DNA of 64,000 nucleotides from Candidatus Kirkpatrickella diaphorinae (GTDB lineage Bacteria; Pseudomonadota; Alphaproteobacteria; Acetobacterales; Acetobacteraceae): positions 732,001-796,000 of the forward strand of contig NZ_CP107052.1 of the NCBI RefSeq assembly GCF_025736875.1, written 5' to 3'. This document shows, in pieces, positions 1-64,000 of the stretch (its first letter is position 1; every line of letters starts with the position of its first letter). Below the pieces are notes generated by a model. The model ran no database searches and was not told the DNA's origin. It saw nothing but the letters and a program-made list of their open reading frames with translations. The position numbers and the translations under genes are program-made.

Positions 1-241
1 ATGCAGCGCAGAGAAGACGGGGGGACGCGCCGCCATCAATGGGGGTCAGGTGCCAATGCAAGCGCTTCCACTTGCGCAGAACGTCCCACACAATGCCGGA
101 AATTGCGCGCCGGTCACCGCCACCAATAAAGCGACGGTCACGGAAGAACTGGTTGGCCGTGGCGTCAGCCGGGCGGCGCGGGTGATTTTCGATCGCGCAG
201 AGGAGATCAATGGCAGAAGATAAACGTGCTTTAGGGGTCAT
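1..241 (-). CDS. rsmB: RsmB-family 16S rRNA (cytosine-C5) methyltransferase, N-terminal part, cut by window edge
   Basis: Only the first 80 codons are in the window; the gene runs off the left edge. The visible protein begins MTPKARLSSAIDLL and carries the pattern RPADATANQFFRDRRFIGGGDRR, spread over residues 24-46, followed by a segment like IVWDVLRKWKR. This is typical of the NusB-like RNA-binding domain that precedes the SAM-dependent methyltransferase domain in RsmB/NOP2/Sun proteins. The family methylates a cytosine of 16S rRNA. The ATG lies 23 bases beyond the guaB stop on the same strand, so the two genes are probably co-transcribed. The catalytic domain is not visible, so the exact family member is inferred from the N-terminus and the neighbouring guaB. 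Confidence 0.75.
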   Translation of the reverse strand, partial: MTPKARLSSAIDLLCAIENHPRRPADATANQFFRDRRFIGGGDRRAISGIVWDVLRKWKRLHWHLTPIDGGASPRLLCAA

Positions 242-264
242 GACGCTACCCCTAACCTTTTTTC

Positions 265-1971
<1,707 letters not shown>

Positions 1972-1979
1972 CTACGCCG

Positions 1980-4583
1980 TTACAGCTCAGAAACAGGCGC
2001 GCCCGCAACGGTCAAGCCCTTATCGTCAGCATTAACCTGCACGGTCTCACCATCCAATATGCGTCCTTCAAGCAAGAGCCCGGCAAGCGAATTCTGCAAG
2101 GTGCGCTGGATGACGCGTTTGAGAGGGCGCGCGCCGTAAATCGGGTCGTAACCCGCATCCGCCAGCCATTCCATCGCCGCCTCTGCCAGGTCAAGCGACA
2201 CATGACGCTCTGCCAGTAATTGCCGCAGGCGTGAGAGCTGGATGTCGACAATCTGCCGCATATCCGCGCGCTGCAGGCGGGCGAAGAGCACGATTTCATC
2301 AAGACGGTTCAGAAATTCCGGCCGGAAATGATTGCGCACAACCGCCATGACCTGGGCTTCAACAAGGTCGGGCGCTTCGCCCTCATCCTGCTTTGCCAGA
2401 ATGTCGGAGCCAAGATTGGACGTCAGGACAATGATCGTATTGCGGAAATCAACAACCCGCCCCTGCCCGTCCGTCAGGCGGCCATCATCAAGGACCTGAA
2501 GGAGGATATTGAAAACATCCTCATGCGCTTTCTCCACCTCATCGAAGAGGATCACCTGATAAGGGCGGCGGCGCACGGCCTCCGTCAAGGTGCCGCCTTC
2601 CTCATAACCGACATAGCCGGGGGGCGCGCCGACCAGTCGGGCGACGGCGTGCTTCTCCATATATTCGCTCATATCGATGCGGAACATGGCGCGGTCATCA
2701 TCAAAAAGGAATTCCGCCAGCGCTTTCGTCAATTCCGTCTTGCCGACACCGGTCGGGCCGAGGAAGAGGAAGGACCCGATCGGGCGGTGCGGGTCCTGCA
2801 AACCCGCGCGGGCACGGCGCACGGCATTGGCGACAGCTTTTAATGCGGGCTCCTGCCCCACGACGCGATGGCGCAGCGCATCTTCCATGCGCAGAAGTTT
2901 GGCGCGTTCACCTTCCAGCATTCTGTCAACCGGCACCCCCGTCCAGCGCGAGACGACGGAGGCAATGCCCTGATCGGTCACGGCCTCACTGACCATACCG
3001 CTCTGCGCTGATGCGGATTCATTATCCTCCCGTGCCTTGTTGATCTGCTGCTCCAGCCCCGGAATGACGGCATACATCAGCTCAGAGGCGCGACCGAGAT
3101 CCCCCTTGCGTTGGGCCACTTCAATTTCCGAACGAGCCTGGTCCAGTTGCTCCTGCAGTTTCTGCACTTCATTGACGCGGTCTTTTTCAGCGTGCCAGGT
3201 CGCGCTGAGCTGGTCCGACTGCTCCTGAAGGTCAGCGAGTTCAAGCTCCAGCTTTTCGAGACGCTCCCGACTGGCATTGTCATCTTCCTTCCGGATCGCC
3301 TCACGCTCAATTTTGAGCTGGATGATGCGGCGGTCAAGCTCATCCAAGGCTTCCGGCTTGCTGTCAATCTGCATACGTAAGCGGCTCGCCGCTTCATCGA
3401 CGAGGTCAATCGCCTTATCGGGCAGAAAACGATCTGTGATGTAACGGTTTGAGAGTGTGGCGGCCGCGACGAGCGCGTTATCCGTAATGCGCACGCCATG
3501 ATGCAGCTCATATTTTTCCTTAATGCCGCGTAGAATTGATATCGTATCCGCGACGGAAGGTTCCCCCACGAAGACAGGTTGAAAACGTCGGGCCAGGGCC
3601 GCGTCTTTCTCGATATATTTCCGATATTCATCCAATGTCGTCGCGCCGATACAATGCAAGACGCCGCGCGCCAGTTCAGGCTTGATCAGGTTGGAGGCGT
3701 CCATCGCGCCGTCTGAGCGGCCTGCGCCAACAAGTGTGTGCATTTCATCAATAAAGAGAATGACCTGCCCCTCGGCGCTCTCAATCTCTTTGAGGACGGC
3801 TTTGAGGCGCTCCTCAAATTCGCCGCGATATTTCGCACCGGCGATGAGGGCGCCCATATCGAGGGAGAGGAGCTTTTTATTACGTAGAGCTTCCGGCACG
3901 TCCCCATTGACAATCCGCAGCGCGAGCCCTTCCACGATCGCCGTTTTACCGACGCCGGGCTCTCCGATCAGAACGGGGTTGTTCTTCGTGCGGCGCGCCA
4001 GAACCTGGATGGTGCGCCGGATTTCCTCATCCCGGCCAATCACCGGGTCAAGCTTGCCGGACTGCGCCACCGCGGTGACATCGCGCGCATATTTCTTCAG
4101 CGCGTCGAACCCCGCCTCCGCATTGGCGCCATCCACGACACGCCCGTTGCGCAGCCGCGCCACCGCGCCTTCCAGCGCCGCCGCTGTGACATTGGCGGCT
4201 TTCAGGACCTTCGCTGAAGGTGAGGCGGATTTGGCGATCGCGACAAGGAGGCGATCCTGCGCGACAAAACTATCGCCAGCGCGCTGCGCATCCTGTTCCG
4301 CCTGGTCGAGGACGCGTGCGAGGTCGGGCGTCAATTGGGGCTGGCCAGCCCCCTCACCCTGCACTTTCGGGAATTTTGCAACGACCTCATCAACACCGGC
4401 CAGCGCTTTTACCGGGTCACCGCCCGCAGCGCGGATCAGCCCGGATGCTGCGCCCTCCGGGTCATCCAGCATGGCCTTGAGGAGATGTTCCGTGGTGAGC
4501 TGCTGATGATATTCCCGTAATGCGATCGTCTGCGCCGCCTGTAAAAACCCGCGACATCTTTCCGTCAGTTTTTCGATATTCAT
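1980..4583 (-). CDS. clpB: ATP-dependent disaggregase ClpB (Hsp100)
   Basis: Cytoplasmic hexameric AAA+ chaperone that works with DnaK to pull proteins out of aggregates. The 867 residues match the family length. In order: an N-terminal Clp repeat domain (1-145); the first AAA+ module with Walker A GEPGVGKT at 207-214 and a FIDEMHTL Walker B near 278; the coiled-coil middle domain (about 405-525), the mark of ClpB rather than ClpA or ClpC; and the second AAA+ module with GPTGVGKT at 609-616 and the pore loop GYVGYEEGG. The start [10 protein letters not shown] is the usual one for the family. A heat-shock-like promoter lies about 80-110 bases upstream. No ClpP-binding loop was noted. Confidence 0.97.
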
Positions 4584-4662
4584 GAGATTCTCCTTTGCCC
4601 CTCAAGCGGCAGCATGGTTTGAGCCCGGCATCCCGTCAGCGGCGAAGCCGGATTTCATGGCT

Positions 4663-4693
4663 AAATGTGGCGTCCTCAGGGCGTCTCTTCAAG
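4663..4693 (-). promoter_or_regulatory. candidate sigma-32 (RpoH) promoter for clpB
   Basis: Read on the minus strand, CTTGAA (4693-4688) is followed after 17 bases by CCACATTT (4670-4663). This resembles the alphaproteobacterial RpoH pattern CTTGAA / CYTATNT and lies about 80 bases upstream of the clpB ATG. clpB is a standard RpoH target. The -10 element is an imperfect match. Confidence 0.4.
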
Positions 4694-4900
4694 TCGTCAG
4701 GCACGATTTAGTGCCTTTTAAGGGACATCGCGCATCATCATTCCGTTTCCGATTTTTTTATTTTCCTGAGCTTTCTAAATAGCAAATTTCCGATCATCTT
4801 TTCTTGCTTTATAAAAGATGCAACCACCGTTTTTGCTTTTAAACAAATTTTCAGGTTATGATATGCAAAATCGATAATTGCAGAGGGATGCCGCGCCACG

Positions 4901-6403
4901 ATGTCTGTGAATGAAGTCAATGCCGAAACTCAGGAATTTCAGGATGTTACGCCGAAGCAGGCTTTGCAAGCCGCTGAGGCGGCGGTGCATCATGTTGAGA
5001 TCTCCTCAAGCGCGAAGATCATGCTGGGCCTGACGGCCTTCGTCGCGGCAATTTGTGGGGGCCTTTACGGTTACGATACCGGCATTATCTCCGGCGCGCT
5101 GCTTCTCATTACGTCCGACTTCCAGCTTAATAGCGGTATGCAGGAGCTGGTGGCATCATCCATCCTGATCGGCGCGGTGGTGGGTGCCCTTGTTGCCGGG
5201 TCCATGTCCGAGAAATATGGGCGTCGTTTCACCGCAACCATTGTCAGCGCCGTATTTGTGCTGGGCGCCATCGCCTGTAGTTTCGCGCAGAGCGTCACGC
5301 AACTGATTATTTTCCGCGTTTTCCTTGGTCTTGCGGTCGGTGGATCGACGCAGGTTGTGCCCATGTATATTTCAGAACTCGCACCAGCGGGGCGGCGCGG
5401 CAATCTTGTGACGATGTTTAATGTCGCGATTGGCATTGGTATCCTGCTTGCCAACATCATCGGTTTCGCCGCGCGCGATGCGTGGGGTTGGCGGCCGATG
5501 ATCGGACTCGCAGCGATCCCGGCGGCTTTCGTCTTTCTCTGTCTACTCTTTCTGCCGCGCAGTCCCCGTTGGACGGCTGAAAATGAGGGCCTCAAATCGG
5601 CCATTGCTGAATTGAGTCGTATCCGCACGTCAAAAAAAGCGATCCTGCGTGAAATCCGTGAAATGCATGAAATCGCGGAAAGCACGGACCCGCTCGATAA
5701 AGGCTGGCGTGGCCTCGCCCAGCCCTGGGTGCGCCCCGCCGTTATCGCTGCTTTAGGTGTCGCCTTCTTCACGCAGGTGGGCGGGCTGGAAATGATGATT
5801 TATTATGCGCCAACATTTCTGCACGATGCCGGGTTTGGTAAAAACTCCGCCCTACTGGCCTCACTGGGTGTGGCCATCACTTATTGCATCATGACGTTCC
5901 TTGGATGTCTCACTGTTGACAAGATTGGTCGGCGTCGCCTCATGCTGATTACGGGGCCGATTTCCGTATTGAGCATGATCGGGCTTGGTGTTGTCTTCTC
6001 CATGCATCCGGCGGAAGGCAGCTTCGGGGCGTGGCTTGTGATCTTCTTCCTGCTCAGCTTCATGGCCAGTAATTCTATCGGTATTCAGATCTGCGGTTGG
6101 TTGACGGGTGCGGAGATGTTCCCGCTTTGTATGCGCGGCCAGGCGACAAGCCTGTTTGCGGCAACCTTATGGGGTGCGGACCTCCTCGTGACCATTACGG
6201 CTTTGACACTTGTTCAGCTCGTGACATTGGGCGACGCGATGTGGGTTTATGCGGCGGTCAATGTTCTGACAGTTCTCTTCGTATTCCGCTTCGTGCCGGA
6301 GCTTTCAGGTGCGTCGCTTGAAGATATTGAGTATGCGCTACGTAAAAAACGTTTCACGCCCCGCAAAGGCCATACACGCATCGTGGATGCCAGCGACGTT
6401 TAA
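4901..6403 (+). CDS. MFS sugar porter (sugar:proton symporter family)
   Basis: A 500-residue inner-membrane permease of the sugar porter family (relatives: GalP, AraE, XylE, GLUT). Signature elements are GLYGYDTGIISGAL after the first membrane segment, RVFLGLAVGGSTQVVPMYISE in segments 4-5, PRSPRW before the central loop, and CLTVDKIGRRRLML in the second half. The family's C-terminal PETKG is replaced by PELSG, a small departure. Twelve hydrophobic segments can be traced, with a soluble N-terminal tail of about 40 residues and a central loop at about 225-260. The substrate cannot be read from sequence. The next gene is a sugar isomerase, so a hexose or similar sugar is likely. Confidence 0.88.
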   Translation: MSVNEVNAETQEFQDVTPKQALQAAEAAVHHVEISSSAKIMLGLTAFVAAICGGLYGYDTGIISGALLLITSDFQLNSGMQELVASSILIGAVVGALVAGSMSEKYGRRFTATIVSAVFVLGAIACSFAQSVTQLIIFRVFLGLAVGGSTQVVPMYISELAPAGRRGNLVTMFNVAIGIGILLANIIGFAARDAWGWRPMIGLAAIPAAFVFLCLLFLPRSPRWTAENEGLKSAIAELSRIRTSKKAILREIREMHEIAESTDPLDKGWRGLAQPWVRPAVIAALGVAFFTQVGGLEMMIYYAPTFLHDAGFGKNSALLASLGVAITYCIMTFLGCLTVDKIGRRRLMLITGPISVLSMIGLGVVFSMHPAEGSFGAWLVIFFLLSFMASNSIGIQICGWLTGAEMFPLCMRGQATSLFAATLWGADLLVTITALTLVQLVTLGDAMWVYAAVNVLTVLFVFRFVPELSGASLEDIEYALRKKRFTPRKGHTRIVDASDV

Positions 6404-6424
6404 AAACCGGTCCTCACCGTTATA

Positions 6425-6470
6425 GATGGAGGCGGGTCGGTCATCAGCCGACCCGGTTCCCTCCGCCATC
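6425..6470 (+). terminator. GC-rich hairpin after the sugar porter gene
   Basis: GGGTCGG (6434-6440) pairs with CCGACCC around a 7-base loop, and outer arms GATGG (6425) and CCATC (6466-6470) can extend the structure across a bulge. It lies about 20 bases past the permease stop. No U-tract follows, so termination or attenuation ahead of the isomerase gene are both possible. Confidence 0.35.
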
Positions 6471-6568
6471 TTGTACGGTGTTACCGGGGAACTGCCCCCT
6501 GAAGTCTCTGTTGAATCCGTGACGCATCCGTCACATCGGGCCGCGTGCCGGTAACAGGACTGACTCAA

Positions 6569-7783
6569 ATGCAAATCGCGACGGAAGCGCATCGCCTCTG
6601 GCTCCTTAATCAAGGGCAGCGCCTGCTGGATTTTTCAAAAAATGCGCGCGTCGCGGACGGTTTTTGCGCATTGGACGGGATGGGGGAAAAATCGCGGAAG
6701 GCCGAAGCGGACGGTATATTAACCGCACGCATGACGCACAGCTTCGCGCTCGGCGCTCTTCTCGGCATTCCGGGATGTCATGCCATGAGCGCGCATGGTG
6801 TGGACTGCCTTCTGCACCACCTGAATGACCCCGATCACGGAGGGTGGCGGGAGAAACGCGCTGATATCGCGGGCCGGAAACAGGCTTATTATCACGCCTT
6901 CATCGCCCTTGCCGGGGCGACCTGCAAGGAAGCGCGCATCCAAGGCGGTGACCTTCTCTTTCAATCTGCGACACATATTTTAGAGACGCATTTCTGGAGC
7001 GAAACGGAAGGCGTCGTCTATGAGAGCTTTTCAGCAGATTGGCAGGATCGGGAGGATTATCGCGGGGCCAACGCCAACATGCACACGACGGAGGCCATGC
7101 TCGCCCTCTCCGCCGCGACAGGCGACATCAAATGGCTGCACCGCGCCGTGCGCATCCTCGAGCGCTTCGTGCATCACCTGTCGCGCCAGCATGATTATTG
7201 CATGGCCGAGCATTTTGACGCCGATTGGAATCTCCTGCCCGACTATAATATCGAGCGCAAAGCCGACCCGCTGCGTCCTTACGGCCTGACGCCGGGCCAT
7301 TTTGCGGAATGGGCGCATCTGACGCTCAAGGCGGAAGCTCATGCGATCGCAAAAATGGGGCGCGCGCCCGCATGGATGTGCCCTGATGCGGAGGGTCTTT
7401 TCCGCAGCGCGGTGGAGAAGGGCTGGTGCCATGAGGGGACAGGTGGCATCGTCTATACGCTTGATTGGGAGCGTCGCCCCTGTGTTACCTCACGCGCGCA
7501 CTGGGTGCAGGCGGAAACGATCGTGGCGGCGGACATTCTTTATCGCCGGACGGGCCATGAATATTACCGCGAATGGTATCAGAAACTTTGGGATTACGTC
7601 GATCTGACGATGATCGACCCCAAATATGGAAGTTGGTTCAATGAAGTCGATGCTGAAGGGGTGGCATCGGGCGAGATTTACCCGGGAAAGGCTGACCTCT
7701 ACCATGCCTTTCAATGCACACTGAGTCCCCTCCTGCCCGTTGCGGCAAGCCTCGCTGAGGCGATCTGGCTTTCCAAAGCGTAG
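6569..7783 (+). CDS. AGE-family sugar epimerase/isomerase (mannose/aldose-ketose isomerase-like)
   Basis: An (alpha/alpha)6-barrel enzyme of the N-acylglucosamine 2-epimerase superfamily, 404 residues. Family signatures are visible: NMHTTEAMLAL at 170-180, GHFAEW at 243-248 and YHAFQ at 378-382. His244 and His379 align with the two catalytic histidines known for YihS and related D-mannose isomerases. The start at 6569 has AGGA nine bases upstream; an upstream GTG at 6545 would add eight residues. It lies 165 bases behind the sugar porter on the same strand. I infer that it isomerises an imported aldose such as mannose or glucose to its ketose. Sulfoquinovose or N-acylglucosamine activity is less likely, given the absence of partner genes. 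Confidence 0.85.
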   Translation: MQIATEAHRLWLLNQGQRLLDFSKNARVADGFCALDGMGEKSRKAEADGILTARMTHSFALGALLGIPGCHAMSAHGVDCLLHHLNDPDHGGWREKRADIAGRKQAYYHAFIALAGATCKEARIQGGDLLFQSATHILETHFWSETEGVVYESFSADWQDREDYRGANANMHTTEAMLALSAATGDIKWLHRAVRILERFVHHLSRQHDYCMAEHFDADWNLLPDYNIERKADPLRPYGLTPGHFAEWAHLTLKAEAHAIAKMGRAPAWMCPDAEGLFRSAVEKGWCHEGTGGIVYTLDWERRPCVTSRAHWVQAETIVAADILYRRTGHEYYREWYQKLWDYVDLTMIDPKYGSWFNEVDAEGVASGEIYPGKADLYHAFQCTLSPLLPVAASLAEAIWLSKA

Positions 7784-7809
7784 CGGGCGCGGCGTGATCG
7801 GGCTTCGGC

Positions 7810-8529
7810 TTAGGGCAGAAGATGATCGATCTCGTCACTCTCGATCCGGTCATAGCCGGTTGAGCCGGGCGGTGCACCGGATGGCACGGAGGACTCGGTT
7901 TCGATCTGATAGAGGATCGCGCCTTTCTCTCCGATTTTTTCGGCGATAATCAGCGGGCCGGAGCGTGCTTTAAAGGCACGGCCGGAGACGCTCAGCGCGT
8001 CACCGACGTGAAATTTGTTGCCATCAGGAAAAGCAGCGGGGAAGCGGATTGTGACACCATCATCCAGCACGACACCCCCGACATCACCCTGACTTGTATG
8101 GAGAAGGCGCGCAATGCGTCCGTCACGATGCTGCCTCTGTGTGAGGGCCAGAGAGGGCATGTGCCCTGAAGCGCAGACCCAGCCCGCGCCCGATGAAACG
8201 GCAAAAGCGGCGATCATTTTGCTTTTGTCGGAAACGAGCCCTTTGACAGTTAAATTCTGCCCCGGCGTCAGGGAAACACCGAGAATATCGAAACCATCGG
8301 AAAGGATGACCTCCCTGCCATCCTTCAATATGACATTCCCCGCCCCGCCGGAGATATTCGGATAAACATCTTTTATCCTGGCCTTGACGGTTGGGAGGAC
8401 GCTGATATCAAAAATACATGAGGGCGACAAACGTTCAGGCGCTGCGTGGATGGTAGGCGCGATAATCAGCAGCGTCAGACCGACGATGCCATTTATCATA
8501 CACGTACTGATTTGCTTGTCCCTGCCCAT
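7810..8529 (-). CDS. exported protein of unknown function, possible OB-fold repeats
   Basis: A 239-residue protein not assignable to a named family. Residues 1-29 form a signal peptide (basic MGRDKQ, a hydrophobic core, and a cleavage site after IHA), so it should be periplasmic. The mature part has at least two similar beta-rich units: VKARIKDVYP...VILKDGREVILSDGFDI near 48-82, and GRIARLLHTSQGDVGGVVLDDGVTIRFP near 137-164. Each is followed by a 'PGQ/VGD xLxVxG' turn. This resembles the small OB-fold repeats of DUF5666-like exported proteins. It lies 34 bases downstream of purH on the same strand, so it may be co-transcribed. The purH link gives no functional clue. Confidence 0.7.
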   Translation of the reverse strand: MGRDKQISTCMINGIVGLTLLIIAPTIHAAPERLSPSCIFDISVLPTVKARIKDVYPNISGGAGNVILKDGREVILSDGFDILGVSLTPGQNLTVKGLVSDKSKMIAAFAVSSGAGWVCASGHMPSLALTQRQHRDGRIARLLHTSQGDVGGVVLDDGVTIRFPAAFPDGNKFHVGDALSVSGRAFKARSGPLIIAEKIGEKGAILYQIETESSVPSGAPPGSTGYDRIESDEIDHLLP

Positions 8530-8563
8530 AACCCCATCACGATCACGTTGATATTAAACGATT

Positions 8564-10144
8564 TCAGTGCCTAAAATGGCGCATCCCTGTCAGCACCATC
8601 GCGATCCCCGCTTTATCTGCCGCAGCGATCACCTCATCATCACGAATAGAGCCGCCCGGCTGGATGACGGCGACGGCACCCGCCGCAATGATCGCCTCCA
8701 ACCCGTCGGCGAATGGGAAGAACGCATCAGAGGCGGCCACGGATCCGACGGTCAATGCCGCGTCGGCACCGCTTAGGGATGCCGCGTCCTGACTTTTCCG
8801 GCCTGCGATACGTGCCGAGTCCAGGCGGGACATCTGCCCTGCCCCGATCCCCACTGTCGCACCCTCTTTCGCAAACACGATGGCATTTGACTTGACATGT
8901 TTCGCAACTCTGAAGGCGAAGAGAAGATCCCGAAGCTCCGCCTCTGTCGGCTTTCTGCGTGTCACAACTTTGAGCTGGTCGAGCGATACGCGGCCCGCAT
9001 CACGATCCTGAACAAGATACCCGCCCGCGACGGATTTAACCACGCGGCTCTGCGCCTGAGGCGCGGCCATGCCGCCCGTGATGAGGAGGCGCAGATTCTT
9101 TTTGGCGCGCAAAATGTCACGCGCCGCCGCATCCGCATCCGGTGCGACAATCACTTCCGTGAAAATACCCGCAATCTTCTCCGCCGTGGCGGCATCGAGG
9201 GGGCGGTTGACGGCAACAATCCCGCCGAAAGCTGAAACCGGGTCGCAGCGCAGTGCCAGGTCCCAGGCTTCGGAAAGGGTTTCCGCCATCGCGACGCCGC
9301 AGGGATTGGCATGTTTGACGATCACGACGGCGGGGCCATCAAACTCACTGACGGCTTCGAAAGCCGCATCCGTGTCATTTAAATTGTTATAGCTCAGTGC
9401 TTTGCCCTGAAGCTGTTCGGCCGTGGCAACGCCATTACGTGCTTCTGCCGTGGTGTAAAACGCAGCTTGCTGGTGCGGATTTTCCCCGTAGCGCAGGCTT
9501 TCCTGCAATGAGGCGGTGATGGTGAGCGTCTCCGGGAAGCGTGTGCCCTCCTGCCCCGCGAACCAATCGGCGATCATGGCATCGTAAGACGCTGTGTGCG
9601 CGTAAGCGGCCTGGGCCCAATGACGGCGCTGCGCCATCGTCGTCCCACCGGACGCCAGGGCGTCGATCAGGGCGTGATATTGCGACGGGTCCGTCAGAAC
9701 GACTACGTGCGCATGATTTTTTGCGGATGCGCGAATAAGGGCAGGCCCGCCAATATCAATATTTTCAATGCAATCTTCCGGCGAAGCGCCGGCACGCACT
9801 GTTGCGGCGAAGGGATAAAGATTGACGCAGACGAGATCAATCGGCGCAATCTGATGTTCGGCCATTTGGGCGACGTGCTTAGCATCATCGCGCCGACCCA
9901 AGATGCCACCATGTATCTGCGGCAGAAGCGTCTTGACGCGGCCATCCAGAATTTCGGGGAAGCCCGTATGCTCGGAAACGTCTTTCACCGCGATACCGAC
10001 CTTGCGCAGCGCATCTGCGGACCCGCCTGTCGAGAGGATTTCCACGTTCGCCCGCGTCAGCGCCTGGGCGAATTCAAGGAGCCCCGTCTTGTCAGAAACA
10101 GAAATAAGGGCGCGTCGAATGCTGAGGGGCGATGATGAGGACAT
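8564..10144 (-). CDS. purH: bifunctional AICAR formyltransferase / IMP cyclohydrolase
   Basis: Catalyses the last two steps of de novo purine synthesis, AICAR to FAICAR to IMP, in the cytoplasm. The 526-residue length is standard. The N-terminal cyclohydrolase domain (about 1-200) starts [13 protein letters not shown] and contains [16 protein letters not shown]. The transformylase domain carries [13 protein letters not shown] and [10 protein letters not shown]. It ends with the conserved [30 protein letters not shown]-type tail across residues 496-526. Together with purF and guaB elsewhere in the window it supports an intact purine pathway. Confidence 0.98.
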
Positions 10145-10239
10145 GAACCGATCCGCGATTAATGAAAGGTCAGAAAAATGAGGACATAGTCCGCATAAAG
10201 CTTTTGCGCAATGAGACGGGGAAAATCCGCGCTTAAATA

Positions 10240-11721
10240 TTACTCCGACATCGGTGTGACAGTGTGGCCATTTGCGCCGTCAGCATAGTCCCATCCGCCG
10301 CCAAGCGCCTTGTAGAGCGCGACGAGCGCGACGTTGATTTCCGTCCTGCTTTCGGCAAAAGCGGCCTCTCCGGCAAGGACGTCGCGCAGGGCGCTATTCA
10401 CGTCGAGATAGTCCGTTGCGCCCTCGCGATATTGCTGCCGCGTCGCGGAAAGCGTTTTGCGGGCCTCCTGCAATGTATCAGATACGGCGGTGATGCGGGT
10501 TTTAAATTGCTGATAGGCGGAGAGGGCATTATCAACCTCGTTCCACGCTGTCAGCACCGTCTCCCGATATTGCAGCGCCGCTTGCTTCTGCGCGGCTTTT
10601 GTCAGGCGTAAATTGCCGGACAGGCGCCCGCCTTCAAAAATCGGCAGGACTAGAGAAGGCCCGGTTGTGAATTGCCGCGCTGGCATGGAGAAGAATTGTT
10701 GCGCGCTGAGTGTCTGGGTGCCGACCTGCCCATTGAGAATGATATCCGGATAAAATGACGCCTTCGCTGCGCCGATTTCGGCCGTCGCGGCATGGAGCTG
10801 GGCCTCGGCCTCCCTGATATCCGGTCGGCGACGCGCCAGGGATGATGGCAGGCCGGTCGGCACGGAGGGAGGTGGCGCGGGTTGGGTCACGGCTTGACGC
10901 AATTCAACTGCCAGGGCTTCCGGCGGCTCGGCAAGCAGAAGCCCGATCGCATTAATGAGCTGGGTTTCGCTGTTCTGCAGGGGCGGGATCATCGCGTCGA
11001 TGGCCGTGACCTCACCCCGCGCCCGAGCGAGGTCAGCGGTGGTGTTGGCGCCCTCGCGGTAACGATCCTCAACCAGTTTGCGATTGGATATCGTGATGTC
11101 GCGCGTGGCGCGTGTGACGCGCAGCACATCCTGCACGCCGCGTAACTGCATGTATGTGTTCGATAATCTTGCAACGACACTCAAGGCCAGGGCGTGGCGT
11201 CGCTCCGTCGCGGCAAGTTGACTGGCGCGCTGCGCCTCCGTCATGCGGCGCACACGACCAAACAGATCAAGATCCCAGGAGGCACCGAGCGTATTCTGGA
11301 AGAAATTATAATCAGACGGCGCGTCAGGTCGTCGCGTCACAAGTGACACAAAGCCGGATTTGCTTTGATGCACGTAACTATAGGAGCCGGTCCAATCCAG
11401 ATTAGGCAATCCCTGGGACCGTGCAATGCGTACGCGCGCGCCAGCCTGATCGATTCGGGCAAGCCCCTGTTTGAGGTCAAGGTTCTGGCGGGCGAGTCGT
11501 GAGACGAGGCTGTTCAATTCCGGGTCACGGAAGGCCCGCCACCAACGCGCATCAACCGCGGCAGCATATGTCTGATCCGCCGCTTTCTGCTGCCCATACC
11601 GCGCCGGCGCATGCATCTCCGGCGACTTGAAGTCAGGCCCGACCGCGCATGATGTGAGACAGAAAAATCCTGCAATCAGCTTCAGGCGCGCGCTGAAAAA
11701 ATGGGGGCGGTGGGCGCTCAT
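10240..11721 (-). CDS. outer-membrane factor of a tripartite efflux pump (NodT/TolC family)
   Basis: A 493-residue TolC-type outer-membrane channel. The N-terminal hydrophobic stretch ends [10 protein letters not shown], so Cys is a likely lipidation site (LTSC lipobox). Two outer-membrane-efflux-protein repeats follow, with long helical segments and the conserved SLLARRPDI-like motif (here [16 protein letters not shown], starting near residue 290) that marks the NodT subfamily. It ends [10 protein letters not shown], another NodT hallmark. Its start overlaps the stop of the upstream membrane-fusion gene by 4 bases (ATGA), indicating translational coupling. It completes the pump encoded by the next two genes. 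Confidence 0.93.
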
Positions 11722-12809
11722 TTATCCGTAATCGCCTCAGATGTTTTGGCCTGACGCCCCACAATGTCAGCATTATCAGTGTAAATCGTCGTTTCGACAG
11801 AAAATCCCATCCGCAAAAGGTTTGCGAGGGGTTGATCGGGCGATATGACAATTTTGACCGGCAGGCGCTGCACGATTTTTGTGAAGTTGCCCGTCGCATT
11901 CTCTGGCGCAAGCGGCGCAAAAGCGGCGCCTGAGGCTGGTGGGACGCTGTCAACGACACCATCAAGGTCGATATTATAAGCATCAACGTGGATACGCGCT
12001 TTCTGGCCTGGCTGAACGTGCAGGAGGGCAATTTCCCGATAATTGGCGCGCACCCAAAGGTCACTCATCGGGACCAACGCCATCAAAGCCGTGCCCGGCC
12101 CGACGTAATTTCCGTCCTGAACGGTTTTTTCACCCACCATCCCATCAAAAGGCGCGATGATTTTCGTGTAAGAAAGGTTGAGTTCCGCTTGATGAACACG
12201 CGCCGCATCCTGTTGCAGCGTTTTCAGCGCGGCTTCATGCCGGGCCGTCAAGACGCGTGTCTGTTCCTCCTCCGCCTTGACAGCGGCTTCCGCGCCCTCA
12301 ATCTGCGCGCGCAATTGCTGAAGCTGCGCGGCCGTCGCCTGCCCTTGCTCACGCGAGCCCGCGCCTGTCGCCGCCAGGTTTTTAAAACGGCGCGCATTTA
12401 ATCTGGCAAATTGCAATTGGGCTTTGAGACGACTCACATCAGCCTGACGCTCAATCACGATGGCAGGGTGGCGGTCCACCGTGGCTTCGGTGTCAAGGAC
12501 AAGCGCCTTGTCCTGCGCCAGCCTCGCCTGCGCCTCGGCAAGTGCGGTCTCGTAATCCCGAGGGTCAAGCTGCACGAGTACCTGCCCGCGTTTGACCATC
12601 TGGTTATCATCGACGCGCACCGCCTGGACCTGCCCCGATATCCGCGGGGCAACTGTCGTGTAATGCGCCGTCACATAGGCATCATTCGTCCACACGCGAC
12701 CACTCGGAAAGAAAACAATCCAGATGACGATCAGCAGAAATACGAAAACAATAGTGCCTGCCATGACAAATGGCAAATAAGGGATCGGTTTTTGATCTTC
12801 ATCAGCCAT
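11718..12809 (-). CDS. HlyD/EmrA-family membrane fusion protein
   Basis: The periplasmic adaptor of a tripartite efflux pump, 363 residues. It has one N-terminal membrane anchor (about 15-35). A lipoyl-like half follows (VAPRISGQVQAVRVDDNQMVKRGQVLVQLDP), then an alpha-helical hairpin of about 130 residues, the second lipoyl half (IIAPFDGMVGEKTVQDGNYVGPG), and a beta-barrel domain. The architecture is that of EmrA, whose partner is an MFS DHA2 permease, and such a permease is encoded 9 bases upstream. Substrates are probably hydrophobic toxicants, but this cannot be read from sequence. Confidence 0.93.
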   Translation of the reverse strand: MADEDQKPIPYLPFVMAGTIVFVFLLIVIWIVFFPSGRVWTNDAYVTAHYTTVAPRISGQVQAVRVDDNQMVKRGQVLVQLDPRDYETALAEAQARLAQDKALVLDTEATVDRHPAIVIERQADVSRLKAQLQFARLNARRFKNLAATGAGSREQGQATAAQLQQLRAQIEGAEAAVKAEEEQTRVLTARHEAALKTLQQDAARVHQAELNLSYTKIIAPFDGMVGEKTVQDGNYVGPGTALMALVPMSDLWVRANYREIALLHVQPGQKARIHVDAYNIDLDGVVDSVPPASGAAFAPLAPENATGNFTKIVQRLPVKIVISPDQPLANLLRMGFSVETTIYTDNADIVGRQAKTSEAITDK

Positions 12810-12818
12810 GAAACCTGC

Positions 12819-14372
12819 TTACTTCTCTCCAAAAATGATGCGCGGTGGATAGGTGCGTTGCGGCACGATAAGCACCCACATGATCATTGCGACCACAATG
12901 CCACCCATAACCATATAAAAATCGGATATCGTCAGAACAGCCGTTTGTTTCGCCAATTGCGCCTTGAACGTGATCAGCGCGTCCGGTGTGCGTGGAGCGC
13001 CATCCGGCAAAAGGGGTGGCGGGCGCTGCGGCACCGGGTTCTGGCCTTGAAAAAGCCTGAACCTTTCGACACCCAGTTGATCCGTCAATCGATCTGAATG
13101 GAGATGGCCGCGCCAGCGATAAGTAAGCTGCGCCAGCCAGATCCCCATCGATTCCGCAATGGCGCGCGGCGCATTGACCAGCGGCGAGGCAAACGGGCCG
13201 TCTGACGGTTTGAGCGAATTTGTCGACATCATCAGAAGCGGCAGTACGATCATGGGTGCGGCGAGGCCCTGCATAAATTGCCAGAGATAGAAATTATCCC
13301 GGTTCCAGCTTGAGGTGACGAAGCTGCTTCCGACACATGCGCCGAGCATCAGCACAAGCCCGCATATCGTCACAACACGGGAATCGACATGGCGGAAATT
13401 CAGCACCATGGCGAGGATGGGGAGCAGCGCAAACTGCATCATCGCGATGAGAAGCGTCAGGGGATAAATCTGCTCCGGCCTGTAACCCGCAACCGATGTC
13501 AGAAAAGAAGATGGGATGGCGCTGGATGAGGCATTTGTCAGGATGAAGGCAAACAGCATGATGTTGCCGTAAAGAAAATTACGCGCCCGAAGAAGTTGAA
13601 ACCGCATGAGCGGCACGGGATGGAACCACTCATTGATGACGAAGAGCGGGATACAGATAAGGCTGACAATGCACAGAAACCAGATGCCAGGGTGATTGAA
13701 CCAGTCGAGGCGGTCACCCTGCTCCAGCATCGTGGAGAACGCGCCCATCCCGGCAATCAGCAGGCCGGTGCCGCGCCAGTCAAATGACTGGAAGCGCTCA
13801 TATCGTGGCTTTTCAACCGGCATCCCGACCCAGAGTAACGCTGTGGCGATCGCGCCTAACGGTATGGCCTGCCAGAAGACAAAGCGCCAATCGACGAAAT
13901 CCGTCCAAAGTCCAGCCAGCGCCGTGCTCAGATTCGGGAAACATGTCGCCGTCAGGGCATAGGCCGCCAAGCCATAGAGCCTTATGTGCGGTGAAAGGAC
14001 ACGCAGGGCGACCGTGATCAGCATCGGGATCGCAAAACCCGCCGCAAGCCCCTCGATGATGCGCAGCGCCAGAATAATATGGAGATTAGCCGTCAGCGGG
14101 ATGAGGGACGCGGCCCCGACAGACATGATGGCGATGAAAAATGCAAAACGCCGCAGGGTGAAGGTTAAGGCAAGCCATTGCGACAGGCCCATCCCGATGA
14201 TCTGGGCAGAATGGAAAAAACTGATGAACCAGGTGCCCTGATCATGACTGATGCCGAGCGCACCGAAAATATCCGGTGCAGCGACGGATGAGACCTGATC
14301 ATTCAATTCCGATGTCATGGCGAGAATGATGACACCGGCCAGACCTGTTAAAGCGCGGCCCCGATCCGTCAC
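12819..14372 (-). CDS. DHA2-family MFS multidrug efflux permease (EmrB-like)
   Basis: A 517-residue inner-membrane proton antiporter with about 14 hydrophobic segments, the DHA2 layout. Recognisable parts are the N-terminal DIFGALGISHDQGTWFISFF region near 34-54, typical of EmrB-like permeases, and the RIIEGLAAGFAIPM motif C region. The start is a GTG, with no strong Shine-Dalgarno. A downstream Met (residue 19) lies inside the first membrane segment and is unlikely. It heads the operon permease-adaptor-outer-membrane factor. No regulator gene sits next to it. Confidence 0.92.
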   Translation of the reverse strand: MTDRGRALTGLAGVIILAMTSELNDQVSSVAAPDIFGALGISHDQGTWFISFFHSAQIIGMGLSQWLALTFTLRRFAFFIAIMSVGAASLIPLTANLHIILALRIIEGLAAGFAIPMLITVALRVLSPHIRLYGLAAYALTATCFPNLSTALAGLWTDFVDWRFVFWQAIPLGAIATALLWVGMPVEKPRYERFQSFDWRGTGLLIAGMGAFSTMLEQGDRLDWFNHPGIWFLCIVSLICIPLFVINEWFHPVPLMRFQLLRARNFLYGNIMLFAFILTNASSSAIPSSFLTSVAGYRPEQIYPLTLLIAMMQFALLPILAMVLNFRHVDSRVVTICGLVLMLGACVGSSFVTSSWNRDNFYLWQFMQGLAAPMIVLPLLMMSTNSLKPSDGPFASPLVNAPRAIAESMGIWLAQLTYRWRGHLHSDRLTDQLGVERFRLFQGQNPVPQRPPPLLPDGAPRTPDALITFKAQLAKQTAVLTISDFYMVMGGIVVAMIMWVLIVPQRTYPPRIIFGEK

Positions 14373-14886
14373 CTTGCCGTGAAACCTTTGAATGTCAAAA
14401 CCGTCCCCCTCAATCTGACCCGCGCATGCGGGAAAATAATCACCGCATCACTGTCATATTATAAGATTTTTTAACATCGGCTCAGCAACATGTAAATCGC
14501 GCGCCCGGTCCGGCGTGCCGATGCGCGGCCTCTGCAGCGATGACAGCGTGGTCTCATTTCTCGTAAAATCAACGCAATATATTGGTCTTTAATGGTATTT
14601 AAAGGTGGATTCAAAGCAATTTCCGCGGTGATTTATTGTTGCGATGTGACTATTTAGATTTCAAACGATATCACATTTGTAATTCGTAAATGTTACCATT
14701 CTCCCGCGGATTTTCTGATCACTTTTACTTGAGTTTGAAGGGTCATAAGTCCAACTGTTGTAGATTAACCACAGGTGAACAATTTCGTTACAGTCAGTTA
14801 CGAAATCGCGCTTGACCCGTTGCGCGTCCCCCAAACGTCATGCAAGATTTCCAGCATATCCCATCAACCTGAACGTAGAGCGATCA
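14373..14886. other. AT-rich divergent intergenic region between the efflux operon and a TonB receptor
   Basis: No coding potential is seen in these roughly 510 bases. The centre (about 14570-14790) is clearly more AT-rich than the flanking genes. It holds an inverted repeat, ACATTT at 14673-14678 and AAATGT at 14688-14693 with a 9-base spacer, which could be an operator for either divergent unit. No convincing -35/-10 pair was fixed. Confidence 0.4.
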
Positions 14887-17808
14887 ATGGCCGTATCCCC
14901 CGGAAGTCATCTTTACGCGGCCCTTTTTTTGGGCACGACCGTTTTGATAGCGTTACCATCCCCGATCGTGGCTGACACGATCAATGCGCCCCAGGCGCAC
15001 AAAAAAGTCACAGTGCGCGCCGGGCAAAAGCAACAGCATAAAATTGCGCCCGCGACGCGCGCCGCACCGACAGGGGCTGCGGTGCGTGCCGCCAAAGCCA
15101 AACGCGTGCTGTCCGCGCCGCAATCCTTTAATGCGTCCCAGGCGGAAAGCATTACCGTGACGGGCTCCATGCTGGGTGCTGGTAAAAATGTGGACCCCAA
15201 TCCTGTTCAGGTGGTTACCGCAGCCCAAATTGAGAAAACAGGCGCGACAAATTTGTCTGATTTCTTCTCCCGACTTCCCTCTGTCGGGTCATCTGGCCTT
15301 GGTAATAATAACCCGAATGGCGGTGCCGGCGTCTCCTGCACCGATTTACGCAATCTCGGCCTCACGCGCGTCCTGGTCCTGATTGACGGCAAACGCACCA
15401 CGGTGAACGGCAACTCAAATTGCGTTGACCTCAACAGCATTCCCCTTGAACAGGTTAAAAGTGTTGAAATCCTGAAAGATGGCGGCTCTGAGCTTTATGG
15501 TGCTGACGCAGTCTCAGGCGTTATCAACATTAAAATGCGCCATGATGTCGGCTATGGCAGTATCAATATTTATGGTGGCATCAGCCAGTATGGCGACGCG
15601 CCGGTTGGGCGTCTCTCCGCTTTCAAGGGCTGGAATTTTGATCACGGTAAGGGGAATATCACCCTTTTCGGTCAATATCTGACCCAGACGGGCATCATGG
15701 CGCGCAATCGTGACTGGGCCAAAAATCCGCAGATGAACAACCCTGTCTCCGGCGCGCCGAGATTTGGGTCCTCCCTGACGCCGAACGGGCAATTTCTGAC
15801 GGCGGATGGCAGCGCCTATACGACGACAAATGGCGGTCAGAGCTTCCAGCCTTACACGGCGAAGGATAATTATAATTTCAACCGTCTATCTTCTTTGACG
15901 AGCAGTTTTCAGAATGCGTCCCTCTCAGGCGATGCGCATTATGACTTCAACAAACATTTCACCCTTTATTCCAACGTTCTCTACAGCCATCGCACAAGTA
16001 ATTCCTTCCTCGCGCCGGAGCCCATTCAGGGTTCAATCCCGCCAAGTACCTATGCGTCTAACGTCACGGTGCCTGCCAATTACCCCGGAAATACGTTTGG
16101 CCAGGATGTGACAGCCTTCAAGCGGATCGCCGAATGGGGACCGCGTCGTAACGAATATGCGACCGACACGGTAACGGCCCAGTGGGGCGCCAAAGGCGAA
16201 GTTTTCGATAAATGGATGTATGACGTCTCCGAAACCTGGGGGCAGAATGAGGAACGTGCCCGAATGATCAATGCGGGCAATTACGCAAGCCTGCTGAATG
16301 TTTGGGGCTTGCGGGCTGCCAATCCAGGCGATCCGAATACGTCATTGATTTACGACCCTTCTGTCTGCATGGCGTCGGCAGGGTGCTCGTTCTCCAATAT
16401 TTTCGGGCCGCTCTCTCAAGGGTCAGCGCGCTACTCTAATCTTTCAATCGTCTCAGACACGCGTTACACCTTCCACGACCTCAATTTCCGCGTGCATAAG
16501 AATGACGTCGTCAAAATGCCCTGGAAGAATGGTGGCAGCCTCGGCATCGCCTTCGGAATGGAGCATCGTGATGAGTCCCTCTCCTATCGTCCCGACCAGT
16601 TTATCACCAGTGGTCAGGCCGCGACGAACGTCCAGGCGGCGACGCAAGGCGGATTCAATGTCAGTGAGGGTTATCTGGAAGGCAAATTGCAGCTTCTGAA
16701 AGATGCTGCCTACGCCAAGGATCTGACCATTGATGGTCAGGGACGATTTTCCTCCTACAATACCTTCGGCTCAACGAAGAACTGGAAGGTCGGGATCAAC
16801 TGGTCGCCATCTCGCGATATTCGTTTCCGCGGCACGCTGGGCACGTCTTTCCGTCAGCCTTCAGTCTGGAATCTTTATGGCGGGCAGGTCGTGAGCTATG
16901 AGCAGGCTTTCGACCCCTGCACCCAGATTGGTTCCTATGGTGCTGCGTCCGGTAATGTCGCGGCCGCCTGCGCGCGCGCCGGTCTGCCGCCAAATTTCCA
17001 GCAAGTGGGGAATTCTCAGGTCCAGACGCTTCAGGGAGGCAATCCTCAGGTACAACCGGAGGTCGGTCGCACCTACACGTTCGGCACGGTCCTGACACCT
17101 CGTCAGATCCCCAATCTGATGGTCTCCGTCGAATATTGGCACTACACCGTCAAAAACATGATCTCTCAATTAGGGACTCAATATATTCTTGATCAGTGCT
17201 ACGCGCAGAACTCTGCCGGTTACTGTGCTGATGTGCAGCGAAATGCTGGCACGGGTCAGATCCAGGCCGTGCAGGCACTCGTGGGTAATAATGGCGGCTT
17301 ACGCACAGGCGGTATTGATTTCGATCTCGATTACGCCATCCGACTGACGCGCCATGATCGCCTGTTGCTCAGCAATAATTTCCAGGGCCTCGTGAGTTAT
17401 GAGCGGCAATGGAATAATGGTGGTCCGTGGTTCAATTACACAGGACGCCTCCTTTATAACAATGATAGTGGACAGCCGCGCGTGCGTGATTACGCAACGC
17501 TGACATGGCGCCATAAGGATTTCAGCCTCACTTATATGATGCAATATGTGGGTGGCATGGTCTGGAACGATCAATCGAATGACCTCACCGCGCAAACGGG
17601 AGGACGCCATTCGACACCGGGGATTTTCTCACATGATCTGACGGCTTCATACCATCTGAATCAGTGGAATTTCACCGTGGGCGTCAATAATCTGTTCGAC
17701 AAAAAACCGCCCTTCGTCGTCAGCGCCGGGACAAACACAAATGCCTACCAATATGGTTATCTGATGCTGGGCCGCAACGTGTTCGGCCAGATCGGCCTGG
17801 AGTTCTGA
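14887..17808 (+). CDS. TonB-dependent outer-membrane receptor
   Basis: A 973-residue outer-membrane transporter driven by TonB-ExbBD. The signal peptide spans about 1-29, with cleavage after PIVA. A long Ala/Lys/Gln-rich linker follows, then a TonB-box-like ESITVTGSM near 87, the plug domain (VVTAAQIEKTGATNLSDFF to about 220) and a 22-strand barrel ending in the terminal Phe of IGLEF. The plug has two cysteines about 30 residues apart, perhaps a disulfide. I prefer the ATG at 14887 because the signal peptide starts there; 25 more upstream codons are open. The substrate is unknown, and a strong terminator follows, so the gene appears to stand alone. Confidence 0.92.
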   Translation: MAVSPGSHLYAALFLGTTVLIALPSPIVADTINAPQAHKKVTVRAGQKQQHKIAPATRAAPTGAAVRAAKAKRVLSAPQSFNASQAESITVTGSMLGAGKNVDPNPVQVVTAAQIEKTGATNLSDFFSRLPSVGSSGLGNNNPNGGAGVSCTDLRNLGLTRVLVLIDGKRTTVNGNSNCVDLNSIPLEQVKSVEILKDGGSELYGADAVSGVINIKMRHDVGYGSINIYGGISQYGDAPVGRLSAFKGWNFDHGKGNITLFGQYLTQTGIMARNRDWAKNPQMNNPVSGAPRFGSSLTPNGQFLTADGSAYTTTNGGQSFQPYTAKDNYNFNRLSSLTSSFQNASLSGDAHYDFNKHFTLYSNVLYSHRTSNSFLAPEPIQGSIPPSTYASNVTVPANYPGNTFGQDVTAFKRIAEWGPRRNEYATDTVTAQWGAKGEVFDKWMYDVSETWGQNEERARMINAGNYASLLNVWGLRAANPGDPNTSLIYDPSVCMASAGCSFSNIFGPLSQGSARYSNLSIVSDTRYTFHDLNFRVHKNDVVKMPWKNGGSLGIAFGMEHRDESLSYRPDQFITSGQAATNVQAATQGGFNVSEGYLEGKLQLLKDAAYAKDLTIDGQGRFSSYNTFGSTKNWKVGINWSPSRDIRFRGTLGTSFRQPSVWNLYGGQVVSYEQAFDPCTQIGSYGAASGNVAAACARAGLPPNFQQVGNSQVQTLQGGNPQVQPEVGRTYTFGTVLTPRQIPNLMVSVEYWHYTVKNMISQLGTQYILDQCYAQNSAGYCADVQRNAGTGQIQAVQALVGNNGGLRTGGIDFDLDYAIRLTRHDRLLLSNNFQGLVSYERQWNNGGPWFNYTGRLLYNNDSGQPRVRDYATLTWRHKDFSLTYMMQYVGGMVWNDQSNDLTAQTGGRHSTPGIFSHDLTASYHLNQWNFTVGVNNLFDKKPPFVVSAGTNTNAYQYGYLMLGRNVFGQIGLEF

Positions 17809-17838
17809 CACATCGTTTGATGGCGATAAGATGGGCAA

Positions 17839-17866
17839 AAAAGGGGCTGCTTCGGCGGCCCCTTTT
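17839..17866 (+). terminator. intrinsic terminator after the TonB receptor gene
   Basis: AAAAGGGGCTGC (17839-17850), a TTCG tetraloop, then GCGGCCCCTTTT (17855-17866) form a 12-bp stem with one G-U pair, A-tract before and T-tract after. This is a classical rho-independent terminator 30 bases past the stop. Confidence 0.88.
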
Positions 17867-17966
17867 CATTTGATATGTGATCTTGCACAAAAAATGCGTT
17901 CCGGATATTGCGAATTTTGCGTTTCCTTCGCATCATGCCCCTTACAAATTGTAAATAAGGCATGTC

Positions 17967-19595
17967 ATGGACGTTGTTATCGGTATCGATGTGGGGACGG
18001 GAAGTGCCCGCGCAGGCATATTTGACCTATCCGGCATCAAGCTGGCTTCCGCTGTTGTCGAAACACAGACATGGCGCCCGCTACCTGACTTTATTCAACA
18101 ATCATCCGAAAATATCTGGCAGGCCGTTTGTCAGGCCGTCCGTGAGGCTATGGGTGAAATCACGGACTCAACGTTACATGTCTGTGGTATCGGGTTCGAT
18201 GCAACATGCTCAATGGTTGTGCGTGACAAAAACGGCGAGAGTCTCTCCGTCGATCCGCAGGGCGCGGCGGGGCAGGATGTCATCCTTTGGGCAGATCATC
18301 GCGCTTTAGCGGAAACAGCGGAAATCAACGCGAAGGGGGATGATGTCCTTCGTTATGTGGGTGGTGTCATATCACCCGAGATGGAAACGCCGAAGCTTCT
18401 CTGGATCAAGCGGCACCTCCCGCAAATTTATCAGGAAGCGGGATATTTCTTTGACCTGCCAGATTTCCTGACATGGCGGGCGACAGGCTCTGACGCGCGT
18501 TCTTCCTGTTCTGTCACCTGCAAATGGACCTATCTTGCGCATGAGAATCGTTGGAGCGCATCGTATTTTGAAAAGATCGGCCTCACCGAACTCGTGGATG
18601 AAGATTTCCGCCGTATCGGCCAAACGATACTGCCCATAGGGGAACATGTCGGGGACGGTCTCACGGCGCAGGCTGCTTCTGAACTCGGGCTGCCGGAAGG
18701 CATAAAAGTCGGGGTGTCGATTATTGATGGCCATGCGGGCGGGATCGGCCTGCTGGGCATCGCGGATGAAAAGCTCGATTTTGACGCTGTGATCAATAAG
18801 CGTGTCGCGATGATCGCGGGGACATCCAATTGCCACATGGCTGTCTCCCCTGAAGCGCGCTTTATTGACGGCGTCTGGGGGCCTTATTATCAGGCCATGA
18901 TCCCTGAAATGTGGTTGACGGAGGCGGGCCAGTCGGCGGCCGGGGCCTTGATTGACTTCAACATCAAAACCCATGCCGCCTTCCCTGCTCTCAAGGAAAT
19001 GGCTGCACAGGAGAATATCAGTATTTATGAAGCGCTGAATGGCTGCGTTCAGGAGATTGAAGCGCGTGAGGGTGAAATGCGCCTGACGCGGCGGCTGCAT
19101 GTCCTGCCCGATTATAATGGCAATCGCGCACCTCATGCCAATCCGGAGAGTCGCGGCGCGGTGCTGGGCCTTTCACTCTCCGCCGAGTTGCGTGACCTGG
19201 CCGCACTTTACCTCGCGACAATCCAGGGGCTGGCTTACGGCACGCGGGATATCATCGAGGCGCTCAATGTAAGAGGCTATGCGATTGACACCATTATCGC
19301 GACAGGGGGAGGCACCAAAAATCCGATCTTCCTGCGGGAACATGCCAATGCCACAAATTGCCGCATCATCCTGCCGAAAGAACCGGATTCCGTCCTGCTG
19401 GGCTCGGCCATATTAGGTGCCATGGCGGCAGGCCGTTTCAAGAACTTCCCGGAAGCCATGGCGGCCATGAGTCAATATGGCACCGTGATCTACCCTGAAG
19501 CCCGTTCAAAGGCGTTTCACGATGCGAAATATGCAATTTTCAAACGGATTTATGCTGGGCAGGAAAATTTCCGCAGCCTTATGGCGCCGTTCTGA
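17967..19595 (+). CDS. FGGY-family carbohydrate kinase, probable D-ribulokinase
   Basis: A 542-residue sugar kinase of the FGGY family with the two-domain actin-like fold. The phosphate-1 motif GIDVGTGSARAGIFD opens the protein at residue 6. The sugar-binding part contains CSVTCKWTYL and the catalytic-Asp segment VSIIDGHAGGIGLLG near 250. The second domain has MIAGTSNCHM, the ATP-binding GGGTKNPIF and GSAILGAM. The features match the pentulose kinase group with D-ribulokinase (5C-CHO kinase) rather than glycerol or xylulose kinase. The SDR gene 77 bases downstream suggests a dehydrogenase-plus-kinase route that makes D-ribulose 5-phosphate from a pentitol. Substrate assignment is inference. 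Confidence 0.88.
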   Translation: MDVVIGIDVGTGSARAGIFDLSGIKLASAVVETQTWRPLPDFIQQSSENIWQAVCQAVREAMGEITDSTLHVCGIGFDATCSMVVRDKNGESLSVDPQGAAGQDVILWADHRALAETAEINAKGDDVLRYVGGVISPEMETPKLLWIKRHLPQIYQEAGYFFDLPDFLTWRATGSDARSSCSVTCKWTYLAHENRWSASYFEKIGLTELVDEDFRRIGQTILPIGEHVGDGLTAQAASELGLPEGIKVGVSIIDGHAGGIGLLGIADEKLDFDAVINKRVAMIAGTSNCHMAVSPEARFIDGVWGPYYQAMIPEMWLTEAGQSAAGALIDFNIKTHAAFPALKEMAAQENISIYEALNGCVQEIEAREGEMRLTRRLHVLPDYNGNRAPHANPESRGAVLGLSLSAELRDLAALYLATIQGLAYGTRDIIEALNVRGYAIDTIIATGGGTKNPIFLREHANATNCRIILPKEPDSVLLGSAILGAMAAGRFKNFPEAMAAMSQYGTVIYPEARSKAFHDAKYAIFKRIYAGQENFRSLMAPF

Positions 19596-19672
19596 CGTCG
19601 TGCGACCGCATGTGTCGGGAGGCCTGATCGGAAAGTTCCGGACGCCCGCGCATCGGCTGAGAAGGAGAAGTC

Positions 19673-20446
19673 ATGTACGCTGAAAAATATCGTCTTGATG
19701 GCAAAGTCGCGCTGATCACCGGTGGTGCGCAGAATATCGGTCTTTCCTGTGCGACGGCGATGGCCGAGATGGGGGCCCGTGTCATTCTCGGCGACATTAA
19801 TCTTGATCTCGGCCGGAAAGCTGCTGAGGGGCTTCGACAAAAATCTTTTGATGCACGCTGCGTCACGCTTGACGTCACATCCTTCAATTCCGTGCGCGCC
19901 TGCGTCCATGACATCATGTCAATTGAGGGACGCATTGATATCCTCGTGGCCAGCGCCGGGATCTGCATTTCCGAGATCCATGCTGAAGACATGTCGGAGG
20001 AGCAATGGCTCAGGCAGATCGACATCAACCTCAACGGCATGTTTCGCACCTGCCAGACTGTGGGCAAAGTTATGATCACGCAGAAATCCGGCGTCATCAT
20101 CGCGATTGGCTCCATGTCAGGGCAGATCGTCAATCGCCCGCAGGGTCAATGCGCCTATAATGCGTCCAAGGCCGGTGTGCATCATTACATCAAGTCGATC
20201 GCCGCGGAATGGGCAAAATATAACATCCGCGCCAATGTCATCGCGCCAACCTATATCGAAACCGAGCTGACACGTTTCGGTATGGAAAAACCTGAACTTT
20301 ACGATTCATGGATCGCGGACACACCCATGGGGCGTGTCGGACAGCCGGAGGAAATCGGGAGCGTTGCCGCCTTCCTCGCCTCTGACGCGGCCAGCCTCAT
20401 GACGGGCGCGGTCGTCAATGTTGATGGTGGCTTCACGGCCTGGTGA
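19673..20446 (+). CDS. SDR-family NAD(H)-dependent dehydrogenase, probably polyol-specific
   Basis: A 257-residue classical short-chain dehydrogenase. The cofactor motif TGGAQNIG lies at 16-23, and Asp41 at the end of strand 2 (ILGDIN) points to NAD rather than NADP. The catalytic set is Ser147, Tyr162 and Lys166 (YNASK), with the C-terminal GAVVNVDGGFTAW. Relatives with this N-terminus and tail include arabinitol/ribitol/xylitol dehydrogenases. A well-placed GAAGGAG-type ribosome site precedes the ATG. Being next to a pentulose kinase, it probably oxidises a pentitol (D-arabitol or ribitol) to the ketopentose that the kinase phosphorylates. The specificity is a guess. Confidence 0.88.
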   Translation: MYAEKYRLDGKVALITGGAQNIGLSCATAMAEMGARVILGDINLDLGRKAAEGLRQKSFDARCVTLDVTSFNSVRACVHDIMSIEGRIDILVASAGICISEIHAEDMSEEQWLRQIDINLNGMFRTCQTVGKVMITQKSGVIIAIGSMSGQIVNRPQGQCAYNASKAGVHHYIKSIAAEWAKYNIRANVIAPTYIETELTRFGMEKPELYDSWIADTPMGRVGQPEEIGSVAAFLASDAASLMTGAVVNVDGGFTAW

Positions 20447-20479
20447 CACCAACCCCACCCGCCTCAAGGCGCGGTGACG

Positions 20480-21106
20480 TCACTTATCATGCGTGTAGGC
20501 GCGCTGGGTTGCCGGGCGCGCGATGATCGCATCGCGCCATTTCGCCACGTGGGGAAATTGATCAAGATTGATGGATTGCGCCTTCCAGGTTTTCGTCCAT
20601 GGAAATGCCGCCATATCCGCGATGGAATAATCCGAGCCGGCAAGCCACCCCCCATTTGATGCGAGGCGCTTATCAAGCACGCCGTAAAGTCGTGTCGTCT
20701 CATCCTGATAACGCTTGATGGCGTAGGGAATTTTCTCCGGCGCATAGAGGGAGAAATGGTGGTTCTGCCCCAGCATCGGCCCGAAACCTGCCATTTGCCA
20801 GAAAAGCCATTCCATCGTTTCCAGCCGGACCCGCGCGTCACTCGACAGAAACTGCCCCGTTTTTTCTGCGAGATAGAGGAGAATGGCACCGGACTCAAAC
20901 ACACTGACCGCCGCGCCCCCATCGGCGGGCGCGTGATCAATGACCGCGGGCATTTTGTTATTCGGAGAAATCTTCAGAAAAGCCGGGTCAAATTGCGCGC
21001 CCGTTGAGATATTGACGGGGATGATGCGATAGCGAAGTCCCACCTCCTCCAGAAACAACAAAATTTTGAAACCGTTTGGCGTGGGCCAGAAATAGAGATC
21101 AATCAT
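20480..21106 (-). CDS. glutathione S-transferase-like disulfide reductase (YfcG/YghU type)
   Basis: A 208-residue GST-fold protein. The thioredoxin-like domain begins MIDLYFWPTPNGFKILLFLEE; the TPNGFK motif and SPNNKMPAVID (about 48-58) are characteristic of the bacterial nu-class YfcG group, which uses glutathione to reduce disulfides or peroxides. An all-helical C-terminal domain follows, with SDYSIADMAAFPW near 163. The gene is convergent with the SDR gene, 33 bases apart, and stands alone. Confidence 0.9.
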   Translation of the reverse strand: MIDLYFWPTPNGFKILLFLEEVGLRYRIIPVNISTGAQFDPAFLKISPNNKMPAVIDHAPADGGAAVSVFESGAILLYLAEKTGQFLSSDARVRLETMEWLFWQMAGFGPMLGQNHHFSLYAPEKIPYAIKRYQDETTRLYGVLDKRLASNGGWLAGSDYSIADMAAFPWTKTWKAQSINLDQFPHVAKWRDAIIARPATQRAYTHDK

Positions 21107-21261
21107 GCGTCAACTCCTGTCTGCTGCGTAACGCTTTTACACAGCGTCACGCAGATCGGTAACCCCAAGCCGATCACAGCGCCATTTTTAAAGACAGTGA
21201 TCTCACTGGATCGGCGGGAGAAGAAGCCGCGATATGTCAGGCGGAGAAAAGCGCCGCCTTA

Positions 21262-22590
21262 TCAATCTTTGAAGGAGCCCGGATGCCCGTAACCACCGGG
21301 CGCACGATGGGGCATGCGCCGCCCTCCCGGTCGCGCTGCATGCGGTGCTGCATGCCCACGCGCGGGGCCGCGCCCGTTTTGGTTGCCGCGGCGACCACCA
21401 TGCCGCCCGCCCCCGCCCAGAACAGGCGGTTTCATGCGGGACAATCTCGCCGTCTCGGAGTGGAAACGGTGCTGGTCGATAATTGTCAGGGATTTGCCGA
21501 TCAGCTTCTCGATGTCATGAAGCCAGGCGCGTTGTTCCGCATCGCACAGGGCAATAGCGCAACCATCGCGACCGGCGCGGGCCGTGCGCCCGATGCGGTG
21601 GACGTAGCTTTCCGCAACATTGGGCAGGTCGTAATTAATGACGTGACTTACATCATCAACGTCAATGCCGCGAGAAGCGATATCTGTCGCGACAAGCACC
21701 TTGACCCGACCGGATCTGAAGCCGGACATGGCCCGCTCCCGCGCACCTTGCGACTTATTGCCATGTATCGCTTCGGCTGCGACGCCGTTTTTGGTCAGGA
21801 ATTCAGCGACCTTATTCGCCTCATGCTTCATCAGGGTGAAAATAATCGCCGATTTCACTTTCTCACTCGCGACGAGCTCCAGCGTGAGCGGCTTCTTATT
21901 TTCCGAATCCACAAAGAGGACAACCTGTTGAATGCGGTCAACCGTGCTGGAAGGCGGCGTCACGGTGACGGTCGCCGGATTGTTCAGTAAAGATTGCGCA
22001 AGGTCCGAGATGGCATTGGGCATCGTCGCTGAAAACAGCAATGTCTGACGCTTGGGCGGCAGAAGCGCCATGATGCGCTTGATGTCTTGGACGAAGCCCA
22101 TATCAAGCATACGGTCCGCCTCATCCAGGACGAGGACTTCAAGTTGGGAGAGGTCAATATATCTCTGCCCGATGAGATCAAGCAGCCGCCCCGGTGCCGC
22201 CGTCAGGATATCGACGCCCGATCGCATCGCTTCCACCTGTCGGCCCTGACCAACGCCGCCGAAAATCACGGCGTGGCTCAGCCTCATATGCTTGGCGTAC
22301 GAACGGATATTGTCGTTGATCTGGGAAGCGAGTTCCCGCGTTGGCGCCAGGATCAGCGCGCGGGGGCAGCGGGGTGTCGTCGCCTTGGGGTGGCGGCTGA
22401 TATGGTCCAGAATTGGTAACGCAAAGGCGGCCGTCTTGCCTGTGCCCGTCTGTGCGAGGCCCAGAAGGTCACGCCCTTCCAGCAGATAGGGGATTGCCCG
22501 CTCCTGAATCGGGGTCGGGGTGACGTATCCCATATCCTGCAAGGCGCGTTGTATCGGTAGCGCAAGTTCGAGATCTGCAAAGGTAACCAT
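21262..22590 (-). CDS. DEAD-box ATP-dependent RNA helicase (RhlE-like)
   Basis: A 442-residue RNA helicase. It shows the Q motif (TPTPIQ), motif I AQTGTGKT near 46-53, PTRELA, LDEADRMLD (motif II), SAT (motif III), and HRIGRTARAG (motif VI). The tail of about 60 residues is rich in Gly, Arg and His (GGGGRHGGRRGNQNGRG-like), as in RhlE proteins that bind structured RNA. AAGGGG lies six to eight bases before the ATG at 22590, which is why this start is preferred over a GTG 26 codons upstream. It likely acts in rRNA or mRNA remodelling, often cold-related. The region upstream (about 22675-22720) is very AT-rich and probably holds the promoter. Confidence 0.94.
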   Translation of the reverse strand: MVTFADLELALPIQRALQDMGYVTPTPIQERAIPYLLEGRDLLGLAQTGTGKTAAFALPILDHISRHPKATTPRCPRALILAPTRELASQINDNIRSYAKHMRLSHAVIFGGVGQGRQVEAMRSGVDILTAAPGRLLDLIGQRYIDLSQLEVLVLDEADRMLDMGFVQDIKRIMALLPPKRQTLLFSATMPNAISDLAQSLLNNPATVTVTPPSSTVDRIQQVVLFVDSENKKPLTLELVASEKVKSAIIFTLMKHEANKVAEFLTKNGVAAEAIHGNKSQGARERAMSGFRSGRVKVLVATDIASRGIDVDDVSHVINYDLPNVAESYVHRIGRTARAGRDGCAIALCDAEQRAWLHDIEKLIGKSLTIIDQHRFHSETARLSRMKPPVLGGGGRHGGRRGNQNGRGPARGHAAPHAARPGGRRMPHRAPGGYGHPGSFKD

Positions 22591-22833
22591 CGAAATGCCC
22601 CTTCGGGACGTTTGAGCGGAATGGGGAGGAGAATCGATACCGGAATCGGCAGAGGACACATCTGCCACGGAAATTAATCAAAATAAAGATAATGATATGA
22701 ATCAAATTTTTAAATAAAATGCGCCCCGGGTGAGCTTGACAGATTCCGCGCTTTGAATTTCGGACATGAGTCATGCATAGGACAGATCGTTCGACAGCGC
22801 TGTTTCAAAGCGTTACCGCTTATGACTGTCGTG

Positions 22834-22849
22834 TTCGCCGGACGGCGAA
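22834..22849 (-). terminator. hairpin downstream of metW
   Basis: TTCGCCG (22834-22840) and CGGCGAA (22843-22849) form a compact stem about 30 bases past the metW stop. No U-tract is present. It could end the metXW transcript or protect its 3' end. Confidence 0.35.
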
Positions 22850-22880
22850 ACAGTGACCAGACGCTTTTGGAGACAGGTGT

Positions 22881-23480
22881 TTAGGCGCGCTGCAACATAA
22901 AGACAGCCTGGTCCGCAAATATATTGGCCAGACGGGTTGAGCGGCGCCAGGGTGCGGAGGCACCCGTGTCATTAACGCCCAGCCACGCAACGACGCGATA
23001 ACCATCACACCGGCATAATTCAAGGAAATCCTTAATCGTGCAGGGATGGACGTTGGGCGTTTCATACCACGGCGTGTTCCAGACTCGCGTCATCGGCATC
23101 CGCCCGGTTGAAAGAAACTGTAATCTCAAGCGCCATTGCGCAAAATTCGGGAATGACACGATCGCGTAACGGCCGATGCGCAGCATCTGTTTCAGCACTT
23201 CCCGGGGACGCCCGACAGCCTGCAAAGTGCGTTGAAGCACCACATAATCGAACGTGAGGTCCGGATAATCCGCAAGGTCGTGATCCGCATCGCCATGCAT
23301 GACGGGAAGCCCATGGGCGACGGCGCGCGTCACATCCTCCATATTGATCTCAATGCCCCGCGCATCGCATTGGCGGGTTCGGAAGAGATGGTCAATCAGC
23401 GTGCCGTCCCCGCTGCCAATATCGAGGACGCGACTGCCCGGCACGATCATGTCGGCGATGAATTTCTGATCAACCCGCAT
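22881..23480 (-). CDS. metW: methionine biosynthesis protein MetW
   Basis: A 199-residue SAM-methyltransferase-fold protein that partners with MetX. The motif I region reads [13 protein letters not shown] at 17-28, followed by [12 protein letters not shown] and [13 protein letters not shown], signatures of MetW. It overlaps the metX stop by 11 bases, the usual fused arrangement in alphaproteobacteria, where MetW is needed with MetX for acyl transfer to homoserine. The start at 23480 is chosen because GGAGAG lies four to five bases upstream and homologues begin at this point. An ATG at 23501 is the alternative. Confidence 0.94.
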
Positions 23481-24660
23481 GTATCTCTCCGGCGGCGACA
23501 TAATGGAGTCGGGCCCCTTCCAGAAAGCCGCGGATTGTCCGTTCAAAATCCGGCTCATCAAGGAGGAAGGCGTCATGGCCGCGATCTGACTCAATCTCAA
23601 CGAAAGAGACGTTCACGCCGGCCTGGTTCAAAGCGCGGGCAAGCGCGCGGGATTGCGATGTGGGAAACAGCCAGTCCGAACTGAAGGACACCACGCAGAA
23701 TCGCGTGGTGCAGTTTCTGAAGGCCCTGGACAGGTCGCCATCATGGTCCGCGGCGAGGTCGAAATAATCGAGCGCACGCGTGATCGTCAGATAGGAGTTT
23801 GCGTCAAAACGTTGCACGAAGCTTGACCCCTGATGGCGCAGATAACTTTCCACCTCAAAGATCTCACCGAAAAACGCGGCCGGAAGCTGGGCCCCTTCCT
23901 GCGCAGCCTCCGGATTGCGGCGCGTTCGGCGGCCGAATTTCCGCGTCAGGGCTTTCTCTGAAACATAGGTGATGTGCGCCATCATGCGCGCCACGGCCAG
24001 ACCACGCGCCGGGACGGCATCATGTGCCCAGTAGCGCCCATCATGCCAATCAGGATCAGCGGAGATGGCCTGACGACTGACCTCGTTGAAAGCAATATTC
24101 TGCGCAGAATGATAGGGTGAGGTTGCGATGGGCAGGGCGGAGAAAACGCGGTCCGGATAGGTCACGACCCATTCAATGGCCTGCATCCCCCCCATAGAGC
24201 CACCGATGACCGCAAAAAGACGGTCGATCCCCAGATGCGTGATCAGCCTCGCCTGCGCCCTGACCATATCCCTGACCGTGATCGGCGGAAAGGACGTGCC
24301 CCAGCGCTCTCCATCCGCTTTAAGGCTTTTCGGCCCGGTGGAGCCCATGCAGCCGCCAAGCACATTGGCGCAGATGACGAAATATTGATCCGTATCGACC
24401 GGTTTCCCCGGCCCGACGAGGCGGGACCACCATCCATCCTTGCCGGTGACCGGATTGCGCCCCGCCACATATTGATCCCCCGTCAGAGCGTGGCAGATGA
24501 GGATGGCATTGTCTTTCGCGGGCGATAACTGACCATAAGTGCAATAAGCGACATCGAGCGGGGCAATAATCTCACCGCATTCCAGCGTGAGCCCGTCATC
24601 AAAACGCGTGGTTTCGCTCGACTGACCGGCTTCTGCCTCTTTTTCAGGCGATATGATCAT
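23470..24660 (-). CDS. metX: homoserine O-acetyltransferase
   Basis: Acylates L-homoserine with acetyl-CoA, the first committed step of methionine synthesis. The 396-residue alpha/beta-hydrolase has the nucleophile elbow GGSMGGMQ with Ser155, the acid Asp329 in FSSDWLFP and His362 in RGHDAF, a complete triad. The length and the region [12 protein letters not shown] (56-67) are typical. The start ATG has no strong Shine-Dalgarno in front. The downstream metW overlaps the stop. I looked upstream for a SAM-II riboswitch and did not find its core. Confidence 0.96.
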
Positions 24661-24946
24661 ATAGTTTCGTCCATGATGTCATACAGGACGCACCGGCGAC
24701 GCCACGACCTGATGACACGCGGTTTGCCCTCTTTTCCCAGCATGCGGAGCCCGACTCATATGCCATTATCATCCCCCGGAGGCAATTGCCTGACAAAAAG
24801 CCGCGCGCCGCATGGCTCACAAACTTGTAAATTAAATGCCCCTTTAAACATCCGATAAGCACCCCCATCTCCATCCACAATGCGACATCAGGAAGGCGTC
24901 CCGCGCCCGTTTCTCTGGCAAGGACTCAAAGTTGGTTTGCGTCGGG

Positions 24947-24974
24947 GTGACAATAAGTGTAGCTTGAATATTGA
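24947..24974 (+). promoter_or_regulatory. candidate sigma-70 promoter for wrbA leader
   Basis: GTGACA at 24947-24952 and TATTGA at 24969-24974 are separated by 16 bases. Transcription from here would start near 24980, just before the paired hairpins of the wrbA leader. The -10 match is modest. Confidence 0.3.
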
Positions 24975-24983
24975 AGGATGGAT

Positions 24984-25016
24984 AACCCGTTCAGGATGTC
25001 GCGGGTTGTCACCCGC
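24984..25016 (+). promoter_or_regulatory. mutually exclusive leader hairpins upstream of wrbA
   Basis: AACCCG (24984-24989) can pair with CGGGTT (25002-25007). Alternatively GCGGGT (25001-25006) can pair with ACCCGC (25011-25016), closing a TGTC loop followed by TTTCC. The two stems share the middle arm, so only one can form at a time, an attenuator-like layout about 100 bases before the wrbA start. Function is inferred. Confidence 0.35.
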
Positions 25017-25116
25017 TTTCCGTAAAGTCAAATTTCATCAAAGGATAATAAATGCGTCCTTTGAATTCATCAACTGTTTGTTTCGTCGCTTTCCGTGACG
25101 ATGAAGGAGCCACCAC

Positions 25117-25713
25117 GTGACAAAAGTTCTCGTTTTATATTACTCAACATATGGACACGTTGAACAAATGGCGCAGGCTGTCGCTGAAGGCGTCAAACGC
25201 ACCGGCGCCACGGCCGACATCAAGCGTGTCCCTGAACTTGTCCCGGAGGAAACCGCCAAGGCGAACGGCTTCAAGCTTGACCAAAGCGCGCCCGTCGCGA
25301 CACCGGATGAACTGGCCGCCTATGACGCCATCATCGTAGGTGCGCCGACGCGCTTTGGTCGTATGCCGTCTCAGATGGCGCAATTCTGGGATCAAACGGG
25401 CGGGTTATGGGCCAAAGGCGCGCTGATCGGCAAAGTGGGCGCGGCTTTCACCTCGACAGCCTCACAGCATGGCGGGCAGGAGACGACGCTTTTCTCCATC
25501 ATCACAAATCTGATGCATCATGGCATGGTTATTTCCGGCCTGCCTTACAGCTTCCCCGGTCTTGTCGGGCTGGATGAGGTGCTGGGCGGCACGCCTTACG
25601 GTGCGTCGACACTTGCCGGCCCCGATGGCTCACGCCCCGTGCATGAGACGGAGCGCGAAGGTGCCCGCTTCCTGGGTGAGCACGTTGCCAAGCTTGCCGG
25701 AAAGCTCGCCTGA
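25117..25713 (+). CDS. wrbA: NAD(P)H:quinone oxidoreductase WrbA
   Basis: A 198-residue flavodoxin-like enzyme that reduces quinones by two electrons in the cytoplasm, protecting against redox cycling. FMN-binding segments are visible: [13 protein letters not shown] at 8-20, GAPTRFGRM near 76 and [14 protein letters not shown] near 112, all standard for type IV NQO. The start is GTG with AAGGAG eight bases upstream. A possible regulatory leader precedes it. The gene ends with [16 protein letters not shown]-like family sequence, so it is intact. Confidence 0.95.
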
Positions 25714-25752
25714 GCTCAGCACGCGACCCTCTTCGTGGGCGTGTCATCGTCG

Positions 25753-25777
25753 CAACGCGTGGTGGAAGCACGCGTTG
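25753..25777 (+). terminator. strong hairpin between wrbA and nadK
   Basis: CAACGCGTG (25753-25761) and CACGCGTTG (25769-25777) pair perfectly around a 7-base loop, with outer CGTC/GACG arms extending the stem. It sits 40 bases past the wrbA stop. There is no U-tract, so it may be a terminator or an mRNA-stability element. Confidence 0.45.
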
Positions 25778-25866
25778 TTGACGGATGACCCGGGATGCTG
25801 CTTTCCTGACGGTACCTGGTCAGGCGCGCGGTGTAAGAGGGCTTCAGGCATGACGGCATATCGACA

Positions 25867-26676
25867 ATGACAATGAGTATCGACCTGGCCTCTCAGCCGG
25901 TTTTCACCTCCGTTCCCACCAAAATCTGTTTCCGCGCCGCGCGCGTGCCTCTGGCGCAGGCCTCTTACGAGAAGCTTGTCGCACAATATGGCAATGTCGC
26001 GCTTGAAGAAGCGGAGGTCGTCGTCTGTCTGGGGGGGGACGGGTTTCTGCTGGAAACATTGCACAAGGCCCTGCCCTATCACCTGCCGACTTATGGCATT
26101 AATTGCGGGTCTGTCGGCTTCCTGCTGAACCCGCTCAGTGAGGGTGATCTGCCGGAGCGCCTGTTTCAGTCGCTGCCCAATATGATGCGCCCGCTGAAAA
26201 TGCAGGCGACGGATGTGGAAGGTCAGATTCACGAGGCCATCGCCTTTAATGACGTGTTTCTCTTCCGTGAGACAAGACAGGCCGTTAAACTTCGTATTGA
26301 AATTGATGAAGTGGAACGTATGCCCGAACTCGTCTGTGACGGCATTCTCCTCGCGACGCCTGCTGGCTCGACCGCCTATAATCTTTCCGCCCACGGGCCC
26401 ATCGTCCCGCTGAATGCGACGCTGCTGCCTTTGACTCCGATCTCCGCCTTTCGCCCACGGCGCTGGCGCGGCGCTCTCCTGCCCTCCTCGGCGCGCGTCC
26501 GCTTCTCACTGCTTGAGCATGAGAAACGCCCGGCCGCCGCCGTCGCCGATTTTACGGAAATCCGTGATGTCTGTGAGGTCCTTGTGCAGGAAGAGCGGGA
26601 TATTGGCGCCACGTTGCTCTTCGACCCGGAAAATGACCTCTCAGAGCGCATTATTGCCGAGCAATTTGCGGAATGA
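25867..26676 (+). CDS. nadK: NAD kinase
   Basis: Phosphorylates NAD+ to NADP+, the cell's source of NADP. The 269-residue protein has the conserved GGDG at 56-59, the GINCGSVGFLLN segment near 78-89, and ATPAGSTAYNLSAHGPIVPL, all diagnostic of the NadK/PpnK family. The short N-terminus is typical of alphaproteobacterial forms. A second ATG two codons downstream is an equally good start. No strong ribosome site is seen. Confidence 0.95.
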   Translation: MTMSIDLASQPVFTSVPTKICFRAARVPLAQASYEKLVAQYGNVALEEAEVVVCLGGDGFLLETLHKALPYHLPTYGINCGSVGFLLNPLSEGDLPERLFQSLPNMMRPLKMQATDVEGQIHEAIAFNDVFLFRETRQAVKLRIEIDEVERMPELVCDGILLATPAGSTAYNLSAHGPIVPLNATLLPLTPISAFRPRRWRGALLPSSARVRFSLLEHEKRPAAAVADFTEIRDVCEVLVQEERDIGATLLFDPENDLSERIIAEQFAE

Positions 26677-26830
26677 TGCGCATTACCGATCCCGCCATCT
26701 GACACAGCACATTCAATCTTGCCTGCGCCGCAGCGGTGTGGTTTTACATCCGATCAGGCGCGGCGGAATTCGATGAGGCTGACCTTACGCGCTTATTCAT
26801 TCAGTCCCAGGGGGCGTTGAGGATGTCGTC

Positions 26831-27994
26831 ATGACAGGCATGGTCCGGCTCGCAATCGCCCTCTTCCTCACCTACCTCGCTGTCGCCATGCCTCTGGCCG
26901 TCATTCCACCTTATGTAACGGGCTGGCCGGGTTACAGCACGTTTCTCGCGGGGGTCAGTGTCGGATGCTCGTTTTTCTCGACCCTTCTGACCCGCGGCCG
27001 CGCCGGACGGTTCTGCGATCATCATGGCGGCGACCATTCCATGCATCGCGGCCTGTTGCTCTATGCCATCGGGTGCTTTTGCTGCGCCCTGTCAGCGATT
27101 CCGGCGCTTCCCTTAAGCTTGCGCTTCGGCCTACTGATTTCAGGGCGGCTCATTATCGGCGTGGGTGAAAGCTACACCATGGTTGGTGTCCATATCTGGG
27201 GCATCGGGCTGGAGGGGCATGAGAGATCGGGGCGCGTCCTGTCCCTCACCGGGATGGCCATGTATGCCGCCTATGCGGTGGGCGGCCCGAGCGGCTTATG
27301 GATCTTTCATCACTGGAATTTCCTGACCCTCATGCTTCTCTGCATGGCCCTGCCCGGCCTTGGCTTCATCCTGACACGCGGCCTGCGCCATGTGCCACCT
27401 TCACAGGGTGAGCGACGCGCGTTTTTCTCTATCCTTTCCGCTATAAAATGGCATGGCGCGGGTGTTGCGCTGCAAGGTGTCGGGTTCGCCGTGCTGGGGG
27501 CTTATATTGCCCTCGCCTTTCATCATCGCCATTGGGATCATGGCGGACTTGGCCTGACATTTTTCGGGCTGGCTTTTGTCGCGAACCGCCTTCTTATCGG
27601 TTCCACCCCGGACCGTTTCGGCGGCCTGCCCATCGCTTTGGGGTCGCTCTTGGTGGAAGCTGCGGGACTGGCCTGTATTTCCGCCGCCGCGACGCCCGTC
27701 ATGGCGCTTTTTGGCGCGGCACTGGCAGGGGGTGGCTGTTCGATGGTCTATCCTGCTTTGGGGCGTGATGTGGTGCGTGTCGTCTCACCTGATCATCGCG
27801 CCCTCGCGCTTGGCGGGTTCGCGGCTTTCCAGGATGTCGCCTATGCTGTCACCGCGCCCATTGCGGGTTCGCTGGTTGATGGTTTCGGATATGGCACTGT
27901 TTTCATGCTGGCTGCTTTCTGCGCCACCATCGGCGCTATTATCGTCATTGGCCTGATGCTGCGCGAGAAATCGGGATCGAACCTGGCGGCCTGA
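26831..27994 (+). CDS. MFS transporter (YfcJ/YhhS-like)
   Basis: A 387-residue permease with 12 hydrophobic segments and no long termini. The first segments read LFLTYLAVAMPLAVIPPYV. The loop 2-3 motif has TRGRAGRFCDHHGG (motif A-like), and RLIIGVGESYTMVG follows in segment 4. This pattern fits the YfcJ/YhhS arabinose-efflux-like group of drug/sugar exporters. GAGGA precedes the ATG by seven to eight bases. It lies 154 bases after nadK and 149 before the TonB receptor gene. A role with the downstream receptor-kinase-channel set is possible but not shown. Confidence 0.85.
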   Translation: MTGMVRLAIALFLTYLAVAMPLAVIPPYVTGWPGYSTFLAGVSVGCSFFSTLLTRGRAGRFCDHHGGDHSMHRGLLLYAIGCFCCALSAIPALPLSLRFGLLISGRLIIGVGESYTMVGVHIWGIGLEGHERSGRVLSLTGMAMYAAYAVGGPSGLWIFHHWNFLTLMLLCMALPGLGFILTRGLRHVPPSQGERRAFFSILSAIKWHGAGVALQGVGFAVLGAYIALAFHHRHWDHGGLGLTFFGLAFVANRLLIGSTPDRFGGLPIALGSLLVEAAGLACISAAATPVMALFGAALAGGGCSMVYPALGRDVVRVVSPDHRALALGGFAAFQDVAYAVTAPIAGSLVDGFGYGTVFMLAAFCATIGAIIVIGLMLREKSGSNLAA

Positions 27995-28101
27995 AAAGCG
28001 TGGCGTCCCCGCATCATTTCGCACCGCAAACGCGTCGTGCGTTGAATCATCTTTACCTGCCACAAAAACACTTTTATCAGCGAAGGGCTACGGGGAGGGC
28101 G

Positions 28102-28130
28102 CTTCTGCGGCACTCATTTGGCAGAAGGGG
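28102..28130 (+). promoter_or_regulatory. hairpin sequestering the ribosome site of the TonB receptor gene
   Basis: CTTCTGC (28102-28108) pairs with GCAGAAG (28121-28127) around a 12-base loop. The 3' arm runs straight into AAGGGG (28125-28130), the only Shine-Dalgarno-like sequence before the ATG at 28144. The stem would partly cover it, suggesting translational control. The spacing to the ATG (13 bases) is long. Confidence 0.35.
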
Positions 28131-28143
28131 CTGTTGCTGCGTC

Positions 28144-30504
28144 ATGCGCCGGGACTATTTTGTGACGCGCCGATTTCTGCATCGCGCTGCCATTTTCACC
28201 CTTTATGGCCTGCCTCTGCATGCACATTGTGCTGAAAACGCCGCCGCCCGCCCGGAGGCGGAAACCATCAAAGTCAAAGCGTCGGCGCTGAATGACAAAG
28301 CGGATTTTGGTGAAGGGGGGCTCATGCGCCCCGTTTATGCGGCGCAGGCGACCAGTGTCGTCTCAAAACCTTTCATTGACACGCAGTCGCCAATTTCCTC
28401 CGCCTATCAACTTGTCAATAATCTGCCCGGGGCCAATGTCGCGGCGTCTGACCCTTTCGGCCTGTCTCCCTACACAAATGTGACGGTCAGGGGGCTGAAT
28501 AGCGACGCGCTTGGCTTTACGCTTGAGGGGACGCCACTCAACGACATCGCCTATTACGGCGCCTACCCCGCGCAATTCGCAGATGCGGAGAATTATCGCG
28601 CCATCGCCGTGACGCAGGGTGCGGCGGCGATTTCCGATCCCGTCCTCAATGCTGCGGGTGGGCTGATGGCGCTGACCTATCTCCAGCCCGCCAAAACCCC
28701 TGGTGGCACGGTCAATATCTCCTATGGCGCCTATGCCAATAGCCGCCAGTTTCTAAGGCTTGAAAGCGGGGAGATCGGCCATACTGGCGTCAGGGGATTT
28801 ATCTCCTACTCCCACACCACAGCGCATAACTGGCGCGGCCCGGGTGAGGATCGCCGCCAGCATGTCGACCTCAAATTCATCAAATCCATCCATCAACATT
28901 CGGATATATCCCTCATCGGCTCATGGAATCGCGCAACGTCGAGTTATTATCCGCAAGTGACGCTGGATGGCTGGCACGCTGACGGGATCGGCGGCAGCAA
29001 CGACCTCAAAGCCTGGTACGATGCGGGTCACACCGCGCAGGCACAGAATTATTACCGCCTGTGGGAAGCGCCGGAACAGACTTTCTACGCCGGTCTACCC
29101 AGTCACTTCACCCTGTCCGATCATCTGACCTTTGCCGTGACACCCTATGCCCAGGCCGCTTACGGGTCAATCGCGAGCGGCGCGACCCTTCCCGTGTCAG
29201 GGGTCTATAATGGCGTCATGCCCGTCAATGGCCATCTGCGCAACCTCAATGGTGATGGGGGTGACGCGGTCGTCCGGGCTAATGGCGTGCAGGAAAGTTA
29301 CCGCACCGGCTTCAACGCCCATCTCAGTCTCGAAACCGGGCGCAATAAGCTGACTTTTGGTTATTGGTATGATTATTCCGATGATCGCGAGGTGCAATCC
29401 TTCACGCCCGTCGGGTTGGATGGCCGCGCGCCGGATCTCTGGGCCCGCCGGAAAAGCGGCCTTGTCTTACTGCCTGACGGGCAGGCCCTTTACGGTAGCG
29501 CCTTCCACACAATCGGGCAGGTCAATGCGCTCTATATCAATGACCGGTTGTCGCTTTTCAGGGATAAAATGGTGCTGGAGGCCGGGTTCAAGGATGTGAT
29601 GTACGCGATCCGGGGGACAAATAATCTCCCCGGCCCACAATATCGCACGGGCGGGAGCTATCAGGTGCCGCTCCCCCGCATGTCGATAAAATATCATTTC
29701 CGCCCGGAACATCAGATTTTCGTAAACGTCACCACCAATTTTCGCACCCCTTCAAGCACGGCATTTTACGATTATTACGACGTCACTTCGGGGGCGGTCG
29801 TGACGGATGGGGCGCAGAAGCTGAATCCCGAATATTCGATTTCACAGGAATTAGGTTACCGTTATTTCGGCAAAAAGCTTCTGGGCAGTGTGACTTTCTT
29901 CAATTACAACTTCACAAACCGGCAGATAACCACCGAGATCTTCCGCTTCGGCGCGCCGGTGCAGACGACGGTGAATGCGGGCGGGCAGACATCGCGCGGC
30001 GTCGATGCTGAAATTTCGATGCGGCCTTATCATCACTGGAGTCCCTATATCTCAGCCGAGTATCTTCATGCGACGATTGATAATGATATCGTCGTCAATA
30101 ATGACCTCCTGCCGACGCGGGGTAAAATCGCGGTACGCAGCCCTGCCTTCCAGGCTTCTGTCGGCCTCTCTTATGATGATGGGCATGTTTTCGGGATGGC
30201 GACGGCCCATTATACCGGGCGGCAATATGCGAGCTTCATGAATGACGTTGCGATGCCGGGCTATATCACAGGCAATCTCGCGCTGGGCTATCGATTTGAC
30301 GATAAATTCCGGCTGAAATCACCGAGTGTCCGCGTAAACTTCACAAATATCGGCAATAACCACGTGCTTTCAGGCGTTTCAAGCGTGACCCTTGCCGGGA
30401 GAAACACAATCGGCCGGCGCGGCACCGTTATCGCGGGGAGTGACCCGCTATTTTACATCGGCAGCGGCTTCGCCGTGCTCTTCACAGCAGGTGCGGGGTT
30501 TTGA
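28144..30504 (+). CDS. TonB-dependent receptor of a putative vitamin-uptake operon
   Basis: A 786-residue outer-membrane transporter. The start at 28144 is chosen because a twin-Arg-containing but ordinary signal peptide begins there (MRRDYFVTRRFLHRAA, cleavage near AHCA); 48 further codons upstream lack signal-peptide character. The plug has a TonB-box-like ETIKVKAS near 39, SSAYQLVNNLPGANV and TVRGLNSDALGFTLEG. The barrel continues to a C-terminal Phe (AGAGF). The stop is overlapped by the start of a small-molecule kinase gene, itself overlapped by a PnuC-type channel gene. The receptor therefore probably imports the compound that these proteins move and phosphorylate. Confidence 0.9.
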   Translation: MRRDYFVTRRFLHRAAIFTLYGLPLHAHCAENAAARPEAETIKVKASALNDKADFGEGGLMRPVYAAQATSVVSKPFIDTQSPISSAYQLVNNLPGANVAASDPFGLSPYTNVTVRGLNSDALGFTLEGTPLNDIAYYGAYPAQFADAENYRAIAVTQGAAAISDPVLNAAGGLMALTYLQPAKTPGGTVNISYGAYANSRQFLRLESGEIGHTGVRGFISYSHTTAHNWRGPGEDRRQHVDLKFIKSIHQHSDISLIGSWNRATSSYYPQVTLDGWHADGIGGSNDLKAWYDAGHTAQAQNYYRLWEAPEQTFYAGLPSHFTLSDHLTFAVTPYAQAAYGSIASGATLPVSGVYNGVMPVNGHLRNLNGDGGDAVVRANGVQESYRTGFNAHLSLETGRNKLTFGYWYDYSDDREVQSFTPVGLDGRAPDLWARRKSGLVLLPDGQALYGSAFHTIGQVNALYINDRLSLFRDKMVLEAGFKDVMYAIRGTNNLPGPQYRTGGSYQVPLPRMSIKYHFRPEHQIFVNVTTNFRTPSSTAFYDYYDVTSGAVVTDGAQKLNPEYSISQELGYRYFGKKLLGSVTFFNYNFTNRQITTEIFRFGAPVQTTVNAGGQTSRGVDAEISMRPYHHWSPYISAEYLHATIDNDIVVNNDLLPTRGKIAVRSPAFQASVGLSYDDGHVFGMATAHYTGRQYASFMNDVAMPGYITGNLALGYRFDDKFRLKSPSVRVNFTNIGNNHVLSGVSSVTLAGRNTIGRRGTVIAGSDPLFYIGSGFAVLFTAGAGF

Positions 30505-31658
30505 CTGAGGAACACGCAAACCGTCAGTTCGGTGTCGATGGCCCGATAGCCCCCCGTATCTGGCCCGCCATGACAGAGGCGGAGAGAAGGCTGCTCATTC
30601 CCCATTACCCTTTTCTAAAAGATGCGCCGGAGATCAGCCACCATTCGCCGCGCCCTTTCTCCTCCGCCTGTATTTTCAGCGGCGCACCCGGTCGGTTTTT
30701 CGTTAAACGCCATGACCACCGGGTCAAAAACGAAGCCAGTCTGCGGGAGGAGCATCGCTTTGCCCGACATCTGGCGGGCCACGCCCTGCCCGTGCAGCCC
30801 TTCCTCAAAAATAAACAGGGGGAAACGGTCACGCGATGCGGCGATTGGGTTTATGAAATCACGGCGGCATCGCCTGACATCGATCTTTACCGTGATGTCC
30901 AATCATGGGAAGGGTGGTTCAATTCCGCTCAGGCCCATGCGGCCGGGCGTCTCCTCGCGCAGTTCCATGATGTGATGGCGAGTGACACCGCCCCGCCGCG
31001 TGTCGATCCTCAATTGGTCTCAAACATGGATTTGCTGCGCCGTGTCGATTTCGCATCGTCCCTCGATGAGGCTGTCGCTCATCTGACACCGGCAGAGAAT
31101 GGACTTCTCCATCACCCTTCCTATCAGCAGGCGCGGGCCGCGTTTCTAAAATTCCATGACGCGTTAAAACCCCTCCTGCCGCATCATAAACCATGTTGGG
31201 GCCATGGGGACTGGCATGGCTCCAACCTGATGTGGCGCGGTGAGGGAGAGGATGCCGTGCCGGTGTCCGTCTTTGATTTCGGCATGGCGGATCGTACCTC
31301 CGCCCTTTTCGATCTCGCCGTCGCGATTGAACGCAGTATGGTCAGCTGGCTGGCCCCCGATATGAGTCAATGGCAGGTGCGTTACGATGCGCTTAGGGCC
31401 TTCCTGCGCGGTTATGAGTCGCAACGGCCGCTTTCCGCAACGTCACGCCAGGCGCTGGCCGCTATGCTGCCCCTTTGCCACATCCATTTCGCCCTCAGTG
31501 AATATCGATATTTCGCGTCACTTCTCCATGATGAACATAGTGCGCAGGTGGCGTTTGAGAAATATTTCATCGGCCATATGAAATGGTTTCAGACGCCGCC
31601 AGGTCAGGCGCTCCTGCAATATATCGCGCAGGGTGAAGAACCGGGTGTCACATCATGA
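30501..31658 (+). CDS. APH/choline-kinase-fold small-molecule kinase
   Basis: A 385-residue cytoplasmic phosphotransferase of the aminoglycoside phosphotransferase/choline kinase superfamily. An ATP-site Lys lies in FFVKRHD (Lys69), the catalytic loop HGDWHGSN at 235-242 matches the Brenner motif HGDxxxxN, and DFG is at 259-261. The likely start is a TTG whose last two bases begin the stop of the TonB gene (TTGA overlap), so translation is coupled; an ATG at 30570 is the alternative. Between an outer-membrane receptor and a PnuC channel, it most plausibly traps an imported alcohol-bearing vitamin by phosphorylation, as thiamine kinase ThiK does. It need not be a resistance enzyme. Confidence 0.85.
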   Translation: MTEEHANRQFGVDGPIAPRIWPAMTEAERRLLIPHYPFLKDAPEISHHSPRPFSSACIFSGAPGRFFVKRHDHRVKNEASLREEHRFARHLAGHALPVQPFLKNKQGETVTRCGDWVYEITAASPDIDLYRDVQSWEGWFNSAQAHAAGRLLAQFHDVMASDTAPPRVDPQLVSNMDLLRRVDFASSLDEAVAHLTPAENGLLHHPSYQQARAAFLKFHDALKPLLPHHKPCWGHGDWHGSNLMWRGEGEDAVPVSVFDFGMADRTSALFDLAVAIERSMVSWLAPDMSQWQVRYDALRAFLRGYESQRPLSATSRQALAAMLPLCHIHFALSEYRYFASLLHDEHSAQVAFEKYFIGHMKWFQTPPGQALLQYIAQGEEPGVTS

Positions 31659-32209
31659 GCCCGATTGAATCCGCAGGTGTCCTGCTCAGCGCGGGTGGTG
31701 TGTTCCTGGAGACGCAACGCGTCGTGCTGTGCTGGCCCATCAACATCATGGCGGCTGGCTGCTATTTTTACATATTTGGTGAGCAGCATCTTTATGCGGA
31801 TGCGGCGCTTCAGCTCCTCTTCATCAGCCTGTCCCTCTATGGGTGGGTGATGTGGCGGAGAAAGCCGCCTATTGCATCCGGTCCGACGCCGGCGCGAAGA
31901 TGGTTCATAGTGCAATGTTGCGGCATGCTTTTTGCGGGGCGTCTGCTCGGCGTGGCGCTGTCGCGTTGGTCAAGTGATCCTGCACCTTATGCGGATGCGA
32001 TGCTGACAGCGTCCAGCATTCTGGCAACTTACTGGATGGCGCAACGTCTCCGGCAGGCATGGCTTGTCTGGATTATCACAAACGGCGCCTATGTCGTGCT
32101 CTTCCTCTCGCGGGGGCTGGATGCCACGGCAGCGCTCTATGGTGGCTTCATGCTGCTCGCCATTTATGGCTGGTTTAAATGGGGCTTCAATCGTGACGTC
32201 GCGACATGA
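31655..32209 (+). CDS. PnuC-family facilitated transporter (possibly thiamine, PnuT-like)
   Basis: A 184-residue inner-membrane protein with about seven hydrophobic segments, the PnuC/SWEET-like layout. The diagnostic stretch runs WPINIMAAGCYFYIF (27-41), then YADAALQLLF (48-57) and LYGWVMWRRK (61-70). PnuC-family channels move nicotinamide riboside, riboflavin, thiamine or deoxynucleosides by facilitated diffusion and rely on intracellular phosphorylation for trapping. Its ATG overlaps the kinase stop by 4 bases (ATGA). The adjacent kinase is not NadR-like, which argues against nicotinamide riboside. Thiamine is my preferred guess from known pnuT gene clusters with TonB receptors. Confidence 0.87.
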   Translation: MSPIESAGVLLSAGGVFLETQRVVLCWPINIMAAGCYFYIFGEQHLYADAALQLLFISLSLYGWVMWRRKPPIASGPTPARRWFIVQCCGMLFAGRLLGVALSRWSSDPAPYADAMLTASSILATYWMAQRLRQAWLVWIITNGAYVVLFLSRGLDATAALYGGFMLLAIYGWFKWGFNRDVAT

Positions 32210-32243
32210 CACCGCGCCGACGCTTCGCTATTCTGGAAAAACG

Positions 32244-32711
32244 ATGACCGACGCACGCCCTGAGCCCGATCCCGCCCCTCTTAGCCCGAAGGCTGGAAGA
32301 GATTATACCCGGTTTCTGCGCTTCGCTGTTGTCGGATCTTTCGGATTTTTGTGGGATACCGGCACTGTCTATCTTTTGCGACCCTTCATCGGGCTGACAT
32401 GCGCGCTGCTGGCCGGGTTTTTCGTCGCCTGCTCCATTAACTGGTTTGTCAATCGCATCTGGACTTACGGCCATATCTCCCATGGCGGGCACGTTCTTGC
32501 GCAATGGATGCGCTTCCTCGGCGCCAATAGTCTCGGGTTTATCCTCAATCGCGGTGCGGCACTGATGTTGAGTTTCAGCTTCCCCCTTTGTGAAAGAAAC
32601 CCGGTCATACCGGTGGCGGTCGGCGCGATTATCGGGCTCGCGACCAATTTCAATCTTTCCGATCGGCTTGTATTTCGTGCAGATCGCGCCAAATCAGGTA
32701 AGGGCGTCTAA
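32244..32711 (+). CDS. GtrA-family membrane protein
   Basis: A 155-residue protein with four hydrophobic segments and charged ends, fitting the GtrA family. The first segment FLRFAVVGSFGFLWDTGTVYLL (about 24-45) and the later LATNFNLSDRLVFR tail are the family's recognisable parts. GtrA proteins are proposed flippases or anchors for lipid-linked sugars in cell-surface polysaccharide decoration. The gene follows the PnuC gene by 34 bases on the same strand and may share its transcript. A functional link is not evident, and no glycosyltransferase lies nearby. The start at 32244 is preferred over longer open frame upstream, which overlaps the PnuC gene. Confidence 0.85.
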   Translation: MTDARPEPDPAPLSPKAGRDYTRFLRFAVVGSFGFLWDTGTVYLLRPFIGLTCALLAGFFVACSINWFVNRIWTYGHISHGGHVLAQWMRFLGANSLGFILNRGAALMLSFSFPLCERNPVIPVAVGAIIGLATNFNLSDRLVFRADRAKSGKGV

Positions 32712-32846
32712 TCGTCCATTTTGTTACTGAGACCTGCGCGCCCCGACGCATGTCAGCAGGATTTTCTCCCTTATCCATTTTCTTTACAAGATATTTGTAA
32801 TAGGGAGGTGCCTCACACTTCTTGTTTGACAGCGTCCCGAGAGACC

Positions 32847-35501
32847 ATGACGATCAAAGCCCTGAACAACACGACTGCCGAGCTTCGCGCCACCTTTTTG
32901 AATTACTTCAAATCCTGCGGGCATGAAGTCATTCCCTCCGCATCGCTGATCCCGCAGAACGACCCGAGTCTGATGTTCACCAATGCGGGGATGGTGCCCT
33001 TCAAGAATGTGTTTCTCGGGCAGGAAACCCGGCCCTATCGGCGCGCGGCGACGGCGCAGAAAGTCGTGCGCGCGGGCGGAAAGCATAATGATCTGGATAA
33101 TGTCGGGTATACGGCGCGCCATCTGACGTTTTTCGAGATGATGGGGAATTTCTCTTTCGGCGATTATTTCAAGGCTGAAGCCATTGAATTCGCCTGGACG
33201 CTCCTCACCGAAGGCTTCGCCCTCCCGAAGGAAAAGCTCCTCGCAACAGTCTATGCGGAGGATGAGGAGGCAGCGTCGCTCTGGCGGCGCATTGCCGGGC
33301 TCAGTGATGACAGGATCATCCGCATCGGGACAAATGATAATTTTTGGCGCATGGGGGATACGGGGCCATGCGGCCCGTGCTCAGAAATTTTTTATGATCA
33401 CGGACCCGATGTCTGGGGTGGCCCGCCCGGCAGTCCGGAAGAGGATGGCGACCGTTTCGTCGAAATCTGGAACCTCGTTTTCATGCAGTTTTTCGAGGGT
33501 GAAGACGGCACGCGCAGTTCTTTGCCTCGCCCCTCCATCGATACGGGTATGGGGCTGGAGCGCTTCGCCGCCGTCATGCAGGGCAAGCAGAATGTCTGGG
33601 AGACGGACCTCCTTTATGGGCTGGTCGAAGCAACCGCCGCGCTGACCCATACGGACACGGCCGGGACGATGCTGCCAAGCCAGCGCGTTGTCGCCGACCA
33701 TCTGCGTTCCTCCGCTTTTCTGATTTCCGATGGCGTGCTGCCAGCGCGTGACGGGCGCGGCTATGTGCTGCGTCGCATCATGCGCCGCGCCATGCGTCAC
33801 TTGAAACGCCTGGGCGCGACGGAACCGATGTTCTACCGCCTTGTGCCGAAACTCGTTTCCGAAATGGGGGCAGCCTATACGGAACTACGCAATTACGAAG
33901 CCCTGATTACGGAGACAATGCGCGGTGAAGAGGAACGCTTCATCGCTCTTCTTGATCGTGGCATGGCATTGCTGGATCAGGAACTCGACAAGCTCGGCTC
34001 TGGCGCTGTGCTGCCGGGGGATGTGGCTTTCAAACTTTACGACACTTACGGATTTCCGCTTGATCTTACGCAGGATGCCTTGCGGGAGCGCCATGTTGAT
34101 GTCGATGTGGCAGGGTTTGAGACGGCCATGCAATCCCAACGCGCCCGTGCCCGCGCGGCCTGGACGGGGTCAGGCGATGAGGCGACGGACTCCATCTGGT
34201 TTGATGCGGTGGAGAAATTCGGTGCGACGGATTTTGCCGGATATGATTCCGAGAAAACTGAAGCGAGCATCCAGATGATCGTCAAAGGCGGCGATATCGT
34301 GCTGGAAGCCGCCCCGGGTGACGAGATTGCGGTCATCCTCAATCGCACAGTTTTTTACGGTGAAAGCGGCGGGCAGGCGGGTGATCATGGGCATTTATCC
34401 GCCTCAGGGATCGATGTAGAGATCACGGAGACCCAACGGCGCAATCATGATCTGATCGTGCATTACGGCACGGTCAGGCAGGGGCCGGTCCGGGTCGGTG
34501 CCTCCGTCACAGCGGAAATTGATGGGGACAGACGTCGTGATACGCGGGCGCACCATTCAGCAACGCATTTGCTGCATGAGGCATTGCGCCGCAAATTAGG
34601 CGCCCATGTGACTCAGAAAGGCAGCCTCAATGACCCGGATCGCCTGCGCTTCGATTTTTCCCACCCACAAGCCATGACCGCCGCGGAATTACAGGCGGTG
34701 GAGCAGGATGTGAATGCGATGATCCGGGCCAGCCACCCGGTCCTGACGCGGGAAATGACACCGGAGAGCGCACAGAATGAGGGCGCGATGGCGCTTTTCG
34801 GTGAGAAATATGGTGAGAAGGTGCGCGTCGTCTCCATGGGCGCGGCCGAGACGGATCGGAACGCCTACTCCATCGAGCTTTGTGGTGGCACGCATGTCCA
34901 TAATACAGGTGAGATCGGGGTTTTTCGCATCCTCAGCGAGTCCGGTGTGGCTGCCGGGGTGCGTCGGATTGAAGCTGTGTGCGGCCGTAAAGCGGAGGAA
35001 CTCGCGCGGCAGACCGAGCAGAGTCTGAAGGACATCGCCGCCCTCCTCCGCGTCCCCGTTGCAGATGCCAAAGCGCGCGTCCAGAGTTTGATGGATGAGC
35101 GGAAATCACTTGAGAGGAAACTGGCGGACCTTCAGGTCAAAATGGCCTCTACCACCACGGCGGCCGATCAGGAGAAGATTGGCGAAATCACTTTCATCCC
35201 GCGCTTTATTGAAAACCTCCCCGCGCGTGAATTACGTAACGCGGCTGAAAACGCTGTCAAAAAACAGCAGAACACCGTGATTGCCGCTTTGTCTGACGCG
35301 GACGGGAAAGGCAGCATCGTGATCGGCGTCACGCCGGACCTGACGGAAAAAGTCGATGCGGTCAGCCTCGTCCGGGCAGCGGGTGACGTGATGGGCGGCA
35401 AAGGTGGCGGCGGGAGTAAAACCCTCGCCCAGGCGGGCGGGCCGAACCCTGAGAAGGACAAGGTTTTTGCAAAAATGCGGGAAATCCTTGCGCAATTATG
35501 A
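32847..35501 (+). CDS. alaS: alanine--tRNA ligase
   Basis: Charges tRNA-Ala and edits mischarged Ser/Gly. The 884-residue protein has the class II catalytic domain at the N-terminus ([29 protein letters not shown]). The editing domain has HHSATH at 569-574, plus Cys679 and His683 in CGGTH, the four zinc ligands or editing residues. The C-terminal DHHA1/C-Ala domain carries [13 protein letters not shown] near the end. The ATG at 32847 has GAGAG just before it. An open frame runs 42 codons further upstream but is not conserved-looking. An inverted repeat TTACAA-N5-TTGTAA lies at 32784-32800 in the promoter region. Confidence 0.97.
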
Positions 35502-35633
35502 ACGCTTCGTGACAAAGTTTTTCCGTGGCGGTTTGCGGTGGACAAAGGAACGGGTGGCCTGCATCGTTGTTTGAAAAAAATCTTACAACTGCGCGGGCCG
35601 TGAAGCCATCGCGCGAGAGCAAAGAGCGCCTGT

Positions 35634-36308
35634 ATGAAGCCTGAAATCAAAAACAGCCTTATCCGCCTTCTTGAAGGCGTTCAGCTTTTCGACGAGACCG
35701 TCTATGAGGAGCATAAGGCGTTATTTGAGACCCTCGCGGAGTCGCAATCACCTTCGACGCTGTTCATCACCTGCTCAGACAGCCGTGTTAACCCCAATCT
35801 CATCACCCAGACCCTGCCGGGGGATCTCTTTATTGTGCGCAATGTCGGCAATATTGTGCCGCCCCATGGGGAAATGATGGGAGGCGTCTCCTCCGCCGTT
35901 GAATATGCCGTTATGGCATTGAAAGTAAAACATATTGTCGTTTGCGGGCACTCTAATTGCGGCGCGATGACCGCATTATGTGATCTTAGCTCCTCCAAAT
36001 TTGACGAGATGCCGACAATCCGCCGCTGGCTGCAAAATGCCGAAGCCGCGCGCGCCGCGGTGATCGGTCTCAAGGCGGAAGATGCCGGCCCCGACACGGT
36101 GAGGGAACTTGCCGAGCAGAATGTTCTGCTGCAACTTGCCCATCTCAGGACGCATCCCGCCGTCGTGCGGGCGCTGTCACTGGGAGAAGCGACCTTACAG
36201 GGTTGGTTTTACGATATCGGAACGGGTCAGGTCATCATACTTGATGAACAAACGAGAAAAACGCGTCCGGTCAAAGAGTTATTGGACGAGCTTAAAGCCA
36301 AAAACTAA
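35634..36308 (+). CDS. beta-class carbonic anhydrase
   Basis: Interconverts CO2 and bicarbonate in the cytoplasm, supplying bicarbonate to carboxylases. The 224-residue protein contains the beta-class zinc set Cys47 (CSDSR, with the Asp49-Arg51 dyad), His106 and Cys109 (GHSNCGAM). The length is typical. The ATG lies 132 bases behind alaS. The last 65 bases overlap, in another frame, the start of the secreted hydrolase gene that follows. Confidence 0.94.
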   Translation: MKPEIKNSLIRLLEGVQLFDETVYEEHKALFETLAESQSPSTLFITCSDSRVNPNLITQTLPGDLFIVRNVGNIVPPHGEMMGGVSSAVEYAVMALKVKHIVVCGHSNCGAMTALCDLSSSKFDEMPTIRRWLQNAEAARAAVIGLKAEDAGPDTVRELAEQNVLLQLAHLRTHPAVVRALSLGEATLQGWFYDIGTGQVIILDEQTRKTRPVKELLDELKAKN

Positions 36309-37191
36309 CTGCATCGCGGCGGTCTTTCTGGCTTTGGCCGTCACGACACCCGCGCGGGCGGCGCGCATCAAACTGGCCACCTGGAATATGGAGTGGCTTT
36401 CGCACCGCCCACTCAGCGACCCTTCTCTTCCTTTTGACCGACCGGATCGCGGGCCTGAGGATTACCGCCACATCGCCACCACCCTTGAAAAACTCGCCCC
36501 GGATATCATCGCTTTGCAGGAAGTCGATGGCGCAGACGCTTTAGCGGGCCTTTTCAAAGACGGGGCCTACCAGTTTTTCATGACGCCCACGCCCATCGCG
36601 CAACGTGTGGTCGTGGCGGTGCGGCAAGGTTACGATGTCACGCTCAACCCGGCCCTCATGGCCCTCAATGTCAGTCCGAAAGGCCACCATCCTTTGCGGG
36701 AAGGTCTCGATCTCACCATCACGATCAGGAAACAGCCTCTTCGCATTTTGGCCCTGCATCTCAAAACCGGGTGCTGGGAGCAACCCCTCAACCAGCGCCT
36801 CCATGCCTGCCCGCTTCTTTATCGGCAATTATCAATCATCGCGGATTGGGTGGCGGCGCGGCAAAGTGAGGGTGTTCCGTTTATTCTGATCGGCGATTTC
36901 AATCGACGCTTTACCGATCAAGACCCTGCTTTTAAATTATTATCGCGCAATGCGAAGCTTGTACTTGCGACCGAAGGACTGGCAAACCCCTGTCACGGTG
37001 GAGAGTATTTCATTGATCATATCATTCTCGGCGCATCGGGACGCGCGGCATTCAGCAATCATTCCTTACGCGTGATGACATCCGCGCAGAAATTCGATTC
37101 AGGTGTAACTTCTGACCACTGTCCCGTTTCCGTCAATATCAACCTCAATGACATGCAGGGCACGTCACCGACGCAGAATGCGGCGAGGTGA
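36244..37191 (+). CDS. secreted endonuclease/exonuclease/phosphatase (EEP) family protein
   Basis: A 315-residue DNase I-fold hydrolase. Residues 1-39 form a signal peptide with a long basic front (MNKREKRVRSK), a hydrophobic core, and TPARA before the mature end. Fold landmarks are ATWNMEWL near 45, IIALQEVDG near 90 with the metal-binding Glu, LALHLKTGC near 179, ILIGDFNR near 217 with Asp and Asn, and TSDHCPV near 293 with the catalytic His. The substrate could be nucleic acid, a phospholipid or a phosphate ester. The first 65 bases lie inside the carbonic anhydrase gene; no later in-frame start retains the signal peptide, so the overlap looks genuine. Confidence 0.85.
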   Translation: MNKREKRVRSKSYWTSLKPKTNCIAAVFLALAVTTPARAARIKLATWNMEWLSHRPLSDPSLPFDRPDRGPEDYRHIATTLEKLAPDIIALQEVDGADALAGLFKDGAYQFFMTPTPIAQRVVVAVRQGYDVTLNPALMALNVSPKGHHPLREGLDLTITIRKQPLRILALHLKTGCWEQPLNQRLHACPLLYRQLSIIADWVAARQSEGVPFILIGDFNRRFTDQDPAFKLLSRNAKLVLATEGLANPCHGGEYFIDHIILGASGRAAFSNHSLRVMTSAQKFDSGVTSDHCPVSVNINLNDMQGTSPTQNAAR

Positions 37192-37197
37192 TCTGTC

Positions 37198-37226
37198 TTG
37201 CAACAAAGTTAAAGGCCTGAAATACT
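37198..37226 (+). promoter_or_regulatory. candidate sigma-70 promoter of the sulfite reductase operon
   Basis: TTGCAA at 37198-37203 and AATACT at 37221-37226 are separated by 17 bases, about 35 bases before the DUF2849 gene. It is the only good pair in this short gap. Confidence 0.4.
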
Positions 37227-37262
37227 GGGCGCGTTGTTTAAAATCGATTTGAGGCGCATGGA

Positions 37263-37580
37263 ATGAAACGCTCGATCCGTATCGCGGACGATAATAAGGT
37301 TGTCATTACGGGCAACCGGTTGAAGGATGGGCGTATCGTATGGCTGACAGAAGCTGGCGGTTGGTCAGACTCAATTTATGACGCCCGGCAGCTTGATTCG
37401 GACGTGTTTCAAACCTATCTGGATGATGCTTCCAAACGTGCGGCGGGGGACGGCATTATTGATGTCTATGAAGTGCCCGTGACGCCGGGGCACCCGCCCT
37501 CACCCATCAGCATGCGCGAGAGGATCCGGGCATTCGGCCCGACCACTCACCCACAATTTGCAGTAAAATCAACGTCATGA
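37263..37580 (+). CDS. DUF2849 domain protein of the sulfite reductase operon
   Basis: A 105-residue soluble protein matching DUF2849, a family found almost only before nitrite/sulfite reductase genes in alphaproteobacteria. The N-terminal part reads VVITGNRLKDGRIVWL, then WSDSIYDARQLDS. Its last 4 bases overlap the cysI start (ATGA), so the two are translationally coupled. The molecular function is not known; a support role in sulfite reduction is inferred from the constant association. Confidence 0.88.
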   Translation: MKRSIRIADDNKVVITGNRLKDGRIVWLTEAGGWSDSIYDARQLDSDVFQTYLDDASKRAAGDGIIDVYEVPVTPGHPPSPISMRERIRAFGPTTHPQFAVKSTS

Positions 37581-39253
37581 GTTCCAAAAGCCCAATCGGC
37601 CATTACCAGTATGAAGAAATTGACCGAGAATTTCTGAAGGCGCGCGTCGATGAGTTCGCCGAGCAGGTTGAACGCCGCCTGTCCGGCAATTTGACGGAAG
37701 ATGAATTCAAGCCCCTGCGCCTCATGAACGGGCTTTATCTTCAGCTCCACGCTTATATGCTGCGTGTCGCCATCCCCTATGGGGTTCTGGATAGTCGCCA
37801 GATGCGGCAATTCGCGCACATCGCCAAACATTATGATCGCGGTTACGGTCACCTTACGACGCGGCAGAACATCCAGTTCAACTGGATTTCGCTTGAGCAG
37901 GCACCCGAGATCCTGCGGCAACTGGCGCAGGTGGACATGCACGCCATTCAGACAAGTGGCAATTGCATCCGAAACGTCACCAGCGATCATTTTGCAGGCG
38001 CGGCGCATGATGAGCTTTTTGACCCGCGCGTTCATGCGGAAATCCTGCGTCAATGGTCAACCTTGCATCCTGAATTTTCCTTCCTGCCTCGCAAATTTAA
38101 AATCGCGATCACGGGCAGCGTCGAGGACCGGGTCGCGGCGCGCTTCCACGATATTGGCATTCTGGCCCGACAATCTGAGAAAGGGCCAGTCTTCCGCATC
38201 TTCGTCGGCGGGGGCCTCGGCCGCACGCCCCTGGTGGGGAAGGAACTGTTCGATGATGTGGCGGAGTGGGACCTCCTCAAAACGGTGGAGGCCGTTCTAC
38301 GCGTCTATAACGCCCATGGTCGGCGCGATAATATCTACAAAGCGCGCCTGAAGATATTGCTGCAACATCTTGGTATTGAAGAATTTCGTCGTCAGGTGGC
38401 GGAAGAAATCCGGACAATGGATGACCGGCATTACGCGCTCCGGCCTGAAATTGTGGAGAAGATCAAAGCACGTTTCGCGGTCCCGACCCTGACAGAGACG
38501 GATACGGCAGAGGCTGAAATTTCAGCCCATCGTCAGCGCGATGAGGGTTTCGATTTATGGATGGCGAGCAACGTCACCCGCCATAAAAATGATGCCTATG
38601 CCGTGGTGACGATCTCCGTCAAATCGCCCGGAGAAATTCCGGGTGACCTCACGAGTGATCAGATGGCACGAATCGCCGCATTGGCGGATGAGATGAGCTT
38701 TGGGGAAATCCGCGTGTCCCATTTGCAAAATCTCGTTTTCGGCCATGTGGCGCGGAAAAATCTCTTCCGCCTCTGGTCAGCCTTGCAGGAGATCGATCTG
38801 GGCAGTGCCGCAAATAATCTCATTGGTGACATTATCGCCTGCCCCGGGCTTGATTATTGCGCTTTGGCCAATGCGCGCTCCATCCCCATCGCCCAGAAGC
38901 TCAGTCAACGCTTCGCGAGTTTCGCTTTACAGAAGGCGATCGGGCCGATTTCGATCAATATTTCCGGGTGTATCAATGCGTGCGGGCATCACCATGTTGG
39001 AAATATCGGCCTGCTCGGGGTAGATAAACGCGGTGAGGAATTTTTCCAGATCACTTTGGGCGGGCGCGCTGGTGAGGATGGCAAAGTCGGGTCTATCCTC
39101 GGTGCTGCTTTGAAAGAGGATGAGATGGTCGATGCGATTGCGCGGATCATTGATCGTTTCCTTGAGCTGCGCGCGCAGGATGAGAGTTTCCTGGCGACTT
39201 TAGACCGTCTTGGTGAATTGCCCTTCAAGGAAGCTGCGTATGAAACGGTTTGA
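37577..39253 (+). CDS. cysI: assimilatory nitrite/sulfite reductase, sulfite reductase hemoprotein type
   Basis: A 558-residue siroheme and 4Fe-4S enzyme that reduces sulfite to sulfide by six electrons for cysteine synthesis. Two ferredoxin-like and two siroheme-binding repeats are evident. The cluster ligands are Cys422 and Cys428 (CPGLDYC) plus Cys465 and Cys469 (CINAC). TTRQNIQFNWI near 94-104 is the substrate-side motif. Nitrite reduction cannot be excluded from sequence, but the DUF2849/DUF934 neighbours are those of the sulfite reductase operon. No flavoprotein subunit, cysH or siroheme synthase is in the window. Confidence 0.92.
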   Translation: MSSKSPIGHYQYEEIDREFLKARVDEFAEQVERRLSGNLTEDEFKPLRLMNGLYLQLHAYMLRVAIPYGVLDSRQMRQFAHIAKHYDRGYGHLTTRQNIQFNWISLEQAPEILRQLAQVDMHAIQTSGNCIRNVTSDHFAGAAHDELFDPRVHAEILRQWSTLHPEFSFLPRKFKIAITGSVEDRVAARFHDIGILARQSEKGPVFRIFVGGGLGRTPLVGKELFDDVAEWDLLKTVEAVLRVYNAHGRRDNIYKARLKILLQHLGIEEFRRQVAEEIRTMDDRHYALRPEIVEKIKARFAVPTLTETDTAEAEISAHRQRDEGFDLWMASNVTRHKNDAYAVVTISVKSPGEIPGDLTSDQMARIAALADEMSFGEIRVSHLQNLVFGHVARKNLFRLWSALQEIDLGSAANNLIGDIIACPGLDYCALANARSIPIAQKLSQRFASFALQKAIGPISINISGCINACGHHHVGNIGLLGVDKRGEEFFQITLGGRAGEDGKVGSILGAALKEDEMVDAIARIIDRFLELRAQDESFLATLDRLGELPFKEAAYETV

Positions 39254-39659
39254 CCTGAAAAGCTGCGTTTCATCACCCATGCCGCCCGACAGCGCTGCCG
39301 TGGCGCTGCCTGAGGCGACGGAGGCCGCGACCTCCATCCGCTTGAACGTTGATGACGATATTGCGGCCCTGTCGCCTTTTTTACCGCATTTACACAGCGT
39401 TATCCTCGTTTTCCCGAGCTTCCGGGATGGACGCGCCTTCACCCAGGCGCGCGCTCTGCGGGAAAAGTTGAAGTTTACAGGAGAGATTCTGGCGGAGGGG
39501 CACCCCCTTCCGGATCAGATCGATTTTATGCGGCGCTGCGGTTTCAATGCGGTTTTACTTGAGGACGAAGCGACCTGCGCGGCGTGGGCCGCGCATAAAA
39601 CGCATTTCCCGCAAAATTATCAAAACCGCTTTTTTCTGTCAGAGTCACCTCAGGGCTGA
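39240..39659 (+). CDS. DUF934 protein of the sulfite reductase operon
   Basis: A 139-residue soluble protein of DUF934, the third partner usually found behind cysI in alphaproteobacteria. Recognisable elements are FPSFRDGRAFTQARALRE near 71-88, GEILAEGHPLPDQIDFMRRCGFNAV near 94-118, and a C-terminal FPQNYQNRFFL-like end. The ATG lies inside the last 14 bases of cysI, so it is translationally coupled. Its role is unproven; an accessory function in sulfite reduction is inferred from context. Confidence 0.88.
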   Translation: MKRFDLKSCVSSPMPPDSAAVALPEATEAATSIRLNVDDDIAALSPFLPHLHSVILVFPSFRDGRAFTQARALREKLKFTGEILAEGHPLPDQIDFMRRCGFNAVLLEDEATCAAWAAHKTHFPQNYQNRFFLSESPQG

Positions 39660-39676
39660 GACGAAATCGCGTCACA

Positions 39677-39711
39677 CGGCGCGCAGGTGAACATCATTCT
39701 CCTGCGTGCCG
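39677..39711. terminator. bidirectional hairpin between convergent DUF934 and kinase genes
   Basis: CGGCGCGCAGG (39677-39687) pairs with CCTGCGTGCCG (39701-39711) with a single G-U, around a 13-base loop. It fills the gap between two convergent genes, so it may serve both. No long T-run follows on either strand. Confidence 0.5.
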
Positions 39712-39728
39712 CTTGACCAGGGTTTTGA

Positions 39729-41447
39729 TCAAACTTCCGCTGTCTGCTTCAATGATTCTGCGACGACCTTGGCGACAAGGGCAAGCGACAATGCACCAGC
39801 ATCCGGATGGCCGATGCTCCTCTCTCCGTGCGTGCGTGATCGACCCCGCCGCGCCTGAAGAAGGCGCGTCACTTCAGCTTCCCGTTGCGCGGCTGCCGCG
39901 CCCCTCTCCCAATTGGTAGCGGGATCGTCCTGCGTTTCAGCCGCGAGAGATGTTGCTAACGGGTCAAGCGCATCAATCAGGGTTTTGTCGCCCGGCTTTG
40001 CCCCTCCAAGGCGCATGATGACATCTCGCGCTTCCATGACACCCCGCGCCATCTCATGGGCTGTTGCCTGCTTCTCATCACTCAGCTTTGTGCTGAAGGC
40101 GTGCAGACCGGCACCCCATAGCGCCCCTGACGTGCCACCTGCCCGATCCGCCCAGGCATCAGCCGCAATAGCCAGGACGGTGCGCGCACCCCCACCCGCG
40201 TGCGCCGCCGCGCGCGCCGCTTTGGCGGCCGCGTCAGAGCCGCGCGCCATACCTTGCCCATGATCCCCATCGCCTGTCTGCGCATCAATACGCCCCAATT
40301 CGGCCTCCGCCGCCGCGAGAGCCTGCGCAATCGCCGTCATGACCCGCGCGACGCAGCGCCCGCCCTGCCTGCCTTCTTCCGTCGCGGCGGGGGGCGGCAC
40401 GGTTGCTTCAGCAGGTTCAGGCGTCAGTGTCTGAAGCCCCGCCCCCTCGATGCGTTCACGCGTCAGGGCCGGGCTGATGACGGGGGCGCGCCAGAGCGGT
40501 TCCAGCGCGGCATCTAGCCACGTCAACGTCAAGGAACACCCCGCCATATCGAGACTGGTGATGAATTCCCCAACGCAGGGCGCGACGATCTTCAATCCAT
40601 GCCGCGTTAAAATGTCGGTGATATGGGTCCAGAGGACGAAAAGCTCTTCATATTTCGTGGCGCCCAGTCCATTGAGGATGACAGCAACAGATTGCGAGCC
40701 GTCCGAAGGCTTTTCCGCGAGGAGCGCGGTGCAGAGACGTTCCGCGAGTGCCTGCGCGTCAGGGATGGGCGTCTCCTCTAACCCCTGCTCACCATGCACG
40801 CCGAGGCCGATCGCCATTTGCCCCGCCGTAACGTCAAAAAGCGGTGCCGCTTCACCCGGAAGCGTGCAACCCGCAAAGGCCACGCCTAAACTCTGCGTCC
40901 GGCGATTGGCTTTTTCCCCGATTGCCATGACCGCATCAAGGTCAAGCCCCTCTTCCGCCGCAGCGCCCATGATTTTAAGGATCGCGAGGTCACCCGCTAT
41001 CCCGCGGCGCTCAAGATGGCGCGCGGTCGGTGCGCTGGCGATGTCATCACTGACCGCCATGAGGCGCGTCGGAATGCCCTCTGCATTCAGCCGCTCCGCC
41101 GCGATGCTGAAATTCAGGACGTCACCCGCGTAATTTCCGTAGCCCAATATGATGCCGCGCCCCTGATGGGCTGCGCGTGCGGTACGGATGATGGCCTGCG
41201 TTGACGGAGAGGCAAAAACATCCCCGGCGACGGCCGCATCCGCGAAACCCTTCCCGACATAACCGAGAAAGGCGGGGTAATGGCCTGACCCGCCCCCAAC
41301 GACCAGCACGACTTTCGGGGCTGCTTGTGTGTCCCGACGCATGACTCCGTCCGGAAGGAGACGCACCATGGATGCGTGGGCAAGGGCAAAACCTTGCAAA
41401 GCCGTTTTGGCAAAGCGAGATGCTTCCGCACCGCAGATTTTTGTCAT
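39729..41447 (-). CDS. DhaK-DhaL fusion kinase, probable erythrulose kinase
   Basis: A 572-residue single-chain, ATP-dependent ketose kinase. The DhaK part has GGGSGHYP at 51-58 and His218 in VHGEQG, the residue that binds the ketone substrate as a hemiaminal. The DhaL part (about 365-572) has TGDGDHG at 391-397, which holds the ATP-Mg site, and GGTSGALWG. The fusion resembles dihydroxyacetone kinases and the L- or D-erythrulose kinases LerK/DerK. Two isomerase genes upstream match the erythrulose phosphate route, so erythrulose is the likelier substrate; dihydroxyacetone remains possible. A terminator and a separate promoter-like pair precede it, so it may be transcribed independently. Confidence 0.88.
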   Translation of the reverse strand: MTKICGAEASRFAKTALQGFALAHASMVRLLPDGVMRRDTQAAPKVVLVVGGGSGHYPAFLGYVGKGFADAAVAGDVFASPSTQAIIRTARAAHQGRGIILGYGNYAGDVLNFSIAAERLNAEGIPTRLMAVSDDIASAPTARHLERRGIAGDLAILKIMGAAAEEGLDLDAVMAIGEKANRRTQSLGVAFAGCTLPGEAAPLFDVTAGQMAIGLGVHGEQGLEETPIPDAQALAERLCTALLAEKPSDGSQSVAVILNGLGATKYEELFVLWTHITDILTRHGLKIVAPCVGEFITSLDMAGCSLTLTWLDAALEPLWRAPVISPALTRERIEGAGLQTLTPEPAEATVPPPAATEEGRQGGRCVARVMTAIAQALAAAEAELGRIDAQTGDGDHGQGMARGSDAAAKAARAAAHAGGGARTVLAIAADAWADRAGGTSGALWGAGLHAFSTKLSDEKQATAHEMARGVMEARDVIMRLGGAKPGDKTLIDALDPLATSLAAETQDDPATNWERGAAAAQREAEVTRLLQARRGRSRTHGERSIGHPDAGALSLALVAKVVAESLKQTAEV

Positions 41448-41521
41448 GCGACCAATATCCCTTCCTCTGACCGACGCGGCCGTAAGATATCATTTCCATC
41501 CGAGTTGGCTAACAGGCGTTC

Positions 41522-41550
41522 GTTATCGGCCGCTGCTTAAATCTGATCAA
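41522..41550 (-). promoter_or_regulatory. candidate promoter for the DhaK-DhaL kinase gene
   Basis: On the minus strand TTGATC (41550-41545) and GATAAC (41527-41522) are exactly 17 bases apart. They lie just after the terminator that follows the RpiB-like gene and about 75 bases before the kinase ATG. The -10 matches the consensus at four of six positions. Confidence 0.35.
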
Positions 41551-41576
41551 AAAAAACGGCCCCAAAGGACCGCTTT
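41549..41576 (-). terminator. intrinsic terminator after the RpiB-like gene
   Basis: On the minus strand AAAAG, then CGGTCC, a TTTG loop, GGGCCG and eight Ts form a stem with one T-G wobble and A/T flanks that can extend it. It lies about 25 bases past the RpiB-like stop, inside what otherwise looks like an operon. Confidence 0.8.
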
Positions 41577-41602
41577 TCTTAGTGACGCGTCAGGCACCGG
41601 GC

Positions 41603-42064
41603 TTATTTCGGTGCTGCGTATTTCTTATCCAGTGCATCAATGCCCGCGACATTTTTTGCCGAGGCGCTTGCGGGGTCGAATGTTTCATTCAGCCAGGCTT
41701 CCGCGATGGACTTCGCCAATTCCAACCCGACGACGCGTGCGCCCATGGTGATGATCTGCGCATTATTCGAGAGTGCCGCACGCTGGGCTGAATAAGTGTC
41801 ATGGGTGAGGGCGGCGCGAATGCCAGGGATCTTATTGGCGGAAATGCACACCCCAATCCCCGTGCCACAACAGAGAATGGCGCGCTCAAACCGGCCCTCT
41901 TTCACCGCGAGAGCAACGCGTTCGCTCAGGCTTGCATAAAGCTCCGCCGCGCCATTTTCCGGTTTGGAAAGGTCGGTCGCTTCAAAGCCCTTTTTCTGAA
42001 GGTGGGTCGTCAGTTGGTGGGCCAGCGCCTCACCTGCACTGTCACCCGCGATCGCGATTTTCAT
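41603..42064 (-). CDS. RpiB/LacAB-family isomerase, probable D-erythrulose-4-phosphate isomerase (EryI/DerI-like)
   Basis: A 153-residue sugar-phosphate isomerase of the RpiB family. It contains CGTGIG at 66-71 with Cys66 as the catalytic base. The downstream segment ALTHDTYSA (85-93) and [14 protein letters not shown] (100-113) follow the EryI/DerI pattern rather than plain ribose-5-phosphate isomerase. In the erythrulose route this enzyme turns D-erythrulose 4-phosphate into D-erythrose 4-phosphate for the pentose phosphate pathway. AAAGGA lies nine to ten bases before the ATG at 42064; a longer frame upstream overlaps the TIM-like gene and is not used. Ordinary ribose-5-phosphate isomerase activity is the alternative. 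Confidence 0.87.
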
Positions 42065-42125
42065 AGTCTTCGTCCTTTCTTTCGTCGCACCGGACATCAA
42101 TTTTCCGGCACGTCCAATTCTGTCC

Positions 42126-42902
42126 TCACCGGTTCGATGAGGCTGCGCATGCATCGATGATGGCGGCGAAATCTTTCGGTGCCCATGCGGCGCGGCCGAT
42201 AAAGATGCCGTCAATATCTTTCTGCCTCACATAATGCGCGGCATTTTGCAGGGACACACTGCCCCCATAGAGAATATTGATCGCGCGCGCTGTCTCGGCA
42301 CCGTAAATATCTGCCAGATGATGGCGGAGACGTGCATGGGCATCCTGCACAAAGTCGGGCGCGGCCGCGCGCCCTTTAGCCCCGATGGCCCAGACGGGCT
42401 CATAGGCGAAAAGCACCTTTTTAACCTGCTCCGATGTCAAACCATGCAGGGCAATCCTGGCCTGCCGCGCCAAAGTCTCATGCGTCACGCCGAAATGATG
42501 GTCTTCCGCCGTGTCACCAATGCAGATAAGCGGGGTCAGATCGTGGCGCATCGCTGCGGCAACTTTGAGATTAACGGTTGCATCTGTCTCATTGAAATGC
42601 GTGCGCCGCTCAGAGTGCCCAACCTCAACGATCGTCGCGCCGCTTTCCTTGATCATGGGGGCGGAGATTTCGCCCGTCCAGGCGCCCTCATCCTCCCAAT
42701 GCGTGTTCTGTGCACCGACCTGAAAAGGTGATTTGTCCAAAATGCGGGAAACATCCGCAATGGAGGTGAAAGGGGGGATGACGAATGAGCTGATATGAGA
42801 TGGTAATGCGATTTCTGCCAGTGCCTCCGCAGCCTGACGCGCCTCCCGGGGTGCCTTATTCATCTTCCAACTCGTGCCGACCCAAAGCGGTTTGCTGCGC
42901 AT
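42126..42902 (-). CDS. TIM-barrel isomerase, probable L-erythrulose-1-phosphate isomerase (EryH/LerI-like)
   Basis: A 258-residue triosephosphate-isomerase-like enzyme with the complete catalytic set: Lys13 in SWKMNK, His96 in VGHSERR and Glu168 in AYEPVWAIG. The N-terminus reads GTSWKMNK, whereas classical TPI has GNWKMN. The inserted Ser is a mark I associate with EryH/LerI, which convert L-erythrulose 1-phosphate to D-erythrulose 4-phosphate. The ATG at 42902 is chosen for the GGAG six bases upstream; ATGs at 42914 and 42923 are in frame. It is the first gene of the minus-strand group, divergent from a DeoR regulator. Triosephosphate activity is not excluded. Confidence 0.85.
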
Positions 42903-43048
42903 AATCTTCTCCATTTCATGCATGGCGTCGTTTTACCACGTCACGCCACCGGCTCAAAATTCGCCCGATATAATGTGATCAACCCATCCAAGGATTTTTG
43001 GTAGTGTCTCCGGGTAGGATTGCACGCGGAGATAGCATTGATTCGGCG

Positions 43049-43132
43049 CGGCAGGTTGCAAGTTTTTGTGGTTGAGATAACAAATTTAAAGTGATAGTGT
43101 TTCAATCATGAGACTTTCGGCAGGGTTGCAAG
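43049..43132. repeat. direct repeat of an operator-like motif in the divergent control region
   Basis: CGGCAGGTTGCAAG at 43049-43062 recurs as CGGCAGGGTTGCAAG at 43118-43132, 69 bases apart and differing by one inserted G. Both lie between the isomerase operon and the DeoR-type regulator gene. DeoR proteins commonly bind spaced repeats and can loop DNA, so these are candidate operators. TTTG-rich sequence follows each copy. Confidence 0.45.
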
Positions 43133-43186
43133 ATTTGAGTGTCCGTTGATTTGAGCGGTTGTAATAGAAGGGATAGGACATACTAA

Positions 43187-44002
43187 ATGAGTGATAATAA
43201 CGGAACGCTCCTCTTCGATACGCAGACGACAAGTCTCAAGCGTCGTAACTTGAAGTCCCGCCAGCAGCGCATTCTCGATTTGCTTTTTGAACATGGCAGT
43301 ATGAGCATTGAGAGCCTTGCGGATAATTTCGGCGTCAGCCGCATGACGATTCATCGCGATGCGCATAATCTGGCTGATAAGGGTTTGATCGATAAAAATC
43401 ACGGCGGCGTTTCCCTCAAAAACCGCGCCAGGACTGAGAAAAACATCGCCTACCGCCAGCATCGCGCCGCTGATCTCAAAAGGGAAATCATCCGGGAAGC
43501 TGTTTCCATGGTGAAGCCGGGCGACGTCATCATGCTCGATGACTCAACCACGGTCGCCGAAATGTTGCCGCTTCTGCCTTCCCTTGCCCCCTTGACGATC
43601 ATCACAAACGCGCTGGGCGTGATGCAGGCGATGGCTCCCTTCCCCGGGATCAAGTTGATCTGTCTTGGTGGTGAATATAATGGCGCGCGCAATGCATTTT
43701 TCGGCCTGGTGTGTGAGCAGGCGACGCGGGCATTGCGGGCCAACACATTTTTTGTGTCGACATCCATCATTGCGGACGGCACGGCCTATCAGAATGATCA
43801 GGACGTCGTCAAAGTCAAAAGGACGATGATGGATATTGCCGATCGATGCGTTTTGCTGGCGGACAGCACGAAGTTCCGGGCGGGCGGGCTGCATCGTCTG
43901 GCCCAATTGCAGGAATTCGACGCGATCCTGACGGATAAGCAGATTGACCCCGAGCGCCTGGCGGAAATCCGGGAGCTCGGGGCGGTTGTGACGGTCTGCT
44001 GA
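43187..44002 (+). CDS. DeoR-family transcriptional regulator, probable repressor of the tetrulose operon
   Basis: A 271-residue regulator. The N-terminal winged helix-turn-helix (about 23-78) reads SRQQRILDLLFEHGSMSIESLADNFGVSRMTIHRD, spread over its helices, with the DeoR signature NLADKGLIDKNHGG. The C-terminal effector domain (about 95-265) has the sugar-phosphate-binding layout: MLDDSTTVAEM, TNALGVMQAM, LGGEYN and ADSTKF. It is divergent from the isomerase gene with a repeat-bearing intergenic region. I infer that a phosphorylated tetrulose or related sugar phosphate relieves repression. Confidence 0.9.
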   Translation: MSDNNGTLLFDTQTTSLKRRNLKSRQQRILDLLFEHGSMSIESLADNFGVSRMTIHRDAHNLADKGLIDKNHGGVSLKNRARTEKNIAYRQHRAADLKREIIREAVSMVKPGDVIMLDDSTTVAEMLPLLPSLAPLTIITNALGVMQAMAPFPGIKLICLGGEYNGARNAFFGLVCEQATRALRANTFFVSTSIIADGTAYQNDQDVVKVKRTMMDIADRCVLLADSTKFRAGGLHRLAQLQEFDAILTDKQIDPERLAEIRELGAVVTVC

Positions 44003-44010
44003 CCGTCACA
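43987..44010. terminator. perfect hairpin overlapping the DeoR gene stop
   Basis: TGTGACGGTC (43987-43996), loop TGCT and GACCGTCACA (44001-44010) form a 10-bp perfect stem across the stop codon, in the 29-base gap to the convergent dehydrogenase gene. It probably ends one or both transcripts, though no T-run follows. Confidence 0.5.
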
Positions 44011-44031
44011 TGGCTTGAAGTGAAGTGACCC

Positions 44032-45087
44032 TTACGCTGCTTCCTCGAGCGTCTTGAGGTCGATGACGAAGCGATATTTCACGTCTGATTTCTGCATACG
44101 CTCATAGGCATTCTCAATGTCTTTGATCGCGATCATCTCGATATCTGACGTGATGCCATGCTTGCCGCAGAAATCGAGCATTTCCTGCGTTTCCGGGATG
44201 CCGCCAATGAAGGACCCCGACATGGAACGCCGCTTGGAGGCGAGATCCATCGGCATGAAACCGAGTGGGTCCTCCGGCAGACCGACGAAGACAAACACGC
44301 CTTCCCGCTTCAGTGTTTCGAGATAGGGCGCAACAGGGTGTTTGACGGCCACCGTATCGATAATGAGGTCAAGTTTACCGGCGCATTGTGCCATTTCCCC
44401 TTTATCTTTTGACATCACCACGTGATGCGCGCCAAGCCGCTTGGCGTCTTCCACCTTGCCTTGTGACGTGGTGAAAAGCGTCATCTCCGCGCCCAGAGCC
44501 CGCCCCAGTTTTAACGCCATGTGGCCGAGACCACCGAGGCCAATCACCCCGACCCGCGTGCCCGGCCCGGCCTTCCAGTGGCGGAGGGGGGACCAGGTGG
44601 TGATGCCGGCGCAAAGCAGCGGAGCAACAGCGGCGAGGTCAAGATTTTTAGGGATGTTGAGCGCGAATTTCTCCGTCACGACAATCGCGTCAGAGTAACC
44701 ACCAAATGTTGGCGTCCCCATCTCCGGATCGTCACTGCCATATGTCATTGTGGAACCGGTCTCGCAATATTGCTCCAGCCCTTCCTGACAGCTTTGACAA
44801 TGCCCGCAGGAATCGACCAGGCAGCCCACTCCGGCGAGGTCACCTTTTTTGAAGCGTGTGACCGCGCTCCCGACTTCGACAACTTCACCAACAATTTCAT
44901 GGCCGGGGACACAGGGATAGATGGTGCTTCGCCACTCATTGCGTGCCATATGGAGGTCAGAGTGGCAAACGCCGCAATATGCGATCGCAATCCGCACATC
45001 CTTGGGGCCGACATCCCGGCGCTTGAACGAAAACGGCTTGAGAGAATCATTGGCACTCTGGGCCGCATAACCTCTGCATTCGAGCAT
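44032..45087 (-). CDS. zinc-dependent NAD(P) alcohol dehydrogenase (YahK/cinnamyl-alcohol type)
   Basis: A 351-residue medium-chain dehydrogenase. The catalytic zinc site has CGVCHSD at 38-44 and the GHE motif near 62. The structural zinc loop contains CGHCQSC plus a later Cys (about 94-108). The Rossmann motif is GLGGLGH near 183. This is the cinnamyl-alcohol/YahK subgroup, which reduces a wide range of aldehydes, usually with NADPH. It is convergent with the regulator gene, and no operon partner is visible. A detoxifying aldehyde-reductase role is inferred. Involvement in tetritol oxidation is possible but unsupported. Confidence 0.92.
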   Translation of the reverse strand: MLECRGYAAQSANDSLKPFSFKRRDVGPKDVRIAIAYCGVCHSDLHMARNEWRSTIYPCVPGHEIVGEVVEVGSAVTRFKKGDLAGVGCLVDSCGHCQSCQEGLEQYCETGSTMTYGSDDPEMGTPTFGGYSDAIVVTEKFALNIPKNLDLAAVAPLLCAGITTWSPLRHWKAGPGTRVGVIGLGGLGHMALKLGRALGAEMTLFTTSQGKVEDAKRLGAHHVVMSKDKGEMAQCAGKLDLIIDTVAVKHPVAPYLETLKREGVFVFVGLPEDPLGFMPMDLASKRRSMSGSFIGGIPETQEMLDFCGKHGITSDIEMIAIKDIENAYERMQKSDVKYRFVIDLKTLEEAA

Positions 45088-45186
45088 GATCTATCCTTTA
45101 CAAAATATGGAATGACCAAGCGCAAAGCGGCATCTCAGGCTGTTGCCGTAAAACAATGCCGCATTTTTTGACAGTATCTGTTGTCG

Positions 45187-45576
45187 CTATTCTTCAGGCG
45201 TCTTGCCGACGCGAACACCAATACGTTGCACCTGTGTCAGATTTCCGAAACGGTCATAATAAAAGATAGCAGTTCCGCGCTGCTGTGCATAGCCATCGGG
45301 CGTTCCATCCGGTCGGCGGAAAAGGAGCTGCTTTGAGTCAGCTCTCTGAATGACCTCGTCACCCTTTGGAATAAAATGAAAAAGGCTGAAATCCGCATGG
45401 GCGCGCGGTAATTTCGACTCGCGGGCCTGTTGATGCAGGCTTGGCACCTTAGGCGCCTCATCTTCCGGCGGCGCCTCCTGCGCCCATAAAGGTGACGCGG
45501 CGAAAAGAACGGACGTAGTGCAGATCAGCGCAGGAACGTCCATCCTGCGCGTCCAGCAACGTAACTTTACCAGCAT
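45187..45576 (-). CDS. small exported protein of unknown function at the end of the RND pump operon
   Basis: A 129-residue protein. Residues 1-33 form a signal peptide (MLVKLRCWTRRM, then a hydrophobic core ending SPLWAQ), so the mature protein is periplasmic. The mature part is acidic and proline-rich at first (EAPPEDEAPKVP), then has LFHFIPKGDEVIQRADSKQLLFRRPDGTPDG and a basic end. No family was recognised. The ATG follows the stop of the outer-membrane-factor gene by one base, so it belongs to the pump operon and may be an accessory to it. Confidence 0.78.
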   Translation of the reverse strand: MLVKLRCWTRRMDVPALICTTSVLFAASPLWAQEAPPEDEAPKVPSLHQQARESKLPRAHADFSLFHFIPKGDEVIQRADSKQLLFRRPDGTPDGYAQQRGTAIFYYDRFGNLTQVQRIGVRVGKTPEE

Positions 45577-45577
45577 G

Positions 45578-47053
45578 TCAGACACCTTTTTGCGCGTGAG
45601 CAGTTGTAGGCAGCTGCACGTCTTTCTCACTCCAGCCGCCGCCGAGCGCGCGATATAAGGTGACGATATTCTGATATCGCGCAAGTTGGACCATGATGAG
45701 GTTTTGCTGCGCCAGATAGAGCGTCCGTTGCTGAGTCAGGGTCGTCAGATACGGATCAATCCCGGATTTGTAGCGCATCATCGCGAGATCGTAAGCTTTC
45801 CGGGATGCTGCGACAAGGCGGGTCAGATGCTGATCCTGCCGCAGGTAGGTTTCCCGCCCGGTCAATGTGTCTGAAACTTCCTGAAAGGCTTTCTGCACGC
45901 CTTTTTCATAAAGAGCGACCTGACGTTTTTGCTCTGCCTTCGCCATTTTCAGGTTACCGGAATTCTGCCCCCACGTGAAAATCGGCAGCGTAATGGCCGG
46001 GTTGGCGCCCCATGTCTGTGCATTCGGGGTAAAGAGATTGCGAAACTGCAAGCTGCTGATCCCCTCCTGAGATGTCAACGTCACTTTCGGGAAGAACGCC
46101 GCGCGCGCCGCGCCGATACTGGCATTGGCACCGATAAGCTGATGCTCAAGCGCGCGCACATCCGGGCGATTGGCAATCAATTCGGAGGGGAGGCCGGCCG
46201 GGATATCGGCCATCAATGTCTGCTGACCGAAATTTGAAGGCGGGGGGAGTGTGTCCGGCAATGGCGTGCCGACAAGCAGTTGCAGAGCGTGCTCATCCAC
46301 CGCCATCTGACGCGTGAAGCGTGCGACATCACTGGCGGCACTCTCAACCTGCGTCTGGATCTGGCTGAGGGTCAGTTCCTCCGTCTGGCCATAAGCGAAA
46401 AGATTTTTCGTCAGTTCAAGCGTTTGCTGCTGCGATGACAGCGTATCCTGCGCGATATGCAGCAAAGCGCGGTCGCTCAACCATTGCAGATAGGTGTTGG
46501 CAATCTGAGAGATCAATGTGATCCGGACAGATCGCGTATTTTCCGCCGCGGCGAGGACGGACTCGGCCTGAAATTTCGACAGGTTACGGATACGCCCGAA
46601 TAAATCGACCTCATAAGCTGAGAAACCGATCCCGGCGCCGTAATAGCGTAACAGAGAGGCATTTGTGCCGGTGGAAGGCGCGAAGGAGAAACCGGCAAGG
46701 TCAGAAGGCGCATTGTAATTAGCCTGACCTGTCACGCTAATGGGAGGGAAAAGCGATGCATGCTGGACCTGATAGCTCCCCTGTGCGGAGATGATCGCTG
46801 CGGCCTTCTCCTGCAGATCACGGTTATTGCGCAAAGCCAGCGAGATGATCGCCTTTAAACGCGCGTCACGGAAAAAATGCGTCCACCCCATATTGGCGGA
46901 AGATGCGCCATCAACGCGACTCTGCGCATCGTCCGGGTATTTATTCTGCACCGGTTGATCTGGCCGCTTGTAATGGGGCGCCAGATTGCATCCTGCCAAA
47001 AGCGCAACCATCCCGAAAATTGTCAGGGATTGCGCCCAATCACGCAGCCTCAT
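45578..47053 (-). CDS. outer-membrane factor of the RND efflux pump (OprM/NodT family lipoprotein)
   Basis: A 491-residue TolC-type channel lipoprotein. The signal peptide ends with lipobox LLAGC (Cys22). Two efflux repeats follow, with the signature ELIANRPDVRALEHQL near 290 and the C-terminal ALGGGWSE shared by OprM-type proteins. The start overlaps the stop of the RND permease gene by 4 bases. It completes a classic adaptor-pump-channel operon. Confidence 0.94.
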   Translation of the reverse strand: MRLRDWAQSLTIFGMVALLAGCNLAPHYKRPDQPVQNKYPDDAQSRVDGASSANMGWTHFFRDARLKAIISLALRNNRDLQEKAAAIISAQGSYQVQHASLFPPISVTGQANYNAPSDLAGFSFAPSTGTNASLLRYYGAGIGFSAYEVDLFGRIRNLSKFQAESVLAAAENTRSVRITLISQIANTYLQWLSDRALLHIAQDTLSSQQQTLELTKNLFAYGQTEELTLSQIQTQVESAASDVARFTRQMAVDEHALQLLVGTPLPDTLPPPSNFGQQTLMADIPAGLPSELIANRPDVRALEHQLIGANASIGAARAAFFPKVTLTSQEGISSLQFRNLFTPNAQTWGANPAITLPIFTWGQNSGNLKMAKAEQKRQVALYEKGVQKAFQEVSDTLTGRETYLRQDQHLTRLVAASRKAYDLAMMRYKSGIDPYLTTLTQQRTLYLAQQNLIMVQLARYQNIVTLYRALGGGWSEKDVQLPTTAHAQKGV

Positions 47054-50000
47054 GATTTGACTCCCTTCGATCGCTGCGACTTTTTGGCGTAAATATCGAT
47101 TTTCTCCTTCAGGCGCTTCACGCGGAAAAGGCGAAGAATAATGACGAAGAAGACTGGCACGAAAAATATCGTCAGCGCCGTCGCCGATAACATGCCGCCC
47201 ACCACGCAGGTGCCGATGGCCTGACGCGAGGAGGCGCCCGCGCCCGAGGCGAAAGCAAGCGGTAGTACCCCGAAAACAAAGGCGATGGAGGTCATCAGGA
47301 TCGGGCGCAAGCGCTCCCGGCCCGCTTTGATGACGGCTTCCTCCAAAGAGTCGCCTTCCTCGAAGAACGCTTTGGCGAATTCCACGATAAGAATGGCGTT
47401 TTTAACCGAAAGCCCCACCGTCGTGAGAAGTCCAACCTGAAAGTAAACGTCATTACTGAGATTACGCATCAATGTCAGGACAATGGCACCCAGCACGCCG
47501 AGCGGCAGAACGAGCACGACGGAAAGCGGGATGGCCCAGCTTTCATAGAGGGCCGCCAGGCAGAGCAGGATGACAATGCCGGCCAGCGCATAAAGCGGGC
47601 CGGTGGAATCGCCGGACTTTGCCTCCTCATAGGAAAGGTTCGTCCATTCATATCCGATACCTGCGGGAAGGCTTTTCGCAATACGCGCGATCTCGTTCAT
47701 GGCCGCGCCGGAGCTCACACCTCGACGGGGAGAACCCTGCACTTCAAGCGCGTCAACACCATTATAGTTGGAGACTTTCTGCGGACCGTAAATCCATCTG
47801 CCCTGCGCGAAGGAATTAAAGGGCACCATCGTGTTGCTGGAATTGCGGATATACCATTTATTGACGTCCTCAGGCGTCATACGCGCCCAGGGCTCACCCT
47901 GAATGTAAACCTGCTTCACGCGGCCTGCACGTAGAAACTGATTGACATAAATGGAGCCGAAAGCACCGCTGAGAGCGCTGTTGATCTCACTATTCGTGAT
48001 GCCCTGCGCATTCGCCCTGTCGCGATCCACATCGAGATGGAATTGCGGCTGATCCGCCATTTCCATCGAGCGCACAGCTTCCAGAAGCGGGCTTTTATTG
48101 CCCTCGGCAATCAACTGGTCACGCGCGGCTTCCAGCGCATTGCGGCCGAGATGACCATTATCGACCAACTCGACGTCAAAGCCGGACGCATTCCCCATCT
48201 CCATGACCGGAGGCGGATTAATGGCGAAGATCTGCGCTGCCGGGTCGCCCCAGAAATGCATCGTGATCTCCTGCGCGACATTCATCGCCGACTGGTTCGA
48301 TTTTGTGCGGATATTCCAGGGTTTGAAACGGACGAAGAACGCCCCCGCGCTCTGCCCCTGCCCGGCGAAATTGAACCCGTCCACACTGAAGACGGACTGA
48401 ACGATATCGCCGTAATTCTTCATGATGTAATCGGAGATTCGGCGATTCACCTCACCTGTCTGCGCTTTGGTGGCGCCGGGGCGCATCGTCAACTGGCCGA
48501 AAAGAACGCCCTGATCCTCCTCCGGCAAAAACCCTGTCGGCACGCGGAGGAAGAGAAACACCACGCAGCCTGTCAGAATGACAAATCCGATCAGCGCCAC
48601 GGTGACACTGTTGATCATCCATTTCACACCGCGGAGATAAGCCTCCGTCATCCGGTCAAAATGGAGGTTGAACCATTTGGCGAAGCGGTTTTTAACTGTG
48701 TGGGACGGCCGCAGCATGGTTGCGCAAAGCGCAGGCGTCATGATGAGCGCGACGAGGACCGACAGCCACATGGCGGCGACAATGGTGAAGGAGAACTGGC
48801 GATAGATCACGCCTGTCGACCCGCCAAACGCCGCCATGGGCAGAAACACCGCCGTCAGAACCAGCACAATCCCCACGAGTGCGCCCTGGATCTCATCCAT
48901 GGAGGCTTTTGAGGCTTCCTTCGGGGAAAGTCCCTCCTCATCCATGACACGCTCGACATTTTCCACAACGACGATCGCATCATCCACCAACAACCCGACA
49001 GCCAGCACCATCGCCAACATTGTCAGCGTGTTGATGCTGTAACCGAGCCCCGACAGAACACCGAACGTCCCCAGCAGCACGACCGGCACGGCGATTGTCG
49101 GGATCAGCGTGGCGCGGAAATTCTGGAGGAAGATCAGCATCACCACAAAGACAAGAATGATGGCGATGACCAGCGTTTCAAGCACTTCATGGATCGATAA
49201 AGTGATGAAGGGAAGCGTGTCGAACGCGTAAACCGTCTTCAGACCTTTCGGGAAAAACTTTTCAAGCTCTGAAATCTTGTCGCGGACGGCGGCTTCCGTT
49301 TTGATCTGGTTGGAGCCCGGCGCGAGTTTGAGGCCGATACCGACGGCGGGACGGTTATTATAAAATGACGAGATATTATAATTCTGCGCCCCCAATTCCA
49401 CGCGCGCGACGTCCTTGAGGAGCACCTGTGACCCGTCAAGCTGCACTTTCAGCACAATATTGCGGAATTGCTCAGGGTCGCTGAAGCGCTCCGGCCCGAT
49501 GATCGAGGCATCGAAACCAGCTTCCGATGAGGCGGGCACGCCGCCGAGTTCACCGGAGGAAATCTGGATGTTCTGCTGTGCAATCGCATTCTGCACATCC
49601 GTGACGTTAAGCTGGTAACGAAACAGCTTGTTCGGATCCATCCAGATGCGCATTGCATATTCGGAGCCGAGAAGCGTCTTGTCACCCACACCCGTCACGC
49701 GGGAGACAGGGTCAGACACGTTGGAGGCGATGTAATCCGCAATATCCTGCCCCGACATGCTGCCATCTTCAGAGATGAAGGCAGGGATAAGGAAAAAGCT
49801 CTTCGCGGATTTATTGACTGAAATACCCTGTGTGACGACTTCTGTCGGCAGACGCGGCTGGGCAAGCTGCAATTTATTCTGCACCTGCACCTGCGCGATG
49901 TCGGGGTTGGTCCCCTGCTCAAACGTCAGGTCGATTTCCATATGTCCGCTGCCGAAAGACGTCGCGGAAATATATTCAAGATGGTCAAGCCCGTACATTT

Positions 50001-50202
50001 GTTGGAGGATCGGCCGCACCGTCGTGTTATTGACGGTCTCAGCCGAAGCCCCCGGATAGTCGACCGAAATCGCGACTTCAGGCGCGGCAATGCTGGGATA
50101 TTGCGCAACCGGCATGTTCGGGATGGCGACAATCCCGATGAGCATGATGATGAGTCCAATGACCCAGGCGAATACGGGGCGGTCGATAAAGAAGCGTGAC
50201 AT
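47050..50202 (-). CDS. RND multidrug efflux permease (AcrB/MexB, HAE1 family)
   Basis: A 1050-residue homotrimeric inner-membrane proton antiporter. The N-terminus MSRFFIDRPVFAWVIGLIIML is the family signature. TM4 holds the proton-relay pair in GLLVDDAIVVVENVERVM. The porter domains occupy two large periplasmic loops, and the C-terminal half repeats the fold (FFVPVFFVIIL near the end). Substrates are typically lipophilic drugs, solvents or bile-like acids. Position 2 in the operon adaptor-permease-channel; no regulator gene is adjacent. Confidence 0.97.
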   Translation of the reverse strand: MSRFFIDRPVFAWVIGLIIMLIGIVAIPNMPVAQYPSIAAPEVAISVDYPGASAETVNNTTVRPILQQMYGLDHLEYISATSFGSGHMEIDLTFEQGTNPDIAQVQVQNKLQLAQPRLPTEVVTQGISVNKSAKSFFLIPAFISEDGSMSGQDIADYIASNVSDPVSRVTGVGDKTLLGSEYAMRIWMDPNKLFRYQLNVTDVQNAIAQQNIQISSGELGGVPASSEAGFDASIIGPERFSDPEQFRNIVLKVQLDGSQVLLKDVARVELGAQNYNISSFYNNRPAVGIGLKLAPGSNQIKTEAAVRDKISELEKFFPKGLKTVYAFDTLPFITLSIHEVLETLVIAIILVFVVMLIFLQNFRATLIPTIAVPVVLLGTFGVLSGLGYSINTLTMLAMVLAVGLLVDDAIVVVENVERVMDEEGLSPKEASKASMDEIQGALVGIVLVLTAVFLPMAAFGGSTGVIYRQFSFTIVAAMWLSVLVALIMTPALCATMLRPSHTVKNRFAKWFNLHFDRMTEAYLRGVKWMINSVTVALIGFVILTGCVVFLFLRVPTGFLPEEDQGVLFGQLTMRPGATKAQTGEVNRRISDYIMKNYGDIVQSVFSVDGFNFAGQGQSAGAFFVRFKPWNIRTKSNQSAMNVAQEITMHFWGDPAAQIFAINPPPVMEMGNASGFDVELVDNGHLGRNALEAARDQLIAEGNKSPLLEAVRSMEMADQPQFHLDVDRDRANAQGITNSEINSALSGAFGSIYVNQFLRAGRVKQVYIQGEPWARMTPEDVNKWYIRNSSNTMVPFNSFAQGRWIYGPQKVSNYNGVDALEVQGSPRRGVSSGAAMNEIARIAKSLPAGIGYEWTNLSYEEAKSGDSTGPLYALAGIVILLCLAALYESWAIPLSVVLVLPLGVLGAIVLTLMRNLSNDVYFQVGLLTTVGLSVKNAILIVEFAKAFFEEGDSLEEAVIKAGRERLRPILMTSIAFVFGVLPLAFASGAGASSRQAIGTCVVGGMLSATALTIFFVPVFFVIILRLFRVKRLKEKIDIYAKKSQRSKGVKS

Positions 50203-50210
50203 GGATACTC

Positions 50211-51380
50211 TTATTTTTCCTGCGTCTTCGGAGCGGGAGTCGTTTGTTCCTCAGGCGTCACTTTCTGACCGCTTTTAACCTTGACCAGGCCTGAGACAAC
50301 GACGCGATCATTATCTTTCAAACCTTTCCGCACAACCCATTTGCCATGGATCGCGCGGCCAAGTTCCACCATTTTTGTGTCGAGCTGGTTTTTGTCATCA
50401 ATCACGAAGACGTATGGATCCCCGCGAGAGTTGCGCATCACAGCCTCCTGCGGCACCACAACGGATGTCGGATCAACCCCCTCTTTGACCTGCGCGTGCA
50501 CATACATACCGGGCATGAGCAATTTATCCGGATTGGGGAATTGCGCCCGCAAAACGAGTGTGCCTGTACCCGGGTCAACTGTCACTTCGGAGAGTCGCAG
50601 CACACCGGGCAAGTCATATTTACTGCCATCCTCCAGCATCAACTCGACGGAGGCATCGCCTTCATCCACTTTTTTAAGCGTGCCATCCGCAATCTCCCGA
50701 CGCAGACGCAACATGTCGGAAGCTGCGAGATTCACGTCGACATAAATCGGGTCAAGACGCGTGACCAGCGCAATCGGATCAACCTGCCCCGCCGTTACTA
50801 AAGTGCCCGGCGTGTACAACATGCGCCCTATACGCCCTTCAATCGGGGAGCGGACTTCCGTCCAGTCCAGATTAACGGCGGCACTGTCAAGCGTGGCCTG
50901 GGCGGTGGCGATGGCCGCTTCCGCCTGAAGGGCCTGAGACCGCGTATTGTCGAAATCCTGCTGGCTGACAGCATGGGCTTTGACCAGAGGCTTATAACGC
51001 TCATACTGCGCTCTGATGCCTATGGCCGCCGCGCGGGCGTGAAGAAGCTGCGCCTTGGCGGTCTCATACGCCGCTTTATAAGGCGCGGGGTTGATCAGAT
51101 AAAGGAGTTGATCCTTTTTTACATCCGTGCCCTGCTCAAAATACCGTTTGAGAACAACGCCACCCACTTGTGGACGGATCTGCGCCTGCTCAAACGCGCT
51201 GACCCGACCGGGGAGTGCGGTGTTAACCGGCACGGCTTCCGTATGGACCTTGACAAACTTCACGAGCTGCGGCGGCGGATTGCCGGAACCTGATTTGCTT
51301 TTGCAGCCGGCCAGCGTCAGGGCCGTCATGAAGGCCACACTGCAGAGCAAGGCGTTTTTCGTCACGTTCTGAACTGTCAT
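50211..51380 (-). CDS. RND pump periplasmic adaptor (AcrA/MexA family lipoprotein)
   Basis: A 389-residue membrane-fusion lipoprotein. With the ATG at 51380, the signal peptide MTVQNVTKNALLCSV ends in lipobox LAGC, giving Cys26. Barrel-sandwich, helical-hairpin (about 85-155) and beta-barrel domains follow. ALPGRVSAFEQAQIRPQVGG and VRSPIEGRIGRM are the two lipoyl halves. An ATG at 51419 gives a longer, proline-containing leader with a slightly better ribosome site (GGATAG), so the start is uncertain. It is the first gene of the operon, 8 bases before the permease gene. Confidence 0.94.
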   Translation of the reverse strand: MTVQNVTKNALLCSVAFMTALTLAGCKSKSGSGNPPPQLVKFVKVHTEAVPVNTALPGRVSAFEQAQIRPQVGGVVLKRYFEQGTDVKKDQLLYLINPAPYKAAYETAKAQLLHARAAAIGIRAQYERYKPLVKAHAVSQQDFDNTRSQALQAEAAIATAQATLDSAAVNLDWTEVRSPIEGRIGRMLYTPGTLVTAGQVDPIALVTRLDPIYVDVNLAASDMLRLRREIADGTLKKVDEGDASVELMLEDGSKYDLPGVLRLSEVTVDPGTGTLVLRAQFPNPDKLLMPGMYVHAQVKEGVDPTSVVVPQEAVMRNSRGDPYVFVIDDKNQLDTKMVELGRAIHGKWVVRKGLKDNDRVVVSGLVKVKSGQKVTPEEQTTPAPKTQEK

Positions 51381-51726
51381 AAAAGCCCGGTTTGGCAAGA
51401 CATCGGGTGGGTTCTGCATAAAGACTATCCGAATCGTTAATAGCGTGATGAGGTGCCTCGCGAAGCCGGGCTGCGCGAATGGAAAAAAACCTTAAGGCAA
51501 AGTTCACGTAAGCTATTCACTTTGTGTTTTAAGGTCAACTTATGTCGACACAGTGATCGTACATAGGCGTTTGATAGGTTCATAATCTGAGTATAACGGT
51601 GCAACGCCACACAGAAGTTGCGTCTACTGAAGAAGTGATTTAATTAAAACAAGCTTCAATAAGCGTCAGTTGCGCGCAAAACGCACAAATATTTCGTCGG
51701 GCTTCTGATAAAGCGTCCCGACACCG
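51381..51726. other. intergenic region upstream of the RND operon
   Basis: About 345 bases, AT-rich between about 51480 and 51690, with no coding potential. It should hold the promoter of the RND operon (minus strand) on its left side and the 3' end of the purF transcript on its right. No regulator gene or clear operator was found. Confidence 0.5.
51696..51722 (-). terminator. hairpin directly after purF
   Basis: GTCGGG (51696-51701) pairs with CCCGAC (51717-51722) around a 15-base loop, 4 bases after the purF stop on the minus strand. An A/T-rich stretch follows. It is a weak terminator candidate. Confidence 0.35.
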
Positions 51727-53157
51727 TTATGCAATCAGACGCCCTTCCCGATCAACCAGCTCAACCGGGTAATCACTGGTAAAACAGGCATCGCAGTAAC
51801 GATGCGACGCTTCTGATCTATTGACGTGATTTAAAGCGCGGTAAAGCCCGTCAAAGGAAATGAAAGCGAGGCTGTCAACGCCGATCACCTTCGCCATCTC
51901 CTCGACCGAATGGGTCGCAGCCAGGAGTTTGCTCTCCTCCGGCGTGTCGATACCGTAAAAACAGGGATGCTTCGTAGGGGGGGAGCTGATGCGCATATGG
52001 ACTTCTGTCGCACCGGCGGCCCGCACCATATCCACGATTTTACGCGATGTCGTCCCCCGGACGATCGAATCATCGACAAGCACAACGCGTTTACCTGCCA
52101 GCACGGAATGATTGGCTGAATGCTTCATCCGCACGCCTAGATGGCGGATCTGGTCAGTTGGCTCAATGAAAGTGCGGCCGACATAATGGTTGCGAATGAT
52201 GCCCATCTCAAACGGAAGCTTGCTTTCCGCCGCGTAACCCATGGCTGACGGCACGCCGGAATCCGGGACGGGCACGATGACATCCGCGGGGATGGGGCTT
52301 TCCTTCGCGAGTTCCACACCGATCTGCTTGCGCGCCTGATAGACGGAACGCCCCTCAACCTGGGAGTCAGGGCGTGAAAAATAGATATATTCAAAAACGC
52401 AGAAGCGGGATGCCGTATTTTTAAAGGGGCGGCATGACGTGACACCACTCTTGTCAATGACGACGAGTTCCCCGGGCTCGACATCCCGGACAAATTCGGC
52501 ACCGACAATTTCCAATGCGCATGTTTCACTCGCGAGCATCCAGCCGCCCTCAGCCAGTTTGCCCAGAACGAGCGGGCGCACGCCGAGCGGATCCCGCAAC
52601 CCGATCAGCGTATCCTGATCAAGACAGACGACGGAATAAGCGCCTTTAACCTGCTTCGCCGCGTCAATCAGCCGCTCCTTGACCGTCGAATAGAGGGAAA
52701 TCGCGATCAGATGAACGAAAACTTCCGTGTCGGTCGTCGATTGAAAGATGCATCCGCGCTTCACCAGGGCCTGGCGTAGCGTCTGGGCATTTGTCAGATT
52801 GCCATTATGCGCGACAGCGAGCCCGCCAAATTCAAAATCAGCAAAAAGGGGTTGGACATTGCGCAGCAAAGTCGCGCCCGTGGTGGCATAACGATTATGC
52901 CCGATGGCGCAGTCACCCGGTAATTGCGCAATATCTCGCGGATCACCGAAAACATCCCCGACCAAACCCAGCCCCTTGCGCTGGTAGAAACGGGATTCAT
53001 CATGACTGACAATGCCGGCAGCTTCCTGACCGCGATGTTGCAGCGCATGAAGCCCCAAGGCCGCGAGCCCCGCCGCGCCCGGCGCACCCCAGATCCCCAC
53101 AACACCGCACTCTTCATAAGGGCGGTTGCTCGGCTCAGCCTGCATGTCGGGACTCAT
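51727..53157 (-). CDS. purF: amidophosphoribosyltransferase
   Basis: First committed enzyme of purine synthesis, making phosphoribosylamine from PRPP and glutamine. The 476-residue protein has a propeptide of 16 residues ending before Cys17 (EECGVVGIWG), the N-terminal nucleophile exposed by self-cleavage. LHALQHRGQEAAGI lies in the glutaminase domain, and the PRPP loop VVLVDDSIVRGTT is in the C-terminal domain. The start is three bases beyond cvpA, the usual pair in proteobacteria. Confidence 0.97.
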   Translation of the reverse strand: MSPDMQAEPSNRPYEECGVVGIWGAPGAAGLAALGLHALQHRGQEAAGIVSHDESRFYQRKGLGLVGDVFGDPRDIAQLPGDCAIGHNRYATTGATLLRNVQPLFADFEFGGLAVAHNGNLTNAQTLRQALVKRGCIFQSTTDTEVFVHLIAISLYSTVKERLIDAAKQVKGAYSVVCLDQDTLIGLRDPLGVRPLVLGKLAEGGWMLASETCALEIVGAEFVRDVEPGELVVIDKSGVTSCRPFKNTASRFCVFEYIYFSRPDSQVEGRSVYQARKQIGVELAKESPIPADVIVPVPDSGVPSAMGYAAESKLPFEMGIIRNHYVGRTFIEPTDQIRHLGVRMKHSANHSVLAGKRVVLVDDSIVRGTTSRKIVDMVRAAGATEVHMRISSPPTKHPCFYGIDTPEESKLLAATHSVEEMAKVIGVDSLAFISFDGLYRALNHVNRSEASHRYCDACFTSDYPVELVDREGRLIA

Positions 53158-53160
53158 AAA

Positions 53161-53748
53161 TCAGGGCTCCTGTGGGCCATCACTTGTGTCGAGATCATCC
53201 TCAATGCCTGTATCGGGTTCAACCAACGCTGGCGGGGCATCAAGTTTGGTTTTTTTTGATAAAGAGGGCGGGTTTTGTATCCTGTCCCGGATTTTATCGT
53301 AACAGTTAAGGCCGGCTTGCAGAGGCGCGGCGGCGTGGCTGTCACTGGTCAATAACTCCTGGGACGTATCGGGAAAAAAATATCTCAACCCGATGAACAC
53401 GATAACGAGCACTAGATAGCCACGCAGCGCGCCGAAAACAATACCGAGAATGCGATCAAGATTGCCGAAGAGATTTTTTTTCAGAAATTGCCCGAAAGAG
53501 CGCGTGACCATCCGCATGATGACGAGAAGCACAATGAAGCTGCCAATGATCGCCACCGTGCGACTCGATTTCTCATCGCCCATCCAGGGTTCGAGGCGTT
53601 CCGCGAGGAAATGATACAGGAAATAACAGAGCGTAATCGCGCTGCCCCAGGCGATCACGGCGGAGAGTTCCTCCGCGAAACCGCGATGCACCGCCCAGAT
53701 GACGGAGAGGAGGATGACGATGAGGCAGGCAATATCGAGGGCGTACAT
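53161..53748 (-). CDS. cvpA: CvpA family membrane protein
   Basis: A 195-residue inner-membrane protein with about four hydrophobic segments at the N-terminus (IACLIVILLSVIWAVHRGFAEEL, spread over residues 8-30) and a soluble acidic tail rich in Asp/Pro. CvpA is required for colicin V production in E. coli and for purine-repressed or envelope-stress functions elsewhere; its exact job is unclear. It sits immediately before purF (3-base gap), as in many proteobacteria. Confidence 0.93.
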   Translation of the reverse strand: MYALDIACLIVILLSVIWAVHRGFAEELSAVIAWGSAITLCYFLYHFLAERLEPWMGDEKSSRTVAIIGSFIVLLVIMRMVTRSFGQFLKKNLFGNLDRILGIVFGALRGYLVLVIVFIGLRYFFPDTSQELLTSDSHAAAPLQAGLNCYDKIRDRIQNPPSLSKKTKLDAPPALVEPDTGIEDDLDTSDGPQEP

Positions 53749-53751
53749 ATA

Positions 53752-54156
53752 TTAAGGCAGTTTCGTTGAAGAGGGACGCCATAATTTGCGCTTGACACGC
53801 ACGGAAGGCGCACGCTGGCGATTCAGGCGGTTAAGAAGCGCGGAGACCTGAAGTCGCCCATCCACCTCACGCCAGACATCCCTGGCGTCAATTTTCCGCT
53901 GCGACCAGATGTCGCAGAGTGCGCGAAGATAAGCGACGCTGGACTGAACGACTTCCTCCCGCTCACTCATCATATAGGCCTCGACACATCTGACGGCTGA
54001 ATCTGCCACAGCGCGGGAAAGCGGGTCAACAGCCGGGGCCGGCGCCTTACCCGTCCTGCGCCGATCCTTGCCGGTGCGCCCTGCCGGGCGGCCGCGTCGC
54101 CGGCGCGCGCGCATCATGGTGTCAATAATGTGCTCATTACCCCGCGCTGCCGCCAT
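53752..54156 (-). CDS. basic protein of unknown function in the purF operon
   Basis: A 134-residue protein I cannot assign. The N-terminal 50 residues are highly basic (MMRARRRRGRPAGRTG, then KDRRRTGK), like a nucleic-acid-binding tail. Residues 48-115 are predicted helical, with AVADSAVRCVEAYMMSERE and SVAYLRALCDIWSQRK, and the end is basic again. The stop lies three bases before the cvpA start, and GGTGAG precedes the chosen ATG by five bases; a GTG two codons upstream is an alternative. The close packing with cvpA-purF supports it being real. Confidence 0.7.
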   Translation of the reverse strand: MAAARGNEHIIDTMMRARRRRGRPAGRTGKDRRRTGKAPAPAVDPLSRAVADSAVRCVEAYMMSEREEVVQSSVAYLRALCDIWSQRKIDARDVWREVDGRLQVSALLNRLNRQRAPSVRVKRKLWRPSSTKLP

Positions 54157-54198
54157 CAACACTCACCCCGCTCACCGACGCATCGTGAACCTGCCCCG

Positions 54199-54534
54199 TC
54201 AATGCGCCACGCTTTGAGAGCACAGATTGATGATAAGAACGCCGACAAGGATGAAAACGATCCCGACGATCGCCGGCAGATCAAGTACCTGCTTGTAAAT
54301 GATGAGGCTGATAATGGAAACAAGCACAATCCCCGCCCCGGACCATATGGCGTAGACGACACCTGTCGGCACACTCCGCAAAGTCAGGGACATGAAATAA
54401 AAGGCGAAGCCATAACCAAGGACCGCCGCCGCGCCCGGCAATAGGCGCGTAAAGCCGTCCGACGCTTTAAGCATCGTCGTGGCGATGACCTCCGCCACAA
54501 TCGAGACCGCCATATATAGATGCACGAGAGACAT
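54199..54534 (-). CDS. SMR-family small multidrug transporter (EmrE-like)
   Basis: A 111-residue inner-membrane protein with four hydrophobic segments, the SMR fold that works as a dimer. The membrane-embedded Glu lies in SIVAEVIATTMLKASDGFT (Glu15), the substrate/proton site, and the second half has GVVYAIWSGAGIVLVSII, the EmrE pattern. CAGGAG lies six bases before the ATG at 54534. It exports quaternary or lipophilic cations, or possibly guanidinium. A perfect inverted repeat lies about 100 bases upstream. It is 42 bases ahead of the unknown basic protein gene, so it may share the cvpA-purF transcript. Confidence 0.92.
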   Translation of the reverse strand: MSLVHLYMAVSIVAEVIATTMLKASDGFTRLLPGAAAVLGYGFAFYFMSLTLRSVPTGVVYAIWSGAGIVLVSIISLIIYKQVLDLPAIVGIVFILVGVLIINLCSQSVAH

Positions 54535-54631
54535 TCTCTGCTCCTGAAGATGATTTTCACCCGTGTCGAAAACGCGTTTCGCTTCCGTAAAGTTAAAAAG
54601 GATGAAAAATTGCCGTTTATTTGCACATTGC

Positions 54632-54646
54632 ATTGAAAGCTTCAAT
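54632..54646. promoter_or_regulatory. inverted repeat upstream of the SMR gene, candidate operator
   Basis: ATTGAA-AGC-TTCAAT forms a perfect 6+6 dyad about 100 bases before the SMR start. The size and symmetry suit a dimeric TetR- or MarR-type repressor. No such regulator is adjacent. Confidence 0.3.
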
Positions 54647-54660
54647 CATGCGCAGCCGCA

Positions 54661-54689
54661 TCCCGACATGAAGTGTGGAGCTGTCGGGA
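54661..54689 (-). terminator. hairpin after the small protein gene at 54703
   Basis: TCCCGACA (54661-54668) and TGTCGGGA (54682-54689) form a perfect 8-bp stem with a 13-base loop, 14 bases past the stop. No U-tract is present. Confidence 0.4.
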
Positions 54690-54702
54690 CGTCACAATGC
54701 CG

Positions 54703-54972
54703 TCATCCGGCACTGCGTCGGCGATTCTGAACCCCGCGACGGCGACGCATCCCGCTGATTTCGACCTCATGACGCGCCGCACCCTGCGCCGTCATACGGA
54801 CACGCCCGTCCTGATCAATCGAAGCAAGCCCCTCCGCACATAAACGCTTGAGACACGGCGCGTCGCGCAAAATGAGCGGCCGCCCGGCCGGTCCGGCGAG
54901 CTTCAAGCGGTGCAAAGCACACCGGCAACATGATTCGAGGTAAGGCTCGTTCCATTCCATGGCGTCAGCCAT
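54703..54972 (-). CDS. small protein of unknown function
   Basis: An 89-residue soluble protein of unknown family. It has a Cys pair early (ESCCRCALHRL) and a segment PCLKRLCAEGLASIDQDGRVRMTAQGAARHEVE that resembles the helix-wing end of winged-helix proteins, followed by a very basic tail (MRRRRGVQNRRR). DNA binding is possible. The ATG at 54972 is preferred over a TTG four codons upstream; an ATG at 54960 has a better-spaced AGGA. It is divergent from pyrD. Modest confidence that it is expressed. Confidence 0.55.
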   Translation of the reverse strand: MADAMEWNEPYLESCCRCALHRLKLAGPAGRPLILRDAPCLKRLCAEGLASIDQDGRVRMTAQGAARHEVEISGMRRRRGVQNRRRSAG

Positions 54973-55067
54973 CCTGATTTGCAAAGTTCGGCCAATGCCT
55001 TAAAATCGCCTCATCTTTGCAGCTAAAAAGATATTCACCCTGTAATTTGACCGTCACGGGATACAGC

Positions 55068-56135
55068 ATGTTCTCCTCCTGCGTTTCCAGAGTAGCGACA
55101 CGTTTATTACATGCGCTCGCTCCTGAGACAGCGCATCACGTTGCGATCCGACTTCTCTCACTCGGGCTTTATCCCGCCGTGAAATCGGACTCCCCGCGCC
55201 TTGCGACTCAATGTCTTAACATGAATCTGCCGAATCCGATTGGCCTGGCGGCGGGGTTCGACAAGGATTGCCGCGCGGCCCGCGCTTTGTCACGTATGGG
55301 GTTCGGCTTTGTGGAATGTGGAACCGTGACGCCAAGGCCGCAACCCGGCAACCCCCGGCCGCGCCTGTTCCGCCTGCCGGAAGATAACGCGATCATCAAC
55401 CGCCTCGGTTTCAATAGCGGTGGCATGGAAGCGTTTCTGCGGCGACTTCGACACATTCGGGAGATGGAGGCCAGGCAGTCAGGCCATGCGCGGATCGGCG
55501 TCAACCTTGGCATTAATAAGGAAGGCGCAAAGCCGGAGCGGGATTATGCGCAGTCAGCCGCTTCCTTCAGCCTTTTAGCGGATTATCTGACGATCAATCT
55601 CTCTTCCCCCAACACGCCCGGCTTGCGCGATCTGCAAGGTGCCCGATCAATCGCCGGAATTTTGCAGGCTGTCAGGAAAGAAACACCGCTTCACCCCCCT
55701 CTCCTCGTCAAGATCGCCCCGGATCTCGCGCGGGACACGCTGGGCGATATTGTTGAAGCCTGTGTGGATAACGGGGCGGCCGGGTTGATCGTCAGTAACA
55801 CGACAATCAGTCGGCCGCATGGCCTGGCCTCCCCCCATCAGTATGAGGCGGGCGGACTCTCGGGACGGCCTTTGTCCCAGCTCGCCATCACATCTTTGCG
55901 AGATGTTGCCCGGCTGAATCGCGGCCGCTTGACGCTCATTTCATCTGGCGGGATTGAAACCGGGTTCGATGTGCTTGAGCGTCTGCGCGCAGGGGCGGAT
56001 CTGGTGCAGTTATATTCCGCCTTCGTGCTGCACGGACCAGCCATTATCAGCAGGATCAAACGTGAGCTTCTGCATGAAATGTCATGCCGCAATTTTGAGA
56101 CCATCAAGGATGTCATCGCTAACCGCGACGTCTGA
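55068..56135 (+). CDS. pyrD: quinone-dependent dihydroorotate dehydrogenase (class 2)
   Basis: Oxidises dihydroorotate to orotate and passes electrons to ubiquinone at the inner membrane. The 355-residue protein begins with the amphipathic membrane-docking helices (ATRLLHALAPETAHHVAI) typical of class 2. The FMN barrel motifs NPIGLAAGFDKD, LGFNSGG, NLSSPNTPGLR and ISSGGIETG follow. The ATG at 55068 is preferred since the helical docking region starts there; 17 more codons are open upstream. Confidence 0.96.
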   Translation: MFSSCVSRVATRLLHALAPETAHHVAIRLLSLGLYPAVKSDSPRLATQCLNMNLPNPIGLAAGFDKDCRAARALSRMGFGFVECGTVTPRPQPGNPRPRLFRLPEDNAIINRLGFNSGGMEAFLRRLRHIREMEARQSGHARIGVNLGINKEGAKPERDYAQSAASFSLLADYLTINLSSPNTPGLRDLQGARSIAGILQAVRKETPLHPPLLVKIAPDLARDTLGDIVEACVDNGAAGLIVSNTTISRPHGLASPHQYEAGGLSGRPLSQLAITSLRDVARLNRGRLTLISSGGIETGFDVLERLRAGADLVQLYSAFVLHGPAIISRIKRELLHEMSCRNFETIKDVIANRDV

Positions 56136-56226
56136 TGGCAGCTGGCATGTCCGCAACTTCACCCGTCATGCAAACTATCGGAAAATTTTGTCGTTGAAGC
56201 GACAGCCACCGGAATAAGGACGATCA

Positions 56227-58632
56227 ATGGCCTCGCACCGCTTTTCAGAAAATTCGACTTGGATCAGGACGGCGAAACGTCTCTGCGCGGCGACGCTGAT
56301 CGTCATGACGATCACCCTCCCCCAACGCTCTGTTGCGGACCCGACCGATAAAACGCCAACCGTGGTGGCCATGCCTTCCGGTTTCGGCTGGAGCACATCC
56401 GCCAAAGCGATTAATGACCGCATCGACTCCCTGCAGTCCGAAGCAAAGCGGCTGGAAAAGGCTTTCTCAGACGAGTCAGCCGCCCGAGGCAGTGAAAGCT
56501 ACGCGACCCTCGGTGATCGCGCGACATCTCTGGCGTCCAACGCTGCATCTCTTTCAGCGCAGATCAAATCATTCCAGACCATTTATGAGAGTTTCCTTGA
56601 AACCATCGGCAATACGGCAAGTGAAGGGGAAAGTGCTGACATCACCGCCCAGCGGAAAAATCTGAAATCCATCCTCGCTGATATCCGCTCCGCCTCCATT
56701 CAGTCGAAACTGCTTGAGCTTCAGGGGAAGCAGCTCAGCGCGAATATCCAGCGCCAGCTATCTCATAAGCAGTCAGCTTTATTGACGCAGAAAATCCCAT
56801 CCCCGGTGACACCGGATTACTGGGCGGGTCTGGCGGGGGAATTCAGCCAGATCCGCAGCGCCTTCGCGCCCGGGCATCATGGGCAATATGCTGGCGCACT
56901 GCATAAATTATGGTTGTGGCTGATCGGGCTTATCCTCACCGGCGCGGCGGCGGCAATGGCCTCACGATATAGCTATCGATATTTCCCCCGGTTTGAAGAC
57001 AGGCTGATCAACCGGGTCGGCGCGCCGCCAAAGGTGGCGGGAAGGCCGGTTTTCCTGTCTGTCATGCTTTCCGGATTGATCAGCGCGATTGTGGCGACCG
57101 TCTTATGGCAGCTTCTCTCGGTCGGGCTTTTTCGTGGCGCGGGTCAGCGCATCGCGGAAAGCCTTACCGGCTCCATCCCGCTTGCCGCCTTCCTGATTGG
57201 CGCTGTGCCGTTCTCGCTCAGTCATCTGGTGCCGACAGCCTCTGGTGAAACGCGGGAGCCCCATATTTACCGTCGTCACGTCTTTACCATTACCGCCTTC
57301 CTCATCATTCAGAGTTTCCTTTTTGCCGTCGCTGAGGAAAACGCCTTACCATTTTACACACGGCATCTGCTTGAAGGCGTTTTTGCCATCTTTGTGACAT
57401 TGTATCTTGTCGGGCTTTTCCGCCAGATGGACGGGATGCGGACAGAGCAGAGCCTTTTCTTCATGCCGTCCCTGCGCGGGATTGCTGTGATCGCGTCGAT
57501 CATCGCCTTGGTGGCCGTGCTGCTCGGCTATATGGTCTTTGCTTTCTTCATGGTCTCCAACCTGGTTTCCTTCGGGTTGGGTTGCGTCATCGTGCTGCTG
57601 CTCGGCCTGACCGTGAAGGAGCTGATTGCCTGGATCTTTGGTGCCAACGCGCCCCTCACACGACGTCTCTCCGCCCTTGGCGTTGGCAGTCGCCGCGTCG
57701 AGCAATTTGGTGTGGTCCTGAATTTTGTCCTGAATGTGCTGCTGGTGATCGTGCTTCTGTCGATCGCCCTGTCTGGCGGGCATTTTGACCTAGGTTCAAT
57801 CGGCACCCAGTTGCGGGGGCTTTTTGTTGGCCAGTCCTTCCACGGTTTCAGCCTGTCGCTCAATACGCTTCTGGTCTGTATCGCCTCGGTGGCCATTGCC
57901 TATTACGTCATTAATTATCTCAAGAGATGGCTGGAGGGAAAATTATTCCCGCTGACGCGGCTGGATGTCGGGACACGCTCCTCCATCACCAATGTCATGA
58001 CCTATGTGTTGTGGATTGCCGTCCTGCTTCTGGTTCTGACGGAGGCGGGCGTCGCCGTGCAGAACCTGACTTGGGTGGTCAGTGCGCTCTCCGTCGGTAT
58101 TGGTTTCGGCCTGCAATCCATTGTGCAGAATTTCGTCTCCGGCGTTATTCTTCTGGCTGAAAGGCCCATCCGCGTGGGTGACCTGGTGGAAATTGGCGGC
58201 GTCAAAGGCGATGTCAAGAAAATCAGCGTGCGTGCGACGGAGATCACTCTGGGTGATGGGTCCACAATGATCGTCCCGAATTCGCAATTCATCACGTCAA
58301 ATGTCCGCAATGCAACGATGGGCTCACCCATCAGCACCATGACGGCCAATGTCACGATTTCCACCAATGCTGATGCGGCAAAGGCGCAGAAAGTCCTGCT
58401 GGATATGATGCGGGAGAGAACCGACATCCTTCAGGACCCGGCCCCAGGCGTCTCCATCGCGTCGATCAGTGAAACGGGGATCACTTTGGCCCTGTCAGCC
58501 AAGCTGCTTTCCGTCCGTGATGCCGGTAATGTTACCAATGCCTTGATGCTGGATGCTTACGGCAATTTGAGGCGAGAGGGCATCCCCCTCGGCCAGCCGC
58601 CTGCGCAGTTCGGTGGCGCTACGGGGAACTGA
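56227..58632 (+). CDS. DUF3772 mechanosensitive channel, MscS family
   Basis: An 801-residue inner-membrane channel protein. A signal peptide (cleavage near SVADP) is followed by a periplasmic helical region of about 150 residues (60-210), part coiled-coil, matching DUF3772. About ten hydrophobic segments follow, then the MscS pore helix region (ALSVGIGFGLQSIVQNFVSGVILLAE, spread over residues 620-645) and the soluble beta and C-terminal domains (VGDLVEIGGVKGDVKKI). The pore helix has the Gly/Ala-rich and Gln/Asn features of MscS. It likely releases solutes under hypo-osmotic shock. Confidence 0.92.
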   Translation: MASHRFSENSTWIRTAKRLCAATLIVMTITLPQRSVADPTDKTPTVVAMPSGFGWSTSAKAINDRIDSLQSEAKRLEKAFSDESAARGSESYATLGDRATSLASNAASLSAQIKSFQTIYESFLETIGNTASEGESADITAQRKNLKSILADIRSASIQSKLLELQGKQLSANIQRQLSHKQSALLTQKIPSPVTPDYWAGLAGEFSQIRSAFAPGHHGQYAGALHKLWLWLIGLILTGAAAAMASRYSYRYFPRFEDRLINRVGAPPKVAGRPVFLSVMLSGLISAIVATVLWQLLSVGLFRGAGQRIAESLTGSIPLAAFLIGAVPFSLSHLVPTASGETREPHIYRRHVFTITAFLIIQSFLFAVAEENALPFYTRHLLEGVFAIFVTLYLVGLFRQMDGMRTEQSLFFMPSLRGIAVIASIIALVAVLLGYMVFAFFMVSNLVSFGLGCVIVLLLGLTVKELIAWIFGANAPLTRRLSALGVGSRRVEQFGVVLNFVLNVLLVIVLLSIALSGGHFDLGSIGTQLRGLFVGQSFHGFSLSLNTLLVCIASVAIAYYVINYLKRWLEGKLFPLTRLDVGTRSSITNVMTYVLWIAVLLLVLTEAGVAVQNLTWVVSALSVGIGFGLQSIVQNFVSGVILLAERPIRVGDLVEIGGVKGDVKKISVRATEITLGDGSTMIVPNSQFITSNVRNATMGSPISTMTANVTISTNADAAKAQKVLLDMMRERTDILQDPAPGVSIASISETGITLALSAKLLSVRDAGNVTNALMLDAYGNLRREGIPLGQPPAQFGGATGN

Positions 58633-58643
58633 TCAAACCTTTA

Positions 58644-58671
58644 AGGGACGCCCTGTCTGCGGGGCGGCCCT
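58644..58671. terminator. bidirectional hairpin between the channel and hydroxylase genes
   Basis: AGGG-AC-GCCC (58644-58653) pairs with GGGC-GG-CCCT (58662-58671) around an 8-base loop with a small internal loop. It fills the 38-base gap between convergent genes, and its end covers the hydroxylase stop. Confidence 0.45.
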
Positions 58672-59878
58672 AATGGTCAGAGAGCACTCGGGCCACGAAA
58701 CGTTTGAGCGGGTTGCTGTTCTGGGCGAATTGCAATGTCGCCTCCCGTAATTTCAGGCTCAGGGGGGCATCCCGCGTATAAAGCGTTGCGATCGCATTTG
58801 TGGCCGCGAAAAGCGGCATCGTATCCCGACGATGAGCCATTTCAAACTGGCGCAACAAACGCGGCTCCCCCGGGTCACCCGCGCCATCCGCGATTTTCCG
58901 GGCGAGGGTTTCCTGCCCCTTCAGGCCGAAATTGAAACCATGCGCCGTGATCGGGTGCATCCCCACCGCCGCATCGCCAATCAAGGCAAAACGCGCCGCC
59001 CGGAAACGATGAGCATAGACGGCTTTAAGGGGATAGGTGCAGCGCGCACTGACGAGATCAATCGCGCCCAACTGGCCCTGTAAACGCTGCGCAATATCGT
59101 TCACGAAATCAGGCGCCGCCATATGGGCCAATCGGCTGATATCATCCGGCTTGAGTGTCAGAACCAGCGATGAGCAGTCACGCCCATCTGCGCTCTTCTC
59201 TCCCACGGGCAAAAAGGCCAGTGTCTGTCCCTCATCAAACCATTGCGTGGCAATATCGTGGTGGGGGCGGGTGTGGCTGAGGCGGCAGACAAGAATATGC
59301 CGCCGAAAATCATGGGTGACGGCCCCGATCCCGCGTTGCGCACGCGCGCGGGAGAAGCGCCCATCAGCCGCCACAATCAGGCGCGCATGGAAGCGCCGCC
59401 CGTCATCGAGGTCCATATGGGCCTCTTCAGCATGTGCGCCGCTGCGCAAAGCGTCTTTCCCGCAAATGACAGTAATGTTTTCGCGCTTCCTGACCTCTTC
59501 ATAGAGGGCTTTGCGGATAACGTGATGGGCGACAAGATAGCCTAACGGTGCGCGCTCTTCCGACGGTGTGTCCATGGACTCAAATGAAAGAAGCTTCCGC
59601 GCCGCGCGTGCGGCATCATGCCCGGATAAAATATCAGCGCGTTGAAGGGGTGTGACCTGGGACAGCGCGAAATGCGGCCAAACATTGTAATCTTTAAGCC
59701 AGGCGATGGTGTGGTGCGTCAAAGCGAGTTCCCGCCCGTCAAAGCGAGGATTTTCCAACGCGGTTTCCGGCGCCTGCTCAATCACCGCGACATGGAAGCC
59801 GAGACGATCCATCGATAATGCACAGGACAGGCCCGCCGCGCCCCCACCGATGATGACGATGTCAAATTCCGTATTCAC
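58670..59878 (-). CDS. ubiM: FAD-dependent aromatic hydroxylase, UbiH/UbiM family (ubiquinone biosynthesis)
   Basis: A 402-residue flavoprotein monooxygenase. The FAD motif IIGGGAAGLSCALS begins at residue 9. FDGRELALTH near 46 is a signature I associate with the UbiM subgroup, and the DG and GD motifs (VAADGRFSRARAQ; ALIGDAAVGMHPITAHGFNFGL) complete the PHBH-like fold. UbiM hydroxylates positions of the ubiquinone ring in place of UbiH/UbiF; which position it acts on is not readable. Symbol given with moderate confidence. The stop is overlapped by 4 bases with the start of the gene upstream in transcription order, a nitroreductase, so they form one unit. Confidence 0.85.
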   Translation of the reverse strand: MNTEFDIVIIGGGAAGLSCALSMDRLGFHVAVIEQAPETALENPRFDGRELALTHHTIAWLKDYNVWPHFALSQVTPLQRADILSGHDAARAARKLLSFESMDTPSEERAPLGYLVAHHVIRKALYEEVRKRENITVICGKDALRSGAHAEEAHMDLDDGRRFHARLIVAADGRFSRARAQRGIGAVTHDFRRHILVCRLSHTRPHHDIATQWFDEGQTLAFLPVGEKSADGRDCSSLVLTLKPDDISRLAHMAAPDFVNDIAQRLQGQLGAIDLVSARCTYPLKAVYAHRFRAARFALIGDAAVGMHPITAHGFNFGLKGQETLARKIADGAGDPGEPRLLRQFEMAHRRDTMPLFAATNAIATLYTRDAPLSLKLREATLQFAQNSNPLKRFVARVLSDH

Positions 59879-60477
59879 TTATCCGCTCCAAACGCGACAG
59901 GATCACCCTTCCAGCGCGCGTGATACAGGTCGATATCCGGCCTTTTTGTTTCAGATGCGCGTCCCTCGACCGTGCCTACCTGCAGGAAACCTGCGATTTT
60001 CTGATGACGGGTCAAGCCGAGCTTTTCACGGAATATCTCATCATTCTGGAAAGCGCCGGAAACCCACATGCCGCCGAAACCCTCAGCATGCAAAGCATTT
60101 AGCACGTTCATCGCGCCCGCCGCCACGGCCATGACCTGTTCATCAACCGGGATTTTGGCATTCGGGTGCAGGTCCATACCCAGAATGATCGTCATCGGGA
60201 CCTCCGCGTAACGAGCCCGCTTTTTTTCAAGCTTGGCGGACTTCACTTCCGGGTCCGTCCTGCGCATCGCCGCCACCAGCAATTCGGCAAATGCCGCGCG
60301 ATGCTTGCCCGCCACGGTGATGAAACGCCAGGGGCGCATCCGCCCATGATCCGGCGCGCGCAGGGACGTTGAGAGGATCTGCATGAGCACAGACCCTTTC
60401 GGCGCCGGCGCGTCGAGCCGATCTGTCGAGGTGCGACTCAGCAGAACCTCCATCGCCTTGTTTTTACCCGGCATCAC
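59875..60477 (-). CDS. nitroreductase family protein (YdjA-like)
   Basis: A 200-residue FMN oxidoreductase of the small YdjA class. The N-terminus LLSRTSTDRLDAPAP, then LRAPDHGRMRPWRFI with the FMN-contacting Arg residues, and GFGGMWVSGAF near 135 are diagnostic. It may reduce nitroaromatics or quinones with NAD(P)H. Its stop overlaps the start of the hydroxylase gene by 4 bases, so both are translated together. The pairing hints at a flavin-linked ubiquinone or detoxification role. Confidence 0.9.
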   Translation of the reverse strand: MMPGKNKAMEVLLSRTSTDRLDAPAPKGSVLMQILSTSLRAPDHGRMRPWRFITVAGKHRAAFAELLVAAMRRTDPEVKSAKLEKKRARYAEVPMTIILGMDLHPNAKIPVDEQVMAVAAGAMNVLNALHAEGFGGMWVSGAFQNDEIFREKLGLTRHQKIAGFLQVGTVEGRASETKRPDIDLYHARWKGDPVAFGADK

Positions 60478-60581
60478 ACCCTCCCGCCTGATGAAGCCGG
60501 GGGCAGTCTAGCACGAACTCATTTTTACGCGAGTGTTGGAAGGACTTTGCATGGGGGTGGGTAATCGGCTAAACACGGAAC

Positions 60582-61178
60582 ATGGAAAATGCTCGACAAA
60601 AAATGGTGAAGCGCAAGACGCGTGAGACGGATATCCACGTCTCCATCGATATTGACGGTCAAGGGGTCGGTGACATCGATACAGGTATCGGTTTCTTCGA
60701 TCATATGCTCGTCACGCTTGCCAAACATGCGGCCTTTGATCTGAGCGTTCGATGCCATGGAGACCTTCAGATCGATGGACATCACACGGTTGAGGATGTC
60801 GGCATCGCTTTGGGCAAGGCATTTTCAGAGGCATTAGGCGATAAAAAAGGTGTCACCCGCTTTGGCCATGCCCTTGTCCCTTTGGATGAGGCGTTGTCAG
60901 AAGTGGTGATTGACCTCTCCGGACGGCCCTTTCTCGCCTTTAACATGGCTTTCAGCCGCGACAGGATTGGTGAGCTTGATACGGACCTCCTGGAGGAATT
61001 TTACCGTGCCTTCGCGATGAGTGCGGCCTTGACGCTGCACGTCAGTAAAAGATGCGGTAAAAATGACCATCATATTGCGGAGAGCGGTTTCAAAGCCTTC
61101 GCGCGGGCATTGCGCATGGCTTGCGCCCATGACCCCCGGGCGGGCGAGGCCGTTCCCTCAACCAAGGGCAGTCTCTAA
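60582..61178 (+). CDS. hisB: imidazoleglycerol-phosphate dehydratase
   Basis: Catalyses step 6 of histidine synthesis, IGP to imidazole acetol-phosphate, using manganese. The 198-residue monofunctional form shows the two metal motifs DGHHTVED near 66 and NDHHIAES near 164, with GFFDHML near 37. It heads the his cluster here, divergent from the nitroreductase by about 100 bases. No fused phosphatase domain is present. Confidence 0.97.
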
Positions 61179-61261
61179 AGGAGTTCGTCGCCGCTGCATC
61201 GATTTGCCTTGCTGAAATTCAAGAGGGTTTTATGTTCGATGCGCGAAGATTTGAGAATGGT

Positions 61262-61921
61262 ATGAAACAGAAAATAGTCGTGGTTGACCATAATGGTGGC
61301 AATCTGGCTTCTGCTTCCAAGTCCGTCGCTTATGCAGCGCAAAAAGCGGGTTTGGAAATTGACGTGATCATCAGTGGTGATCCTGACGACATCATGACAG
61401 CGGACCGTCTGGTCCTCCCCGGGCAAGGTGCTTTTAATCATTGCGCCAAAGCCGTGCAGGGGCCGCTCCTAACCGCGCTCCATGCCGCGACAGAGGCGGG
61501 GACGCCCTATCTCGGTATCTGTGTCGGGATGCAGCTCATGGCCGCGCGCGGTCTGGAACATGGTGAGACGACCGGGTTCGGGTGGATACGCGGCACGGTT
61601 GACATCATGTCGGAAGTGCGCGCGGCGGGCCTTCGCCTGCCCCATATGGGCTGGAACGACCTCGAATTTGAACCGGACGCCCACCCCCTGCTCCGCAATA
61701 TCGCGCCGGGGGAGCATGGTTATTTCGTGCACTCTTATGCCTTGCAGGATTATGACCCGGCGGATGTCATCGCCAGCACGACATATGGCGGGAAGGTCCC
61801 CGCGATCGTCGCGCGCGGCAATCGTTGCGGTACGCAGTTCCATGTTGAGAAGAGCCAGCATGTCGGGATTCAGTTCCTGATCAATTTCCTGACATGGTCA
61901 CCGACGAACATGGCGGCCTAA
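61262..61921 (+). CDS. hisH: imidazole glycerol phosphate synthase, glutaminase subunit
   Basis: Class I glutamine amidotransferase that feeds ammonia to HisF. The 219-residue protein has VVVDHNGGNLASASK at the N-terminus, the nucleophile Cys in YLGICVGMQLM near 79, and the catalytic His-Glu pair in FHVEKSQ near 199. I start it at 61262 because homologues begin with this strand. However, an ATG at 61232 has a better Shine-Dalgarno (AAGAGGG), so a 10-residue N-terminal extension is possible. Confidence 0.95.
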   Translation: MKQKIVVVDHNGGNLASASKSVAYAAQKAGLEIDVIISGDPDDIMTADRLVLPGQGAFNHCAKAVQGPLLTALHAATEAGTPYLGICVGMQLMAARGLEHGETTGFGWIRGTVDIMSEVRAAGLRLPHMGWNDLEFEPDAHPLLRNIAPGEHGYFVHSYALQDYDPADVIASTTYGGKVPAIVARGNRCGTQFHVEKSQHVGIQFLINFLTWSPTNMAA

Positions 61922-61960
61922 TAGGCGCTTTTTCCGCAACTCATTACAAATCAGGTTTTT

Positions 61961-62716
61961 ATGCCCAGGCAATCTCTCACAATTTACCCGGCGATCGATC
62001 TTAAAAACGGGCGGTGCGTGCGCCTGCGTCAGGGGGAAATGGACTCGGCAACGGCCTATGCGGATGACCCGGCTTTGCAGGCCGCCGCGTTCCAGAAGGC
62101 GGGATGCCGTTACCTGCATGTCGTGGATCTGGATGGCGCTTTTGAAGGGGTCTCCCGCAATTCCGAGGCGATCCGGCGCATTCTTGATGCTGTGGATATG
62201 AAGGTTCAGCTTGGCGGCGGCATCCGAACCCTTGAATCGATTGCGGCATGGCTGGAATTGGGGATCTCCCGCGTCATACTTGGTTCCATCGCCGTTAAAA
62301 ACCCGGAGCTTGTGCGGGAGGCATGTCAGAAATTTCCGGGGCGGATTGTTGCGGGGATTGATGCGCGGCGGGGGCGCGTCGCAACCGAAGGCTGGGCGGA
62401 TGAAAGTGACCTTTCCGTGGCGGATATCGCCCTCAAAATGCAGGATGCAGGTGTCGCGGCCGTCATTTTCACGGAGATCACGCGGGATGGCATGATGTCC
62501 GGCATTGATATTCCGCAGACAATGGCCCTCGCCCAGCAACTGACCATCCCTGTCATCGCCAGTGGCGGCGTCGGCGCCCTGACGCATCTGCGCGCGCTTC
62601 AGGATGCGTGCCTGACGGCCCCGAATATTGAAGGGGTGATCATCGGGCGCGCGCTTTACGAGAATTGCTTCACGATTGACGAAGCACGCCAGTTATTAGG
62701 CAGCGCCCATGCTTAA
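61961..62716 (+). CDS. hisA: ProFAR isomerase
   Basis: A 251-residue (beta/alpha)8 enzyme that isomerises ProFAR to PRFAR. Catalytic Asp lies in [14 protein letters not shown] near 13 and the second Asp in [10 protein letters not shown] near 172. The half-barrel repeat is visible in [10 protein letters not shown] and ASGGVGAL. It overlaps hisF by 8 bases. Confidence 0.97.
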
Positions 62717-63488
62717 ACTGCGTGTCATCCCGTGTCTCGATGTCGCCAATGGGCGCGTTGTGAAGGGCGTCAATTTCGTCTCCCTTCGCGATGCGGGGGA
62801 CCCGGTGGAGCAGGCGGCCATTTATGACGCGGCCGGAGCGGATGAATTGACCTTCCTTGACATCACCGCCACGTCGGACCAGCGTGACACATTGCTGGAC
62901 CTCGTCAGCCGCGTGGCGTCACGTGTGTTTCTGCCCTTCACGGTAGGGGGTGGCGTGCGTACAAGTGAGGATATGCGTCGGCTCCTCCTCGCCGGGGCGG
63001 ATAAATGTGCTGTCAATTCGGCCGCCATCAAACGGCCTGAACTCATCAGCGAGGGGGCGTCACGCTTCGGCGCGCAATGTATTGTCTGCGCCATTGATGC
63101 GCGCGCGTCCGCGCCTGGCAAATGGGAGGTCTTTACCCATGGCGGGCGGAAAGGCACGGGCATTGATGCTGTCGCCTGGGCGGCGGAAGCCGCGCGGCGT
63201 GGGGCTGGCGAAATTTTACTGACCAGTATGGACCGCGACGGCACGCGGGAAGGTTTCGATATTGACCTGCTCCATGCTGTTTCCCGTCAGGTCGAGGTGC
63301 CGGTCATTGCTTCAGGCGGGGTCGGGTCGGCCCGGCATTTCGTTGAGGCGGCGCAGGCCGGGGCGGGCGCGATGCTGGCGGCCAGTGTCTTTCATTTTGG
63401 TGACCTGACAATCACCGATGTGAAACACGCCTTACATCAGGCGGGTTTGCCTGTCAGGATGGATCCTGCATCCCACCCGGGCGCTTAA
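62709..63488 (+). CDS. hisF: imidazole glycerol phosphate synthase, cyclase subunit
   Basis: Uses PRFAR and the ammonia from HisH to make IGP and AICAR. The 259-residue barrel has catalytic Asp11 ([14 protein letters not shown]) and the second Asp in VCAIDAR near 131, plus [15 protein letters not shown] and [11 protein letters not shown]. It starts within the end of hisA, as expected for coupled translation. Confidence 0.98.
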
Positions 63489-63520
63489 CAAGACGATTGA
63501 CGGTTTCAAGGAGAGCAATT

Positions 63521-63991
63521 GTGGCCCTTTCATCAGGCAAATCGACGCGTACAGCGTCAGGCGTGAAGAAATCCCGCACGAAGAAAGCTTCAGGCAAGAA
63601 GAAAGTCGCCTCTGTTTTGCTGGAAATAGAGAAAGGCCAACTGGATCGCGCAGGCGATAACATCACAGCCGCCGTGCTCGATCGATTGCATGAGACCGTG
63701 CTTTCACGTCGCGGGACCGACCCATCCCTGAGCCATTCCGCCCGGTTATTGTCGCGCGGGCGCAAAAAAATCGCGCAGAAATTTGGGGAAGAGGCGGTTG
63801 AGTGCCTCATCGAAGCCGTGGCAGGCAGTGCGAATGAGCTGGTGAGTGAGAGTGCTGACGTGCTCTATCATCTCATCGTGCTCTGGGTCGATGCCGGGAT
63901 TGCCCCGCAGGAAATCTGGCAGGAGCTTCAGCGCCGTGAAGCCATGAGCGGCATCGCTGAGAAAGCATCCCGTGTGGAAAAACCTGCTTGA
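63521..63991 (+). CDS. hisE: phosphoribosyl-ATP diphosphatase with basic N-terminal extension
   Basis: Hydrolyses phosphoribosyl-ATP to phosphoribosyl-AMP, step 2 of histidine synthesis. The all-helical MazG-like core begins near residue 50 ([14 protein letters not shown]) and has [13 protein letters not shown] and [13 protein letters not shown] with the metal-binding Glu/Asp residues. The first 40 or so residues are unusual: Ser/Thr/Lys-rich ([20 protein letters not shown]), absent from a typical 105-110 residue HisE. The start is GTG at 63521 with AAGGAG seven bases before it, so the extension is translated. It lies 32 bases after hisF. Confidence 0.93.
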
Positions 63992-64000
63992 CCGAAAGTT

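Follow-up and report, generated by a model that had tools for sequence, protein, structure and literature searches.

Which compound is served by an operon that joins an outer-membrane receptor, a small-molecule kinase and a PnuC-family transporter? The question is raised by a locus of Candidatus Kirkpatrickella diaphorinae, a member of the Acetobacteraceae with a genome of 2.18 Mb in one contig, of which we analyzed a stretch of 64,000 nucleotides (here the window). The original prediction was that receptor, kinase and channel form a unit for uptake and trapping, with thiamine the leading guess for the substrate, and we conclude that the locus is very probably an operon for the uptake and trapping of thiamine (vitamin B1). 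The support for thiamine comes from relatives and not from the window itself: the conserved linkage of the three genes, the TPP riboswitches of relatives and gaps in the thiamine pathway.

Layout of the operon

The locus comprises a leader and three genes, with the following coordinates in the window:

27995..28143, + strand: non-coding leader of 149 nt, separating the MFS gene upstream from the receptor gene
28144..30504, + strand: TonB-dependent outer-membrane receptor, 786 aa, proposed thiamine receptor (Pfam TonB_dep_Rec_b-barrel and Plug)
30501..31658, + strand: APH-fold small-molecule kinase, 385 aa, TTG start, proposed thiamine kinase (Pfam APH)
31655..32209, + strand: PnuC-family inner-membrane transporter, 184 aa, proposed PnuT-type thiamine facilitator (Pfam NMN_transporter, PF04973)

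These coordinates and Pfam families agree with the predicted receptor, APH-fold kinase and PnuC channel overlapping by four bases at both junctions. At the first (TTGA) the receptor stop TGA at 30502-30504 lies over the kinase start TTG at 30501, and at the second (ATGA, 31655-31658) the kinase stop lies over the pnuC start. In the window none of the three frames is interrupted. The receptor matches Pfam TonB_dep_Rec_b-barrel with E 1.6e-31, as well as Plug, and the kinase matches Pfam APH with E 7e-22. Upstream of ATG 28144 the receptor frame stays open in the window; the leader of a same-genus relative (G046) holds an in-frame stop, which excludes GTG 28000 as the receptor start. Because of this stop, and because the residues encoded from 28144 onward resemble a signal peptide, ATG 28144 is, as judged from sequence, the correct start.

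The transporter matches Pfam NMN_transporter (PnuC) with E 1.3e-43 and scores above the cut-off of NCBIfam TIGR01528 (PnuC). Its AlphaFold model (pLDDT 89) has seven helices, with PnuC 4QTN as the best Foldseek match (TM 0.77), and the protein is thus a member of the PnuC/PnuT family, with the seven-helix PnuC fold.

Linkage and TPP riboswitches in relatives

When the kinase alone was used as the query, 13 loci were recovered, from Acetobacter, Gluconobacter and Brytella; because the receptor lay directly before and PnuC directly after the kinase in all 13, the arrangement is not due to chance. Among named relatives, those in Acetobacter and Gluconobacter are the closest. Of the 13 loci, 7 share the four-base overlap of kinase and pnuC, as do Novosphingobium and Sphingomonas; the receptor/kinase overlap is far less conserved. 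Among sampled Acetobacteraceae, the kinase was present in 29 of 200 genomes (18 of 102 genera), and most of 27 further Acetobacteraceae loci contain the whole unit. Sampling across the phylum found the kinase in 14 of 398 genomes, in five further families, and at the 12 new loci the receptor was always near the kinase and PnuC was near it in 11. Alpha-, beta- and gammaproteobacteria all carry the unit, as seen in Novosphingobium, Sphingomonas, Burkholderia and Acinetobacter. The gene order is receptor-kinase-PnuC in Acetobacteraceae, Sphingomonas and Novosphingobium, receptor-PnuC-kinase in Burkholderia, and kinase-receptor-PnuC on Acinetobacter plasmids and at several of the phylum-wide loci. 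Since linkage is kept while order changes, the three proteins likely share a function. The same three genes, which the original prediction had proposed to look for in other genomes, thus co-occur there, and refutation through their separation failed.

Two mobilizable Acinetobacter plasmids (L025 and L026) carry the whole kinase-receptor-PnuC unit at 4971-8998, and by this route thiamine uptake may pass between strains. The kinase of Acetobacter persici (L015, 2280-3453) is split over two reading frames in the contig. Two genomes, G049 and G080, have kinase and receptor together with no PnuC detected. At the G080 locus (L087, 1315-5084) kinase and receptor stand without a detected PnuC; at the G049 locus (L086, 1-5128) genes for an ABC-transporter ATPase and permease lie before the kinase, and an NMT1/ThiY-like sequence follows the receptor. 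Because of these ABC genes and the lack of a detected PnuC, the inner-membrane step appears replaceable, with an ABC transporter taking the place of PnuC in G049. In another genome (G001) a TPP riboswitch precedes the gene of a related receptor, and an NMT1/THI5-like binding protein comes next (L085, 797-4156); this genome has ThiG and ThiE without ThiC, and its kinase lies on another contig beside a permease-like gene.

The operon is also tied to thiamine through its regulation in relatives. At 17 relative loci a TPP riboswitch, at or above the Rfam gathering score and on the same strand as the operon, precedes the receptor gene within about 130 nt; two weaker, sub-threshold matches precede the receptors of G049 and G080. 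The 17 comprise two Gluconobacter loci (L003 and L014), the Sphingomonas and Novosphingobium loci (L023 and L024), loci of eight Acetobacteraceae genomes (L066-L071, L080 and L082) and five from two further families (L099-L103). Because the Acetobacteraceae genomes tested have only one or two TPP riboswitches each, chance is not a serious explanation for this linkage. Shared riboswitches, for which the original prediction had suggested a search, are therefore found in relatives, with none detected at the window operon: the window gave no Rfam match at the gathering score, and a TPP riboswitch in the operon's leader was rejected, as nothing was detected in 27900-28400 even up to E = 10. The host's own two TPP riboswitches stand before thiC and before thiO-thiS-thiG, the first two genes of the latter being what we take, from reading of the sequence, to be thiO and thiS. 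The Burkholderia loci of the unit also have no riboswitch, in agreement with a 2013 survey in which Burkholderia were without TPP-regulated transporters (PMC3766115).

Two further regulatory features were observed. Four loci without a TPP riboswitch (L073, L074, L076 and L079) share, upstream of the receptor, an inverted repeat (ATATGAGA-CTGC-TCTCA) within promoter-like sequence, which is perhaps a different operator in the riboswitch's stead. In G025, G079, G030, G022, G085 and others, the TPP riboswitch before thiC is longer and falls below the Rfam cut-off (35-47 bits), which suggests a divergent variant in many Acetobacter-like genomes.

Proposed thiamine salvage and competing readings

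ThiL uses thiamine monophosphate (TMP) as its substrate. Among kinase-bearing Acetobacteraceae tested, ThiL was found in 28 of 28 and thiamine pyrophosphokinase (TPK) in 0 of 28. With no TPK, and with ThiL needing TMP, imported thiamine requires a kinase that makes TMP. The host likewise has ThiL and no TPK; it has only two other APH-fold proteins, which by reading of their sequences and neighbors resemble homoserine kinase and fructosamine kinase, the ThrB-like protein being a separate gene beside ispH. We propose that the TonB-dependent receptor would bring scarce thiamine over the outer membrane, and that the PnuT-type protein would, as its family suggests, facilitate its diffusion through the inner membrane. 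The kinase would then trap thiamine by converting it to TMP, which would feed ThiL for conversion to TPP. The kinase step is strongly indicated, as the analysis found no other enzyme that would phosphorylate thiamine. ThiC, ThiG and ThiE are all retained by the host, so thiamine import is not required there.

ThiC is absent from 6 of the 28 kinase-bearing Acetobacteraceae. Three of these six (G032, G070 and G135), auxotrophs by gene content, also have no real ThiG match and no more than a weak ThiE-like match, the sort that in prototrophs accompanies a strong one, and in each the sole TPP riboswitch of the genome stands on the receptor-kinase-PnuC operon. The operons of G032 and G070 are intact (L070 and L080); the argument leans on these two because the G135 receptor reads in three frames. 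As G032 and G070 have no means to join precursors, import of thiamine itself would help them.

The kinase belongs to a family whose catalytic residues are fixed: K69, E84, H235-x-D237-x-H239-xx-N242 and D259-F-G are invariant in 26 of 26 relatives. The original prediction had favored a ThiK-like enzyme. Against a profile of the 26 members, however, E. coli ThiK scored -0.2 bits (with E 0.1 when four sequences were searched), compared with 42 bits for the host homoserine kinase and 31 for SrkA, and we rejected the kinase as a ThiK homologue. Profile matches in the PDB were to YihE/SrkA and homoserine kinase only, and the score for model NF003558 was 42.7 bits against a cut-off of 271. In sequence, then, the kinase is nearest to homoserine kinase and SrkA. 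Its structural model (pLDDT 81) fitted small-molecule kinases best, with matches to N-acetylhexosamine kinase, YtaA, homoserine kinase and YihE, and it also matched antibiotic kinases; since these matches span small-molecule and antibiotic kinases, it is sequence and not fold that separates them.

Residues of the transporter give a mixed signal. W127 and Y146 are near-universal in 53 aligned family members and are not found in E. coli PnuC. At position 143, 48 of the 53 have D and five have N; the five include the window protein, its same-genus relative and some Burkholderiaceae. E. coli PnuC, of the nicotinamide riboside (NR) type, also has N here. Compared with the family and E. coli PnuC only, the window transporter thus has W127 and Y146 like its TPP-linked relatives and N143 like the E. 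coli protein.

These observations allow three other readings of the operon's substrate and kinase to be weighed. That it salvages thiamine precursors, with imported hydroxymethylpyrimidine (HMP) or thiazole phosphorylated by the kinase, seems improbable. TPP riboswitches do control precursor transporters too (PMC3766115), and receptor or kinase relatives in G001, G049 and G080 adjoin NMT1/ThiY-like or ABC genes, of a type that has also been linked to precursor uptake. Yet G032 and G070 keep the operon as their only TPP-controlled locus without ThiC, ThiG or a strong ThiE, a setting that disfavors precursor salvage. Uptake of NR, or of another nucleoside or vitamin, is a little less probable again: the automatic annotation 'nicotinamide riboside transporter PnuC', the TIGR01528 score and N143 speak for it, but the kinase is not of the NadR type, the family residues W127 and Y146 are missing from E. 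coli PnuC, and relatives from several families carry TPP riboswitches. It is barely credible that the kinase is an antibiotic-resistance phosphotransferase that came to lie in the operon by chance. Some relatives are labelled 'aminoglycoside phosphotransferase' and antibiotic kinases share the fold, but the kinase's closest sequence similarity is to homoserine kinase and SrkA, and its linkage to a TPP-regulated uptake operon is conserved. Moreover, an NCBIfam search to E 0.1 matched it to no curated antibiotic-phosphotransferase model, so that this search gave no sign of the clustering with true resistance enzymes that would have overturned the original prediction.

A further reading, compatible with a thiamine role for the family, concerns the window's genus alone: there the operon could be a relic under relaxed selection, or could have drifted to another substrate. 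We regard this as possible but unlikely. The operon lacks a riboswitch, its host is prototrophic and its transporter has N143; in G046 (L084, 354-5137) frameshifts appear in the MFS gene, the receptor and the kinase, from either decay or assembly error. Comparison of the window with G046, in which codons within the shifted stretches were compared by alignment position, gave a dN/dS of 0.15 for the receptor; kinase and PnuC both stood at 0.23, and the neighboring gtrA at 0.08. All of these are nevertheless well under 1, and the window keeps three open frames and intact catalytic residues. The 149-nt leader is 95% identical to that of G046 despite a difference of about 22% at synonymous sites, which shows that it is constrained. 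A structured RNA leader was rejected, because the predicted fold was weaker than those of shuffled sequences (z = +1.67), with no detectable RNA family or stable fold. The thiamine role is therefore less certain for the window's own copy than for the family.

Known systems and meaning for the family

The claim that such a unit is not a standard textbook system was overstated, because the same plan is found in the TPP-controlled OMthi-pnuT-tnr3 operon of Bacteroidetes (PMC5613172). In gut Bacteroidetes OMthi, pnuT and tnr3 usually form one operon under a TPP riboswitch, and deletions support thiamine transport by both the OMthi and the pnuT transporters (PMC5613172). As here, a TonB-dependent receptor and a PnuC-family transporter are combined with a thiamine-phosphorylating enzyme. 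The enzyme differs, however: the pyrophosphokinase Tnr3 makes TPP directly, whereas here an APH-fold kinase would act with ThiL and there is no TPK. The riboswitch of that operon is likewise absent from the window's copy. The mechanism is thus of a known kind, and differs in the type of kinase and, in some relatives, in an ABC transporter in place of PnuC.

PnuT is a thiamine facilitator (Jaehme et al. 2018, cited in PMC8552899). The window transporter is likened to PnuT by membership in the PnuC family and not by PnuT sequence, and the same logic of facilitated diffusion plus trapping is expected. E. coli ThiK shares the broad APH fold and the proposed reaction, thiamine to TMP and then ThiL, but is about 100 residues shorter, has no significant profile similarity and lies outside any transport operon. 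Type II homoserine kinase (ThrB) and SrkA/YihE are the nearest sequence relatives within the APH superfamily, but the kinase scores far under the cut-offs of these families. Searches for published work on acetic acid bacteria found no mention of the operon.

Databases label members of the kinase family 'phosphotransferase' or 'aminoglycoside phosphotransferase'. Taken jointly, two proposals are probably correct: that the kinases form a thiamine kinase family of their own, spread over alpha-, beta- and gammaproteobacteria and Acinetobacter plasmids and misannotated as aminoglycoside phosphotransferase, and that this family is the principal route by which salvaged thiamine reaches ThiL-dependent TPP synthesis where TPK is lacking, with an ABC transporter replacing PnuC in some lineages. 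For ThiL-dependent bacteria without TPK, imported vitamin B1 is of use only with a thiamine kinase. The characterized thiamine kinase, ThiK, has no sequence homology to the operon's kinase family, which is a strong candidate for this role. The thiamine reading would correct the annotations 'aminoglycoside phosphotransferase' and 'nicotinamide riboside transporter', and the operon would help to predict which acetic acid bacteria rely on environmental vitamin B1.
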